A stretch of DNA of 64,000 nucleotides from Halomonas sp. JB37 (lineage in GTDB: Bacteria; Pseudomonadota; Gammaproteobacteria; Pseudomonadales; Halomonadaceae): NCBI RefSeq assembly GCF_002332255.1, contig NZ_NRGW01000001.1:3534001-3598000 (forward strand), given 5' to 3'. The translations under genes were made by a program, and so were the position numbers. Positions 1-64,000 of the stretch are shown here, piece after piece. The stretch's first letter is position 1, and each line of letters opens with the position of its first letter. Under the pieces are notes generated by a model. The model worked only from the letters and a program-made list of their open reading frames with translations, searched no databases and was not told the origin of the DNA.

Positions 1-100
1 TTCGTTCATGGTCTTGGCTCACAGTTGAGAATTGTAAGTTTGTAGTAAAAATAACAAAAAAATAGCCAAAAAGTAGCTTTAATGAAAAAAAACTAGAAAG

Positions 101-358
101 TTAACTACGTCGTGTGGAGCGATAACGGTGCACTGCAGCACTGATGACGGCCATGACCTCGTCATCCGGCGAGGAAGATGCAGAAGAACTTAGTGACTTT
201 CTACCCATATCCGCAGCGGCAGGCACCGGTTGAAAGCGGTCAATCAGCTTTGACATCAACGTGACGCTGACCACTAAAATAGCAAGAAAAACAAACACTA
301 CCCCCATTCCGAGCGCCATCAACGCTAGCCCGTCCTGCAATAGCTCTTGATCCTGCAT
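101..358 (-). CDS. oadG: Oxaloacetate decarboxylase gamma subunit
   Basis: An 85-residue protein with one strongly hydrophobic segment at about residues 12-37 and a hydrophilic, serine-rich tail: the size and layout of OadG. In the family it anchors the biotin-carrying alpha subunit to the sodium-pumping beta subunit of the membrane-bound oxaloacetate decarboxylase. A minus-strand ATG at bases 9-7, where transcription leaves the window, is where oadA would begin in the usual oadG-oadA-oadB order, but only three codons are visible. A small anchor of another biotin-dependent decarboxylase cannot be excluded. Confidence 0.75.
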   Translation of the reverse strand: MQDQELLQDGLALMALGMGVVFVFLAILVVSVTLMSKLIDRFQPVPAAADMGRKSLSSSASSSPDDEVMAVISAAVHRYRSTRRS

Positions 359-497
359 AAGACGCTCTCCTTCGTTTATAAATGCTGCTCACAGACATAT
401 GATTACGCCACTGCAATGAAAGGCGCTTGGCGCAGTAAGGGGAATACACTAACCTGCCACACCCAGAATAGAATGCAATGGCGCGATAGTGGAAGTC

Positions 498-1475
498 ATG
501 GTTGTTAATTTACTACATAACGGAAGAATTGGCCTAGCCCCCATGGAGGGGGTAATCGATGCGCTCACCCGCGATCTCTTAACCCGTCAAGCAGGATTTG
601 ATTGGACCGTGACGGAGTTCGTGCGCGTGGTTGATGCATGCTTGCCGCCGCGGGTGTTTTATAAGCACTGCCCAGAGCTTGCTCAACCGCCAGTGGCAAC
701 CCCAAGCGGTATTCCGGTACATCTACAGCTGCTCGGCTCTGACCCTCGCGCTCTGGCAGCCAACGCGCGCCAAGCGCTCCATTTAGGCGCAGTGAGCGTT
801 GATCTTAATTTCGGCTGCCCCGCCAAGCTGGTCAATCGACACGACGGTGGCGCTGCACTGTTACGCCAACCGGAACGTGTCTACCAAGCGGTTAAAGCCG
901 TTGCTGACGCGCTGGACGGCGAGATCCCGGTGACTGCCAAGATTCGCCTAGGCTTCTCTAATCGGCGCTTAGCGGTGGCCTGCGCGCAAGCGACTGAAGC
1001 AGGCGGTGCGACGCATTTGGTGGTGCATGCACGCACCCGTGACGAAGGCTACCGCCCACCGGCGCACTGGGAATGGATAGGCAAGATTCGTCGACATGTC
1101 AGCATCCCGGTGGTCGCCAACGGCGATATATGGACGCTTGAAGATTACTGGAAAGCGCGCACGCTCTCGGGATGTGATGACGTCATGCTTGGACGCAGTG
1201 CGCTGGCAGACCCCTGGCTTGCACCGCGCATTCGCCATTGGCAGACAACCGGTGAGCGGCTGCCTGAAAGCAGCTGGGCGATGCGCGCAAGCGTACTTCA
1301 AGAGTATGCCGCCCTACAGCGCCAGCACCTGCCGGACCGCGTCGTCGTCTCTTTAGTGAAGCAGTGGCTTGCCCAAATGCGTCAAGGCAGCAACGAAGCT
1401 AACCAGAACTTTCAACGCGTTAAACGTCTCACCGACTTAGACCATTTGCTCGACAGCCTTGTGGTCGATGCTTAA
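498..1475 (+). CDS. dusC: tRNA-dihydrouridine(16) synthase, DusC-like
   Basis: Flavin-dependent TIM-barrel enzyme that reduces uridine in the tRNA D-loop. The N-terminal motif GLAPMEGV and the NFGCPAK motif, whose Cys near residue 107 is the catalytic acid, are both present, as is the late MLGRSALADPW phosphate-binding motif. PMEGV rather than PMAGV is typical of the DusC branch. I start at the ATG at 498; a GTG at 489 in the same frame would add three residues, and neither has an ideal ribosome site. It is a single gene running towards the tRNA cluster and ending just before a minus-strand terminator. Confidence 0.9.
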   Translation: MVVNLLHNGRIGLAPMEGVIDALTRDLLTRQAGFDWTVTEFVRVVDACLPPRVFYKHCPELAQPPVATPSGIPVHLQLLGSDPRALAANARQALHLGAVSVDLNFGCPAKLVNRHDGGAALLRQPERVYQAVKAVADALDGEIPVTAKIRLGFSNRRLAVACAQATEAGGATHLVVHARTRDEGYRPPAHWEWIGKIRRHVSIPVVANGDIWTLEDYWKARTLSGCDDVMLGRSALADPWLAPRIRHWQTTGERLPESSWAMRASVLQEYAALQRQHLPDRVVVSLVKQWLAQMRQGSNEANQNFQRVKRLTDLDHLLDSLVVDA

Positions 1476-1496
1476 ACAAAACGAATGGCCAAAAAA

Positions 1497-1525
1497 AGCG
1501 CCCAGCCGCAAAAGCGGTGGGCGCT
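1497..1525 (-). terminator. Terminator of the tRNA cluster
   Basis: Arms AGCGCCCA and TGGGCGCT enclose an inner stem CCGC/GCGG with an AAAA loop. On the minus strand a run of seven T follows, so it ends transcripts coming from the tRNA genes. It may also slow dusC transcription from the other side. Confidence 0.8.
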
Positions 1526-1590
1526 ACACACGATCGCAAGACCGGGGCGCGAGCCATTTCCGGCCAGGCTACAAACAGGCTTGAAACAGA

Positions 1591-1618
1591 AAACCCGCCC
1601 TCAAGAGAGAGCGGGTTT
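1591..1618 (-). terminator. Secondary hairpin downstream of tRNA-Arg
   Basis: Arms AAACCCGC and GCGGGTTT lie right after the first tRNA-Arg in its direction of transcription. The T-run is short, so it may be a processing or attenuating hairpin ahead of the stronger terminator at 1497-1525. Confidence 0.55.
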
Positions 1619-1624
1619 AGAATC

Positions 1625-1701
1625 TGGTGCGCCCGGGAGGATTCGAACCTCCGACCCCCTGATTCGTAGTCAGGTACTCTATCCAGCTGAGCTACGGGCG
1701 C
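1625..1701 (-). tRNA. tRNA-Arg (ACG), copy 1
   Basis: Complete 77-nt cloverleaf with encoded CCA. Acceptor stem GCGCCCG/CGGGCGC, anticodon stem CCTGA/TCAGG with loop CTACGAA (anticodon ACG, read as ICG), and a GGTTCGAATCC T-arm. Bases are identical to the copy at 1746-1822. Confidence 0.97.
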
Positions 1702-1745
1702 GTAATAACTGCACTTATCTTTACTGCATGTTGCTAACTAAAAAG

Positions 1746-1822
1746 TGGTGCGCCCGGGAGGATTCGAACCTCCGACCCCCTGATTCGTAGTCAGGTACTC
1801 TATCCAGCTGAGCTACGGGCGC
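1746..1822 (-). tRNA. tRNA-Arg (ACG), copy 2
   Basis: Same sequence and structure as copy 1, with encoded CCA, 44 bp upstream of it in the direction of transcription. The tandem repeat is a recent or gene-converted duplication and the copies are likely co-transcribed with the tRNA-Ser. Confidence 0.97.
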
Positions 1823-1837
1823 ATACTTAGTGTGCAT

Positions 1838-1930
1838 TGGCGGAGAAGGAGGGATTCGAACCCTCGATAGGGCTATAAACCCTATACTCCCTTAGCAGGG
1901 GAGCGCCTTCAGCCACTCGGCCACCTCTCC
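1838..1930 (-). tRNA. tRNA-Ser (GCT)
   Basis: 93-nt class II tRNA with a long variable arm, acceptor stem GGAGAGG, anticodon loop CTGCTAA (anticodon GCT, reading AGC and AGT) and encoded CCA. It is first in the three-tRNA transcript that ends at 1497. Confidence 0.97.
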
Positions 1931-2052
1931 TTAACGGCACGGCGCGAATATTACCGATTTAGGTTACTTCTGTCCAGCCCTTGGCCGATTTTTTTTCGCG
2001 CTGGCCTTACCTTACGCTCAAAACATCACATAATGATGTGCGGGCGTAAGCG

Positions 2053-2241
2053 TCACTCCACTTCGTTTTCGCTATTCTTTTCACGCTGAATGCGCTGATA
2101 AATCTCTTCACGGTGAACCGATACATCTTTCGGCGCATTAACGCCGATACGCACTTGATTACCTTTCACACCTAGCACCGTGACGGTCATTTCATCACCG
2201 ATCATCAGGGTTTCGCCAACACGGCGAGTTAGGATGAGCAT
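2053..2241 (-). CDS. csrA: Carbon storage regulator CsrA/RsmA
   Basis: A 62-residue RNA-binding protein beginning [16 protein letters not shown], the near-invariant CsrA start, and containing the VRIGV and VHREEIY segments that form the GGA-binding surface. The dimer binds GGA motifs in mRNA leaders and controls carbon flux, motility and biofilm genes. A good ribosome site (AAGGAG) precedes the ATG and itself holds a GGA, so autoregulation is possible. The order alaS-lysC-csrA-tRNA-Ser-tRNA-Arg is conserved in many Gammaproteobacteria. The candidate antagonist RNA is at 12067-12239. Confidence 0.97.
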
Positions 2242-2429
2242 GGCTGATCTCCTTTTCAGACGTTTTACTGCGGGGCATATCAGCCGAAGGCAATACCACG
2301 ATAGCTACACGGTATTGCCTACCACAAAAAGCATCGGCTCCTTGATACCTTAAATCTCCCGCTGAAAGAAAGCTCACCACCACACGGCAGTAAGTACTTC
2401 TTTAGCGTAGAAGAGTTAAGAGATTAGTG

Positions 2430-3680
2430 TTACTCAGACTCGACATCTGCTTTATCTAAGCCAAACGCTTTGTGTAGCGCATTGACGGCAAGTTCCATAT
2501 GTTTCTCATCAATCACTACCGAAATTTTAATCTCGGAGGTTGAGACCATGCGAATATTGACGTTTTCATCGGCCAGCACGCGGAACATTTTCGATGCCAC
2601 GCCCGCATGGGAGCGCATACCGACACCGACGAGCGATACTTTAGCGATATTATCATCGCCGCGCAGCTCACCGCCTCCCAAATCAGGAATCACCGTCTCT
2701 TCGAGCAGCTTTTTGGTAGCCTTGTAGTCACCTTTCGCGACCGTAAAGGTGAAATCGGTATAGTCACCGGCGGGGGCCACGTTCTGCACGATCATATCGA
2801 CTTCGATATTGGCATCGGCAATAGGACCAAGAATACGCGATGCTACGCCGGGCACATCAGGCGTGTTCAGCAGGGTCAGTTTGGCTTCATTTTTGGTGAA
2901 GGCGATACCGGAGATTAGGGGTTCTTCCATTGCGTCCTCGTCTTTGTCTGCTTCTGCAACAATTAGGGTACCGGGGCCGTCTTCAAAGCTCGACAGCACC
3001 CGCAGGGGTACGTTGTACTTACCGGCAAACTCTACTGCGCGAATCTGCAGTATTTTTGAGCCCAGGCTGGCTAGCTCAAGCATTTCTTCAACGGTAATAC
3101 GTTCTAAGCGCTGAGCCTTTGAGCATACACGTGGGTCGGTGGTGTATACCCCATCGACATCGGTGTAAATTTGACACTCATCGGCACCTAGCGCTGCGGC
3201 TAATGCAACCCCAGTGGTATCGGAGCCACCACGCCCTAGAGTGGTAATATTGCCGTTTTCATCAACACCTTGAAAACCAGCAACCACAACGACCTGGCCG
3301 GCATCTAAGTCCGCTTTTAGGTCGTCGGTCTCAATGCGCTGAATACGGGCCTTGGTATAGGCGCTATCCGTATAAATACCCACTTGCGCGCCGGTATGCG
3401 ACGTTGCTGGCACGCCAATCTGCTGAAGCGCCATCGCGAGTAGTGAAATCGTCACCTGCTCGCCGGTAGACAGCAGCATGTCCATCTCGCGCGGGGCGGG
3501 CTCTTCATTCAGTGCCTGGGCCATGTCCGTTAGTCGATTCGTTTCGCCACTCATGGCAGAAACCACGACCACCACCTGGTGGCCTTGATCACGGAAACCT
3601 TTGACCTTTTCAGCCACGGCCTTGATGCGCTCGACAGAGCCCACCGAGGTGCCGCCGAACTTCTGTACGTATAGTGCCAT
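2430..3680 (-). CDS. lysC: Aspartate kinase
   Basis: A 416-residue monofunctional aspartokinase, the first step of lysine, threonine and methionine synthesis and, in halophiles, of ectoine synthesis through aspartyl phosphate. The N-terminus VQKFGGTSVG is the kinase signature; TTLGRGGSDTT binds substrate. Two ACT domains occupy about residues 265-405, so feedback inhibition by lysine and/or threonine is expected. It lies between alaS and csrA on the same strand; the alaS terminator at 3744-3770 suggests lysC has its own promoter in the ~100 bp gap. Confidence 0.96.
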   Translation of the reverse strand: MALYVQKFGGTSVGSVERIKAVAEKVKGFRDQGHQVVVVVSAMSGETNRLTDMAQALNEEPAPREMDMLLSTGEQVTISLLAMALQQIGVPATSHTGAQVGIYTDSAYTKARIQRIETDDLKADLDAGQVVVVAGFQGVDENGNITTLGRGGSDTTGVALAAALGADECQIYTDVDGVYTTDPRVCSKAQRLERITVEEMLELASLGSKILQIRAVEFAGKYNVPLRVLSSFEDGPGTLIVAEADKDEDAMEEPLISGIAFTKNEAKLTLLNTPDVPGVASRILGPIADANIEVDMIVQNVAPAGDYTDFTFTVAKGDYKATKKLLEETVIPDLGGGELRGDDNIAKVSLVGVGMRSHAGVASKMFRVLADENVNIRMVSTSEIKISVVIDEKHMELAVNALHKAFGLDKADVESE

Positions 3681-3743
3681 ATGCCGTTTTTCCTATGCGT
3701 TCGGAAATGGAGGATGAAATTTGTCGTACATATCTAACGACAA

Positions 3744-3770
3744 GGCCGGTAGCAATTCATGCTACCGGCC
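3744..3770 (-). terminator. alaS terminator hairpin
   Basis: Perfect 10-bp arms GGCCGGTAGC/GCTACCGGCC with a 7-base loop just after the alaS stop codon. The T-tract after it is poor (TTGTCGTT), so read-through to lysC is possible. Confidence 0.7.
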
Positions 3771-3777
3771 CTGGTGT

Positions 3778-6387
3778 TTAGTTAAGCGTGTTTTCTAGCC
3801 ATAGAGGTACGCTCTTCAGCGCATCCGGCAGCGCGTCGGGCTGGCTACCTCCAGCCTGAGCCATATCGGGGCGACCACCGCCCTTTCCACCCACAAGCGA
3901 GGCAACATGATTGACCAGCTCACCGGCTTTCACGCGACCAGTCAGGTCTTGGGTCACGCCGGCAATGAGACTTACTTTGCCGGCTGCCTGATCGGCAACG
4001 CCAAGAATAACCACGCCGGAACCTAGCTTGTTCTTAATCTGATCAAGCATGCCACGCAGATCTTTTCCGGACACACCGTCTAGCTGGGTCGCCAACAGCT
4101 TAATCCCTTTGATCTCTTGGACCTGGCTAAGCATATCGCTGCCCGCGGCGCTGGCAAGCTTAGCTTTGAGCTGCTCAAGCTCTTTCTCAAGGCTGCGGTT
4201 ACGCTCAACCAGCGACTCTACCCGCGCTTCGACCTGCTCTGGCTTGGTTTTTAAGCGATCACCCAAGCGCCCCAGGCAGGCTTCCTGCTCACGGAAGTAG
4301 GCCAGCGCGTTTTCGCCGGTAATCGCTTCAATACGGCGTACGCCCGAAGCAATGCCCACTTCGCTCATCACGTGACAGCAGCCTATATCGCCACTGCGCG
4401 CCACGTGGGTACCGCCACAAAGCTCAATAGAAAAGTCGTCAGAACCGATAGTCAGTACGCGCACGTTCTCTGCATACTTGGCTTCAAACAGTGCCGCTGC
4501 GCCTTTGGCTTTGGCCTGATCCAAGCTCATCTGCTCGGTTTTGGTCGCAGCGTTAGCCAGAATCTGCTCGTTGACCAGCCGCTCTACTTCCGCCAACTGT
4601 TCAGCCGTCATCGGTTCAAAGTGGCTAAAGTCAAAGCGCAGGCGTTCAGCGTTAACCAGCGACCCTTTCTGCTGCACGTGATCACCCAGCACCATGCGCA
4701 GCGCTTTATGCAGCAGGTGAGTGGCCGAATGGTTGCGAATAGTTGCAGCGCGCAGGCTGGCGTCTACTTCGCCACGCACGCTGGCACCGACGCTCAACGC
4801 GCCTTCCACCATCACACCTTGATGCAGATGATGGCCGCTCTGCTTTTGGGTATCCATTACCTGGAAGCGCCCGCCGTCTACGTACAGATAGCCAGTGTCG
4901 CCTACCTGTCCGCCCGACTCGCCGTAAAATGGCGTACGATCCAACACTATCGTGCCTTTTTGGCCGGCCTCGAGTGCAGACAGTGCATTGCCTTCACTGT
5001 CGACCAGCGCCGTCACTTTGGCCTGATCTTCTAAGCGGTCGTACCCGGTAAAGGCTGTCTCGCCATCCAATTCAATGGATGCACTGTAGTCGGCACCAAA
5101 CTGACTGGCCGCTCGGGCGCGTTCGCGCTGCGCTTCCAGCTCACGCTGAAAACCGTCTTCATCGAGGGTGACACCACGCTCCCGGCAAACATCCGCCGTC
5201 AGGTCAAAGGGGAAACCATAAGTGTCATAAAGCTTAAACACAGTTTCACCCGACAGCACGTTACCATTCAGCTCAGCCAGCGCTGCATTCAATAGCCCCA
5301 TACCGTGATCCAGCGTACGGGCAAACTGCTCTTCTTCTTTCAATAGCACGCGCTCGATTTGACCACAGGCTTCGCGCAACTCTGGATAGGCATCGCCCAT
5401 TTCAGCGTCAAGCGCACCGACCAGCTTGTGGAAGAACGGGTCGACCGCACCTAGCTTATGGCCGTGGCGAATCGCGCGGCGAATAATACGCCGCAGCACG
5501 TAGCCGCGCCCTTCGTTGGAAGGCAGCACCCCATCGGCAATTAAAAAGGCGCAGGAGCGAATGTGATCGGCAATCACGCGCAATGAAGGCGTCGCCGTGT
5601 CCACATGGCCGGTTGCCTGTGAAGCTGCTTGCAGCAGGCGCTGAAACAGATCGATCTCATAGTTGGAGTGAACGCCCTGCATGACAGCAGCCACTCGCTC
5701 CAGGCCCATGCCGGTATCAATAGAAGGTTTAGGCAGCGGATTGAGCGTTCCCTGAGCATCGCGATCAAACTGCATGAACACTAAATTCCAGATTTCAATA
5801 TAGCGGTCGCCATCTTCTTCCGGACTACCGGGAGGGCCGCCCCAGACCTCTGGGCCGTGATCATAGAAGATTTCTGAGCTGGGCCCGCAGGGGCCGGTAT
5901 CACCCATCTGCCAGAAATTGTCCTCATCCAGCTTGGAAAAGCGTTCAGGGTCAATGCCCACTTCATCCTTCCAGATACGCTCAGCTTCGTCGTCACTGAT
6001 GTGCACCGTTACCCACAGTTTTTCTTTAGGCAGCCCCAGCGTTTCGGTTAGAAACACCCAGGCAAAGCGAATAGCATCACGCTTGAAGTAGTCACCGAAA
6101 CTGAAGTTACCCATCATTTCGAAGAAAGTATGATGACGGGCGGTATAACCGACGTTATCTAAATCATTATGCTTGCCGCCCGCGCGCACGCAGCGTTGCG
6201 CAGAAGTGGCGCGTACATACGGGCGCGGGTCGCGACCCAGAAACACATCTTTAAACGGCACCATACCGGCATTGGTAAACAGCAGCGTAGGGTCATTACC
6301 CGGCACTAGCGAGCTGGTTGGCACAATGGTGTGCCCCTGCTCTGCAAAGAAGGAAAGAAAGGCCTGTCTTATCTCTGCGCTTTTCAT
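3778..6387 (-). CDS. alaS: Alanine-tRNA ligase
   Basis: An 869-residue class II synthetase that charges tRNA-Ala and proofreads Ser/Gly mischarging. The start [10 protein letters not shown] is the family start; an in-frame upstream codon would add 25 unrelated residues, so I use the ATG at 6387. The catalytic domain has the [12 protein letters not shown] motif, the editing domain has [11 protein letters not shown] with a later CGGTHV zinc/editing motif, and the C-terminal part (about 725-869) is the C-Ala domain ending in a [12 protein letters not shown] segment. The length is normal. Confidence 0.97.
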
Positions 6388-6611
6388 AGGGTATCCGTAA
6401 CAAGAAAGCGTGGTGTCCCAGGGCGCTGTCACCGCTACCCTCAGGGGTCGCAAAGAAGCCATTATAGCGCAGTTGTCAAACGACTAAAGCCGCACTTAGT
6501 GGCAGAAATGCAATCAAAAAGATGCACAAGCCTATTAGAGCGCCATTAGAAATGTAAGAGACGATGTGGTTATACGCAGAAACGAAGATATTTCAGGCGC
6601 CTAAGAAGGCG

Positions 6612-7076
6612 TTAAAGGCAGGAAAGTGCGTAACGTATTTGTTCAAAATCGAAGCCACGGCTGGCTAAAAAGCGCTCTCGCCTGGCGCGCTCTTTGGGTG
6701 TTTCGCCAGCAGACGTAAAGCGCCGAGCCAAGGTTTCGCGCGCCAATTCAAACCAGTCAACCTGTTCGTTCGCCACCACCGACTCAAACGCAGCGCTAAG
6801 CGTTTCTTGGTCGACGCCGCGCTGGCGTAGCTCACCCTTAATACGGATAACGCCCTGACCACGCAAAATACGTGAGCGCACAAAGCTTGCAGCAAAGCGT
6901 TCGTCCGACTGGAACCCTTGCTCGATCAGCGTATCCAGACACTCATCGATAGCAGAGGGCTCAAAGGATTTTTTCGCCAATCGCTGTGCCAGCTCAGCGC
7001 GCGAATATTCGCGCCGAGCCAGCAAGCCGATGGCGATCACTCGTGGCGTAGCATCACGCTGCGAGGCAAACGCCAT
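6612..7076 (-). CDS. recX: Regulatory protein RecX
   Basis: A 154-residue helical-repeat protein that limits RecA filament extension. It starts 9 bp after recA ends on the same strand, the standard recA-recX arrangement, and carries the typical three-helix repeats (LLARREYSRAEL, LRQRGV, and RRERFLASRGF near the C-terminus). The close spacing implies co-transcription with recA under LexA, with lower expression through partial termination or read-through. Confidence 0.93.
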   Translation of the reverse strand: MAFASQRDATPRVIAIGLLARREYSRAELAQRLAKKSFEPSAIDECLDTLIEQGFQSDERFAASFVRSRILRGQGVIRIKGELRQRGVDQETLSAAFESVVANEQVDWFELARETLARRFTSAGETPKERARRERFLASRGFDFEQIRYALSCL

Positions 7077-7085
7077 TAGGGTGCC

Positions 7086-8159
7086 TTATAGCAGATCGTC
7101 ATCACCCGCATCTGTGTCAACCGCTGCCTCTACAGACGCCTCTTCCTTTTCCTTCTTGGGGTCCGGCTTGGCCAGTAACTGCTCGCGGATTTGCGTTTCG
7201 ATTTCAATCATAATCTCAGGATGCTCTTCCAGATACAGCGCTGAATTAGCTTTACCCTGGCCTATTTTCTTACCCTTGTAGCTGTACCAAGCACCGGCTT
7301 TATCGACGAGGTTACACTGCACGCCCAGATCAATAACTTCGCCCGCGTGATAGATACCCTTGCCGTAAAGAATCTGGAATTCAGCCTGACGGAACGGCGG
7401 CGCCACTTTGTTCTTGACCACTTTGACGCGGGTTTCGTTACCGGTGACTTCATCACCAACCTTAACCGAGCCCGTACGGCGAATGTCGAGGCGCACACTA
7501 GCGTAAAACTTGAGCGCATTACCGCCGGTCGTCGTTTCAGGGCTACCAAACATAACGCCGATCTTCATACGAATCTGGTTAATGAAGATAACTAAGCAGT
7601 TGGCATTTTTGATATTACCGGTGATTTTACGCAGCGCCTGTGACATCAACCGCGCCTGTAGGCCAACGTGCGTATCGCCCATCTCGCCTTCGATTTCCGC
7701 ACGCGGCGTCAGCGCTGCGACCGAGTCGATAACAATCACGTCAACACCGCCAGAACGCACCAGCATGTCGGTAATTTCTAGCGCTTGCTCGCCGGTGTCC
7801 GGCTGGGAAACCAGCAGGTCATCCAGATTAACGCCCAGTTTTTCAGCGTAGCTTGGATCAAGCGCGTGCTCGGCATCTACAAAGGCACACACTTTGCCCT
7901 GCTTTTGCGCCTGAGCAATCACTGAAAGGGTCAGCGTGGTTTTACCCGACGATTCTGGACCAAAGATTTCGCATACTCGTCCGTACGGCAGACCACCGAT
8001 GCCGAGCGCGATATCCAGCCCCAATGAACCGGTGGAAACCGACGGCATGACTACACGCGGAGCGTCGCCTAGACGCATGACGGTGCCTTTGCCGAACTGA
8101 CGGTCGATTTGGCTGAGTGCAGCGTTTAGCGCTTTAGTGCGGTTGTCATCCTGAGCCAT
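7086..8159 (-). CDS. recA: Recombinase RecA
   Basis: A 357-residue RecA. Walker A is GPESSGKT at residues 67-74, the Walker B region is [10 protein letters not shown], and the L2 loop carries [21 protein letters not shown]. The C-terminal tail is acidic (ending [10 protein letters not shown]), which in RecA autoregulates DNA access. It forms ATP-dependent filaments for homologous recombination and stimulates LexA self-cleavage. A LexA box lies 22 bp upstream of the start codon, and recX follows in the same operon. Confidence 0.98.
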
Positions 8160-8180
8160 TCAGTGATTCCTCATAACAAG

Positions 8181-8196
8181 CTGTATAATTAGCCAG
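8181..8196 (-). promoter_or_regulatory. LexA (SOS) box of recA
   Basis: The 16-mer CTGTATAATTAGCCAG matches the gammaproteobacterial LexA operator: CTG-N10-CAG is exact, and one half-site is CTGT. It lies just upstream of the recA start codon, where it would overlap the promoter. Confidence 0.85.
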
Positions 8197-8249
8197 TAGT
8201 ATGCCAAAGATTCCGTCGTAAACAAATCCTCGACGACACTTTCTCACAA

Positions 8250-8780
8250 TTATTTCGTATCGCCCGCATTTACCTGAGCATCCAAGCGCGCCACTAGCCC
8301 GGCTAGCGCCTGACGCACGGCCTGTTCACGCACTGCTGAGCGGTCGCCTGGAAAATGAAAACATTCCGCCTGCTGGGCATTGGCATCGCCCCACGCCAGC
8401 CATACTGTACCTACTGGCTTGTCCTCACTGCCACCGTCTGGCCCGGCGATACCGCTGACCGCAACGCCCAAGCCTGCACCACTTTCCCGGCAGGCACCAA
8501 GCACCATGGCGTTCACCACTTCTTCACTCACCGCACCATGCGCTGCCAGCATAGCGTCGGGCACGCCCAATAATCGGCTCTTCACCGGATTCGCATACGC
8601 TACATAGCCGGTCGTAAAATAGGCCGAGCTACCCGCAACCGCGGTAATCGCGCTGGCAACGCCGCCGCCCGTGCACGACTCAGCGGCGGTGACTTCTACC
8701 TTTAACTGCTGGCAAAGCCGCCCCAGCCGTTGAGCAAGCAGTGTTAAATCAAGATTTTTTAGGCTAGATACGCTGGTCAC
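8250..8780 (-). CDS. pncC: Nicotinamide-nucleotide amidase, CinA C-terminal type
   Basis: A 176-residue single-domain CinA/PncC protein that deamidates NMN in pyridine nucleotide recycling. The signature TAAESCTGGGVASAIT near residue 32 and the later AVSGIAGPDGGSEDKPVGTV segment define the family. The N-terminal CinA domain is absent, as in E. coli PncC. It lies upstream of recA on the same strand and diverges from mutS. cinA-recA linkage is widespread, but the LexA box between them indicates that recA has its own promoter. Confidence 0.93.
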   Translation of the reverse strand: MTSVSSLKNLDLTLLAQRLGRLCQQLKVEVTAAESCTGGGVASAITAVAGSSAYFTTGYVAYANPVKSRLLGVPDAMLAAHGAVSEEVVNAMVLGACRESGAGLGVAVSGIAGPDGGSEDKPVGTVWLAWGDANAQQAECFHFPGDRSAVREQAVRQALAGLVARLDAQVNAGDTK

Positions 8781-8919
8781 TATCGTCGCTCCTTCAAGTG
8801 AGTCGTCAGTTCAGCGTAGAATACTGCGTTTAGCTTTCTTAAAGAACTGACGTAAAGAAACCGCTCAAAGAACATGCCGTCGGTCGAGACGGCTTACGCT
8901 ACGCTTAACCAGGACGCCC

Positions 8920-11481
8920 ATGTCACAGGCCATCCCCGCTAATACGCCAATGATCACGCAATACTTAAAGATCAAACGTGAACATCCCGAGGTACTGCTG
9001 TTCTACCGAATGGGGGATTTTTACGAGCTATTTTTCGACGATGCTAAACGCGCCTCCGCGTTACTGGATATCACGCTTACCCAGCGCGGGCAGTCAGGCG
9101 GCAAACCTATTCCGATGGCTGGCGTACCCTACCACAGCGCTGAAGGCTACCTGGCACGCTTAGTTGCTGGCGGCGAGTCGGTGGCTATCTGCGAGCAAAT
9201 TGGCGACCCAGCGACCAGCAAAGGCCCCGTTGATCGCCAGGTGGTTCGCATCGTCACCCCTGGCACGCTCCACGACGAAGCGCTGCTCGATGCGCGCCGC
9301 GACAACGTACTGGTATCCGTCTCCCCCGGCAAAGATAGCTGGGGCCTGGCATGGCTTGAGCTTTCCAGCGGCCGCTTCAACGTACTGGAAGTAGAGAGCG
9401 AAGCCGAAATGCTCGCCGAGCTTACGCGCCTATCGCCCGCTGAGCTGCTCGTACCGGAAAGCTTAACGCTGCCGGCTGCCTGGTCACAAAAACGCAGCCT
9501 GCGTCGTCAGGGTGAATGGCTATTTGATATAGACAGCGCTACCCGCAGCCTGTGTGATCAGTTTGAAGTCCAGGATTTGCGCGGCTTTGGCTGCGCGCAT
9601 TTGACTACCGCACTGATTGCCGCAGGCGTATTGATCGATTACGCCCGCGACACCCAGCGCTCGCGACTGCCTCATGTCACTGCGATCAGCGTCGAAAATC
9701 GTGATGATGCGGTGGTCATTGACGCGGCCAGCCGGCGCAATTTAGAAATTGACATCAACCTCGGCGGCAATAGCGACAACACCCTGGCCAGCGTGCTGGA
9801 TACCTGCACCACTGCCATGGGCTCGCGACTGCTCAAGCGCTGGCTCAACCGTCCCCTGCGCCAGCGCGAGATTGTCCAGGCTCGTCATGCAGGCGTGGCA
9901 CTGCTCAGCTTAGATGCCGCCTACATGCCGCTTCGCGATACCTTGAGCGCCGTCGGCGACGTCGAGCGTATTCTGGCTCGCGTGGCACTGTATAGCGCCC
10001 GCCCACGAGATTTAGCACGCCTTAGAGACGCACTAGTAACGCTGCCCACGCTTGAACAGCAATTGAGTGAGGTAGAGAGCGGCAGTGCGTTGGACACCCT
10101 GCGCCCGCATATTCGCCCCTACCCAGAAATGGCCGATATGCTGAGCCGTGCGCTGGTCGAGAACCCGCCCGTGGTGATCCGCGATGGCGGCGTGATTGCT
10201 GACGGCTTTGACGCTGAGCTCGACGAGCATCGCGGCATGGCCGAAAACGCTGGCGACTATCTGATCCAACTCGAACTTCGCGAGCGCGAACGCACTGGCT
10301 TGGCGCACCTGAAAGTCGGTTATAACCGAGTGCATGGCTACTTTATTGAGTTACCTCGCTCCCAGGCACAGCAGGCGCCAGCCGACTATATCCGTCGCCA
10401 AACGCTGAAAAATGCCGAGCGGTTTATCATTCCGGAACTCAAAGAGTTTGAAGATAAAGCGCTGTCGGCCAAATCGCGCGCGCTGACGCGTGAAAAATGG
10501 CTTTATGACCGCCTGCTGGGTGATCTCAATGCCAGCCTGCATGCGCTACAAAGCACCTCTCAAGCCGTCGCTGAGCTAGATGTACTGTGCGCCTTTGCTG
10601 AACGCGCGGAGGCACTAGGCTGGGTTCGCCCAATGCTCAGCGAGGCCACCGGCATACGAATTGAAGCCGGGCGCCACCCTGTCGTTGAGCACGTCAGCGA
10701 AACGCCTTTTGTACCTAACGACGTCACGCTCACGCCTGATCAGCACATGCTGATCATTACCGGCCCCAACATGGGCGGTAAATCGACCTATATGCGCCAG
10801 ACCGCGCTGATTGCGCTGCTGGCTCACTGCGGCAGCTTTGTGCCCGCCGATGCCGCTGAGATTGGCCCGCTTGACCGCATTTTCACCCGCATTGGCTCGT
10901 CGGATGATCTTGCTGGCGGGCGCTCTACCTTTATGGTCGAAATGACCGAAACTGCCAATATTCTGCATAATGCTACCCAGCAAAGCCTGATTTTGATGGA
11001 TGAAATTGGCCGTGGCACCAGCACCTTTGATGGCCTATCACTTGCCTGGGCCAGCGCCGAACATTTGGCTAAAGGGCGTGCGCTAACGCTCTTTGCCACC
11101 CATTACTTTGAGATGACCGCCCTTCCGGAGCACATGGACGGCGTGGCCAACATCCATTTAACGGCCACCGAGCATGGCGACAGCATTGTGTTTATGCATC
11201 GCATAGAGGCAGGCCCTGCAAGCCAGAGCTATGGATTGCAGGTGGCTCAGTTAGCCGGCGTTCCTAATCATGTGATTAAACGCGCCCGTGAAAAGCTGGT
11301 CAGCTTAGAGCATCGTGATGTGGGCAACAGTACAAAGGCGCCGAGCACTGCGCCGCAGCAAAACGACTTATTTGCCGCAACACCTCACCCGGTGATCGAG
11401 GCACTTGAAAAGACGGATATGGATGATTTATCGCCGCGAGAAGCCCTCGCGCTGCTTTATCAATGGCGGGACTTGCTCTAA
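8920..11481 (+). CDS. mutS: DNA mismatch repair protein MutS
   Basis: An 853-residue MutS. The N-terminal mismatch-reading loop contains the [11 protein letters not shown] motif (Phe-x-Glu equivalent near residues 37-39). The ATPase domain has Walker [10 protein letters not shown] at about 616, then [17 protein letters not shown] and the Walker [14 protein letters not shown]. It scans for mispairs and recruits MutL. The C-terminal tail ([13 protein letters not shown]) is the tetramerisation region. It is divergent from pncC, and fdxA follows as in Pseudomonas. Confidence 0.98.
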
Positions 11482-11496
11482 TAGCTGCAATAGAAG

Positions 11497-11520
11497 ACCA
11501 TGCGGCGCTTGCCGCATGGT
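11497..11520 (+). terminator. Hairpin after mutS
   Basis: Ten-bp arms ACCATGCGGC/GCCGCATGGT with a GCTT loop start 16 bp after the mutS stop. No T-run follows, so it may be a weak terminator or an mRNA end-stabilising hairpin. Confidence 0.5.
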
Positions 11521-11634
11521 ATGCGCACCTCTAGAATGTCATCAAACTTTTAGCTTATAAAAAACGGCTGATTTATAACCATTCACGATTAATCATGACC
11601 GGGACATATCCGGTCCCGCGAGAGGGATAGCAAG

Positions 11635-11958
11635 ATGACGTTTGTCGTTACCGAGAACTGCATCCAGTGCAAATACACCGACTGTGTGGAAGTCTGCCCG
11701 GTCGACTGCTTCTATGAAGGCCCGAACTTTCTGGTTATTCATCCGGATGAGTGTATTGATTGCGCACTGTGTGAGCCCGAGTGCCCCGCCGAAGCGATAT
11801 TCTCAGAAGATGAGTTGCCTGAAGGGCAAGAGGCCTTTATTGAGATTAACGCTGAGCTAGCAGATGTATGGCCGAACATAGCCGAAAGAAAAGATGCGCT
11901 ACCCGATGCTGAAGAATGGGACGGCAAGCCAGGCAAGATGGAAAAACTAGAGCGCTGA
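11635..11958 (+). CDS. fdxA: Seven-iron ferredoxin FdxA
   Basis: A 107-residue ferredoxin starting [17 protein letters not shown]. The Cys pattern (C-x7-C-x3-CP and later C-x2-C-x2-C-x3-CP) provides ligands for one 3Fe-4S and one 4Fe-4S cluster. The acidic C-terminal extension is normal for this type. It is an electron carrier whose partner is not shown by the sequence. mutS-fdxA followed by a regulatory RNA gene matches Pseudomonas, where rsmZ adjoins fdxA. Confidence 0.96.
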
Positions 11959-11990
11959 GCGCAGCATTTTTCTTAACCTAGCATTTGTTA

Positions 11991-12016
11991 AACCAGCGGC
12001 TACGCTGGTTTTTTTA
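11991..12016 (+). terminator. fdxA terminator
   Basis: Arms AACCAGCG/CGCTGGTT with a GCTA loop followed by a run of T: a canonical intrinsic terminator 33 bp past the fdxA stop. Confidence 0.9.
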
Positions 12017-12066
12017 TTCTGAGCTGGGGCCCATATAGGCAGTGCAATATAGGCAGGGTCAGGCAT

Positions 12067-12239
12067 AAAAAAAGGCGACCCTTAGGCCGCCCACTCCAAG
12101 CACTTCCTCTGACCACTCCCTAGGTCACACCCCTCTCGGAAAACGTCCTTGCCAGTAATCACTCCACTAATTACCAGGCGCCTCCGATCTTTCATCCTAT
12201 TGCATCCTGCCTAAAGCATCCCTGCCTCCCCTTGTCCTG
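12067..12239 (-). ncRNA. CsrB/RsmZ-type CsrA-sequestering small RNA (candidate)
   Basis: This stretch has no credible ORF. Read on the minus strand it holds 11 GGA motifs in about 170 nt, in contexts such as AGGATG, TGGAGT, CGGAGG and AGGAAG: the hallmark of RNAs that titrate CsrA/RsmA. It ends in a terminator (GGCGGCC TAAG GGTCGCC then T7) at 12067-12090. A CACAAT -10-like hexamer at 12250-12245 predicts a start near 12239. Two GacA-like boxes lie about 180 bp upstream, the spacing seen in Pseudomonas rsm promoters, and the fdxA neighbour also matches rsmZ. The 5' end is inferred. Confidence 0.82.
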
Positions 12240-12286
12240 ATCGCATTGTGGCAGATCTCGGCGGCTTCTCAACATGACCATAACGC

Positions 12287-12313
12287 AAAAAGGCGAGTCA
12301 TATCGACTCGCCT
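12287..12313 (-). terminator. eno terminator hairpin
   Basis: Arms AGGCGAGT/ACTCGCCT with a CATATCG loop, followed on the minus strand by TTTTT. It ends eno transcripts before they reach the small RNA gene, so that RNA is transcribed independently. Confidence 0.85.
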
Positions 12314-12409
12314 TTCAACGATTATAATTTAAAAAACAATAGCTTAAGTTTTAGCTAGCGGCAAATGTAGTATTTTCTTACCCTAACCAGAGCGATTTTC
12401 GTCGGAATT

Positions 12410-12449
12410 TGTACGACATCTCTTACAAAATTTTGAGACATCTCTTACA
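12410..12449 (-). promoter_or_regulatory. Two tandem GacA-like upstream activating boxes
   Basis: Read on the minus strand, two 18-mers resemble the GacA consensus TGTAAG-N6-CTTACA: TGTAAG-AGATGT-CGTACA (12427-12410) and TGTAAG-AGATGT-CTCAAA (12449-12432). Left halves and spacers are identical, right halves are 5/6 and 4/6, and the repeats are 22 bp apart, about two helical turns. They sit in the eno 3' untranslated region, about 180 bp upstream of the predicted small-RNA start. Confidence 0.7.
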
Positions 12450-12481
12450 AACACCCTAATATTTCGCTCAATTTCAGCGAT

Positions 12482-13792
<1,311 letters not shown>

Positions 13793-13837
13793 TCAGATAA
13801 AATGATTAAAACGACGTTCTACCTAGCATAGCGATTG

Positions 13838-16401
<2,564 letters not shown>

Positions 16402-16567
16402 TCAGAAGGCACGGCAGAAAGCCACGCCAGGATGGGTCGACAGACTAGCAGATTACGCCTCCAGGCTCAATTTGAACTGCCGAAGATAGCCAATGGATCG
16501 TTGCACATAGCGATGCCGGGATAGTCGCGAGGCCAATATGGCCCCGCTCAGCCTGGATAAAGACGAA

Positions 16568-18022
<1,455 letters not shown>

Positions 18023-21000
18023 TTATTGCGGCTGACGCCGAGACTGATCCAATAAACTGCCCAAACTGGCCGCTTTCGGTTTCACTAACCAGAAGTGGCG
18101 CGCGTAGTCACTGAAGTCTTCCAAGATGGCTTCGCCACGTGCGGAACCGGTTGCGGCCACATAGCCTTCAATCGTTTCACGCAGATGGCGGCGATGCGCT
18201 TCCATGACCTCTGTGGTGACGCGATGAATTTCGACCAGCTCATGGTTGTACTTATCGACGAAGGAGCGATCTTCATCGAGCACATAGGCAAACCCACCGG
18301 TCATGCCGGCACCGAAGTTCACCCCGGTCTCGCCCAGCACACAGACCAAGCCGCCGGTCATGTATTCGCAGCAGTGGTCACCAGCCCCTTCAATGACCGC
18401 TGACGCGCCGGAGTTACGTACCGCAAAGCGCTCGCCTGCCGTGCCGGCTGCAAACAGCGTGCCGCCGGTTGCGCCGTACAAGCAGGTATTGCCGATAATG
18501 GCCGTCTTATGGCTCTCAAACTGGCTCACTTTCGGCGGGATAATCACGATACTGCCGCCGTTCATGCCTTTACCGACATAATCATTGGCATCGCCTTCGA
18601 GGTAGAGATTCAAACCCCGTGCGTTCCACACCCCAAAGCTCTGCCCCGCTACACCGACGAAATTCGCGGTCACCGGCGCGGACTCCAACCCTTCATCGCC
18701 GTAGCGCTTGGCAATCGCACCCGATGACAGCGCGCCTACGCTGCGATCACAGTTGGTAATGGTGAAATTAAAATCACCACCCGAACGGTTCTCAATGGCG
18801 TCTTTCAGCGCGGCCAGCACCTCTTGGTTCTTGGCGCCGGGATCATGTGGCACGTTACGGCTTACCCTGCAGAACTGCGGCGCATCTTTAGGCACAAAGT
18901 CATTCGCCAACAGCGGGGTAAGATCGAGCTTGCGCTGAGAAGCCGTATTGCCTTCCAGCACTTCGAGCAGGTCAGTGCGCCCAATCAAATCGGTAAGCTT
19001 GCGCACGCCTAGCTCGGCCATCAGCTCACGCGCTTCTTCTGCGATAAAGCGGAAATAGTTTTTCACCATATCCACGGTGCCACGGAAGTGCTCGCCACGC
19101 AGGAAGTCATCCTGCGTAGCCACACCGGTCGCACAGTTATTTAGGTGACAAATACGCAGGTACTTACAGCCCAGCGCCACCATCGGCGCGGTGCCAAACC
19201 CAAAGCTTTCTGCCCCCAGAATGGCCGCTTTAACGACATCCAGCCCCGTTTTTAGGCCGCCATCGGTTTGCAGGCGAATCTTATCCCGCAAGCCGTTGAT
19301 ACGCAGCGCCTGATGCACTTCCGGCAGGCCAAGCTCCCAAGGAGAACCGGCATGCTTGATCGACGTTAAGGGACTCGCGGCAGTGCCACCGTCATAGCCC
19401 GATACGGTAATCAGGTCGGCGTAGGCCTTGGCAACGCCGGTGGCGATAGTCCCGATACCCGGCTCGGATACCAGCTTCACCGATACCTGAGCTTCTGGGT
19501 TGACCTGCTTAAGATCGAAAATCAGCTGAGCCAAATCTTCAATCGAGTAAATATCGTGGTGCGGCGGCGGTGAAATGAGCGTAACGCCAGGCACCGCGTG
19601 GCGCAGGCGAGCGATCAACGCATTGACCTTACCACCGGGCAGCTGGCCGCCTTCACCGGGTTTCGCGCCCTGGGCAACTTTGATCTGCAGTACTTCCGCA
19701 TTCACAAGATACGCCGGGGTAACGCCAAAACGACCGGAGGCGATCTGCTTGATTTTGGAGCTGCGGATAGTGCCATAGCGCTCAGGGTCTTCACCGCCTT
19801 CGCCCGAGTTAGAGCGGCCGCCGGCTTCGTTCATGGCCTGAGCCAGCGCTTCGTGCGCCTCTGGTGAGAGCGCACCCAGCGACATGCCCGCGCTGTCAAA
19901 GCGTGGCAGCAAGTCTTCAACGGGTTCTACTTCATCAAGCGCAATCGGCGTTTCTGATGGCTTAAGCTTGAGCAAGTCACGAATAGTCGCTACCGGACGC
20001 TCGTTCACCAGCTGGGCAAATTTCTTCCACTTAGCGTAGCTGCCCTCTTGAACCGCCTGCTGCAGCGACATCACGACATCAGGGTTGTAGGCGTGATATT
20101 CGTGACCATGGACATACTTGAACATGCCGCCTTGAGAAATGCCCTTCCGGGGAATCCAAGCGTCTTTCGCCAACAGCGCCTGCTGCAGCTGAAGCTCAGC
20201 AAAACCAGCGCCCTGAATGCGCGATGCCATGCCCACAAAGCACAGGTCCATCACTTCGTCAGATAACCCCACTGCTTCAAACAGCATCGAGCCACGGTAG
20301 GAAGCCAGCGTCGAGATGCCCATCTTGGAAAGAATTTTAAACAGGCCTTTCTGCAATCCCTTACGATAGTTTTCGCGGCCATCTGCCGGGTTCCCAGTCA
20401 GCTCGCCGGTGCGATGCATATCAGCCATCACCTGATACGCCAGCCACGGATACACCGCTGTGGCGCCCACACCAAACAGCACCGCCATCTGGTGAGCATC
20501 GCGGGCGTAGCCGGTTTCCACCACAATGTTGGCATTGGGGCGTAGCGCCAAATGACCTAAATGAGAATGCACGGCACCGACCGCCAAAGCGGCCTGGATA
20601 GGAATCAACCCTTGCGCCAGCTCCGCATCGGTAAGCACTAAAATCACTTTGCCAGCGCGTACCTGCGCTTCTGCTTCTGCACACAGCGCTTTAACCGCCT
20701 GATGAAGGCTCTGCTGCTCGGGGTCATAACCCAGCGAAAGCGTGTGGCTGGCGAAAGCGGGGTCTTCCTGGGTGACCAGCGCGGTAAATTTACGTGGCGA
20801 CAGCACCGGCGTGGTCAAAATCAAACGATGCGCGTGCTCGGGCGTCGCTTTAAAGACGTTAAGCTCAGCGCCGCAGCAGGTTTCCAGCGACATTACGATC
20901 GCTTCGCGCAGCGGGTCGATTGGCGGATTGGTGACCTGGGCAAATTTCTGACGGAAAAAGTCTGTCAGCAGGCGAGGACGGCTCGACAATACCGCCATGG

Positions 21001-22465
21001 GGGTATCGTCGCCCATTGAACCCACCGCTTCCTGGCCAGTTTCTGCCAGCGGGCGCAGTATCTGATCGCGCTCCTCGAAACTGATCTGGAACAGCTTCTG
21101 CTGAACGTTAAGCGCGGCGGTATCCATGGTCTGGAAGCGCGCAAGTTCGGTCAGCGCCGACTCTAGATAGTTAGCTTCTTGTTTAAGCCAACGTTTGTAC
21201 GGATAGGCCGACTTCAGCCGGTCGTCGATATCCTGCGTATGCAGCACTTCGCCGGTTTGCGTATCCACCGCCAGCATTTGCCCAGGGCCAACGCGGCCCT
21301 TGGCGACCACGTCTTCCGGCTTATAGCCGTAGGTGCCAATTTCCGATGCCAGCGTGATATAGCCATTCTTGGTAATCACCCAGCGCGCTGGGCGCAGGCC
21401 GTTACGGTCAAGCATGCAGACGGCCTGGCGGCCGTCGGTCATGACCACGCCAGCAGGGCCGTCCCACGGCTCCATGTGCATCGAGTTATATTCGTAGAAG
21501 GCGCGCAGCTCGGCGTCCATCGTCTCTACGTTTTGCCAAGCGGGTGGCACCATCATCCGCACCGCGCGGTGCAGCTCCATGCCGCCGGTCAGCAGCACTT
21601 CCAGCATGTTGTCCATACTGGAGGAGTCAGAGCCGACGGTGTTAACGATTTCATCCAGCTCAGCGATATCAGGAAGGCGCTCGTTAGCGAAATTCGCTTT
21701 ACGCGAGTTTGCCCAGCCACGGTTGGCTTCAATGGTGTTGATTTCGCCGTTGTGCGCCAACAGGCGAAACGGCTGCGCCAGCGGCCAGCGTGGCGCGGTG
21801 TTGGTCGAAAAGCGCTGGTGAAACACGCAAATAGCCGTTTCTAAACGCGGATCATTTAAATCCTGATAAAACGCCGGCAGATCTTCCGGCATCACCAAGC
21901 CCTTATAAGAGACAACTTCCGACGAGAGCGAAGCAACATAGAAATCTTCTTCGTCGCGCAGTGCCTGCTCGGCACGGCGGCGAGCCATGAACAGATCAAC
22001 GTCGAAGTGCTCGCCCTGGCCTGGCTGCACAAATAGCTGACGAATACGCGGCAGGCAGTCGAGCGCCATCGGCCCACAAACGCTGGCGTCCGTAGGCACA
22101 TCGCGCCAACCCAATACATTAAGCCCACGCGCTTCAAACTCGCGAGTTAGCGTGTCACGGGCATGCGCTTCACGGGCGTCATCGTTAGGTAGAAAGATCA
22201 CCCCAACGGCAAATTTCTCGCCCAGCTCAGCATCAAATGCCTCTTTAGCAAGCGCCTGCATAAATGGCGTAGGCATTTTAATGAGCAGACCACAGCCGTC
22301 GCCGGTTTTTCCATCGGCCGCGATACCGCCGCGATGGGTCATGCAGGTCAGCGATTCAATGGCCGTTTTCAACAAGTCGTGGCTAGCCTGCCCTTCCATA
22401 TGGGCAATCAGGCCAAAACCACAGTTATCGCGAAATTCGCCAGGCTGGTGAAGACCTTTATTCAT
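18023..22465 (-). CDS. gltB: Glutamate synthase (NADPH) large subunit
   Basis: A 1480-residue GltB that makes two glutamates from glutamine and 2-oxoglutarate. Mature-form Cys14 in [10 protein letters not shown] is the amidotransferase nucleophile after removal of a short propeptide. The central synthase domain carries the glycine-rich [22 protein letters not shown] region, and the 3Fe-4S cysteines lie near [15 protein letters not shown]. The C-terminal GXGXG repeat domain spans about 1230-1420. The length is typical, and gltD follows. Confidence 0.98.
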
Positions 22466-22972
22466 GGGCGCGCCTCTAGTCAGGGTCTTTTTTTAGCAGC
22501 TTGCATGTGGTAAAAAGGCAGGTTTTGCTTTTTTTATAATGTTTATTACCCGCCCCAAAAGAGATGCTTCCCACCTTCGCTGCTGAAACAAAATGGTCGG
22601 CCAGCATAGCGATTCGCACCCTATTTGCGCAATCGCCACTTGCAGCCGATGCTAGAAAAACTCTTTTCAAATCCTGAGCTTGCATCACCGCTTCAGGAAA
22701 AAATACATAGACTTCAAATACTTGCAAGTGCGTACAACGGTATTTAAACGATAAATAACCACCATTAGACTTTAGTCTCAAAATGCTTGCTCAGCCCATG
22801 CCGATAGCGCATAAGGCATGCCGATTACCTTAAAAACCGTTAATTGACTGGGAAGCGAACACCAAAAAGCCCGCCTTTCATCGCCGCTTAGCTTAGAGAG
22901 CGACAATGGAAGGCGGGCTTTACGAGCTTACGTTCTTACTTGTTTACTTACTGATGCACTTACTTTCGCCAC
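22466..22972 (-). other. Intergenic region upstream of gltB, with aroB terminator
   Basis: I see no convincing gene here. On the minus strand an AT-rich stretch at 22531-22555 with a TATAAA-like element about 70 bp before gltB is a plausible gltB promoter. The far end carries the aroB terminator (22866-22921). In Pseudomonas a damX-like gene lies between aroB and gltB; no such ORF is visible here. Confidence 0.6.
22866..22921 (-). terminator. Terminator of the pilM-aroB transcript
   Basis: Long inverted repeat with arms AAAGCCCGCCTT and AAGGCGGGCTTT around a ~32-base inner region that also pairs in part (TCATCG/CGACAATG). It lies about 50 bp after the aroB stop and ends in T on the minus strand. 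Confidence 0.8.
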
Positions 22973-24079
22973 CTAACGGCGCGGATAGTCATCCAGCAGT
23001 GCTTGTAATACCGACATCGGCGTGGCGTCACTGACGCAGGCATCGCCCAGGCTATTGAGCAGCACCAGGCGCAGCTTGGCATCGATATTTTTCTTATCTA
23101 GCCGCATGCGCGTTAAAAAGTCTTCGCTGGACATGTTCGCCGGTGCCGTTAACGGCAGCCCCGCGCGTTCAATGACCGCCAGGCTGCGGGCAAGCATCGC
23201 CTCATCAATCCAACCTAGCTGCTTGGAAAGCGTCGCGGCCATGGCCATACCCGTGCCCACTGCCTCACCGTGAAGCCAGTTGCCGTAACCTTGATGCGCC
23301 TCAATAGCATGGCCAAAGGTGTGGCCTAGATTCAGTAGTGCACGCACACCCTGCTCGGTTTCGTCTTCGGCAACGATATCCGCTTTGATTTGGCAGCTGC
23401 GTGCGATGGCTTCGGCGATGACATCGGGCGTGACATCCAGCAGCGCCGACATATTGGTTTCCAGCCAGCTTAAAAAGGCTTCGTCACGGATAAACCCATA
23501 TTTAACGACCTCGGCAAGCCCTGCCGACAGCTCACGACGCGGCAAACTCTTCAGCGACTCGATATCTACCAGCACCGCTTTAGGCTGCCAGAAAGCGCCA
23601 ATCATGTTTTTGCCCAGCGGATGGTTAACGCCCGTTTTGCCCCCTACCGACGAATCCACTTGGGAAAGTAGCGTGGTCGGCACTTGAATAAACGCGACGC
23701 CACGCTGATAGGAAGCGGCAGCATAGCCCACCATATCGCCAATCACCCCGCCGCCTAGCGCCACCAGAGTGCAGCGGCGATTAAAGCCTGCCTCCAATAG
23801 CGCATCCCAAATCCGGCTGACGTGTTCAATGGTTTTGTACTGTTCGCCATCCGGCAGCACCAGCGTGCGCACCTCGACATCATCAGGCAGGCTAGCGCAG
23901 AGCTTGTCTAGATACAGCGGTGCGATCGTCTCATTGGTGATAACCATAACCTGCTGACCGGCCAAATAGGGCGTCAAAGCATCGGCGCGCCCAATGAGCC
24001 CCGTATCGATATGAATGGGATAGCTGCGTTCACCTAAGTCAACGTGAAGCGTACGCCGTGCATCGACAGTAGCGGTCAT
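22973..24079 (-). CDS. aroB: 3-dehydroquinate synthase
   Basis: A 368-residue NAD- and metal-dependent enzyme, second step of the shikimate pathway. The NAD-binding [21 protein letters not shown] segment, [11 protein letters not shown] and the metal ligand motif [13 protein letters not shown] are present. Its start overlaps the aroK stop by 4 bp (ATGA), so the genes are translationally coupled at the end of the pil operon. Confidence 0.97.
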
Positions 24080-24660
24080 GGAAATACCTTATGGTTAAGC
24101 GTTTCAGCAGTGTGATTGACGGGTGATGGCTCCAAGGGATCAACCAACCGGTATACCCGTCGCAATATTTCATTCACCACCGCCCGGGGGCTGCGCCGGT
24201 CTGTGCGCACGGCAATATCCGAGGTCGCTCGGTAAAGCGGATCACGCTGCGCAAACATATCGATGAGCACCTGCTCACGATTAGCGCACTGCAACAACGG
24301 CCGATTGCGATCTTTCGCCGTGCGTTTGAGCTGCTGATCAACGGTCGTGAGTAGATAAACGACCGTACCTCGATCACGCAGTGTCCGGCGGTTCTCTTCG
24401 CGCAGCACCGCGCCACCGCCAGTGGCGACAACCACGGAAGAAAGCTGGGTCAGCTCATCAATCATATGGATTTCTCGCAGGCGAAAGCCCTGTTCGCCCT
24501 CGACATCAAAAATCCACGGGATATCCGCCCCGCACCGATCCTGTATAGCGTGGTCACTGTCATAAAATTGGCGCGACAATTCGGCCGCCAGCAGGCGACC
24601 AATAGTGCTTTTGCCAGCCCCCATGGGGCCAATAAGAAATAGATTAGGTAAATCCTGCAT
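24076..24660 (-). CDS. aroK: Shikimate kinase
   Basis: A 194-residue P-loop kinase phosphorylating shikimate. Walker A is GPMGAGKST at about residues 11-19, then [11 protein letters not shown] and the [11 protein letters not shown] substrate motif. The tail after residue 175 is a little longer than usual. The start overlaps the pilQ stop and the stop overlaps the aroB start. pilQ-aroK-aroB linkage is a classic gammaproteobacterial arrangement. Confidence 0.96.
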
Positions 24661-26756
24661 CAGCGAACCGTCAAGCCATCGTCAAGGAGTCGTGGAGTAA
24701 TAAAGACTAACAACTCTACCTTTTCATTGCTCTCTTCGGTATAGCGAAACAGTCTACCCAGCAAAGGAATGTCGCCCAAGAGCGGGGTCTTGGCAATTTG
24801 GCGAAGCTCTTCTGTCGTTAAAATACCGCCTAACACCACCGTTTGGCCGTTATCTACCAATACTTGGGTTTCAATTTGATTGGTATCAATCGGCGGCTCA
24901 CCGCCAAATTCTGATTCACGAAAGCTATCATTTTTGATCACCAGATCCATAATAATGCGATTATCCGGCGTGATTTGCGGGGTGACTTCCAGTGAAAGCT
25001 CGGCTTCTTTGAACTCAGTGTCCAGATTGTCATTGCCATCTACGCGCTGGAAAGCGCGTTCCTCACCCTGGCTGATCCTGGCAGTACGCTGATTGGCGGT
25101 AATAATTCTAGGCTGCGAAATAGTCTGGCTTTTACCTTCACTTTCCAGGGCGCGTAGCTCCAGATCCAACAAAATATCGCCCGACAAATAGCCAAAGCTA
25201 AAGCCGGTGCCACGCCCTGATGCCGTCCCTAAGTCAACGGCCAGACCGCCCTGCGCCCGGTTAATGTTATTGGGATTAATATTTCGCCGCCGAAATGCGC
25301 CATCATCGCCTTGTTGAAAGCCTCGCGTACTCGACATACCCCAGTTAATACCAAGTTCACGCGACGCGGTGTCCCGCGCGATAACAATGCGCGCTTCTAT
25401 TTGCACCTGACGAACGGCGACGTCCAAGCGATCAATCGTGCGGGCAATATCGCGCACCTGCGCTGCGGTATCCTGCACTAACAGCGTATTGGTTCGATGA
25501 TCAACGCTCACCCGACCACGCTCAGTCAGCAGCCCGAAGCCGTCGCTTCCGCCCCCGCTTAACAGCTGAGCCAAATCGTCGGCCCGCGCATATTTAATTT
25601 CGATAAACTCGGTCACCAGTGGCAACAGCGTTTCACGCTGATGGCGAGCTTCCAGCGCCTGGCGCTCTAAGTCAGCCAGCTCATGAGCGGGCGCTACCAA
25701 TATCACATTGCCCTGCTCACGGCTCGACAACCCTTGGGTTTGTAAAATCAGCGCCAGCGCCTGATCCCAAGGCACATCATTTAAATTAAGCGTCACGCGT
25801 CCGGCCACGCTATCACTGGTGACCAGATTAAGGCCGGTAAACTGGGCCAGCGTCGCTAACACTGAGCGAACCTCAACATCTTGAAAATTAAGACTCAGCA
25901 GTTCGCCGTCAAAGCTCTTCTCTTGCGTTTGAGCAGAAGGCGGCGCTTGGCTGCCCGGCTGTACATCGACCGTCAACGTGCGCCCCTTTTGCGAGGAGAT
26001 CATCGCAAAAGCCCCCTCCGTTGCGATCACTAGCTGGGTACTGCGCGGCTCTGATCGAGGCGTAATGCGCGTGACTGGAGTGGTAAAATCAGTGACATCG
26101 TAGATATGATTCAGTGCGTCAGGGAGGGAGACACCGGGCAGCTCAACGAGCACGGCCTGTGCGCTATTTTCAACCACGCTGGCGTCAACATCTTCACGAT
26201 CAAAGGTAACAATGAGCCGACCGGCACCGTCCTGGCCGCGTCGAAAATCAATGTTTTCTATATGCGGCCCCTCGTCGGTTTCAAGCGCCGCGGCAGCTTC
26301 GCTATTAGCGCCATGAGGGTCAGCCTCAAAGCGAATACGTAGACGATCTTCCAGCACGCTCGAAGTGAAACTCTGCGCCTCGCGCAGATTAACGACCAGA
26401 CGCGTTCGTCCATTGCCTTCCAGGGCGACGATCCGCTCAATGCCAGCGCGATTCACGTCAACACGCCGATGGGCGAGTCCATTTTGCGTAGCGGCCAAAT
26501 CAAGCGTGACCCGAGGTGGCGCCGTTAAACGATAGCTGCGCAGCTCGGGCACGCCGCCGGAGAAATAAAGATCAACGTTAATCCCTCCGCTTTGCGCAGG
26601 CAGCACGTCGATATCGGTCAACACCGACCCAGCGGCCCATGAAGGCAACGCCATCGATACGGATGCGCCTATTGCTATACATAATGAAGCCAATAGCGGA
26701 GGCAAGCGTGCGGCTATCTTCGCAAAGAATCTTCGTCGCCAAGCGGTCACTGTCAT
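24660..26756 (-). CDS. pilQ: Type IV pilus secretin PilQ
   Basis: A 698-residue outer-membrane secretin through which the type IV pilus passes. A signal peptide with a twin-arginine-like basic start ends near residue 41. Two peptidoglycan-binding AMIN domains follow (about 45-150 and 165-270), then the STN/N0 domain with [16 protein letters not shown], an N1 domain and the secretin core (about 455-690) ending in VVLGGIL and [14 protein letters not shown]. It is the last pil gene of pilMNOPQ. Confidence 0.96.
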
Positions 26757-26770
26757 AAGCTATTATCCAG

Positions 26771-27334
26771 TTACAAGTCGTCTTCGATAATGACGAGCGA
26801 TACCTGTCGCTCCTGCCAACCTTCCTGCTGAGTAAGCACCTGTTCGGTGAGATACAGTGCTTGCACGTCTATTTGTGCAATTCGCCCATCGTTAGTGCCC
26901 ATGTAGTCGCCTTCTTTAACACTGGTCACGGCGCCATCGGGCGATGCAATTAACGCTACTCGGCGCCCCGCCATTGCCATCGTGCCCACCAGATGAAGCT
27001 CTTGCAGAGGAAATTGCTCTAATGGCTGCGAGGCACGCTGTGGGTTCGGCGCTTGCACACGGCCGCTGCGCTGATTGCCATCCTCAGCTGTCGCCTGTGG
27101 CACCAAAAAGGGGCTGCGCTGATTGCTATATAAGTAGTCTAACGAAGCGCTTTCAGGCTCTAGCACGCTTATTGATGGCGGCTCGCCTACCGGCGACTGT
27201 CGGATATCAGACAGCGTCTGGGCCAATGGGTCTAAATCAGGCTCCACACACCCCATCAGCAAGGCCGCTGAACTCAACAACATCACCATCGGCGCGGCAT
27301 GCTTCACAAGTCGCTGCTGTTGCCTTGGCGTCAT
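26771..27334 (-). CDS. pilP: Type IV pilus lipoprotein PilP
   Basis: A 187-residue inner-membrane lipoprotein. The lipobox LLMGC places the acylated Cys near residue 29. The C-terminal beta domain has LHLVGTMAMAGRRVALI and the VKEGDYMGTNDGRI motif typical of PilP. It links the PilMNO inner-membrane platform to the PilQ secretin. The start overlaps the end of pilO by 4 bp, and 14 bp separate it from pilQ. Confidence 0.93.
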   Translation of the reverse strand: MTPRQQQRLVKHAAPMVMLLSSAALLMGCVEPDLDPLAQTLSDIRQSPVGEPPSISVLEPESASLDYLYSNQRSPFLVPQATAEDGNQRSGRVQAPNPQRASQPLEQFPLQELHLVGTMAMAGRRVALIASPDGAVTSVKEGDYMGTNDGRIAQIDVQALYLTEQVLTQQEGWQERQVSLVIIEDDL

Positions 27335-27990
27335 AGCACTTCGGCCCCCTCATCCAGTGGCTGAACACTGTTTTCGGGATAGCGATAGGTGCGGGCAAGG
27401 AGCGACAGCTGCAGCATATCGCCGTGCCCCTCAACGGGCGCCAAGGTGAAGTCATGCTGGGTTACCATGCGTGGCAGTAACGCGATATCGGCGATAAAAC
27501 GCGCCAGCTGGTGATAGCCGCCGCGCACCTGAATATCCAGCGGCTGCTCTATATAGTGCGGCTGCTCCAACGCAGGGCGCAGCCAGATAGTGTCAATTAT
27601 CAGGCGGCTATCCGCCGCGGCATCACTGATACTATCGAGCAGTGAGGGGATTTCCGCATCGCGGGGAAGCATCGTGTGAAAGTGCGCCACCTGCGCTTCT
27701 AAGACGGCCAACTGGTCACGCCGTTCCGGCAAGAAGGCGGCTTCAGACACTCGGCTGCGGTATTCACTTAACAGCCGGACTTCCTGGCGCTGCGCGGCCA
27801 TGAAGGCATCGCGCTGTTCACTCACCGTTAGCCATAGCATCACGCCCAACGCCACTAGCAGCGTTACACCGCAGCTCAAAACCTTTAATAGCCACGGCCA
27901 GTTACCGGCTTCTTTGACGTCTAACCCTCGCCAGTCAATCTCGCGCAAGCGTTGCCATTCAATGGCCCAGTGGTCGCGCTGAAAACTCAT
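27331..27990 (-). CDS. pilO: Type IV pilus assembly protein PilO
   Basis: A 219-residue bitopic membrane protein: one transmembrane segment at about residues 32-53, then a coiled coil (about 60-105) and a ferredoxin-like periplasmic domain containing HTMLPRDAEIPSLLDSIS. It forms heterodimers with PilN to align the pilus machine. It overlaps both pilN and pilP by 4 bp. Confidence 0.93.
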   Translation of the reverse strand: MSFQRDHWAIEWQRLREIDWRGLDVKEAGNWPWLLKVLSCGVTLLVALGVMLWLTVSEQRDAFMAAQRQEVRLLSEYRSRVSEAAFLPERRDQLAVLEAQVAHFHTMLPRDAEIPSLLDSISDAAADSRLIIDTIWLRPALEQPHYIEQPLDIQVRGGYHQLARFIADIALLPRMVTQHDFTLAPVEGHGDMLQLSLLARTYRYPENSVQPLDEGAEVL

Positions 27991-28526
27991 AGCGCCGCCT
28001 GTTCAACGTCGAAATGAAACACGCGGCCCGCGCCGTCCTGCTCACTCTCCAGCGCCGAAAGCACTGGCACGCCCAAGCCCGATAGTGCGGCAATACGACG
28101 AAGCTGCTCGGACACCTGCCGGGCGCTGCCCGCAACCGCCGTTGCGCTGATGCTATTATCGCTTCTCGAGAGCCGCTGATAGACCACGCCGCTCACGACG
28201 CTATTCGCCACGTTATTAAACAGGTGCACGGTATCGGTGCGCGTAGACTGCAGCGCTTGAAAAACGGCTATTTGCTCGTTTAGCCGCGCAGCATCGCGCT
28301 CCACGCGCGATACGCTGTCAATATCCGCATGCAGACGCTCAATGTGGCTGCTAATAAGCGCGTTGCGCTGCTGCTGAGCGGCCAGCTTAAGCTGATAAAA
28401 TTGAGAAATGAGCAGCCCAATCACCACGCCTACTAGCAGCATGACCGCCACAGCGACATAGTATTGTCGCGTTCGCCGCTCACGCTGTGCCTGCCGCCAA
28501 GGCAGCAGATTAATAGCCATCTTCAC
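27987..28526 (-). CDS. pilN: Type IV pilus assembly protein PilN
   Basis: A 179-residue protein beginning MKMAINLLPWRQAQRERR. The INLLPWR motif is the conserved cytoplasmic peptide bound by PilM. One transmembrane helix follows (about 24-46), then a coiled coil and a small periplasmic domain. The second codon choice (MAINLLPW) is an equally possible start. It sits 10 bp after pilM and overlaps pilO. Confidence 0.95.
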   Translation of the reverse strand: MKMAINLLPWRQAQRERRTRQYYVAVAVMLLVGVVIGLLISQFYQLKLAAQQQRNALISSHIERLHADIDSVSRVERDAARLNEQIAVFQALQSTRTDTVHLFNNVANSVVSGVVYQRLSRSDNSISATAVAGSARQVSEQLRRIAALSGLGVPVLSALESEQDGAGRVFHFDVEQAAL

Positions 28527-28536
28527 AGGCAGACTC

Positions 28537-29514
28537 TCATTGATTCACCCTCATCGCTAAGCCACCGGCGGTTAGCATCGTCGGCGCATCATTCATCAGG
28601 GCTTGAAGATTTAAACGTTTATTGACCTGCATGTGCTGAAAGGGATTAGCGATGGTGACCGGCGTACCGCTATGGTTAGCAATACGTTCAGCCAGGCCAG
28701 GCATGACGCTTGATACACCGGCCAAAACGATATGTTGTATTGGCTGCTGATGCGCCTTTATGTGGTAGCGCTGTAAGGCGCGCATAACCTGCTGAGCAAT
28801 GGCTTCGAGTAAAGGGCTAGTTAGCGGCCTATCGTCAAACGCCGTACTGCGGCTATAGACAACATGCTGGCCATGCAAGACGTGAAAAACATGCGTTGCA
28901 GCGTCAATATCGACGACGCCAATACAGGCCACACCAGCATCGCCAGCTGAATCACCTGCGTGCGCTTGGCCACGCAATTCACCCAGCGAGCGCGCCAAAG
29001 CAAAGGTGTCAACGTCCACAACCGCAGGCTCAAGACCTACGCGCTCTAACGTCTCAGCAAGCTGGATAACGTCGCGCTGGCGACAGGCCACCAGGCCCAC
29101 CTGCTGCTGCCCTTCATCAAGCGGCGCAGGGCCCTGGCATTTAAAATCAAAAGCAACGTCATTGAACGGAAAAGGAACATGGCGGTCGTATTCGGCCATA
29201 ATGCGTTCTTCTATCTCGTCTTCACGCAGCTCGATAGGAAAACTCAGCGTTTTAGTGATGGCCGCACTCGCAGGAATGGCGACGGCGGCTTGACGCGTAT
29301 GGGGTTGCGCATGGTCTAAAGCGCGTTTCAGCGTACTGGTAACGTCATTAATGTCACGAATACGACGTTCAATTATCGTACTTTCGCGCAGCGGTTTAAC
29401 GGCATAACTGACTACTTGGTAACTACCGCGGCACTGCGCTAGCTCCAGCAGTTTTACACTCGCCGACGTAATGTCTATACCGATCAACCCTTTATCGGAT
29501 TTCATAAAGCGCAT
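28537..29514 (-). CDS. pilM: Type IV pilus assembly protein PilM
   Basis: A 325-residue actin-like ATPase on the cytoplasmic face that binds the PilN N-terminus. GLIGIDITSASVKLLEL near the start is the phosphate-1 motif of the ASKHA fold. It is first in the pilMNOPQ-aroKB run and divergent from ponA, as in Pseudomonas. A second in-frame ATG three codons later is an alternative start. Pilin and retraction genes are not in the window. Confidence 0.95.
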   Translation of the reverse strand: MRFMKSDKGLIGIDITSASVKLLELAQCRGSYQVVSYAVKPLRESTIIERRIRDINDVTSTLKRALDHAQPHTRQAAVAIPASAAITKTLSFPIELREDEIEERIMAEYDRHVPFPFNDVAFDFKCQGPAPLDEGQQQVGLVACRQRDVIQLAETLERVGLEPAVVDVDTFALARSLGELRGQAHAGDSAGDAGVACIGVVDIDAATHVFHVLHGQHVVYSRSTAFDDRPLTSPLLEAIAQQVMRALQRYHIKAHQQPIQHIVLAGVSSVMPGLAERIANHSGTPVTIANPFQHMQVNKRLNLQALMNDAPTMLTAGGLAMRVNQ

Positions 29515-29704
29515 AGTAGGTCAAGCTCCACCTGCTGATCACGTGAATCGAGGTTACCTTATTTTTAATTAAGACTCACGCGAACGAACTTACAACATAT
29601 CAACACTGGTGGCCGCCGCCTCAGCTTCCTATAATGGCAGCCAATTACATGATGCGGCCGTTCAAACGCCGATCTTTTTATTCTCTCCAGGGTGCTCTTT
29701 GTTC

Positions 29705-32233
29705 ATGACGTTTCTTCGAACCCTTATTGTGTCGCTATTTTTTCTCATCGTGTCATTGGTCGGCGCCACCGTGCTGGCCGTGGTGGCTGCGGCTATTTAT
29801 TTTGCGCCGGGCTTACCCGACGTTCGTCAACTGCAGGACTTTGAGCTGCACACTCCGCTGAGAATCTTTACGCAAGACGGTAAGCTGATTGGCGAATTTG
29901 GTGAGGAGCGGCGCGTGGCGGTCGACTTCGATGAAATTCCGCAGGATATGGTCAATGCCTTGGTCGCTGCCGAAGACACCAACTATTTTGATCATGCCGG
30001 CGTCGACCCTCGTGGCTTAGCCCGGGCCGCAGTGGAGCTGGTTAGCAGTGGTGGGTCTATCCAGTCAGGCGGCTCGACCATCACCATGCAGGTCGCCCGT
30101 AACTACATGCTGACACTGGATCAAACCTTTACACGTAAGATTCGTGAAATTCTGCTGGCGCTGCAAATGGAGCAAGTGCTCAGCAAAGAAGAAATTTTCG
30201 AGCTTTACGTTAACAAGATTTTCTTGGGCAACCGTGCCTATGGCATCGCAGCTGCCTCTGAAACCTACTACGACAAGCCACTGGCTGAATTGACTCTCGC
30301 GCAAACGGCGATGATTGCGGGGTTACCCAAAGCGCCCTCTGCGTTCAACCCTCTGGCGAATTCAGAACGCTCGCTTATTCGACGCAACTGGATTCTCTTT
30401 CGCATGCGCGAGTTAGGCTATATCGACGAGAGCACCTATCAATCGTCGGTTCAGGATCCGGTGACTGCCCGCCGTCACTACACGCAAACCGAAGTTGATG
30501 CTGACTACGTTTCAGAAATGGCGCGTCAGTACGCGGTTGAGCGCTTTGGCGATGACGCCTATACCGGCGGCTACCGCATCTACACCACTATTAATAGCGA
30601 GCTACAGCCCTTTGCTCAAAAAGCACTCGCCGATGGTCTGACCGCCTATGACCTGCGCCATGGCTGGCGCGGGCCAGAGCAGCGTGAAATTGCTGCCAGC
30701 TTAGTCGAAGCGCAAGAGCAAACCGCAACTCAAGGCCTTGAAGAGGAGCTTTCTGAGTCACCCGAAATTCGTCAAACCGCCCGCCAGGCCGCCCAGCGTA
30801 GCCAAACGGAAGTCGAAGGGATTGATGGCGACGTCAGTAACTGGGTTCAAGTACTTGAACGCACGCCCAACTACGGCCTGCTGAAACCCGCCATCGTAGT
30901 AGAAAGCAGCGGCCGGGAAATGAAAGTACTTACCCGCAACGACGGGCTACAAACGGTCCCATGGGCGGGTTTAAGCTGGGCACAAAAGTACCTTAGCCCA
31001 CGCGGCCGTGGGGCAGAACCCAGCTCGGCGGATCAAATTGCCGTCCGTGGCGACATGATTCGCGTGATTAAGAATGAAGATGGCTCACTGCGTCTTTCTC
31101 AACGCCCGGATGCCGAAGGCTCGCTGGTCGCCCAAGACCCGCGCACCGGCGCGATTCTCGCGCTTCAAGGTGGCTTTGACTTTAACGCCAGCAAGTTCAA
31201 TCGCGCGGTACAGGCTCAGCGCCAGTCAGGCTCTATCTTCAAGCCATTCATTTATTTGGCGGCCCTTGAAGATGGCGAAATGAATGCCGCAAGCGTGGTC
31301 AATGACGCGCCGGTAGTACTCGACGACGGCAGCAACTCTTTATGGCGCCCGGTGAACTCTAGCCGAGACTTCCAAGGGCCGATGCGATTACGCCCTGCGC
31401 TGGCTCGTTCACGCAACCTAGTGACTATCCGCGTCCTGCAGACGATGGGCTTAGATCACACGATTAACTACTTGGAAGGCTTCGGTTTTGCGCCAGGCCG
31501 GTTGCCACACGGATTGGCTTTAGCGCTAGGCAGCGCGAGCTTAACGCCCATGGAGATGACCAACGCCTACGCCGTTCTTGCCAATGGCGGCTTCCAAGTG
31601 GCGCCCTGGTTTATTGAACGCGTTACCCGCAACGATGATCGCGAATTGATTGATGAAGCGACGCCTCAAGTGGCTTGCCCAAGCTGTGCAGAGGATCAGG
31701 AAACGGTAGAAATTGATGGCCGCGAATACCCCATCGCCAAACGGGTAGCCGACCCGGCCGCCGTTTATATTCTGCGCGACATGCTGCGTGACGTTATCAC
31801 CTCGGGCACTGGCCGCGGTGCACTAAGCCTGAACCGTGAAGACATCGTGGGCAAAACGGGCAGCACGAACAGCCTGCGCGACGCATGGTTCGCGGGCTTT
31901 AACAGCGATCTCGTCACCACGGTGTGGGTCGGTAAAGACAGCAACGAAACCCTCGCTGAGTATGGTGCCGGTGCCGCCTTACCGATTTGGGTAGAGTTCA
32001 TGGGTGATGCGCTGGAAGGCACGCCGCTTGCCGTGCCAGAACGCCCTGATACGATTGTGACTGCGCGCGTTGATCCGGATACTGGCCGTCGCTTAACTGA
32101 CGACCAGCCAGGCGGCCTCACCGAGCTGTTCCATCGTGATCACTTGCCGGACTACCAGCAGCGCCGCATCAGTCGCGAGCTGGAAGAAGCCAGTGGCTCG
32201 CAAGGCTCAGGCACAGCAGAGTCAATCTTCTAA
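29705..32233 (+). CDS. mrcA: Penicillin-binding protein 1A
   Basis: An 842-residue bifunctional peptidoglycan synthase, also called PonA. After one transmembrane helix (about 5-28) comes the glycosyltransferase domain with EDTNYFDHAGVDP and GGSTITMQVARN. An OB-like insert follows, then the transpeptidase domain with SxxK (Ser510, SIFK), SRN in ARSRNLVT and KTG in VGKTGSTNSL. I start at the ATG at 29705, which puts the membrane helix at the N-terminus; a GTG 96 bp upstream would add an unlikely leader. Confidence 0.95.
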   Translation: MTFLRTLIVSLFFLIVSLVGATVLAVVAAAIYFAPGLPDVRQLQDFELHTPLRIFTQDGKLIGEFGEERRVAVDFDEIPQDMVNALVAAEDTNYFDHAGVDPRGLARAAVELVSSGGSIQSGGSTITMQVARNYMLTLDQTFTRKIREILLALQMEQVLSKEEIFELYVNKIFLGNRAYGIAAASETYYDKPLAELTLAQTAMIAGLPKAPSAFNPLANSERSLIRRNWILFRMRELGYIDESTYQSSVQDPVTARRHYTQTEVDADYVSEMARQYAVERFGDDAYTGGYRIYTTINSELQPFAQKALADGLTAYDLRHGWRGPEQREIAASLVEAQEQTATQGLEEELSESPEIRQTARQAAQRSQTEVEGIDGDVSNWVQVLERTPNYGLLKPAIVVESSGREMKVLTRNDGLQTVPWAGLSWAQKYLSPRGRGAEPSSADQIAVRGDMIRVIKNEDGSLRLSQRPDAEGSLVAQDPRTGAILALQGGFDFNASKFNRAVQAQRQSGSIFKPFIYLAALEDGEMNAASVVNDAPVVLDDGSNSLWRPVNSSRDFQGPMRLRPALARSRNLVTIRVLQTMGLDHTINYLEGFGFAPGRLPHGLALALGSASLTPMEMTNAYAVLANGGFQVAPWFIERVTRNDDRELIDEATPQVACPSCAEDQETVEIDGREYPIAKRVADPAAVYILRDMLRDVITSGTGRGALSLNREDIVGKTGSTNSLRDAWFAGFNSDLVTTVWVGKDSNETLAEYGAGAALPIWVEFMGDALEGTPLAVPERPDTIVTARVDPDTGRRLTDDQPGGLTELFHRDHLPDYQQRRISRELEEASGSQGSGTAESIF

Positions 32234-32270
32234 CGCTAGCGGATAATCCCTACGCCACGGCGCAATAGCG

Positions 32271-32307
32271 AAAAGGCCCGGAGAGAATATCTCCGGGCCT
32301 TTTTTTA
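32271..32307. terminator. Bidirectional terminator between mrcA and the TRAP operon
   Basis: Arms AAAAGGCCCGGAGA and TCTCCGGGCC followed by seven or more T on the plus strand, with A-rich sequence before it. It lies between convergent genes and can serve both. Confidence 0.9.
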
Positions 32308-32346
32308 TTACTTACTCAGCGTCTTTGCGGCTATCGCCATTAGTTA

Positions 32347-34365
32347 TTAGCCATTAACGACAGGCGCTTGCGGCTGGCGCTTACTGGCCAGCCAGTTAGC
32401 GCCAATTACCACAATCATCACCACAACACCGGCAATCTCGGTCATCAGGTTAGGATAGAAAACGCCAATAATCGCCGCCGTAATCGCCAGGCGAGGTAGC
32501 CACGACATACGGGTAAACAGATACCCTTCCAAGGCCGCTGCAAAAGCACCTAATGCCAGGATGGCGATGATGCCGTTCCAGATGACAACGGGCACAGGCC
32601 CACCCATGATGATTTCCGGGTTGAACACCATAAACAGCGGAATCAGGTACAGCCCTTTGGCAAACTTCCACGCCTGGAAGCTCGTTTCCATCGGTTTACT
32701 GCCGGCTATCGCCGCCCCGGCAAAACCTGCCAAGGCGATGGGCGGCGTCACGTTAGAGTCCTGGGAGTACCAGAACACCACCAGGTGAGCGACCAGCAGC
32801 GGGATCCCAAACTCCTGGGTAAGCGCCGGGCCAACTAGCACAATCAGCACGATGTAGCTCGCCGTTACCGGCAGGCCCATGCCTAGTACTAAGCTTGCCA
32901 AGAGCACCATCAGCAGCGCGAGCAGGATATTGCCGCCAGAGAAGGCCAGCATCATCGACGAGAATTTCAGGCCTAAACCGGTTAAACCCACAACGCCAAC
33001 GATAATACCGGCAACCGCGCAGGCCATTGAGACGGACACCGCGTTGCGCGCACCGAGTTCTAAACCTTCAATAAGCTTGGCAAATCCCGCGCGGATAACG
33101 TTTTTAATCGACGTCGACGTTACCGGCTGACCCTGGCTCGGCGCCACAAAGAAAAACCACAGCGCATAGCGCAGTACCGCCACGGCTACCATGGTGACCA
33201 CCGCATAGTAGCCCACGCGCATAGGCGACATACTCAGCGCCAGCAGCCAGACCAGCACGGCTAGCGGCAGCAAGAAGTGCCAGCCATCTTTCAGAACTTG
33301 GCGCATCTGCGGCAGCTCTTCTTTCGGCAGCCCCTGCATGCCTTGCTTAAGAGCAATGATGTGGACAAACAGATAGACCGTCGAGAAATACATAATCGCC
33401 GGCAAAATACTGACTTTCACAATGTCCAAGTACGGCGTATTGGTGTACTCGGCAATCAAGAAAGCACCCGCTCCCATCAACGGCGGCATAATCTGCCCAC
33501 CGGTTGAGGCCGCGGCTTCAATCCCCCCCGCCTGTTTGGCTTTGTAGCCCAGTTTTTTCATTAGCGGAATAGTAAACGCGCCGGTGGTAACAACGTTGGC
33601 AATCGCGCTGCCGGAAATAGACCCCATGCCCGCAGAGGCTAGCACCGCAGCCTTGGCCGGCCCGCCGCGCTGGCGACCGGTGGCGGCATACGCCATGTCT
33701 ATAAAGAACTTACCCGCACCGGTACATTCCAAAAAAGCGCCAAACAGTACAAAGATAAAGATATAGGTGGCCGCCACGCCGAGCGGCAGGCCGAAGATGC
33801 CCTCTTGGCCCAAGTAAAGCTGGCCAGCCACGCGGTCAATGCTATAGCCGCGATGTTCCAGGATGCCCGGCATCCACTCGCCCAGCCACGGCAGCTCGCC
33901 CCGCGGCCCGGCAAAGGCATACACAATGGCAATCAAGCCGATCACGGTCATGCCGAAACCCACCGCGCGGCGGCTCGCTTCTAGCACCGTCACGGTCGCA
34001 ATACAGGCGACCAGAATATCGGTACTGCTCCAAAAACCTGCTCGGCTGAAAATCTCATCCAGGTTGAACACTAAATAGCCGCCGGTGACGATCGCCCCGG
34101 CTAGAAATACGAGATCAACTCCCCACCCAACGACGCCACGTTTACTGGTGGGGCCAAAGGCTGGAAACATTAAAAATGCCAGCATCATGATCAATGCCAG
34201 GTGAATACTGCGCTGATAAAACAACCCTAACGGCTGGATACCTGCGGAATACAGCTGAAAAAGGGAAAGTCCCACCGCCACAATGGTGATCAACCACAGC
34301 ACCATGCGGGGTTGAATCACATTACCGCCTGGTATTACGGTCGGCGGTTGATTGGATTCGTTCAT
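32347..34365 (-). CDS. TRAP transporter fused permease, TAXI family (DctQM)
   Basis: A 672-residue polytopic membrane protein with roughly 15 or more hydrophobic segments. The first part is the small DctQ-type domain and the remainder the DctM-type permease, a fusion typical of TAXI-type TRAP systems. Motifs such as GMGSISGSAIANVVTTGAF and GGQIMPPLMGAGAFLIAEY are characteristic of the DctM part. It couples sodium or proton entry to uptake of a substrate, often a dicarboxylate or other organic acid, which the sequence alone does not reveal. It is in an operon with the receptor at 34929 and the DUF1850 protein. Confidence 0.93.
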   Translation of the reverse strand: MNESNQPPTVIPGGNVIQPRMVLWLITIVAVGLSLFQLYSAGIQPLGLFYQRSIHLALIMMLAFLMFPAFGPTSKRGVVGWGVDLVFLAGAIVTGGYLVFNLDEIFSRAGFWSSTDILVACIATVTVLEASRRAVGFGMTVIGLIAIVYAFAGPRGELPWLGEWMPGILEHRGYSIDRVAGQLYLGQEGIFGLPLGVAATYIFIFVLFGAFLECTGAGKFFIDMAYAATGRQRGGPAKAAVLASAGMGSISGSAIANVVTTGAFTIPLMKKLGYKAKQAGGIEAAASTGGQIMPPLMGAGAFLIAEYTNTPYLDIVKVSILPAIMYFSTVYLFVHIIALKQGMQGLPKEELPQMRQVLKDGWHFLLPLAVLVWLLALSMSPMRVGYYAVVTMVAVAVLRYALWFFFVAPSQGQPVTSTSIKNVIRAGFAKLIEGLELGARNAVSVSMACAVAGIIVGVVGLTGLGLKFSSMMLAFSGGNILLALLMVLLASLVLGMGLPVTASYIVLIVLVGPALTQEFGIPLLVAHLVVFWYSQDSNVTPPIALAGFAGAAIAGSKPMETSFQAWKFAKGLYLIPLFMVFNPEIIMGGPVPVVIWNGIIAILALGAFAAALEGYLFTRMSWLPRLAITAAIIGVFYPNLMTEIAGVVVMIVVIGANWLASKRQPQAPVVNG

Positions 34366-34397
34366 GAAGTCCTCGGAAGCGTTAACTAATGTCGTTT

Positions 34398-34910
34398 TTA
34401 TTCACGCGGGGAGGCGTGAGGAGCGGCTAGCTGAATGGTCACGCGCTGCCCAGCGGCGAGGGCGCTCAAGCTTACCTGAGGATGCTCGCCGTCTGGCCAC
34501 ACCACTCGATGATTGACGGCAGGCGAGCCGACTCTCAATAGATAGCGATTATTGGCGACAGGCTCGTCAATCGCATTAATCCAGTAACCACCTTCACCGT
34601 CTGAGACCTGCTCTCCACGGCCAAAGATATGCCCAAGCCCTGCAGCGAAGTCAGGTTGATGGCTACGTTCTAACTGCATCACGCCTGCCGCATTTCGATA
34701 GCAGTCAAGTACGGTGAAGTGCTCAACAGAGTGCTGCCACTTAATACACCAGCGGCCGCCAAGAGGGACCGTTTCATCCACCAAGACGTCGCCTTGTTCG
34801 GTTGTCACTGCTAATCGCATAAACGCCGTCGCCGAAGCGGGGGAAGCCCCCACTTCGGCGAATGGTAAACATGCAATCAGTAGCGCCACCAGTCGATGTT
34901 GCCACTGCAT
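34398..34910 (-). CDS. DUF1850 protein of TRAP-TAXI operon
   Basis: A 170-residue secreted or periplasmic protein: a signal peptide ends near residue 27, then the DUF1850 core with WCIKWQHSVEHF and YRNAAGVMQLERSHQPDFAAGLG. Proteins of this family almost always sit between a TAXI receptor and its fused permease, as here (18 bp after the receptor, 32 bp before the permease), so a role in that transporter is likely. Its molecular function is unknown. Confidence 0.85.
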   Translation of the reverse strand: MQWQHRLVALLIACLPFAEVGASPASATAFMRLAVTTEQGDVLVDETVPLGGRWCIKWQHSVEHFTVLDCYRNAAGVMQLERSHQPDFAAGLGHIFGRGEQVSDGEGGYWINAIDEPVANNRYLLRVGSPAVNHRVVWPDGEHPQVSLSALAAGQRVTIQLAAPHASPRE

Positions 34911-34928
34911 GGTGGTGTCCTTTAGCCG

Positions 34929-35906
34929 TTACGGACGCAAGCGATCCGGGATATCAGCGCCAACTTCTTCGAAATAACGCAGCGCACCTGGGTGTAACGG
35001 CACCGGCGTAGAGTCCATAGTGAACTGAACGGTGGTGTCATTAGCCGCAGGGTGAACAGCAATTAGCTCGTCGGTGTTTTCAAACAGCAGTTGGGTAAGC
35101 TGATACGCCAACTCTTCGTCCATATCGGCATTAACCACCAATACGTTAGGAATACCGATCGTCTGAACCGCTTCATCCATGCCGTCATACATACCAGCGG
35201 CTAGCTCATAGGGTGCAAACACCTCTTCTTCTGCCTGCGCGTTAGCGATCTCTTCGTCAGAGAAGCCAATAAGACGAATATCACGCGTGGCGGCTAGATT
35301 AAGAATTGAACTGGTGGGCGGCCCTACGCTCCAGAAACCAGCGTCGATATCGCCATCGCGAATAGCATCGGCGGTTTCATTGAAGTTAAGGCGCTGAGGC
35401 GTAAAGTCTTCATAGTCAACGCCATTGGATTCAAGCAACGCACGCACATTAAGCTCAGTGCCGCTGCCCGGTGCGCCCACAGAAACGCGCTTACCGGCCA
35501 AATCTGCAATCGATTTAATATCCGACTCTGCTAGCGTAACCAGCTGCACGGCATTGGGATACACAGAGGCCAGCGCACGGGTATTTTCGACCTGACGCCC
35601 GTCAAAGTCACCGGTACCGGTGTACGCCTGATAAACCGTATCAGCCAGCGCCAGCGCTAAATCCGCGTCGCCGCGCATGATCAGCCCCATATTCTCAACC
35701 GACGCGCCAGTAACTTCCGCCGTCGCCTGAGCCCCTTCGATATGGTTATTGATCATTTCGGCGAAACCACCGCCGATAGGGTAATACACGCCGCCGGTGC
35801 CACCGGTCGCAATTGAAAGTTGTTGGGCGCTAGCGGGTAGCGCGACCGCGAGCAACGATGCGGCAGCTGCTGTGGTGTATAGAGAGCGTAGAGTTCGCAT
35901 GAGCAT
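34929..35906 (-). CDS. TRAP transporter solute receptor, TAXI family
   Basis: A 325-residue periplasmic substrate-binding protein. The signal peptide ends at about residue 27 (ALPASA-QQ). The mature start LSIATGGTGGVYYPIGGGFAE is the TAXI signature, and KRVSVGAPGSGTELNVR is the second conserved block. It is the first gene of the three-gene transport operon and divergent from the GntR gene at 36243; substrate unknown. Confidence 0.94.
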   Translation of the reverse strand: MLMRTLRSLYTTAAAASLLAVALPASAQQLSIATGGTGGVYYPIGGGFAEMINNHIEGAQATAEVTGASVENMGLIMRGDADLALALADTVYQAYTGTGDFDGRQVENTRALASVYPNAVQLVTLAESDIKSIADLAGKRVSVGAPGSGTELNVRALLESNGVDYEDFTPQRLNFNETADAIRDGDIDAGFWSVGPPTSSILNLAATRDIRLIGFSDEEIANAQAEEEVFAPYELAAGMYDGMDEAVQTIGIPNVLVVNADMDEELAYQLTQLLFENTDELIAVHPAANDTTVQFTMDSTPVPLHPGALRYFEEVGADIPDRLRP

Positions 35907-36242
35907 TTCCTCCGTCCTGCTTGGACTTATAGGTATGGTTGACGATAAAGGAGGTTTTGGAGCCCCAGCGCCTGCCGGGCAATCAAACGGCTAAGCAAAC
36001 GCGGTGGAGGAGAAGTTAGCACGGCTTAAGCGTTAGATGCTAATTGGCCATTATTAACGTTTAACGACATCACAACGCCCACAACCGCGAGCAATGTCAG
36101 CATGGTCATCAGAAATAATCCGCCGACAACAATACTGAAATACGTTAGTAATCTCTTAACCTCTGCCAAATAGTTAATATTTATTGATAATAGCTGACAA
36201 TCTTTCACAATGTACCGCTACTCGCTCAGGAGCCATACTGAA
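35907..36242. promoter_or_regulatory. Divergent intergenic region between TAXI operon and GntR gene
   Basis: About 340 bp of AT-rich DNA separating divergent genes. It should hold promoters for both and may hold the GntR operator, but I could not define a convincing palindrome. A 60-codon minus-strand ORF (36026-36208, GTG start, one hydrophobic segment) lies inside; it lacks a clear ribosome site, so I do not call it a gene. Confidence 0.4.
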
Positions 36243-36977
36243 ATGGAACCCGATAGTCAAACGCCAACCTTTAAGGAAAAAAACATTAGCGCGCCAAGCG
36301 GTCCCCGTCAAAATTTAGCCATCAGCGCTTATCGTCAGCTTAAGCATGACATTATTCGCGGCTGCTATGCGCCGGGACAAAAGCTGTTAATGACACACCT
36401 TAAAGAGCATTACGGCGCGAGCACCGGGCCGCTGCGCGAAGCGCTCTCCCAACTGGTGGCAGACCGCCTAGTGGTGGCGATTAGCCAGCGGGGCTATCGC
36501 GTGGCTCCGATGTCGCTGGCCGAGCTCAACGATATTTACGATGCCCGTGCCCAGATTGAAGGGCTGATTCTGCGCCTGGCCATAGAGCGCGGCAACGACG
36601 ACTGGGAAGCCACGGTGCTGGCTACCGCTCACCTATTAGCGAAAGTCACCGACATCAACACGCCCGATGACCTTCTCGAAATCTGGGACCAGCGCCATAA
36701 AGCCTTTCACACCGCGATTGCCAGCGGCTGCAACTCCCCTCACCTGCTGCAGATGCGCAACACGCTGTTTGATCAGGTAGAGCGCTACCGCCACCTGTGG
36801 CTGCAAGAAACCGTGATGTCGCCCCAGGCGTTAGAACTTAAGCGCCAAGAGCACTCAGCGCTGGTGGATGTCATCTTAGCCCGCGACACCGCTCAGGCCG
36901 GCACCCTGATGCGCGACCACCTGATGACACCGGTTCCGATTATTACCCGCGTTCTCAAAGCGCGCGGCATCGAATAA
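36243..36977 (+). CDS. GntR-family transcriptional regulator, FCD type
   Basis: A 244-residue regulator. The winged helix is at about residues 25-95 (LKHDIIRGCYAPGQKL, then YGASTGPLREALSQL recognition helix and QRGYRVAPMS wing). The C-terminal all-helical FCD effector domain has the DIYDARAQIEGLILRLAI segment and a probable metal-binding Asp/His set. I start at the ATG at 36243, which has AGGAG 10 bp upstream; a longer start adds 11 residues. It lies upstream of glutaryl-CoA dehydrogenase and probably controls it and/or the TAXI operon. Confidence 0.92.
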   Translation: MEPDSQTPTFKEKNISAPSGPRQNLAISAYRQLKHDIIRGCYAPGQKLLMTHLKEHYGASTGPLREALSQLVADRLVVAISQRGYRVAPMSLAELNDIYDARAQIEGLILRLAIERGNDDWEATVLATAHLLAKVTDINTPDDLLEIWDQRHKAFHTAIASGCNSPHLLQMRNTLFDQVERYRHLWLQETVMSPQALELKRQEHSALVDVILARDTAQAGTLMRDHLMTPVPIITRVLKARGIE

Positions 36978-37140
36978 GCATGTCGGTTTAAGCGTGTCAC
37001 TTCCAAAATAAATTCTGCGTTTTAAAAAAATGTAGATATTTTAAATTAACGGCGATACATTGGCCTTATGCTACTTTGCAGCCAATCCATTGCTGTGGGC
37101 GATTTATAGCGCCTGCATAACGAATCGAGGAATTTACGCC

Positions 37141-38319
37141 ATGACGCATTTTAACTGGGACGACCCGCTGCTACTGGAACAACAGCTGACGGACGAAGAG
37201 CGCCAGATTCGTGATGCAGCCTATGATTACTGCCAAGAAAATCTTCAGCCCCGCGTGCTAACTGCCTTCCGCGAAGAGCGCTTTGATCGTGAAATCATGA
37301 GCGAGATGGGCGAACTTGGCCTGCTTGGTGCCACCGTTTCCCCAGAGTACGGCGGCGCGGGCGTTAACCACGTCGCGTATGGTTTGATTGCTCGTGAAGT
37401 TGAGCGCGTTGACTCTGGCTACCGCTCAGCCATGAGCGTGCAGTCTTCGCTGGTGATGTACCCCATCGAAACCTACGGCTCTGAAGAACAGAAGCAAAAA
37501 TTCCTGCCCAAGCTTGCCAGCGGCGAGATGATTGGCTGCTTTGGCCTGACCGAACCCGATCACGGCTCAGACCCGGGCGGCATGATTACGCGCGCAGAGA
37601 AAGTCGACGGCGGCTATCGCCTAACCGGCGCCAAAATGTGGATCACCAACAGCCCTATTGCCGATATCGCGGTGGTATGGGCCAAGTCAGCGGCTCACGA
37701 CAACCAGATTAAAGGCTTTATCGTTGAGCGCGGCACTGAAGGCTTCAGTACGCCCAAAATTGAAGGCAAAGTATCGCTGCGCGCCTCGATTACCGGTGAG
37801 ATCGTACTAGACAACGCCTTCGTTCCTGAAGAGAACCTGCTGCCTAACGTCAGCGGTCTGAAAGGCCCGTTTGGCTGTTTGAACAAAGCCCGCTACGGCA
37901 TCGCTTGGGGCGTCATGGGCACCGCTGAGTTCTGCTGGCACGCCGCGCGTCAATACACGCTGGACCGCAAGCAGTTTGGCCGTCCGCTGGCTGCTAATCA
38001 GCTCATCCAGAAAAAACTGGCCGATATGCAGACCGAAATTACCCTGGGTCTACAGGCAGCGCTGCAGGTTGGCCGACTGATGGATAGCGGCAACTGGGCG
38101 CCGGAAATGGTCTCGCTGATCAAGCGTAACAACTGCGGCAAAGCGCTGGATATCGCTCGCCAGTCCCGTGACATGCACGGCGGCAACGGTGTTTCCGACG
38201 AGTACGGCGTCATTCGGCATATGGTCAACTTAGAGTCGGTGAATACGTACGAAGGTACTCACGACGTGCATGCCTTGATTCTAGGCCGTGCGCAGACGGG
38301 CATTCAGTCGTTCTTTTAA
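37141..38319 (+). CDS. gcdH: Glutaryl-CoA dehydrogenase
   Basis: A 392-residue acyl-CoA dehydrogenase-fold flavoenzyme that converts glutaryl-CoA to crotonyl-CoA and CO2, used in lysine, tryptophan and glutarate breakdown. The FAD/substrate motifs [17 protein letters not shown] and KMWITNSP are present, and the catalytic Glu lies in [10 protein letters not shown] near residue 371. The ATG at 37141 has an AGG-type site and gives the family's usual N-terminus; a longer frame adds an unrelated leader. The CoA-transferase follows 67 bp later. Confidence 0.95.
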
Positions 38320-38386
38320 TAGACTTAGGCTTAATAGAACTCTGAACAATAGCCTTTAATCGTCATTAGCCAAGGAAGCAGCTGTT

Positions 38387-39616
38387 ATGAGCAAGCCTCT
38401 ATTAAGCGAGCCAACCAAGCCTCTGGCCGGGATTAAAGTACTCGATATCTCTCGGGTGCTGGCCGGGCCATGGTGCGGACAAATGCTCGCGGACATGGGG
38501 GCGGATGTGATTAAGATTGAGCGCCCGGGCAGTGGTGATGATACCCGCCACTGGGGCCCTCCTTGGCTGGCTGGCACAGAAGAGTCGGCGTATTACCTGT
38601 GCGCTAACCGTGGCAAGCGCTCAGTAACCGTCGATATGGCCAAGCCCGAAGGCCAAGCGGTGATTAAGCAACTTGTCGCTCAATCGGATGTGCTGATAGA
38701 AAACTTTAAAGTGGGCGGTTTAAAGCGTTACGGCCTGGATTACGCGAGCCTGCAGGCATTAAACCCCAAACTGATTTACTGCTCAATTACCGGTTTTGGT
38801 CAGGAAAGCCCCTACGCCCACCGCGCGGGCTACGACTTTATGATCCAAGCGATGGGCGGCATAATGAGCCTGACGGGTAAGCCAGACGATGAACCCGGCG
38901 GCGGCCCGGTCAAAAGCGGCGTAGCATTTACCGACATTTTTACCGGGCTTTATGCCGCCAACGCGGTGCTTGCGGCGCTTTATCAACGCCGTGATAGCGG
39001 CGTTGGCTGCCACATTGATATGGCGCTCATGGATGTGCAGGTCGGCGTGCTCGCCAATCAGGCGCTTAACTATCTAACCTCGGGCAATGTGCCTCAGCGA
39101 TTAGGTAACGCTCATCCTAATATCGTGCCCTATCAAGCCTTTGCTACCCAGGACGGCCATATTATTGTCGCTGTGGGCAATGACGAACAGTTCAAGCGCT
39201 TTTGTACCGTGCTTTCACTGCCAAGCTTGGCTGAAGACCCGCGCTTCGCGACTAACGGCGCACGGGTTAACCAGCGCGCATTGCTGGTTCCACAGCTGGA
39301 AGCGGCACTGGCCCAACGCGGCACCGATGAATGGCTCGCTGCCTTTGAAGCGGTAGGCGTACCCTGCGGCCCGATTAATACGCTAGACCGAGTATTTGAC
39401 GACCCCCACGTCAAAGCTCGCGGGCTTAAGCAAACCCTGCCCCACGCCCAGGCAGGCCACGTAGATTTGGTAGCCAACCCCATTCGTTTCAACGGTAAGC
39501 AAATGAGTGCCTCAACGGCGCCACCGCACCTGGGTGAACATACCGAAAACGTATTGGATGAGCTCGGCATTACACCAGAGCAGCGCACCGCTCTTCGTGA
39601 GGCGGGCATTATTTAG
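38387..39616 (+). CDS. CaiB/BaiF CoA-transferase, probably succinyl-CoA:glutarate type
   Basis: A 409-residue class III CoA-transferase. The N-terminal block GIKVLDISRVLAGPWCGQML and the catalytic Asp region SGVAFTDIFTGLYAANAVLA mark the family. Pairing with gcdH implies that it activates glutarate with CoA from succinyl-CoA, producing the dehydrogenase substrate; this is inferred from context. It is the last gene before an intrinsic terminator at 39647. Confidence 0.9.
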   Translation: MSKPLLSEPTKPLAGIKVLDISRVLAGPWCGQMLADMGADVIKIERPGSGDDTRHWGPPWLAGTEESAYYLCANRGKRSVTVDMAKPEGQAVIKQLVAQSDVLIENFKVGGLKRYGLDYASLQALNPKLIYCSITGFGQESPYAHRAGYDFMIQAMGGIMSLTGKPDDEPGGGPVKSGVAFTDIFTGLYAANAVLAALYQRRDSGVGCHIDMALMDVQVGVLANQALNYLTSGNVPQRLGNAHPNIVPYQAFATQDGHIIVAVGNDEQFKRFCTVLSLPSLAEDPRFATNGARVNQRALLVPQLEAALAQRGTDEWLAAFEAVGVPCGPINTLDRVFDDPHVKARGLKQTLPHAQAGHVDLVANPIRFNGKQMSASTAPPHLGEHTENVLDELGITPEQRTALREAGII

Positions 39617-39646
39617 CCCGCACTGATGAAATATCTTCCCCTTTGT

Positions 39647-39670
39647 GGCGCCTCACCAGGCGCCTTTTTT
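39647..39670 (+). terminator. Terminator after glutarate operon
   Basis: GGCGCC/GGCGCC arms with a TCACCA loop followed by six T, 30 bp after the CoA-transferase stop. Confidence 0.88.
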
Positions 39671-39903
39671 GTGTCTATTTGGGCATGCAACCATTATCGG
39701 TAAAAAAATTAATTATACTTTAATAAAAAACATATACATAGCGCATGAGTGGTGTGATTTATTGTCATGAAGTGGCTGCGTAAGATAGATTTACCGTCAA
39801 TTTGCGCTACCCTATTAGTGTTGTAATGTGCTCATCAATCTATCCGTGACGAACCTATTTTTGGGCGGCGGAAAACAAGTAATATCATGCAAGGGAGAAA
39901 ACA

Positions 39904-42453
39904 TTGGCTCATTCCAATCCCTCTCGCGGTTCTGGCGGATTTTTCGCCAAATTCGTGGGGGTTATAGTTGCACTTGTCGGTCTCGCTCTTGGCGGCGGCG
40001 GGCTCTATCTGGCAATACTCGGCGGCTCCTGGTATTACCTAATCGCCGGTGCGGCAACGCTCGTAGCTGGGACTCAGCTGATCCGAGGGCACGTGTCCGG
40101 CGCTTACATTTTCGCGCTTGTCTTTATTGGCACTTTCCTTTGGGCCGCGTGGGAATCGGGACTTAACTACTGGCGCTGGATTCCCCGCCTGGATGTTGTA
40201 TTGATCCTGGCCATTCTAGTTGCCTTAGTGGCCCCTTGCCTAAGAGGTGGTCCCGGGCGCAAATCCAGCTTCTCCGTTGCGGGCGTGATGGTATTGGGAC
40301 TGATCATAGCCGGCGCGTTGGCATTCCTACCCGGCCGTGGTTATCAGCACTTTGCCGATGTACCCGCAATGGCAGAAGGCTCGCTGGCGACTGACATGGG
40401 CGATGCCCAACCTGCAGATGCCCCCGCTGACGAGGACTGGGTTGCCTACGGCCGTGATTCCGCTGCGACGCGCTACTCTCCGCTCGAGCAGATCAACCCT
40501 GATAACGTAGGCGATCTCGAAGTGGCCTGGGAATATCGCACTGGCGACTTACTCGACCACCGGTGGGGTGCTGAGACAACACCACTAAAAATCGGTGATA
40601 ACGTCTTTCTGTGTACTTCGCGCAACATTTTGATTTCTCTTGATGCAGCCACTGGTGAAGAGAACTGGCGCTACGATCCGGTAGTTTCTGAAGACTCCAT
40701 CCCCTACACCGCCGCTTGCCGGGGTGTGACCTACTACGAAGTGCCCGAAAACTACGCTGCTCCGGAGAGCGATGATAACGCTGCCAGCCAGGGTGAGCAG
40801 ATCGCGGCCGGTGGCGAACAGGAAGATGGCGAAGACAACGCGCCACAGGACGAAACGCCGACTCCCGTCGCCACCAATGACGATCAGGCCTGCCGCACGC
40901 GCATTATCTCCGGCACCCTAGACGGTCGCCTGATTCAGGTCGATGCCGCTAACGGCGAGCCCTGTACAGATTTCGGTGACAACGGCCAGGTCGATATAAA
41001 GCACAATATGGGCGAGACGCCACCAGGCTACGTTGCCATAAACTCGCCGCCTGTCGTCGTCAACGATGTCCTTGTGACAGGACACCAGGTGCTCGATGGC
41101 CAGCGTCGCTACCCACCCTCCGGCGTGATTCAGGGCTATGACGTGGTGACCGGCGAGCAGCGCTGGGCCTGGGATGCAGGTCGCCCCGACCAGAGCGAAC
41201 CGCTGACCGGTGATGAAATCTATACGCGCGGTTCGCCCAACATGTGGACGATCGCCGCCGGTGATAGCAGCCTAGGGTTGGTCTATCTGCCGATGGCCAA
41301 TGCTGCCGGCGACTACTGGAGCAGCTCGCGCACCGAAGAAGAAAACGAGTGGGCAGCGTCCATGGTCGCTCTTGACGTGGAAACGGGCCTGCCTGCATGG
41401 CATTTCCAAACGTCTCACGTTGATGTCTGGGATTATGACCCAGGCTCCCAGCCTACAATGATCGACTTCCCCACCGACAATGGTAATGTGCCAGCGCTGG
41501 TGATGCCGACCAAGCAAGGCGAGATCTACGTCTTCAACCGCGAGACTGGTGAGCTGCTGGGCGGCGGTGCGGAAGAGCGCCCGGTACCGCAAGGTGGTGC
41601 CGAGCCCGAGATGCGCAGCGAAACGCAGCCCTTCTCGCTGTATGCTACGTTGCGTCAGCCGGATATCACCGAGAAGGACATGTGGGGCATGTCGCCCTTT
41701 GATCAGCTTTTCTGCCGCATTCAGTATCGCCAGGCAAGCTGGGAAGGTATGTACACCCCGCCGACTGCTGACCAGCCTTGGGTTCAGTACACCGGCTATA
41801 ACGGTGGCTCCGACTGGGGTAGCGTTGCGATCGACCCGCGCCGGGGCGTGATCATTGCTAACTACAACGACATGCCCAACTATAACGAGCTGGTGCCGCG
41901 TGACGTTGCCAATGAGCGTGGCTGGGTTCCGCGTGAAGAGCTGGATGAAGATACCGGCGGCGCCGAAGGTGCGGGTGATCCGCAGGCCAACACGCCCTAT
42001 GCGATCAACGTGAACGCTGGCTGGCGCGTGCCCTTTACGGGGATGTTGTGTAAGCAACCTCCTTATGGTCATATCCGCGCTATAGAACTTGCGACCGGTG
42101 ACACGCTGTGGGATCGACCGTTCGGTACCGCGCGTGCCAATGGCCCTTGGGGCATCCGTTCCGGCCTACCGATCGACATAGGCACGCCCAATAACGGTGG
42201 CTCCGTGGTCACGGCCGGCGGTTTGATCTTCATCGCTGCGGCAACTGATGATCTTATCCGGGCAATCGATATCGAAACGGGTGAAACCGTGTGGCAAGCT
42301 GCGCTACCTGCGGGCGGCCAGGCCAACCCGATGGTTTATGAAGCCAACGGACGACAGTATCTGGTGATCGTGGCGACGGGCCACCACTTCATGGAAACCC
42401 CCACCGGCGACTACGTGATCGCCTACGCTCTGCCGGAGCAAAGCGATTCCTGA
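39904..42453 (+). CDS. gcd: Membrane-bound PQQ-dependent glucose dehydrogenase
   Basis: An 849-residue quinoprotein that oxidises aldoses in the periplasm and passes electrons to ubiquinone. Five hydrophobic segments occupy about residues 12-140, followed by the eight-bladed PQQ propeller with WGAETTPLKIGD, CRGVTYYE, SGVIQGYDV and a C-terminal GGLIFIAAATDD. Translation appears to start at a TTG with AGGGAG 5 bp before it. An acidic, low-complexity insert at about residues 277-328 is unusual for the family. A related quinate-type dehydrogenase is the alternative. No PQQ synthesis genes are in the window. Confidence 0.9.
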   Translation: MAHSNPSRGSGGFFAKFVGVIVALVGLALGGGGLYLAILGGSWYYLIAGAATLVAGTQLIRGHVSGAYIFALVFIGTFLWAAWESGLNYWRWIPRLDVVLILAILVALVAPCLRGGPGRKSSFSVAGVMVLGLIIAGALAFLPGRGYQHFADVPAMAEGSLATDMGDAQPADAPADEDWVAYGRDSAATRYSPLEQINPDNVGDLEVAWEYRTGDLLDHRWGAETTPLKIGDNVFLCTSRNILISLDAATGEENWRYDPVVSEDSIPYTAACRGVTYYEVPENYAAPESDDNAASQGEQIAAGGEQEDGEDNAPQDETPTPVATNDDQACRTRIISGTLDGRLIQVDAANGEPCTDFGDNGQVDIKHNMGETPPGYVAINSPPVVVNDVLVTGHQVLDGQRRYPPSGVIQGYDVVTGEQRWAWDAGRPDQSEPLTGDEIYTRGSPNMWTIAAGDSSLGLVYLPMANAAGDYWSSSRTEEENEWAASMVALDVETGLPAWHFQTSHVDVWDYDPGSQPTMIDFPTDNGNVPALVMPTKQGEIYVFNRETGELLGGGAEERPVPQGGAEPEMRSETQPFSLYATLRQPDITEKDMWGMSPFDQLFCRIQYRQASWEGMYTPPTADQPWVQYTGYNGGSDWGSVAIDPRRGVIIANYNDMPNYNELVPRDVANERGWVPREELDEDTGGAEGAGDPQANTPYAINVNAGWRVPFTGMLCKQPPYGHIRAIELATGDTLWDRPFGTARANGPWGIRSGLPIDIGTPNNGGSVVTAGGLIFIAAATDDLIRAIDIETGETVWQAALPAGGQANPMVYEANGRQYLVIVATGHHFMETPTGDYVIAYALPEQSDS

Positions 42454-42480
42454 TCGCTCACTTCGCTAGCGGTAACACGA

Positions 42481-42510
42481 GATCGCCCCGACCAAATGGC
42501 TGGGGCGATC
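42481..42510 (+). terminator. gcd terminator
   Basis: Arms GATCGCCCC/GGGGCGATC with a 12-base loop, followed by TCTTTC, 27 bp after the gcd stop. Confidence 0.75.
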
Positions 42511-42666
42511 TCTTTCATGGCAAACCTTTTTCGCCGAAAAGCGTGAACAACTACTCAACCGTGCTCAACGGCGAACAAAGAGCAAGCCTGTCGCTTTTGC
42601 ATACTATATACGTGCTCTATTACCTACTATGCTGAAAGAACAACCCTCATCAACAGGAAATGAGCT

Positions 42667-43944
42667 ATGAGCAGTAATGCCGAACTCAACGAGCTAAAAC
42701 ATAAATACGTTGCCGCGGGCGCCGCGAGCCCGGCGACGGCCTTTGCCGATCGTGCTGAAAATGCTGAAATCTGGGACGCTGACGGCAACCGTTTTATCGA
42801 CTTTGCAGGCGGCATTGGCGTGCTCAACGTAGGCCATCGCCACCCTAAAGTGGTCGCCGCGGTTAAAGCCCAGCTTGATAAGCTAATGCACACCTGCCAG
42901 ACGGTTATGCCTTATGAAGGCTACGTCAAAGTCGCCGAAAAGCTCAGCCACCTCGTTCCGGTACGTGGCCATGCCAAAGTAATGCTGGCTAACTCCGGCG
43001 CCGAAGCGCTGGAAAACGCCGTTAAAATCGCGCGCGCCGCTACCGGTCGCTCCAACGTGATTTGTTTTGACGGCGGCTACCATGGTCGCACCTTCTTCAC
43101 GATGGCGATGAACGGCAAGGTGGCGCCGTATCAGAGCGACTTCGGCCCAATGCCGGGCACCGTTTTCCGCGCACCCTATCCAGTGCCTTACCACGGCGTT
43201 AGCGAAGACGAAGCCATTCGCGGCTTAAAGATGACGCTAAAAACGGACGCCAACCCCAAAGACACTGCGGCGATTGTGCTTGAACCGGTACTCGGTGAAG
43301 GCGGCTTTTATCCGGCATCCACCAGCTTTTTGACCAAGATCCGTGAAATCTGCGATGAGCACGGCATTTTAATGATCATCGATGAAGTGCAGTCGGGCTT
43401 TGGCCGCACCGGTAAGATGTTTGCCATCGAACACAGCGGCGTTGAGCCAGACATCATGACCATGGCCAAGAGTATGGCCGACGGCATGCCGATCTCTGCC
43501 ATAGTGGGTACCGATAAAGTGATGGATGCCTCTGGCCCTAACTCCCTAGGCGGCACTTACACCGGCAGCCCGACTGCCTGCGCAGCCGCGCTGGCGGTGA
43601 TGGAAGTGTTTGAAGAAGAGAACATTCTTGAGAAGAGCCAAGCCTTGGGCGAGAAGCTTTCAAAGCGCTTCACCGAGTGGGCAGGCAAGTTTGAATGCAT
43701 CGACCACGTGCGCAACATGGGCTCAATGGCGGCGTTCGAACTGGTATCGAATAAAACAGACCACACGCCGAATGCCGAGCTGGCCGCAGCGCTGTGTAAG
43801 AAAGCCCGCGAAGAAGGCTTGATTCTGCTTTCCTGCGGCATGTACGGCAACACTATCCGCTTTTTGATGCCGGTCACTATTGAAGACGACGTACTCAACG
43901 AAGGGCTGGATATTATTGAGTCCTGCTTGGAGTCGCTGACCTAA
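42667..43944 (+). CDS. gabT: 4-aminobutyrate aminotransferase
   Basis: A 425-residue class III PLP aminotransferase that moves the amino group of GABA to 2-oxoglutarate. The NSGAEALENAVKIARA phosphate-binding motif, the FDGGYHGRT segment, IIDEVQSGFGRTG and the PLP lysine in TMAKSMADGMPISA are all present. No succinate-semialdehyde dehydrogenase gene adjoins it, so 5-aminovalerate or another omega-amino acid is also a possible substrate; the glutarate genes upstream would fit 5-aminovalerate breakdown. Confidence 0.9.
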   Translation: MSSNAELNELKHKYVAAGAASPATAFADRAENAEIWDADGNRFIDFAGGIGVLNVGHRHPKVVAAVKAQLDKLMHTCQTVMPYEGYVKVAEKLSHLVPVRGHAKVMLANSGAEALENAVKIARAATGRSNVICFDGGYHGRTFFTMAMNGKVAPYQSDFGPMPGTVFRAPYPVPYHGVSEDEAIRGLKMTLKTDANPKDTAAIVLEPVLGEGGFYPASTSFLTKIREICDEHGILMIIDEVQSGFGRTGKMFAIEHSGVEPDIMTMAKSMADGMPISAIVGTDKVMDASGPNSLGGTYTGSPTACAAALAVMEVFEEENILEKSQALGEKLSKRFTEWAGKFECIDHVRNMGSMAAFELVSNKTDHTPNAELAAALCKKAREEGLILLSCGMYGNTIRFLMPVTIEDDVLNEGLDIIESCLESLT

Positions 43945-43963
43945 GCGCTATTAGCGTACAAGC

Positions 43964-43996
43964 AAATGCCGCCCAAATCTGGCGGCATTTATTTTT
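43964..43996 (+). terminator. gabT terminator
   Basis: AAATGCCGCC/GGCGGCATTT arms with an AAATCT-type loop, followed by ATTTTTT. It separates convergent genes. Confidence 0.85.
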
Positions 43997-44244
43997 TAAC
44001 GCGGCCGGCGATCGCCTTCAATAAAATTCGCCGTAAATACCGCTTTACCGTGGGTCTCAAACGACCACTTCATCACCTCACCCAACGCCGTCATCACAGC
44101 ATCGAACTCCCCAAATACCTGAGTGCTCATACGGTTCAGGTGTACTTCTAATCCAGTCGCTTCCAAGCGTTTGACGACTTCTTTTACTACCGGCTTAAAA
44201 TCATCGGCCAGTGGGTAATAGCTAAGCTGTACGGAAAGATACAT
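43996..44244 (-). CDS. Small YKOF/thiamine-binding-like protein
   Basis: An 82-residue soluble protein starting MYLSVQLSYYPLADDF with an alternating beta-alpha pattern. It resembles the one-domain YKOF-type fold (HMP/thiamine-binding), where the VQLSYYPL strand and the TQVFGEFDAVM turn recur. Direct function is unknown. It lies 21 bp downstream of the alpha/beta hydrolase gene on the same strand and may be co-transcribed. Confidence 0.7.
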   Translation of the reverse strand: MYLSVQLSYYPLADDFKPVVKEVVKRLEATGLEVHLNRMSTQVFGEFDAVMTALGEVMKWSFETHGKAVFTANFIEGDRRPR

Positions 44245-44265
44245 AACGCCTCCTTACGTGGCTCT

Positions 44266-45144
44266 TTACATAGTATGTGACGTTTGCCCGACGCTGGATA
44301 AACGCTGCCAGGCCGCCAAAATGGCGGCACGGGTTTCATCCGGATGCTCCATCGGGAACATGTGCGTACCCGAAACCTCGCTTACCGTTAGGCCCTTGCG
44401 CTTTAAACGCTTGATGCGCGACGCCGTTAACAAGTGTGACTCTGTGCCCGCCACTAATTCTATCGGCACGCCCAGCCGCTTGGGCAGCCGCGAAAGGTGG
44501 TCAGGCAGGTGGCGAAAAATTTCCACCTCAATCTCCGGATTAAACGTCAGCTCCGCGCTGCCGTCATCTAACAACCGCGTCCCTGCTTCAATGTAGTCGT
44601 TGAGCGCTTCCGGGGTAAAGCGGCGAAACAAGCCTCGGCGACCGAGTGAGCTGGCCATTATCTCGCGGCTGGGCCACGCGGTGCGCCGCCCCAGGGTTTT
44701 ACCGGCAGGCGTGACTCGATCAATAAATCCAAACCGCTTGGCGGCTTTCATGGCCCAAGCATCCGTTCCGAGCATCAACGGAGGGTCGAGCATGATCACA
44801 CCGCAAAAGCGCTCAGGCTGCTTATCCGCAGCCATGGCCATCAAGGTACCACCCAGCGAATGGCCCACGCCTAGCAGCGGCGTATCGCCTTCCGGCAGGT
44901 AGCTAAGCAGCTCATCCACCAAATTACCCCAGTTATGATTAACGGGGTAATCCGGATGGTGGCCCAGGCGGTCTACGGGATGAAGATCAAACGTTTCTGC
45001 CAGCGGGTCTAGCAGGCTGCGATAACTTAGCCCTGGAAAACCATTGGCATGGGCAAACACTAAACGTGGGCGTGAAGTCGTCTCAGCAGGCATGGCATGG
45101 CTCGTCGATAAGAGTAAATCAGCAATGGCTTGGCCATCTATCAT
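44266..45144 (-). CDS. Alpha/beta hydrolase
   Basis: A 292-residue alpha/beta hydrolase of unknown substrate. The oxyanion region HANGFPG, the nucleophile elbow GVGHSLGGTLM and a late GTHMFPMEHPDET holding the catalytic His are visible. An ATG 17 codons downstream is an alternative start that places the first strand right at the N-terminus. It is flanked by dinB and the YKOF-like gene on the same strand. Confidence 0.85.
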   Translation of the reverse strand: MIDGQAIADLLLSTSHAMPAETTSRPRLVFAHANGFPGLSYRSLLDPLAETFDLHPVDRLGHHPDYPVNHNWGNLVDELLSYLPEGDTPLLGVGHSLGGTLMAMAADKQPERFCGVIMLDPPLMLGTDAWAMKAAKRFGFIDRVTPAGKTLGRRTAWPSREIMASSLGRRGLFRRFTPEALNDYIEAGTRLLDDGSAELTFNPEIEVEIFRHLPDHLSRLPKRLGVPIELVAGTESHLLTASRIKRLKRKGLTVSEVSGTHMFPMEHPDETRAAILAAWQRLSSVGQTSHTM

Positions 45145-45203
45145 ATGTCTGTTTTATCCTGCCCCTCACAGAGCGTCAATCCACATAAGTGTTAACGTGC
45201 TAA

Positions 45204-46250
45204 TTAAAATAGCGGCAGCTGATGCTCTTGACTGCTTTCCGCCAGCCGATACCCCACGCCCAGCAGGCGTACCGGGCGTTCACCGCGGGCCCAGCCAATC
45301 TTCAGTAAGGTTTCAAACTGGTCAAGATTAGGCGCTGGGTCGGCATGTTCGACGGTGGTTTGAGTGAAATCGCTAAATTTTACTTTAACGATCAGTCCTC
45401 GCACCGCCAACGGCGGGTCAAGACGTGCATAGCGCCGCTCTAAATCCTCGATCAGCGCGGGCAGCTCACGACGGCAGGCGTCGAGATTAGGCAAGTCTTG
45501 TGCGTAGGTTTGCTCGGTACTGACCGATTTACGCTCACGGTGCGTTTTCACCGGCCGCTCATCTCGCCCCCAGCTTAGCTCATGCAGGCGCCGGCCAAAG
45601 CGGCCAAAGTGTTCGACAAGTTCGGTCAGTGAGCGCGTGCGTAAATCGGTACAGGTTTGAATACCAAGCCCGGATAGCTTTTCTGCCGTGCGAGGGCCAA
45701 CGCCGTGAATTTTCTTGACCGGCAGCTGCTGCACAAAGCTATCAACTTCATCCGGCGTGATCACACATAGCCCGTTGGGCTTGTTCCAATCGCTGGCGAT
45801 TTTAGCCAGAAACTTATTGGGCGCTACCCCTGCCGAGACCGTAATGCCTACTTCGCGGCTAACCCGCTCGCGGATCGCTTCTGCCATGAGCGTTGCGCTA
45901 CCGTGATGCAAGGTGATGTCTGAAACATCCAAAAATGCCTCATCCAAAGACAGCGGCTCAATCAGCTCAGTGACGTCGCGATAAATCGCGAAAACTTGGC
46001 GGGCAACCTCTTTATATTTGGCCATATCGCCGCGAATTACGGTCAGATGCGGGCAGCGCTTGAGCGCCTGCCCCATCGGCATGGCCGAATGGATACCAAA
46101 CACGCGAGCGGGATAGTTACAGGTAGCGACCACGCCGCGCTGCTCAACGCTGCCGCCAATGGCAATCGGAATGTCTCGCAGCGCGGGGTTATCGCGCATT
46201 TCCACCGCTGCATAAAAGCAGTCACAGTCGCAGTGAATAATTTTGCGCAC
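45204..46250 (-). CDS. dinB: DNA polymerase IV
   Basis: A 348-residue Y-family translesion polymerase. The start HCDCDCFYAAVEMRDNP carries the first metal Asp and the steric-gate Phe region, and SLDEAFLDVS carries the catalytic Asp-Glu pair. A helix-hairpin-helix (IHGVGPRTAEKLSGLGI) precedes the little-finger domain. A clean LexA box 16 bp upstream of the start codon indicates SOS control. Confidence 0.96.
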   Translation of the reverse strand: MRKIIHCDCDCFYAAVEMRDNPALRDIPIAIGGSVEQRGVVATCNYPARVFGIHSAMPMGQALKRCPHLTVIRGDMAKYKEVARQVFAIYRDVTELIEPLSLDEAFLDVSDITLHHGSATLMAEAIRERVSREVGITVSAGVAPNKFLAKIASDWNKPNGLCVITPDEVDSFVQQLPVKKIHGVGPRTAEKLSGLGIQTCTDLRTRSLTELVEHFGRFGRRLHELSWGRDERPVKTHRERKSVSTEQTYAQDLPNLDACRRELPALIEDLERRYARLDPPLAVRGLIVKVKFSDFTQTTVEHADPAPNLDQFETLLKIGWARGERPVRLLGVGYRLAESSQEHQLPLF

Positions 46251-46265
46251 CGGCTACCCTTCCAA

Positions 46266-46281
46266 CTGTAAAAAAACACAG
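46266..46281 (-). promoter_or_regulatory. LexA (SOS) box of dinB
   Basis: CTGT-N8-ACAG with an all-A spacer apart from one C: an exact match to the LexA half-sites, between the selO stop and the dinB start. Confidence 0.9.
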
Positions 46282-46302
46282 TTTACCACAAGAAACGCCA
46301 GC

Positions 46303-47766
46303 TCAGGTGCCGCAAAATGTCCTGAGAACCTGCTCGTTTTCTGTGGCAGGCGCCGCTAAACGGCGGGCTTCAACCGACCCATCAAACGGCTTCGTTACCA
46401 CCGCCAACAGAGTGTGGAACGGTGCAAAGTCACCGTCGTAAGCAGCATTGATCACTTCCTGAACTCGGTGGTTACGAGGAATAATGACAGGATTGGCACG
46501 CCGCATCGCGGTAAGGCGCTGGCTATCTTGGCTGGCGCTCTGCTCGGCCTGCCATGTCTCTAGCCAAGCGGTTAACTCGTTAGGCTGAGTCGTTAGCGCC
46601 AGCAGCGCCTCACGGTTCTCATTACTCAAAGAGCAAGCGTAGCGAGTAAGCGCATCAAAAGTCGCGGTCATATCCATGCGCCCCTGATGCATATGGCTTT
46701 CGAGGCCTTTCATCAGCGGCACTGCCTGCTCGCTTTCTGGTGAGAGGCCCAGTTTGTCAGCATCCAAGCGGCGCTGCTCTTGTTGAAATAGCGTATCGAA
46801 ATGGCGAAGTGCGGCAGTGGCCTGCTCTACCAGCGCATCGCCCTGCTCATTCATGAGCGGCAGCAGCGTTTCAGCAAAGCGAGCCAAGTTCCACTGCGCA
46901 ATCGCGGGCTGATTGGCAAACGCATAGCGCCGCCCTTGGTCGATAGAGCTATACACTTTTTGCGGATCAAACTGCTCCATAAACGCACAGGGGCCGTAGT
47001 CGATGGTTTCACCGGCAATGCTGCAGTTATCGGTATTCATCACGCCGTGGATAAAGCCGACGCTCATCCAGCGCGCAATCAGCAGCGCTTGGCGGGCGAC
47101 CACCGCCTCTAATAGCGCTAGATACGGATCTTCCGCACTGGCGGCATCCGGGTAGTGGCGGGCAATGACATGATCCGCCAGCGCTTTTATTACGGCACCG
47201 TCTCGACGAGAGGCGGCAAACTGAAACGTGCCCACGCGAATATGGCTGCTCGCCACGCGAGTAAATACCGCCCCAGGTTCAGACATCTGCCGCGCCACTC
47301 GCTCGCCGCTAGCTACCGCTGCCAGTGCACGTGTGGTTGGTACGCTCATCGCCGCCATAAACTCGCTGACCAGATATTCACGCAGCACGGGGCCTAGCGG
47401 CGAACGGCCGTCGCCACCGCGGGAAAACGGCGTACGGCCGCTGCCTTTTAGCTGTACATCGCGGCGTACACCGTTCTTATCAACCACTTCTCCCAACAAC
47501 AGCGCACGGCCATCGCCCAGCTGCGGCACAAAGTTGCCGAACTGATGGCCCGCATAGCCCAACGCGCCCGGCTTAGCACCGGGCATGGGCTGATTACCGC
47601 TGAACCATTGGGCTAACGTGGCAGATTCAGGCACTTCTTTAGCGCCCAGCATCTGGGCAAGTGGGGCATTAAAAGCAATCAGTTCAGGGTGAGCCACGGG
47701 CGTTGCCTGGCTTTCAATCCACAAGGGTTCAGGTAACGTAGAATAGAAATGTTCGAATGACAGCAC
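46303..47766 (-). CDS. selO: Protein adenylyltransferase SelO
   Basis: A 487-residue pseudokinase-fold enzyme (YdiU/SelO) that AMPylates protein Ser/Thr/Tyr, linked in E. coli to redox stress. The motifs GRTPFSRGGDGRSPLGPVL and MNTDNCSIAGETIDYGPCAF are diagnostic. The C-terminus ends VLRTFCGT; the conserved penultimate-region Cys (Sec in eukaryotes) is present. Confidence 0.93.
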   Translation of the reverse strand: MLSFEHFYSTLPEPLWIESQATPVAHPELIAFNAPLAQMLGAKEVPESATLAQWFSGNQPMPGAKPGALGYAGHQFGNFVPQLGDGRALLLGEVVDKNGVRRDVQLKGSGRTPFSRGGDGRSPLGPVLREYLVSEFMAAMSVPTTRALAAVASGERVARQMSEPGAVFTRVASSHIRVGTFQFAASRRDGAVIKALADHVIARHYPDAASAEDPYLALLEAVVARQALLIARWMSVGFIHGVMNTDNCSIAGETIDYGPCAFMEQFDPQKVYSSIDQGRRYAFANQPAIAQWNLARFAETLLPLMNEQGDALVEQATAALRHFDTLFQQEQRRLDADKLGLSPESEQAVPLMKGLESHMHQGRMDMTATFDALTRYACSLSNENREALLALTTQPNELTAWLETWQAEQSASQDSQRLTAMRRANPVIIPRNHRVQEVINAAYDGDFAPFHTLLAVVTKPFDGSVEARRLAAPATENEQVLRTFCGT

Positions 47767-47849
47767 GATAGGCTCCGCTTTTAGTGGCTGTGGTTTGCTA
47801 ATACCCTAGCACTCTACTCAAGTTAACGCCGACATGAAGTTGTTAGAAA

Positions 47850-48461
47850 ATGCCTAATGCTAAACAGAACGTGCTAACGCCGCTCACACGGGATTTTTAT
47901 AACCGCGACACGCTAGAGGTCGCAAGAGACCTGCTCGGCTGCTGGCTGGTGCGTGAGATTAATGGCGAACAGATGGCCGCGAGGATTGTTGAAACCGAGG
48001 CCTATTGTGGGGCTGAGGACTCCGCCTGCCATGCCCACCGCCGCCGCTCACCGCGCACGGAAGCGATGTTCGGGCCACCCGGCCACGCCTATGTGTATCT
48101 TGTTTATGGCATGCACTGGCTGCTGAACGTGGTAACGGAGCCAGACGGCTCGCCCTGCGCGGTATTGATTCGTGCGGTTGAGCCCACCGCCAACGAGGAC
48201 GCCATGCGCGCTATCCGCCAGGCAACCGGTAAGCAGCTGAGCAATGGCCCTGGCAAGCTCACGCGCGCGCTCAGCATTAATAAAGCGCTGTATGGCCATG
48301 ATATGACCCAGCGCGATCAGCTCTGGATTAGCGCCGCGTCGCATCACGAGCCCGTTGCTAGCGGCCCACGCGTGGGCATTGATTACGCCAAGCCCGAGCA
48401 CCGCGATGCCCCGTGGCGTTTCTGGTTGGAAGACAACCCGTGGGTGTCTAAAGCGCGCTAG
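47850..48461 (+). CDS. 3-methyladenine DNA glycosylase (AAG/MPG family)
   Basis: A 203-residue alkyladenine glycosylase that removes alkylated or deaminated purines. IVETEAYCGAEDSACHA contains the catalytic Glu, and PGHAYVYLVYGMHW and NGPGKLTRAL are family motifs. The length is normal for bacterial members. Its stop overlaps the end of the convergent sirtuin gene by 4 bp. Confidence 0.93.
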   Translation: MPNAKQNVLTPLTRDFYNRDTLEVARDLLGCWLVREINGEQMAARIVETEAYCGAEDSACHAHRRRSPRTEAMFGPPGHAYVYLVYGMHWLLNVVTEPDGSPCAVLIRAVEPTANEDAMRAIRQATGKQLSNGPGKLTRALSINKALYGHDMTQRDQLWISAASHHEPVASGPRVGIDYAKPEHRDAPWRFWLEDNPWVSKAR

Positions 48462-49351
48462 CGCGCACCCGCTGACAAAGTGGGCTGCAAACAACGAACC
48501 GCCTGTTCAAGCACCGGCGTTAGCGGCGCACGCCACTGATGCGTTAACAGCGCATCGGCACGGGTGACGCCCAGTGACAGCGACGCCAGCGGCATGCCTC
48601 GTTCATGGGCGGCACGGCAGAAGCGGTAGCCGGAAAACACCATCAACGAGGTGCCCACGGCCAGCACGGCATCCGCCTTGGCCATGGCCACCTGCGCTGC
48701 CAGCCGCCGTTCGGCGGGCACCACGTCGCCATAAAACACCACGTCAGGCTTTAAGATGCCGCGACAGCGCGGGCAGTCGAAAATACGAAAAGCGCTGAAG
48801 TCCGTTTCCAGATCAGCATCGCCATCCGGCGCGTAACCCGCCTGCAGATCAGCAAACGTTGGGTTCATTCGCGCCATTTCGGCATGCATCGCGTGGCGCA
48901 TCATTTGATAGTCACACGCCATGCACTTCACCATATCCGCGCGGCCATGCAGGTCGATGACGCGGCGCGAGCCTGCACGCTGATGCAAGCGGTCAACGTT
49001 TTGCGTCACCAGCTGCTGGATGTACCCTTGCGCTTCCAGCGCGGCTAGCGCCCGGTGTGCACCGCTGGTTTGCGCTTCACGTAGCGCCCTGAACCCGATC
49101 AGCGCACGCGCCCAATAGCGCTGACGCACGCCGTGAAACGTCATAAAGTCACCGTGCTGTACCGGCGGCGGTCGCTTCCACTGCCCCAGCGCATCGCGAT
49201 AGTCCGGAATGCCGCTGTCGGTACTCACGCCGGCACCGGTAATCACCCACAGCTTGGGGTGCTGCTGTATAAAGTCAGCTAGCTCTTTGCCCGACTGAGC
49301 AACGTTTTCTGCAATGTCCACGGCCTGCGTCAATCCTTCACCTCTAGGCAA
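48458..49351 (-). CDS. NAD-dependent protein deacetylase, SIR2 family
   Basis: A 297-residue sirtuin. The NAD motif VITGAGVSTDSGIPDYRD, the catalytic TQNVDRLHQRAG region with the following His, and four zinc cysteines (CMAC and CPRC) are visible. It removes acyl groups from lysines, releasing nicotinamide. The class is closest to bacterial class II. Convergent with the glycosylase gene. Confidence 0.92.
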   Translation of the reverse strand: MPRGEGLTQAVDIAENVAQSGKELADFIQQHPKLWVITGAGVSTDSGIPDYRDALGQWKRPPPVQHGDFMTFHGVRQRYWARALIGFRALREAQTSGAHRALAALEAQGYIQQLVTQNVDRLHQRAGSRRVIDLHGRADMVKCMACDYQMMRHAMHAEMARMNPTFADLQAGYAPDGDADLETDFSAFRIFDCPRCRGILKPDVVFYGDVVPAERRLAAQVAMAKADAVLAVGTSLMVFSGYRFCRAAHERGMPLASLSLGVTRADALLTHQWRAPLTPVLEQAVRCLQPTLSAGAR

Positions 49352-49439
49352 TGTTGCTCAAATTCAACGATACTGTATAGCAACAGCGGGCCACGCAACT
49401 CGCCCTTGAACAGTTATTGTGCACCCAGGAGAGACTCTT

Positions 49440-50612
49440 ATGCAGCACGATCATGACATTATTATTGTCGGCGGCGGCATGGTGGGCGCGGCACTGGCAG
49501 CACGCTTAGGCCATACGGGGCTAAGCGTTGGGCTTGTGGAGCAAGGCGATGCGCCCACCGCGCCCAGCGGCGACTATGACCTGCGCATCTCATCACTCAA
49601 TGCGCGCTCGCTGGCCTTTATCAAGGCAAGCGGTACCGCTCTGCCGCAAGAGCGCAGCTGCCCTTTTCGCCATATTGATGTCGCCAATCAGGACGGCACC
49701 GGCCATTCGCTGTTTTCCGCTGAAGAGAGCGGCATGGAAGACTTCGGCATCTTTATCGAAAACCAAACGCTGCAGTACGCGCTATGGCAGCGGCTGGAAC
49801 AGCTGCCTAGCGTTAGCTGCTACACCCACTGCGCGCCGATTAGCACAGGAACGGCCAGCAATGCCCGCACGCTGGAGCTAGATAACGGCACAACCCTTAG
49901 CGCGCGCTTAATTGTCGGTGCTGACGGTGCGAATTCTACGCTGCGTGCGCTGGCAGGCATTAGCGTGACAAGCTACGACTATCATCAGCGCGCGATGATC
50001 ATTAACGTAGAAACCGAGCTACCCCAGCAAGACGTAAGCTGGCAAGTTTTCACCCCCACCGGCCCGCTCGCGATGCTGCCCTTACCCGGCCAGCGCGCCT
50101 CGTTGGTGTGGTACGACAGAGACGAAACTACCAAAGCCCGCGAACAGCTAGACGATGACGCGCTAAAAACGGCGATTGAAACGGCCTTTCCCAAACGGCT
50201 AGGCGGAATTACTCGCATCGTGGCACGGGCAAGCTTCCCCATTAAGCGCCAACACGCGCAGCGCTATATTGGCACACGCTTAGCGCTGATTGGCGATGCG
50301 GCGCACGTGGTGCATCCACTAGCGGGGCAAGGTTTAAACATCGGCCTGCACGACGCCGACACGCTGGCCGAGATCATCATCAAAGGCCGCGACGCTGGCG
50401 ACTCGATCAACCTGCTCCGCTTTGAGTGCCAGCGCCGCGTGGCCAATCAAGCCATGATCGCTGCTACTGACAGCTTTCATCACCTGTTTACCGGCGCCAA
50501 GCCCCTGCGCCAACTAGGTGATTTAAGCCTGCAGATTGCCGAACGTTTCCCGCTGGCCAAGCGCATGATGATGCAGCAAGCCAACGGGCTGAATCCGTTT
50601 AAAATGCGCTAA
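49440..50612 (+). CDS. UbiH/UbiF-family FAD monooxygenase
   Basis: A 390-residue flavoprotein hydroxylase. IIIVGGGMVGAAL binds FAD, GADGANS is the DG motif, and GDAAHVVHPLAGQGLNIG is the second FAD motif. The whole-length match in my recollection is best to UbiF, which hydroxylates C6 of demethoxyubiquinol, but UbiM or another Ubi hydroxylase is possible. The ATG at 49440 has AGGAG 8 bp upstream; a GTG at 49419 is less likely. Confidence 0.88.
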   Translation: MQHDHDIIIVGGGMVGAALAARLGHTGLSVGLVEQGDAPTAPSGDYDLRISSLNARSLAFIKASGTALPQERSCPFRHIDVANQDGTGHSLFSAEESGMEDFGIFIENQTLQYALWQRLEQLPSVSCYTHCAPISTGTASNARTLELDNGTTLSARLIVGADGANSTLRALAGISVTSYDYHQRAMIINVETELPQQDVSWQVFTPTGPLAMLPLPGQRASLVWYDRDETTKAREQLDDDALKTAIETAFPKRLGGITRIVARASFPIKRQHAQRYIGTRLALIGDAAHVVHPLAGQGLNIGLHDADTLAEIIIKGRDAGDSINLLRFECQRRVANQAMIAATDSFHHLFTGAKPLRQLGDLSLQIAERFPLAKRMMMQQANGLNPFKMR

Positions 50613-50654
50613 ATCGCATGGTGGAAGATTAAAAGCGCAGCCATCAATGCCTGC

Positions 50655-51206
50655 CTATTTCACATCGTAGGAAAAAGTCTCTATGCCACTCGAATAGCCG
50701 TCGAAGTTGGAGTGGCATGCCGCAAAATACAGCTCAGCGGCGCTTTCCATGGCACCGGGCACGGCGGTCTCGGAATTTAAGATTAATGCTTCCCCAGAAA
50801 CTGACGGTGCCGTGTGTGAGCATGTCACATTGACAACCTCGGGTTCTACGTTCCAATTGATCGCGACGCCATCGGGTGACGCGGGGGAATCCTCTCCGTC
50901 CTTAAGCCTTGAGTCACCGCTAAGCAGCGTTACTTCCAGTGTTTGCTCTGTCTCTGAAGTGCTAATGGACTTAACGGAAAGCCATTTATTCCAAGCGCAG
51001 CCGCCCATTCGACAACTACTCAGCGTGACCTTTCCCTTGGGTTTAAGAAGTGGGGAATAGAGTTCGTTGACGTTGGCTGGCGAAGAGGATTCAGCCCCAG
51101 CTTGAGCACCTTCAGCCGGTGCGGAGACTTGCTGGTTGGGAGTCGATTGATTACAGCCAGCAAGTAAAACGATCAGAGCGAATGCAGCAGTTCGGATAGG
51201 GAACAT
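50655..51206 (-). CDS. Hypothetical lipoprotein
   Basis: A 183-residue protein with a signal peptide and lipobox LLAGC (Cys at about 18), a Ser/Ala/Pro-rich linker to about residue 50, and a globular part containing four further cysteines (SSCRMGGCAW, TCSHTAP, AACHSN). I do not recognise the family. It is probably periplasmic and membrane-tethered, with disulphides. It is a single gene, convergent with the Ubi hydroxylase. Confidence 0.7.
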   Translation of the reverse strand: MFPIRTAAFALIVLLAGCNQSTPNQQVSAPAEGAQAGAESSSPANVNELYSPLLKPKGKVTLSSCRMGGCAWNKWLSVKSISTSETEQTLEVTLLSGDSRLKDGEDSPASPDGVAINWNVEPEVVNVTCSHTAPSVSGEALILNSETAVPGAMESAAELYFAACHSNFDGYSSGIETFSYDVK

Positions 51207-51400
51207 ATTTTTCTCTATATATAAAAGACGCTAACAATGATTATACGCAAGGCAACATAATCTCAATCAGCGTATCAGCATGCGCATTAATTGAGCTGCT
51301 GATAGGACTCTATCTCATTGTTTTAGTTCTAGGAAAATAACGTTCCGGCGGCTTCGTGCGGGCGCCGCCTTGGCCATTGCCGCCCAGTGGGGAACAGTGA

Positions 51401-52336
51401 TTACTTGTCATCTGATGGTATTTGCAGATGATCATCTAAAAACGCACAAATCACCGGGATAATGACATTGCCATGGGTTTCCAAGGCAAAATGCCCCGTG
51501 TCGTAAAAGCGAATGTCCGCCTGAGGAATATCTCGCTTCCAGGCTTGTGCCCCCGGCGGTAGAAAGAAGGGATCATGCTTTCCCCATACCGCGAGCAAGG
51601 GCGGCTGATACTCGCGGAAGTAGGCCTGAAATTCAGGATACTTGGCAACATTGGTGGCGTAATCCAACAATAAGTCGAGCTGAATATCCGCCATCCCCGG
51701 CTGGGATATCTGAGCCCCTTCCAGCGTATAGGCATCCGGTGCTACAGCACTTGTATCGCTAACGCCCTCCACGTACTGCCATTTGATTGACGCCGGCGTC
51801 GGAAAGTCGCTAAGGGCATCACGATTCGCCTTAGAAGGATCCTTCCAATACGTCAGGATAGGCTCCCACCCTTCTGAAAGTCCCTCCTCATAAGCATTGC
51901 CGTTTTGCGAAATGATGGCAGTGATTTTTGACGGATGAGCCACCGCCAGACGCCAGCCCACAGGTGCACCATAATCGTGAACGGCAATAGCGTAGCGATC
52001 GATCTTCAACTGCTCAGTAAATTGATCAATCGTCTTGGTTAGGTTGGCAAAGGTGTACTCGTACTGTCCCCTTGGTGGTGATTGAGTGAAGCCAAAGGCG
52101 GGTAAATCCGGTGCCACTACGTGATATCGATGGGCAAGCGCCTCAATCACATCGCGCCACATATACGAGGACGCAGCGAATCCGTGCAGCAACAACACTG
52201 TCGGTGCCGCCCGATCACCCGCTTCACGATAGAAGATGTCGACATCACCCACTTTCTCGAAACGATAGTGAACCTGCCCAGCCTTGGCTGTGAGTGCTTC
52301 CTGCGTATTAGTCATATTTTCAGATGTCATGGACAA
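51401..52336 (-). CDS. Alpha/beta hydrolase, haloalkane dehalogenase/epoxide hydrolase-like
   Basis: A 311-residue hydrolase. LLLHGFAASSYMW is the oxyanion strand, the nucleophile elbow VHDYGAPVG has Asp at about 121 rather than Ser, and the His lies in FYDTGHFALETHG near 289. An Asp nucleophile points to dehalogenase or epoxide hydrolase chemistry; the substrate cannot be told. It is divergent from the CGNR regulator, with paired inverted repeats in the 86-bp gap. Confidence 0.85.
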   Translation of the reverse strand: MSMTSENMTNTQEALTAKAGQVHYRFEKVGDVDIFYREAGDRAAPTVLLLHGFAASSYMWRDVIEALAHRYHVVAPDLPAFGFTQSPPRGQYEYTFANLTKTIDQFTEQLKIDRYAIAVHDYGAPVGWRLAVAHPSKITAIISQNGNAYEEGLSEGWEPILTYWKDPSKANRDALSDFPTPASIKWQYVEGVSDTSAVAPDAYTLEGAQISQPGMADIQLDLLLDYATNVAKYPEFQAYFREYQPPLLAVWGKHDPFFLPPGAQAWKRDIPQADIRFYDTGHFALETHGNVIIPVICAFLDDHLQIPSDDK

Positions 52337-52343
52337 CCCCCTA

Positions 52344-52418
52344 GATAACCATTAATAACTATTTTTGCAGGTTATCCAAAATAATAGTAACCTGTCAACA
52401 TAGAAATTAAAGGTTACT
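52344..52418. promoter_or_regulatory. Two inverted repeats, putative CGNR operators
   Basis: In the divergent promoter, GATAACC (52344-52350) pairs with GGTTATC (52370-52376), and AGTAACCT (52386-52393) pairs with AGGTTACT (52411-52418). All four half-sites share a TAACC core and the arm spacings are similar (19 and 17 bp). This fits binding of a dimer to two operators, one per promoter. Confidence 0.6.
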
Positions 52419-52422
52419 AGAC

Positions 52423-53007
52423 ATGCCGTCAGAAATTGCGCCACCGTTTATCGCAAGCAATCTCGCCCTCGACTTTATGAACACGCAATTTGGCGTAGCA
52501 GACGAGCGCCAAGAATGCCTGGACGATGACAGCAGTGTCGTTGCGTGGCTTCAACAGGCGGGCGTGTTGGCCGAATACCGTGAAAGCCCACCATCGGGGA
52601 TAGCGCAACTCGCTAGAGAATTACGCAACAACATGCAGGACCTTCTTACCTCTGCCCAGCAGGGCCGAGCCGCGGACCCCGCCGTGGTAAATCATGTACT
52701 GGAGCGGGGCTACCCCGTTGAGAAGATCGAATGGCAGTCAACAGCATCGGTATTTCAAAAAAAAACCTATCAGCGCAACATGGAAAGCGAGAGCCTGTTG
52801 CAGCCTGTCGCACGGGCGTTGGTTCAGCTGCTTACCGAGGCTGACTTGCAGCTCGTTAAACAGTGCGAAGCCTCGGACTGCGTTCTTCTGTTCCACGATC
52901 AAACAAAATCTCACCGGCGCCGCTGGTGCAGCATGGCGTCTTGCGGAAACAGAATGAAAGCGGCCGTGCATCGCGCTAGAAAGAGAGAGAAAGCCGACAA
53001 GAAGTAA
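52423..53007 (+). CDS. CGNR zinc-finger transcriptional regulator
   Basis: A 194-residue protein of the ABATE/CGNR family. The N-terminal stress-response-like domain covers about 1-130. The C-terminal zinc finger has CEASDC, then WCSMASCGNRMKAAVHRAR, with the signature C-G-N-R. Such proteins are predicted DNA-binding regulators of adjacent catabolic genes. It is divergent from the Asp-nucleophile hydrolase, which it probably controls. Confidence 0.88.
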   Translation: MPSEIAPPFIASNLALDFMNTQFGVADERQECLDDDSSVVAWLQQAGVLAEYRESPPSGIAQLARELRNNMQDLLTSAQQGRAADPAVVNHVLERGYPVEKIEWQSTASVFQKKTYQRNMESESLLQPVARALVQLLTEADLQLVKQCEASDCVLLFHDQTKSHRRRWCSMASCGNRMKAAVHRARKREKADKK

Positions 53008-53022
53008 CAGATGGCACTTTGT

Positions 53023-53670
53023 TTAAGAAGGGAAAACCACCACGTCATCCTCCTCTTGCCATGGCTGAAACTTGGTCATGGCCTGCAGAAAGAATGCGTG
53101 CTCCAACCAGTTTTCTAACCACCGCTGTAGGTGCGGGTAAGGTAGGCTGTAAAAAACATCGCGATCCACATGGGCGAATTGGCGGACAAAAGGCATGATG
53201 CCAATATCGGCAATGGTCGCGTTATCCCCCAGAAGATAAGGCTTTTGAGTCAGCAACGTCTCTAGCACCTGTAAAAAAGCCTCACCCCGTTGCCGGTACT
53301 CCGTCTGGGTCATTTCGAGATGACGGTCGGCATATTTATAACGATCCAGCCAATGTTTAAATTCATTATCGTTTTGCTCGATCAAAGCGTTGGCCTGAGT
53401 CAAAACCTCTGCGTCTAACAGCCCCTGCGGATCTTGTTGCTCAAGCGCCCACACCATTATTTCTCGGCTTTCCTCGATTACAGCACCATCAAAAAGCTGT
53501 AAAACAGGCACAGTGCCTTTCGGACTAATCGCTAGCATCTGGGCCGGTTTGTTTTTCAATATTATTTCCCGCAGCTCCACCTGCAACTCAGCAAACAATA
53601 AGCCGAGACGGGCACGCATGGCATAGGGGCAGCGACGAAAAGAGTACAGGCGATGAAGTGAGGGCGTCAT
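53023..53670 (-). CDS. Glutathione S-transferase family protein
   Basis: A 215-residue GST-fold protein. The thioredoxin-like N-domain has LYSFRRCPYAMRARLG (a Cys at the active-site position), SPKGTVPVLQLFDG with the cis-Pro and EESREIMVWAL; the helical C-domain follows. It resembles the omega/YfcG-like bacterial group. I chose the ATG at 53670, which starts the first strand directly; a start at 53712 would add 14 residues. Substrate unknown. Confidence 0.85.
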   Translation of the reverse strand: MTPSLHRLYSFRRCPYAMRARLGLLFAELQVELREIILKNKPAQMLAISPKGTVPVLQLFDGAVIEESREIMVWALEQQDPQGLLDAEVLTQANALIEQNDNEFKHWLDRYKYADRHLEMTQTEYRQRGEAFLQVLETLLTQKPYLLGDNATIADIGIMPFVRQFAHVDRDVFYSLPYPHLQRWLENWLEHAFFLQAMTKFQPWQEEDDVVVFPS

Positions 53671-53874
53671 GGGTATTTTTCGCAATTGAATCGGGATCAG
53701 TAGACTCAGCATCTCTGCTCATTCTAAACATGATGATCAGCTTTGGATAACACTCAAGGCAAGCGCTAAGCTTTGCGGTAACGTAGGAGTCACGAAGCAG
53801 TGAAGAGACGGTCCGACAGCGGCGACTAGTTAAATTGCGATCGTTCATATTCCAGACCATGTCATATCCGGAGA

Positions 53875-53940
53875 ATGATTATGGTAACCAATAACCTTGG
53901 TGAGTTTATTCGTGTACCAGGGCTTAGAGTAGAAAATTGA
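53875..53940 (+). pseudogene. VapC toxin 3' remnant
   Basis: Twenty-one codons encoding VTNNLGEFIRVPGLRVEN, homologous to the C-terminus of the VapC remnant at 61393-61696 (VTNNLGEFSRVPGLRVEDWI). It holds the last conserved PIN-domain block (TNN) and nothing upstream matches, so it is a gene fragment. It lies about 500 bp from the 3' end of the first RNase Z copy, as the other vapC lies next to the second copy. Confidence 0.85.
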
Positions 53941-53980
53941 ATTTAAGACGGCCATTCAACCACAGCAGGTACCACTACCC

Positions 53981-54403
53981 ATGATCAAAACAGCGTTAGC
54001 CCTAAGCACAATCATACTCATCAGCGGGTGCAGCAGTGAGAGCGAACCCCCTGCATCAAGTGCCTCTACTTCAGATACTGCAACCGAGCAAAGCCAGCCC
54101 GATTATGAGACTACCGATCAATGGGTCGGCCGTTGGACTGGGGTCGAAGGGCTATTTCTGAAAATCAGCAAGGACGAGCCTGCAGACCCCGGCCATTATC
54201 TACTTGAGATGCAGTACGGCCTGGATGCCGAGCAAAGCGGAACGTTTGAAGGCCAAGCTACAGACGAAGGCATTAGCTTTAGCCGCGATGACGGTCAACA
54301 GCTGCTCCGCGCGGGGGATGGCGAAGCCACCGGCATGAAGTGGCTAGCGGAAAAAGAAGACTGCCTGGTAGTAGCAACAGGTGAAGGCTATTGCCGCGAC
54401 TGA
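53981..54403 (+). CDS. Hypothetical lipoprotein
   Basis: A 140-residue protein with lipobox LISGC (Cys at about 17), a Ser/Thr/Glu-rich linker to about residue 42, and a small domain starting DQWVGRWTGVEG. WxGxW-type starts recur in small periplasmic beta-barrel lipoproteins, but I cannot name the family. Two C-terminal cysteines (EDCLVVATGEGYC) may form a disulphide. It sits between a vapC remnant and the first RNase Z copy. Confidence 0.7.
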   Translation: MIKTALALSTIILISGCSSESEPPASSASTSDTATEQSQPDYETTDQWVGRWTGVEGLFLKISKDEPADPGHYLLEMQYGLDAEQSGTFEGQATDEGISFSRDDGQQLLRAGDGEATGMKWLAEKEDCLVVATGEGYCRD

Positions 54404-54443
54404 TCTGTCGGCGATTCTTCAAGGGGCGGTGCGATGAAATCGA

Positions 54444-55406
54444 TTATTCGCCCGCCACTTCAGAAAAGTGACCCGATTTATCGAGCGTGTACTCGCCAAA
54501 ATCCTGCGCTAGATAAAGCGAGCCCGAATAGACGCTCTGAGCCTCCGCTCTGATGTCCTCAATGGAAGGCGACGCATGGGGGCTGGGCTGATAACGGGGG
54601 CTGAAGTGCGTCAGCACTAGGTTGGGAAGCTGTACCGTTTCAGCAAACGCGGCGACAAGCTTGGCGTAGCTATGCCCGACATCACCGGCCTTCTGGGCCA
54701 TCTCTTCGGTGTAGGTGGCTTCGTGTACCAGCACCTGGGCATCTTCGCAGGCATCTACAAGCAGTTCAGGCCGGTCGTTGTCCCCAGCGATCACCACCTT
54801 CCTTGGCTTGTTCTTGAAGATTAAGTAGTCATGGCTTTTAAGCCGTTCACCCGCGAACTCAACATCAAACCCTTGCTTCAACTGCCCCCACAACGGCCCT
54901 CTCGGAATCCCCTTTTGCGCTAATTTCTCAATATCCAAGGCAGCGTCGATCTTTCGCTCCGTAAACCCATAGGCATAGGACGCCACCCGGTGTGAAAGCC
55001 TGAAGGTGGCCACCGCCATGTTCTCAAACTCAACGCTGGGCAGCTCATCCGAGGCGATAAAATCCACGGCGAAGGGCAAGCAAAGCTGCGTGACCTCACA
55101 GGTAGCCTCCAACCAGGCTTTGATGCCTGCGGGCGCCACAATGGTAAGCGGTTCTTCCCGGCCACCCATGGCCGCACTCGCCAGTATGCCCGGCAGCCCA
55201 TAGCAGTGGTCGCCGTGCACATGAGTAATCAAGATGGCTTTCAGTGAATGGAACGATAGTTTCGTGTGCAACACTTGATGCTGGGTGCCTTCGCCACAAT
55301 CAATTAAGTACCAGCCCTTCCCTTTACTCTCTCGCAAAGCGACGCCGGAGACGTTTCGGGCTTTAGTGGGTACACCGGCGGAGGTTCCCAGAAACAGTAT
55401 GTTCAT
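54444..55406 (-). CDS. rnz: Ribonuclease Z/BN, copy 1
   Basis: A 320-residue ElaC-type metallo-beta-lactamase nuclease that cuts tRNA precursors 3' of the discriminator base. The start [15 protein letters not shown] matches the other copies, so I use the ATG at 55406 instead of one 13 codons upstream. Metal ligands are in THVHGDH (residues 61-67), with further His/Asp in VGHSYAKL and LTHFSPRY and the exosite-like region before them. It differs from copy 2 at about 45 of 320 residues by eye, so the duplication is not recent, or one copy was imported. Confidence 0.95.
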   Translation of the reverse strand: MNILFLGTSAGVPTKARNVSGVALRESKGKGWYLIDCGEGTQHQVLHTKLSFHSLKAILITHVHGDHCYGLPGILASAAMGGREEPLTIVAPAGIKAWLEATCEVTQLCLPFAVDFIASDELPSVEFENMAVATFRLSHRVASYAYGFTERKIDAALDIEKLAQKGIPRGPLWGQLKQGFDVEFAGERLKSHDYLIFKNKPRKVVIAGDNDRPELLVDACEDAQVLVHEATYTEEMAQKAGDVGHSYAKLVAAFAETVQLPNLVLTHFSPRYQPSPHASPSIEDIRAEAQSVYSGSLYLAQDFGEYTLDKSGHFSEVAGE

Positions 55407-55577
55407 ATCTTGTTTATACTCTGTTATTCGTAATCGCTTGTGCACACGCGTGGGGCCAAGGCGCTGGGCCAGTTAGCTAAGTTAACATGCACAGGCGTCA
55501 AATCATCGCAGTCGCGTCAGTGGCATAAGTGACTACACTGATCATGCAACTCATTCTATGTATAGGAAATATCTGCC

Positions 55578-56705
55578 ATGGAAGCCACGAACGAGAAAGT
55601 CTTTATCAGCCCTGCCCGCTATGTTCAGGGTGAAGGTGTAACCGCACGCGCCGGTCACTATATCTCGGCACTCGGGAAAACGGCGCTGCTTATTGCCGAC
55701 GACGTTGTCTGGAAAATTGCGGGCAAGGAGCTCAGCGCTAGCCTAGAAGGCGAAGGCGTGAGTTTCGAGCGCGCGGTGTTCGAAGGTGAGGCTTCTAACC
55801 GCGAAATCGACCGTCTCGTTGAGCTTGGCCGCAAGCAGCAGGCGAAAGTCATCATTGGCTTTGGTGGCGGTAAAACAATCGACACCGCTAAAGGCGTGGC
55901 CGAAAAGCTAGGCGCGGCCTGTGCCATACTGCCCACGACCGCCTCCACCGATGCGCCCACCAGCGCCCTATCGGTCATCTACAGCGACGATGGCGAGTTC
56001 GAATCCTATCGCTTCTACAGCAAGAACCCCGACCTGGTGCTGGTAGATACCGGCATCATCTGTAAGGCGCCGCCGCGCTTTTTGGCCTCTGGCATTGCCG
56101 ATGCGATGGGCACCTGGGTCGAGGCGCGCGCCGCCATTCGCGCCAACGCCAACAACATGGCGGGCGGCAAAGCCACCCTGCTGGGCGCGACCATTGGCCA
56201 GAAGTGCGAAGAGATTCTATTCGAGCACGCCATGCTGGCCTATCAGGCCAACCAAGCACAAATCGTCACGCCCTCGTTCGAGGCGGTGGTGGAAGCCAAT
56301 ACCCTGCTCAGCGGTTTAGGCTTTGAAAGCGGCGGCTTGGCCGCAGCACACGCTATCCATAACGGCTTTACCGCCCTGCACGGCGAGATTCACAACCTAA
56401 CCCACGGCGAAAAAGTGGCGTACGGCACGCTCGCGCAGCTGATTCTCGACCAAACGCCACAGGCGGAACTTGAAGAGTATCTGGATCTCTACCTCGCGCT
56501 GGGCCTGCCGGTGACCTTGAAAGCACTCAAACTTGACCAGGCAAGCGAAGAAGATCTTTATCGTGTAGCCGAGGCGGCACTGAAGGAAGGCGAATCAAGC
56601 CATAATCTGGCGTATGAGCTGACGCCGCGGCAGATCGTCCACGCTATTAAAGCGGTGGATGTGCATGCGCGAGCGTTTATGGAAAAAGTTGGCCTGAGCG
56701 AGTAA
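55578..56705 (+). CDS. gldA: Glycerol dehydrogenase
   Basis: A 375-residue iron/zinc alcohol dehydrogenase-family enzyme that oxidises glycerol to dihydroxyacetone with NAD. GFGGGKTIDTAKGVAEKLG binds NAD, TTASTDAPTSALSV binds substrate, and the metal ligands are an Asp in SGIADAMGTW and two His in AAHAIHNGFTALHGEIHNLTHGEK. It lies divergent from RNase Z copy 1, with a -10-like TATGTATAGG in the gap, and ends at a hairpin that marks the edge of the cassette array. Confidence 0.95.
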   Translation: MEATNEKVFISPARYVQGEGVTARAGHYISALGKTALLIADDVVWKIAGKELSASLEGEGVSFERAVFEGEASNREIDRLVELGRKQQAKVIIGFGGGKTIDTAKGVAEKLGAACAILPTTASTDAPTSALSVIYSDDGEFESYRFYSKNPDLVLVDTGIICKAPPRFLASGIADAMGTWVEARAAIRANANNMAGGKATLLGATIGQKCEEILFEHAMLAYQANQAQIVTPSFEAVVEANTLLSGLGFESGGLAAAHAIHNGFTALHGEIHNLTHGEKVAYGTLAQLILDQTPQAELEEYLDLYLALGLPVTLKALKLDQASEEDLYRVAEAALKEGESSHNLAYELTPRQIVHAIKAVDVHARAFMEKVGLSE

Positions 56706-56714
56706 GGCCTGAAA

Positions 56715-56738
56715 GGCGGAGTGCTTCGGCGCTCCGCC
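56715..56738 (+). terminator. gldA terminator hairpin
   Basis: GGCGGAG/CTCCGCC arms, 9 bp after the gldA stop, with a weak T-tract (TGGTTGTACTTT). Confidence 0.7.
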
Positions 56739-56744
56739 CTGGTT

Positions 56745-56841
56745 GTACTTTCCCAGCCGCTACAAGCCACCTCAAACACATAAACCAGCGCATAGTAAAA
56801 ATGCCACGCGCTTTGAATCCCTCTTAAAAGATTGTTATGTC
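56745..56841 (-). repeat. attC site, VCR-like, truncated
   Basis: Downstream of the 56855-57271 ORF. Read on the minus strand it starts with the core box ACATAAC and continues AAGAGGGATTCAAAGCGCGTGGC, closely resembling the Vibrio cholerae repeat family as I recall it. The matching far-end core box (GTTRRRY) is missing and the sequence runs into the gldA terminator, so this looks like the broken left boundary of the array. Confidence 0.7.
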
Positions 56842-56854
56842 CATGATCAAAGCT

Positions 56855-57271
56855 TTACTCAACATCTGGTTCCGGTAAAACAGGGGGCGTACTGTCCATA
56901 TACGTTAGGAAGTCTTCCCAGATGTCATGCGTTCGCTGTTTCGTTAACCGGGTACGGCACGTAATTCCCATGACGCCTCGAATGGTCCCATCGCGCCATT
57001 GCGTATAGACAGAGCCGCAATGGGCAGCGGCATACGCCTGCCACTGCTTTTGAGCCACTTTGATAGCATCGACTAACACAGGGTCAACCGCGTTATGTTC
57101 AACGCTCGTTTCCAGATAGTGGGTGAGGTCATCCTCGGCGACCTCTAACTCGATAGCCGCGCACCGATTGGTCTCAAGCGTATTCATTATATTATTGCAA
57201 TCAAGCTCCTCGTCGTCAGCAACGGCTGATAACGACATGGCAGCAAGAACTAATAGTAAACACTTTTTCAT
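56855..57271 (-). CDS. LprI-like (DUF1311) secreted cassette protein
   Basis: A 138-residue protein with a signal peptide (about 1-18, ending SAVA-DD) and four cysteines in the mature part (CNNIMNTLETNRCA, AHCGS, ITCRTRL). The pattern C-x10-C plus QKQWQAYAAAHC matches the lysozyme-inhibitor LprI/DUF1311 group, small disulphide-bonded periplasmic proteins. It is the leftmost cassette, between attC sites at 57287-57343 and 56745-56841. Confidence 0.82.
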   Translation of the reverse strand: MKKCLLLVLAAMSLSAVADDEELDCNNIMNTLETNRCAAIELEVAEDDLTHYLETSVEHNAVDPVLVDAIKVAQKQWQAYAAAHCGSVYTQWRDGTIRGVMGITCRTRLTKQRTHDIWEDFLTYMDSTPPVLPEPDVE

Positions 57272-57286
57272 TTTTTCCCCGAAAGC

Positions 57287-57343
57287 ACATAACGTACTGG
57301 CTAAGCTGCCGCAGCATAGCGCTACGAGAAGAACTTGTTGGGC
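57287..57343 (-). repeat. attC site
   Basis: A 57-bp site: core boxes GTTGGGC at 57337-57343 and ACATAAC at 57287-57293 (plus-strand reading) around an imperfect palindrome containing GTAGCGCTATGCTGC. It lies 16 bp upstream of the LprI-like start codon, the usual place for the preceding cassette's end. Confidence 0.75.
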
Positions 57344-57358
57344 TAATTTTTCACGTTT

Positions 57359-57397
57359 CCGTAGCAGTAGTCACTGTGCACATGGGTAATCAAGATG
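57359..57397 (-). pseudogene. RNase Z remnant, ~12 codons
   Basis: Encodes FILITHVHSDYCY on the minus strand, equal to residues 58-69 of RNase Z copy 1 except for two ligand-region changes (G-to-S, H-to-Y). At DNA level about 36 bases align with copy 1 with six mismatches. It is wedged between an intact attC and a degenerate one, in the same orientation as the other copies. Confidence 0.75.
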
Positions 57398-57398
57398 A

Positions 57399-57463
57399 AT
57401 TTCGCCGCATTTTCGACTGGTTTGGAGCCCAGCTAAAAACCAGTCCGGCAACATGTGCTTTCC
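57399..57463 (-). repeat. Degenerate attC lacking one core box
   Basis: Its middle (GGTTTGGAGCCCAGCTAAAAA, then CAGTCCGGCAACATG) closely follows the site at 58391-58462, but the R' end has been replaced by the RNase Z remnant and no GTTRRRY box is intact. It belonged to the lipoprotein cassette at 57490-57894. Confidence 0.55.
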
Positions 57464-57489
57464 ACAGCCAAAGGCTAATTATAATTTAA

Positions 57490-57894
57490 TTATTCTGGAC
57501 ATGGCGTGCTTTCCCCTGGATTAAGAATGACTTCGTATTGAGTCTGGAAGTCATTGCCGCTATTCCACATTGTAGTGTGTGTTTCAAAACCTACTTTTAC
57601 GACGCACCAATTCCAAAAAAACACCTCCGAACCGTGAATCATTAGAGATTCAGCGCGCCACTCCTTAATTTTTGGAAAGCTTGCCTCACCTCTATAACTG
57701 GTTTTATCCATCATCCTGCTTTGTTCAAAACCATAAGGATAAGAGCTCGATATTAAATATACCCAAGCATTCTGAATGGGCTTTCCTTCACCATCAGTTA
57801 CGAGAACTTCAGCCTCCGGCTGAAGAGTTTTGTTTATTGGATAAACAACACAGCCTGATAGCAATAGAGTAATCGCTAGTATTATTAATTTCAT
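57490..57894 (-). CDS. Cassette-encoded lipoprotein
   Basis: A 134-residue protein with lipobox LLSGC (Cys at about 15). The part EAEVLVTDGEGKPIQNAWVYL looks like a carboxypeptidase-regulatory/transthyretin-like beta-sandwich, and the C-terminus carries an aromatic EVFFWNWCVVKVGFETHTT stretch. Function unknown. It is AT-richer than the core genes, and attC-like sites lie on both sides. Similar lipoproteins are frequent in chromosomal integron cassettes. Confidence 0.75.
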   Translation of the reverse strand: MKLIILAITLLLSGCVVYPINKTLQPEAEVLVTDGEGKPIQNAWVYLISSSYPYGFEQSRMMDKTSYRGEASFPKIKEWRAESLMIHGSEVFFWNWCVVKVGFETHTTMWNSGNDFQTQYEVILNPGESTPCPE

Positions 57895-57904
57895 GTGTGA
57901 TTAG

Positions 57905-57997
57905 CTATAACGTTTTACGTAAGGGGCGACCGGAGCCGCAGGCGGAGGGAACCACAAGCGCAGCTTGTGGCCATACCTCTCAACGAAATTGTTAGGC
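57905..57997 (-). repeat. attC site with hairpin tip
   Basis: A 93-bp site: GTTAGGC (57991-57997) is an exact core box and CTATAAC (57905-57911) is the partner. The centre carries a strong hairpin, CCACAAGC-GCA-GCTTGTGG (57952-57970). It begins 8 bp after the stop of the 58005-58370 ORF. Confidence 0.85.
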
Positions 57998-58004
57998 GAG
58001 TGGG

Positions 58005-58370
58005 TTACCACTTATTGAACTCAGCGTTAGGTATTTGCAATGCGGACAAGGATGGCACTGACGACTGAACCAACGCAATACACTCCCTAAGCGACAAGAT
58101 TGCTTGAAGTGAGCCGCTCTTGTCTTTGACAATAAAGTCGATGAGAACAGAGCCATCCCCATTGACGTAGAACTGCAAGGTTTCATCAAACTGATCAATT
58201 AGCCCGAGATGGTTTCCGGGGTGGTTCAACACTCCATTCATTAGCACCTTTATCTCAGGAAAGTCGTGATATGACTGATCTTCCGGCATCCCGAGACCGA
58301 AACCTTCGGGGCGCGTATCTTCAAAAAACAACACAAACCCGGGGCGATTTTTTTCAGGCCATTCCGCCAT
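58005..58370 (-). CDS. Hypothetical cassette protein
   Basis: A 121-residue soluble protein with no signal peptide. The N-terminus MAEWPEKNRPGFVLFFED and a central FDETLQFYVNGDGSVLIDF suggest a mixed alpha-beta domain; it is acidic overall. I do not recognise the family. attC sites at 57905 and 58391 flank it closely, so it is a complete one-gene cassette. Confidence 0.75.
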   Translation of the reverse strand: MAEWPEKNRPGFVLFFEDTRPEGFGLGMPEDQSYHDFPEIKVLMNGVLNHPGNHLGLIDQFDETLQFYVNGDGSVLIDFIVKDKSGSLQAILSLRECIALVQSSVPSLSALQIPNAEFNKW

Positions 58371-58390
58371 TACTGATGTTCCTTTCTGTC

Positions 58391-58462
58391 ACCTAACGCC
58401 CGCATTTGCGGCTGATTTGGAGCGCAGCGGAAAAGCAGTCCGACAACATGGGCTTGTCAGGT
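58391..58462 (-). repeat. attC site
   Basis: A 72-bp site: ACCTAAC at 58391-58397 (exact box) and GTCAGGT at 58456-58462 (one mismatch to GTTRRRY), enclosing GGCTGATTTGGAGCGCAGCGG. It separates the 273-residue ORF from the 121-residue ORF. Confidence 0.75.
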
Positions 58463-58480
58463 GATTTGCCACGCTCGTAG

Positions 58481-59302
58481 CTACAGATATTTCCCAAAAT
58501 ATTCACCTACAGCCTTATGACAATATTTGTCTTCACCTCGCCAATATTCAACAAAAACCCAGTCATTCCTACCTTTAACGGGTCGATCGTAGCTGCCAGG
58601 CTTTAACACACCAATACTGGCTAAAATTTCAATTAATACCTGTCTTTCCGCTTTGCTAGACTTTACGACACCAGCCAATCTTTTTTCCAGAGCACTAGGA
58701 TAATCTGATGGTTCCGAGAACTCGATGGTTTTCAATATTTCCTTGAAACAATAAATATCTTCATCATCAGGTTCAGGGATATCTGTATTTGCAAATTGGT
58801 TTAAGTCAAAGTACGTGTACAAGATATCACCATGGCGGACACCACCCCATTTAATACGCTCAAAATTCAATACGTTTATATCAGTGTCATCATAGTTCTG
58901 ACGACCCACTACCCCGTATTGGCAATCCCTGCACACCCCGCAGGTATAAGAGTGTGAAGTGAGCTTCCCATCAGTATATGAAGTACCGGAGATAACTGGT
59001 ATATATTTATGCACTGGTATTTTTTTGGCAATTGAATATGAAGATAAAGAAGATCTCCAGTCCAAACGGCGAGATGTCAGACTACTTAAAAAACCTTTAG
59101 CAATTTTCTCTCGTGATATTTCACTAACCAAGTTTTCAATAGCTTCTATGCACGCATCATGAGAAATTGAAATTGGATCAAACATTAAACCTTGTGACTT
59201 AGCGTACTCAAAGTTGTCACCAGATAGGACTCTATCTTTGGAGTCAATCCATCCATTCTTCCAGTAGGTGGAGAATAATATTTTCTTCGCTTTCTTATCC
59301 AT
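58481..59302 (-). CDS. Hypothetical 273-residue cassette protein with Cys cluster
   Basis: The largest cassette ORF. The N-terminal third is helical. Residues 117-126 hold CGVCRDCQYG, a CxxCxxC motif that could bind metal or an iron-sulphur centre. The C-terminus has GRNDWVFVEYWRGEDKYC. I recognise no family and no catalytic fold. It is clearly AT-richer than the flanking chromosome, a sign of foreign origin. The first codons MDKKAKKILF follow a short gap from the attC at 59316. Confidence 0.78.
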   Translation of the reverse strand: MDKKAKKILFSTYWKNGWIDSKDRVLSGDNFEYAKSQGLMFDPISISHDACIEAIENLVSEISREKIAKGFLSSLTSRRLDWRSSLSSYSIAKKIPVHKYIPVISGTSYTDGKLTSHSYTCGVCRDCQYGVVGRQNYDDTDINVLNFERIKWGGVRHGDILYTYFDLNQFANTDIPEPDDEDIYCFKEILKTIEFSEPSDYPSALEKRLAGVVKSSKAERQVLIEILASIGVLKPGSYDRPVKGRNDWVFVEYWRGEDKYCHKAVGEYFGKYL

Positions 59303-59315
59303 ACTCTATTTTTTC

Positions 59316-59375
59316 ACCTAATGCCAAGCTAAGTGGCGCCGCTTGTGGCGTCCTTGCTTGAGCTTTTTGTTAAGG
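59316..59375 (-). repeat. attC site
   Basis: A 60-bp site: GTTAAGG (59369-59375) and ACCTAAT (59316-59322), each with one departure from consensus, around the hairpin GGCGCCGCTTGTGGCGTCC. The ORF at 59329-59685 terminates inside the site. Confidence 0.7.
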
Positions 59376-59685
59376 TTTTGTACGGCCAATATCGCTTAGA
59401 TGATAGAAAACTAAGTACAATCGACCAGAAAATTATTGCAAGCAACAAAATGCTACCAAAAACGCCTGAAGCACCACCGCTAGGGAAAATAAGATGCATT
59501 GGCAAATAGTCGATTAGCCCCACCCCAAGAAGCCCCGGAGCGATAATTATGTACCCCGGTATTGCTAATACCATACCTATAGCATTTGCTTCATACACTG
59601 ATGAAACAAATGAACCAGCTAGAACAAACAGGTAGCCAATCATTCCCAACACTATGCCGGAAGCAATTCCGATTAGAATTCGCAT
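59329..59685 (-). CDS. Cassette-encoded small membrane protein
   Basis: A 118-residue protein with three to four hydrophobic segments (about 3-28, 33-60 and 72-96) and a basic tail, hence an inner-membrane protein. No family recognised. Its last ~15 codons (ending KDATSGAT) run into the attC, so the C-terminus is encoded by the recombination site. Confidence 0.72.
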   Translation of the reverse strand: MRILIGIASGIVLGMIGYLFVLAGSFVSSVYEANAIGMVLAIPGYIIIAPGLLGVGLIDYLPMHLIFPSGGASGVFGSILLLAIIFWSIVLSFLSSKRYWPYKTLTKSSSKDATSGAT

Positions 59686-59693
59686 TTCTTCCT

Positions 59694-59769
59694 CGATAAC
59701 GTTTGGTTAAGGGGCGGGCTTTAGCGCATCCCAGTGAGCGTAGCGAACGGCTTGAACCACTTGTTAGAC
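59694..59769 (-). repeat. attC site
   Basis: A 76-bp site: exact GTTAGAC at 59763-59769 and CGATAAC at 59694-59700, with CAAGTGGTTCAAGCCG pairing against CGGGCTT and CCTTAACC. Read on the minus strand (TCTAACAAGTGGTTCAAGCC...) it has the form of widespread environmental attC sites. Confidence 0.88.
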
Positions 59770-59789
59770 GGTGCCAATTATAACCCTCA

Positions 59790-60245
59790 CTATTTATTAG
59801 GGAAGTATTCAAGTATCTCATCGCCCGCATCATCAAATAGGCCAGTGGAACGCCAGCCTAGGTGTCGATAAAAGCCATATGAACGAGCTTTCGGGTCGGA
59901 TGAGCATCCGAGGAAAAGTCTTTCAAACCCTAAAGAGCGGAAAGACTCCATCATTTTATCTAACAGTACTTTGCCAATACCTTTGCTTTCATACTCTGGT
60001 AATAGTGCCAAGACAACAATTTCTCCAGCTTCGCTATCACCGAAGCAATAGCCAATAATCCTCCCTTCACTAATACCAACGTAACCAGGTAAGGAGCCAT
60101 CGCTAATTCCTGCTTTCCAGCTATCTAAAGTAATACCGAGTTCTTCCAATTGTTCGATAGAGAAAGCATTTTCTCTCGTCTTTCCTCTCAAGGCGATGCA
60201 TTCGGCCGTATCCTCAGGCGTTGCTATCCTGTATGAAACATTCAT
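59790..60245 (-). CDS. GNAT-family N-acetyltransferase
   Basis: A 151-residue acetyltransferase starting MNVSYRIATPEDTAECIALRG. Acetyl-CoA motif A is LPEYESKGIGKVLLDKMM, followed by ERLFLGCSSDPKARSYGFY. The acceptor is unknown; GNATs are common integron cargo and include aminoglycoside-modifying enzymes, but nothing here points to a drug. It is a complete cassette between the sites at 59694 and 60277. I prefer the start at 60245 to one four codons upstream. Confidence 0.88.
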   Translation of the reverse strand: MNVSYRIATPEDTAECIALRGKTRENAFSIEQLEELGITLDSWKAGISDGSLPGYVGISEGRIIGYCFGDSEAGEIVVLALLPEYESKGIGKVLLDKMMESFRSLGFERLFLGCSSDPKARSYGFYRHLGWRSTGLFDDAGDEILEYFPNK

Positions 60246-60276
60246 TAGGGTCCCCATGTTTATTTCTTGGTTGTAG

Positions 60277-60419
60277 ATCTAACGAGGCTGTAGAAAAACC
60301 TGATTTAGAGTCATCTCCACCGCCTGTTTCTCTAATTTTCTTCACCCTACCAATAATCTGGCTGGGGAGTATTAATATCGGCATTCAGCCACTAAAGTGC
60401 GCGCCTAACGCCAGTTAAG
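60277..60419 (-). repeat. Long attC-like site
   Basis: ATCTAAC at 60277-60283 is an exact core box just upstream of the GNAT gene. Its likely partner is GTTAAGA at 60413-60419, giving 143 bp; a second GCCTAAC next to it may be part of the inner arm. The interior holds no gene. The exact limits are uncertain. Confidence 0.55.
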
Positions 60420-60507
60420 AGGGCTATGTTGCTCTTATGAAGCGACATATCCCGCTCCTGGCCCTTCAAGACGCAGCCAAATGACCATAATTCGCTAACC
60501 TCTCAAA

Positions 60508-61161
60508 CTAGCGGTTGGCGTTTTCCTCGGCCACCTTACGAAGCGCATCGACAAGCACGTCAGTTGGCTGGGCACCGGAGATCAGGTAGCGACCATCGAG
60601 GATAAATGCCGGCACGGCGCTTACCCCTGCCTCCATGAATTTCTGCTCTGCCGCTCGAACGTCATCCGCGTATTGATCGGAGCGGGCGATGGCCTCGGCA
60701 GTGTCACCGTCAAGCCCAACCTCGATGGCCTTCTCACGCAAAACCGCTGGGTCGGCAGGGTTTTTCGCCTCACCGAAGTAAGCCTCGAACAGTGCCAACT
60801 GCAGCGCCGTCTCTTGATGCTGCGTTCCGGCCCACGCCAGCACGCGGTGGGCAGCAAAGGTATTGTTCGCCCGACGCTCCAGGGCACCACGGAAATTCAG
60901 CCCAAGCTCATCGGCCACCGCCATAATCTCGCGCTGGGACTGCTCCATGGTAGCCGCATCCTTGCCGTACTTGCGGCATAAGTGCTCCAAAATCGGCTCG
61001 CCTTCGGGCGGCATATCCCGGTTCAACTCAAAAGGCTGCCAGACCAGCTCAACGTCGATCTCTCCATCGAGTGTCTCTAATGCTTGCTCTAAGCGCCGAT
61101 AGCCAATCGCGCACCACGGGCATGCCACATCGGACACCAGGTCGATTCTTACCTTCTGCAT
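60508..61161 (-). CDS. DsbA-family oxidoreductase, FrnE-like
   Basis: A 217-residue thioredoxin-fold protein without a signal peptide, so cytoplasmic. The active site is Cys14-Pro-Trp-Cys17 in SDVACPWCAIG, and the cis-Pro loop is in GVSAVPAFILDGR. It belongs to the FrnE/2-hydroxychromene isomerase-like group linked to disulphide and oxidative-stress tolerance. GC content and style are like the core chromosome. Its stop lies about 90 bp from an attC-like site, so it may be a cassette or a backbone gene caught within the array. Confidence 0.88.
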   Translation of the reverse strand: MQKVRIDLVSDVACPWCAIGYRRLEQALETLDGEIDVELVWQPFELNRDMPPEGEPILEHLCRKYGKDAATMEQSQREIMAVADELGLNFRGALERRANNTFAAHRVLAWAGTQHQETALQLALFEAYFGEAKNPADPAVLREKAIEVGLDGDTAEAIARSDQYADDVRAAEQKFMEAGVSAVPAFILDGRYLISGAQPTDVLVDALRKVAEENANR

Positions 61162-61261
61162 TTTTTACATCCCTTCGACATATCCCAGAATTCGATCACA
61201 CTAAAGAAAGCATGTTACGTGTATGTAGTGAGTAACGGCAGTACTGATTAAGGAGGCCACC

Positions 61262-61393
61262 ATGGAAAAAGCAGCTGTGTTTAAAAGCAACCGAAGTGAA
61301 GCATGGGATAGCTGGTTTGATGGCCAAAGTGTCACCGCAGACTTTATGAGTGAACGCGAGCAGCCAACCGAACAGGAGCGCGAGGGGTTTTGA
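61262..61393 (+). pseudogene. VapB antitoxin with internal deletion
   Basis: Forty-three codons. The start EKAAVFKSNRSEA is the VapB DNA-binding start and the end SWFDGQSVTADFMSEREQP is the toxin-binding tail, but the ~30 residues that normally join them (rest of the AbrB-like domain) are missing in frame. It probably no longer forms a DNA-binding dimer. The stop overlaps the vapC start (TGATG), the usual coupling. Confidence 0.75.
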
Positions 61394-61696
61394 TGCTTAA
61401 GTACCTGCTTGACACCAATATCTGCATGTTCACCATCAAACATAAACCTCCCCATGTTCGTGAGACCTTTAACCAGCATAGCGACCAGCTCTGCATCAGC
61501 AGCGCGACTGGACGTTCTCGACTACGACCCCAGCGCCGCCTACCACAGTAGCGAGCTGGCCAAAGCGGGCACGCCCATCGGCCCATACGATCAGATGATT
61601 GCCGGGCATGCTCGTTCAAGAGGCCTGATTCTGGTAACCAATAATCTAGGTGAGTTTAGTCGCGTACCTGGCCTTAGGGTCGAGGATTGGATTTAA
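61393..61696 (+). pseudogene. VapC toxin, deleted and frameshifted
   Basis: The start MLKYLLDTNICMFTIKHKP has the first PIN-domain Asp. After CISSA the frame shifts: the next part in another frame is RLDVLDYDPSAA and continues through AGTPIGPYDQMIAGHA to VTNNLGEFSRVPGLRVEDWI. Compared with known VapC, about 28 residues including the conserved Glu are lost, so the RNase should be inactive. It is related to the fragment at 53875-53940. Confidence 0.82.
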
Positions 61697-61741
61697 GCCC
61701 ACTCTACATACACCACTTCCTCACTAAATCGTCATTGCTTT

Positions 61742-61773
61742 AAGTAACCGCCTTCCCAGCCGCAGCGTTAGGT
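61742..61773 (-). repeat. Truncated attC-like element
   Basis: GTTAGGT (61767-61773) is an exact core box 16 bp past the stop of RNase Z copy 2; AAGTAAC (61742-61748) is a poor partner only 32 bp away. Too short to be a complete site, but in the position expected if RNase Z were a cassette. Confidence 0.4.
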
Positions 61774-61788
61774 CGAAACACGAAGAGA

Positions 61789-62751
61789 CTACTCGCCTGC
61801 CACTTCAGAAAAGCGGCCCGCTTTATCCAAGGTGTATTCGCTAAAATCCCGCGCCTGGAAAAGCGAGCCTGAATAGGCATTCTCGGTTTCTTTGCGGATA
61901 TCTTCGATGGAAGGCGATGCATGGGGGTTGAGCTGGAAACGGGGGCTAAAGTGCGTCAGCACCAAATTGGGAAGCTGTACGGTTTCGGCAAAAGCGGCGA
62001 TCAGTTTGGCGTAGCTATGCCCGACATCACCGGCCTTCTGGGTCATCTCTTCGGTGTAGGTGGCTTCATGCACCAGCACCTGCGCGCCCGCACACGCCTC
62101 AAACAGCAAGTCAGGCTGGTCATTGTCCCCAGCGATCACTACTTTTCTCGGCTTGTGCTTGGATATCAGGTAGTCATGGCTTTTTAACTGCTCGCCCGCA
62201 AACTCAACATCAAATCCTTGCTTCAACTGCCCCCACAATGGCCCTCTCGGAATACCCTTTTGGGTCAACTTTTCAATGTTTAAATCGGCGTCGACCTTTG
62301 TCTCCGTAAACCCATAAGCATAGGACGGCGCTCGGTGTGAAAGCCTGAACGTGGACACCGCCATGCTCTCAAACTCAACGCTGGGCAGGCCGTCCGAGTC
62401 GATAAACTCCAAAGCGAAGGGCAAACATAGCTGCGTTGCCTCACAGGTAGCCTCCAACCATGCTTTGATACCTGCGGGCGCCACAATGGTAAGCGGCGCT
62501 TTCCGGCCACCCATTCCCGCACTCGCCAGTATGCCCGGCAGCCCATAGCAGTGGTCGCCGTGCACGTGGGTAATAAAGATGGCTTTCAATGAATGAAACG
62601 ACAGCTTCGTGTGCAAAACCTGATGCTGGGTGCCCTCACCACAATCGATCAGATACCAGCCCTTCCCCTTGCTCTCTCGCAAGGCGATGCCGGAGACGTT
62701 TCTGCTTTTGGTGGGTACACCGGCGGAGGTGCCTAGGAACAATAAATTCAT
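61789..62751 (-). CDS. rnz: Ribonuclease Z/BN, copy 2
   Basis: A 320-residue protein, the same length as copy 1 and collinear throughout. THVHGDH and the later His ligands are intact, so it should be active in tRNA 3' processing. About 45 residues differ from copy 1, spread over the whole protein. Upstream, about 30 bp (GGAACAAGGCGATGGATTGCC) match the region upstream of the truncated copy 3, showing that these two are closer kin. Attachment-site-like boxes lie on both sides. Confidence 0.94.
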   Translation of the reverse strand: MNLLFLGTSAGVPTKSRNVSGIALRESKGKGWYLIDCGEGTQHQVLHTKLSFHSLKAIFITHVHGDHCYGLPGILASAGMGGRKAPLTIVAPAGIKAWLEATCEATQLCLPFALEFIDSDGLPSVEFESMAVSTFRLSHRAPSYAYGFTETKVDADLNIEKLTQKGIPRGPLWGQLKQGFDVEFAGEQLKSHDYLISKHKPRKVVIAGDNDQPDLLFEACAGAQVLVHEATYTEEMTQKAGDVGHSYAKLIAAFAETVQLPNLVLTHFSPRFQLNPHASPSIEDIRKETENAYSGSLFQARDFSEYTLDKAGRFSEVAGE

Positions 62752-62863
62752 ATCCTATTTGTACTCTCGCTTTGGGAACAAGGCGATGGATTGCCAGTCA
62801 GCTCAATTTAAACAGTCATGCTTTTACGATGATGAGTAGCCGTACCTCAATGCAGTTAAGCCC

Positions 62864-62990
62864 TGCCAACATCCGCCAAGCTTAGGGACGCCGCTTGCAA
62901 CTAAAGTATTAGTGCATCTACTACTGGCGCGGCTTTGTAGTGTGGACGAAGCCGAAACAAAAAACCGTCGCCTTATTTACATTGTTAGGT
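62864..62990 (-). repeat. attC-like site, 127 bp
   Basis: GTTAGGT at 62984-62990 is an exact core box that overlaps the stop codon of the ORF above it. The best partner is TGCCAAC at 62864-62870; the ends pair as CC(T)AACA with TGTTGG. The inner part contains GCCGCGCC and GGCG repeats. There is no gene between it and RNase Z copy 2. Confidence 0.5.
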
Positions 62991-63542
62991 TTTGAATCCA
63001 GGTGGGATGTCCCAAAGTTGTATCTCAATATAGAGTTCAAAGTCCGTTTCCCAATATCGCTCATAAGGAACCATCTGGTCATTGTCAGGAACTCCAAACC
63101 GGTCAAAGAGCTCACTCATCTCGCTAAGCAGAAACACTTGATTGAAGTAAGGCTTATCGTCTCGGGATAACGCAATAAAGCTATCCGGATAGGTCAAGGA
63201 CGTTGTTTCAGGGTCAAGCTTCGATAGAGGTATTTTTAGCTCACTTTGGTCAGCGTTCAAATTACGAAACCAAGGAGATTCTCCAAGCACGAGATAATAG
63301 GGATGACGACGGCGCGGCTTACCTCCTCGCGCAACGAAAAGTTCACGCAGCCGTGCTTCAACCTTTGTGCGAACTTCAATTTAGTTCCTGCCGTAGCGAC
63401 GTCGATAGCCGGGATCACGCTGATGACGCGTCAGAAGATCTAAGAAGATTGGATCTTCTGAGCCCGCGGGAAGTTTGGAGAGACTCCGAAATGGGCCAAT
63501 CTCAGGTAAATAGTAGTGGGTAGTAATTTCTGGAAGTCTCAT
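62985..63542 (-). pseudogene. Hypothetical cassette ORF with in-frame stop
   Basis: A 186-codon frame starting MRLPEITTHYYLPEIGPFRS and ending WDIPPGFKT, interrupted by one TAA at 63383-63381 (codon 54). The reading frame is otherwise continuous, and the residues on both sides (RRRYGRN / IEVRTKVEARL) read as one protein, so a single base change from Tyr is the likely cause. A GTG at 63290 could give a shorter product. Family unknown. Confidence 0.65.
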
Positions 63543-63581
63543 CTCAATATCACGCCTGACAGTGATTCTGCGCGCCACTGC

Positions 63582-63620
63582 AAAACTTCAATCAATGCGC
63601 CGCGCGTTTATTGAAGTTTT
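63582..63620. repeat. 11-bp inverted repeat beside RNase Z copy 3
   Basis: AAAACTTCAAT (63582-63592) and ATTGAAGTTTT (63610-63620) form a perfect hairpin with a 17-base GC-rich loop, exactly between the truncated RNase Z and the interrupted ORF. There is no T-run to call it a terminator with confidence. Confidence 0.6.
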
Positions 63621-63631
63621 ACATCCAATCG

Positions 63632-63848
63632 ACGGCAGCCCATAGCAGTGGTCGCCGTGTACGTGGGTAATAAAGATGGCATTCAAGGAATGGAACGACA
63701 GCTTCGTGTGCAACACCTGATGCTGGCTGCCCTCACCACAATCGATCAGGTACCAGCCCTTCCCTTTGCTCTCTCGCAAAGCGACCCCAGAGACGTTTCT
63801 TTGCTTGGTGGGCACGCCTGCGGAGGTGCCTAAGAACAGCAAATTCAT
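63632..63848 (-). pseudogene. Ribonuclease Z, copy 3, truncated
   Basis: The first ~72 codons of RNase Z, from [15 protein letters not shown] through [12 protein letters not shown], after which homology stops and about 15 unrelated codons follow to a stop at 63588. It retains the first metal motif but lacks the rest of the domain, so it cannot be active. The promoter-side sequence resembles that of copy 2. Confidence 0.9.
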
Positions 63849-64000
63849 AGTTTGTTCGTAATCTATTTCGGACTTGCTTTAGGAACAAGGCGGTGGATTG
63901 CCTGTTAGTCGTTCATAAAGTATCTACGAACTCTTAGACTGGTATCTTCCGGCATTGGCGTAATGTGTAATAATCGTTAGATGCTTATCGGTAGTCAGCA
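63849..64000. other. Window edge upstream of RNase Z copy 3
   Basis: No gene seen. The first ~50 bp are similar to the region upstream of copy 2. A GTTAGAT core-like heptamer occurs at 63976-63982 and may belong to another attC that continues past the window. Confidence 0.4.

Follow-up and report, generated by a model that had tools for sequence, protein, structure and literature searches.

The gap between the ferredoxin gene fdxA and the enolase gene eno of Halomonas sp. JB37 raises the question of whether a small RNA that titrates CsrA is encoded there, how such an RNA would be controlled, and to which of the known RNAs it is related. The window analysed here is a stretch of 64,000 nt (assembly GCF_002332255.1, contig NZ_NRGW01000001.1, positions 3,534,001–3,598,000 of the forward strand), and coordinates are window-based. 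We consider, with a probability of about 90%, that the gap holds an RsmZ-type, CsrA-titrating small RNA of the Halomonas/Vreelandella lineage, which would be activated by GacA via tandem boxes.

Locus and Elements of the RNA Gene

The gap measures 523 bp, from the end of fdxA (11635–11958, plus strand) to the end of eno (12482–13771, minus strand), and has no listed open reading frame of at least 60 amino acids, which agrees with the gene-free gap of some 500 bp described in the first-pass annotation. With mutS upstream of it, fdxA runs towards the RNA gene and is followed by a terminator-like hairpin (11990–12011, plus strand) found in the terminator scan. The eno gene is read in the same direction as the RNA gene; its own terminator-like hairpin (12287–12315, minus strand) was recognised by eye and also in the alignment of related loci, and is unlisted by the terminator scan.

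The predicted small RNA occupies 12067–12239 on the minus strand (about 172 nt), as delimited by promoter and terminator scans, by conservation and by a match to the covariance model R1, and its start is an estimate, placed 6–8 nt past the −10 hexamer. A sigma-70-like promoter, TTGAGA-16-CACAAT (12245–12272, minus strand), is conserved as a sequence pattern in the alignment, and the stem of an intrinsic terminator (12073–12092, minus strand), taken from the scan and likewise kept in the alignment, is followed by a run of seven T (12067–12073). As sequence patterns, this intergenic RNA gene therefore has its own promoter and its own intrinsic terminator, so that the start and the terminator predicted earlier both stand.

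Two GacA-like boxes had been claimed about 180 bp upstream, within the 3′ region of eno, and both are indeed located past the stop codon of eno and ahead of its terminator. Box 2 (12410–12427, minus strand) has one mismatch to TGTAAGN6CTTACA and lies 184 bp upstream, counted from the base that follows the −10 motif, and box 1 (12432–12449, minus strand), with two mismatches, is 22 bp further upstream, at about 206 bp. A box scan of the window returned 16 sites with up to three mismatches against 17 expected by chance, and the only sites with fewer than three were boxes 1 and 2.

From these elements we infer that the RNA is transcribed, that GacA binds the boxes and that CsrA binds the RNA. Phosphorylated GacA would bind the two boxes in the eno 3′ UTR and activate the sigma-70 promoter located past the eno terminator; the GGA motifs of the resulting RNA, which are mostly predicted to be unpaired, would hold CsrA away from mRNAs, and transcription would end at the RNA’s own terminator, convergent with fdxA. 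The boxes are palindromic and belong to the 3′ UTR of eno, which is read in the same direction as the RNA, and this would also suit an explanation in which the GGA-rich stretch is a conserved 3′ extension of the eno mRNA and the boxes form a hairpin in it. It seems very improbable that this is the case, as the eno terminator-like hairpin separates the boxes from the RNA promoter, also in the alignment, and a conserved promoter-like pair follows beyond that hairpin, while box 1 is an imperfect palindrome at the window locus and boxes of the same kind stand before tssB and vgrG genes in other gene arrangements (see below).

Conservation, GGA Motifs and Folding

Of 58 genomes searched with the region by BLASTN, 36 (own genome included) were matched. 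Among the 37 genomes of the genus 35 were matched, and the RNA part was covered in 34 (own genome included); G003 was matched through the box region only, and G009 and G031 gave no BLASTN match to the region. The alignment was made of 30 loci from these matches, including that of the window, and in it the promoter, the GGA motifs, the terminator and the boxes are better conserved than the stretch that separates the boxes from the promoter. In all 30 loci box 2 begins 174–185 bp ahead of the RNA, and a second exact TGTAAG is placed 22 bp upstream of box 2 in 29, the remaining locus having CGTAAG. An exact pattern derived from the alignment was found in 47 stretches of named genomes, all of which are titled Halomonas or Vreelandella. 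Forty of these loci were kept (seven were left out for short flanks), each of which carries upstream eno, the TGTAAG pair and a box with no more than one mismatch; fdxA is present within 700 bp in 30 of them and absent from that distance in the other 10. An upstream box of the GacA/UvrY type, as expected for this class of RNA, is thus found at the window locus and at all 40 named loci that were kept, and in general each element on which the first-pass annotation had based its interpretation is present and conserved, its spacing being constant across the aligned relatives.

The eleven GGA motifs counted earlier were confirmed. In segments of 176 nt taken every 10 nt along both strands (12,766 in all) no count was higher, and just four segments, all at the RNA locus, reached it. 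As proof of the RNA class the count was rejected, since 425 of 5000 dinucleotide shuffles also had 11 or more. The aligned loci carry 8–13 GGA motifs each, and in the predicted folds of the 30 sequences 225 of 303 motifs are mostly unpaired, the mean unpaired fraction of all bases being 0.45; the RNA is thus GGA-rich with its motifs largely in predicted loops or single strands, as in the class. The single-sequence fold is only modestly better than that of shuffles (z = −1.53; 16 of 200 shuffles were as good). The consensus structure has 47 pairs, with 97.2% of cells able to pair (99.7% in helix 8, the terminator helix), and 16 of the 47 pairs change on both sides. Shuffles gave 6.6 such pairs on average and slid controls never more than 6, in a comparison that is biased in favour of the structure because this was derived from the same alignment. 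It is conservation, and not the GGA count or the single-sequence fold, that sets the RNA locus above chance.

These features also bear on the idea that a real small RNA is made here but works chiefly through base pairing, with fdxA mRNA as one possible partner, and not on CsrA. The convergence with fdxA would suit such action, and antisense pairing with a neighbouring ferredoxin-type gene has been proposed for CsrR2 of Alcanivorax (PMC9788540). What is conserved, on the other hand, are GGA motifs that are mostly unpaired, and the RNA ends near 12067, 109 bp beyond the fdxA stop codon and past the fdxA terminator, so terminated fdxA and RNA transcripts should not overlap. We give this idea very little weight and keep to an RNA that would act on CsrA.

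Family Assignment

The first-pass annotation had named an Rfam/Infernal scan as a check, and on this point it found no backing. At gathering thresholds no csr or rsm match was obtained in the window, and a scan of the region up to E = 10 gave none over the RNA body, with CsrB (RF00018) and CsrC (RF00084) included; a CsrC line at E ≤ 10, of 9.3 bits, fell on the eno terminator. The 14 homologous loci also had no Rfam match, which leaves the RNA outside RF00166, and RF00166 did not match anywhere in the own genome at E = 0.001. Rfam was consequently set aside as proof of identity, and because no Rfam family matches, the identity of the RNA rests on its anatomy and its position.

The covariance model R1 was built from the 30 aligned loci, own sequence included. 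On the window it matches 12067–12243 with 150 bits, this sequence being among its 30 training sequences, and it finds the RNA in nine of ten sampled genomes of the family (own genome included; four of the nine are from the training set); all nine loci also contain mutS, fdxA and eno. Weak R1 matches (up to 33.1 bits) in 24 other genomes of the order were not counted as homologues, since none of the 21 such loci that were fetched has fdxA, eno or mutS. No second copy was found by R1 in the own genome at E = 0.001, with 11 of 682 first-look candidates scored.

Among 244 genomes of the order, nine have RF00166 matches above the cut-off, ten matches in total. Seven of the ten are convergent with, and lie after, mutS–fdxA, and all ten have a box with at most one mismatch at −178 to −190; among weaker RF00166 places, 10 of 18 are convergent with fdxA, two of them in one genome. 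The RNA of the window occupies the same position, convergent with fdxA and downstream of mutS, and the adjacency to fdxA that had been likened to Pseudomonas rsmZ is thus shared with most over-cut-off loci of the order. Given the common position, control geometry and motif, the best reading is that the RNA is a positional orthologue of RsmZ, even though RF00166 does not match it. Since the position is shared with the Pseudomonas type, this suggests that one ancestral RsmZ locus has been retained, with the RNA sequence diverging beyond the Rfam model.

CsrA, GacA and the Sensor Kinase

The csrA gene, encoding the predicted protein partner of the RNA, is present in the window as had been claimed (2053–2241, minus strand), and its product scores 119.6 bits (cut-off 73). 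GacA is encoded elsewhere in the genome (292.9 bits, cut-off 280), adjoining a gene recognised by eye as uvrC. The domain PF09984, which we take to be the sensor domain of BarA/GacS, was searched for in the genome and was not found; it was therefore dropped as a marker of GacS, and a hybrid kinase was scanned instead. This kinase has HAMP, HisKA, ATPase, receiver and Hpt domains, is encoded beside PdxJ (recognised by eye), and has BarA as its best match (635 bits, below the cut-off of 890). As the scanned piece of 869 amino acids lacked the 5′ end of the gene (the open frame is 929 amino acids), the BarA-like kinase is likely, and not proven, to be GacS.

Another genus of the family, g23, provides two genomes that are informative with respect to the boxes. 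Their best response regulators reach 67 and 108 bits for GacA, compared with 243–293 bits in six other genomes tested, and at the same fdxA–eno locus (L090, L091) they have a GGA RNA with a weak R1 match (36–40 bits), and in the 300 bp preceding it no box was seen even when four mismatches were allowed. These genomes would tie the boxes to GacA, in one lineage. Four other genomes, in each of which 150 first-look candidates were scored in the RNA search, speak against a simple rule that GacA and the RNA occur together. G009 and G165 have a GacA-like protein that stays under the cut-off of 280 (257 and 243 bits) and no RNA match at E = 0.1 (G009 also has no perfect box), and G003 and G031 have GacA together with RNA matches of only about 17.7 bits.

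GacA-Type Boxes near Type VI Secretion Genes

Across 25 genomes of the genus, 95 copies of the perfect 18-bp box were counted, against three of the reversed pattern, and many of the boxes adjoin type VI secretion genes. In 20 genomes of the genus there are 72 perfect boxes: 13 at the RNA, eight at hcp–tssB, 14 before vgrG and 37 elsewhere (loci L192–L197, chosen via a box-region match, lie outside these 20 genomes and were left out of the tally). Two further tests began from the genes and not from the boxes. For tssB, found in 17 of 41 genomes of the genus, a perfect box is located 227–261 bp before the ATG in 16, and the seventeenth has one with a single mismatch at 239 bp; in the own genome the perfect box is at C1:1105533–1105550 (L003, 1501–1518), between the divergent hcp and tssB. 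For vgrG, 30 of 40 places were fetched (L243–L272) and 400 bp upstream examined, and boxes with up to two mismatches precede 19 of the 30 (12 perfect, four with one mismatch, three with two), the other 11 having none. With at most one mismatch allowed, no box was obtained in 30 control windows inside the gene, or upstream of the 30 genes with the reversed pattern. All 11 box-less vgrG genes belong to the tssB cluster, where they follow tssB, on its contig and strand, at a distance of 19.8–21.1 kb, a position held by none of the 19 with a box. The own genome has a one-mismatch box before a separate vgrG (L244), and in several vgrG promoters three boxes, half or whole, follow one another every 22 bp.

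We lean towards the reading that GacA of Halomonas/Vreelandella directly activates type VI secretion as well as the RsmZ-type RNA, the boxes, often phased by 22 bp, probably driving the tssB-led cluster and the separate vgrG genes. GacA would then form a coherent feed-forward loop, in which it promotes type VI transcription on one branch and, on the other, the small RNA that restrains CsrA.

Some further sites of this kind were noted. In G007, a perfect box (L072, 1553–1570) with a half-site 23 bp away is located near large open frames. In the own genome, C1:624724 (L041, 1501–1518) and C1:3358717 (L063, 1518–1535) are perfect palindromes with stems extended by C/G, and these may be transcript hairpins. 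Perfect palindromes such as those before a gene recognised by eye as ribosomal S15-like (L054, L216) may be transcript hairpins too, and were not counted as GacA targets.

In P. aeruginosa, Gac control of type VI secretion is described as passing via RsmY/RsmZ and RsmA (PMC10482370). The two K1 type VI promoters of P. putida are less active in a gacS mutant (PMC9993120), so promoter-level effects of Gac on type VI secretion are already known there, and the passages of that paper considered here contain no demonstrated GacA binding at these promoters. Binding studies in P. aeruginosa disagree over the direct targets of GacA, which are rsmY and rsmZ only as cited in PMC4682653, and many genes in PMC6610081. 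For Halomonas, we found no description of direct GacA boxes at type VI genes in the open-access literature searched.

Significance and Comparison with Known RNAs

GacS/GacA of Halomonas anticariensis is reported to act on quorum sensing, exopolysaccharide and biofilm (PMC7366521, citing Tahrioui 2013), and a table in the same 2020 review gives the small RNA of the Halomonas Gac system as unknown. The open-access literature searched yielded no paper describing an RNA of the fdxA–eno locus in Halomonas. The RNA described here is a candidate for this missing RNA, with a sequence, a promoter and control boxes. It appears to be RsmZ-type in Halomonas/Vreelandella and is unannotated and unmatched by Rfam, and R1 detects it in a family where Rfam does not. 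The boxes, in turn, point to a testable GacA regulon that takes in type VI secretion.

CsrB is longer than the Halomonas RNA and is found at another locus, and neither CsrB nor CsrC has an Rfam match over the latter. The likeness to these E. coli RNAs is in the expected mode of action and in activation by a regulator of the GacA type, as CsrB and CsrC are activated by UvrY, the GacA orthologue, through an 18-bp inverted repeat (PMC4682653). CsrR2 of Alcanivorax dieselolei is similar by description only, being a CsrA-related small RNA next to a ferredoxin gene, with its own promoter and six unpaired GGA motifs, in an arrangement given as the same as that of fdxA–rsmZ (PMC9788540); the term GacA is absent from the text of that paper.

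RsmZ (RF00166) differs from the Halomonas RNA in length (118–137 nt in ten loci, compared with about 172 nt) and in the number of GGA motifs (6–9 in the same loci, compared with 11 in the window and 8–13 in its homologues). Eno is upstream of the Halomonas RNA and was not found in the RF00166 loci of about 3.1 kb, and the Halomonas boxes form a tandem pair, spaced by 22 bp, within the 3′ UTR of eno. What the two share is the locus, with the RNA convergent with fdxA and after mutS, a GacA box 178–190 bp upstream, the GGA motifs and the terminator; the conserved fdxA–rsmZ organisation has been described in Pseudomonas (PMC9788540), and fdxA and mutS are both named in a figure legend on rsmZ regions (PMC4353343).
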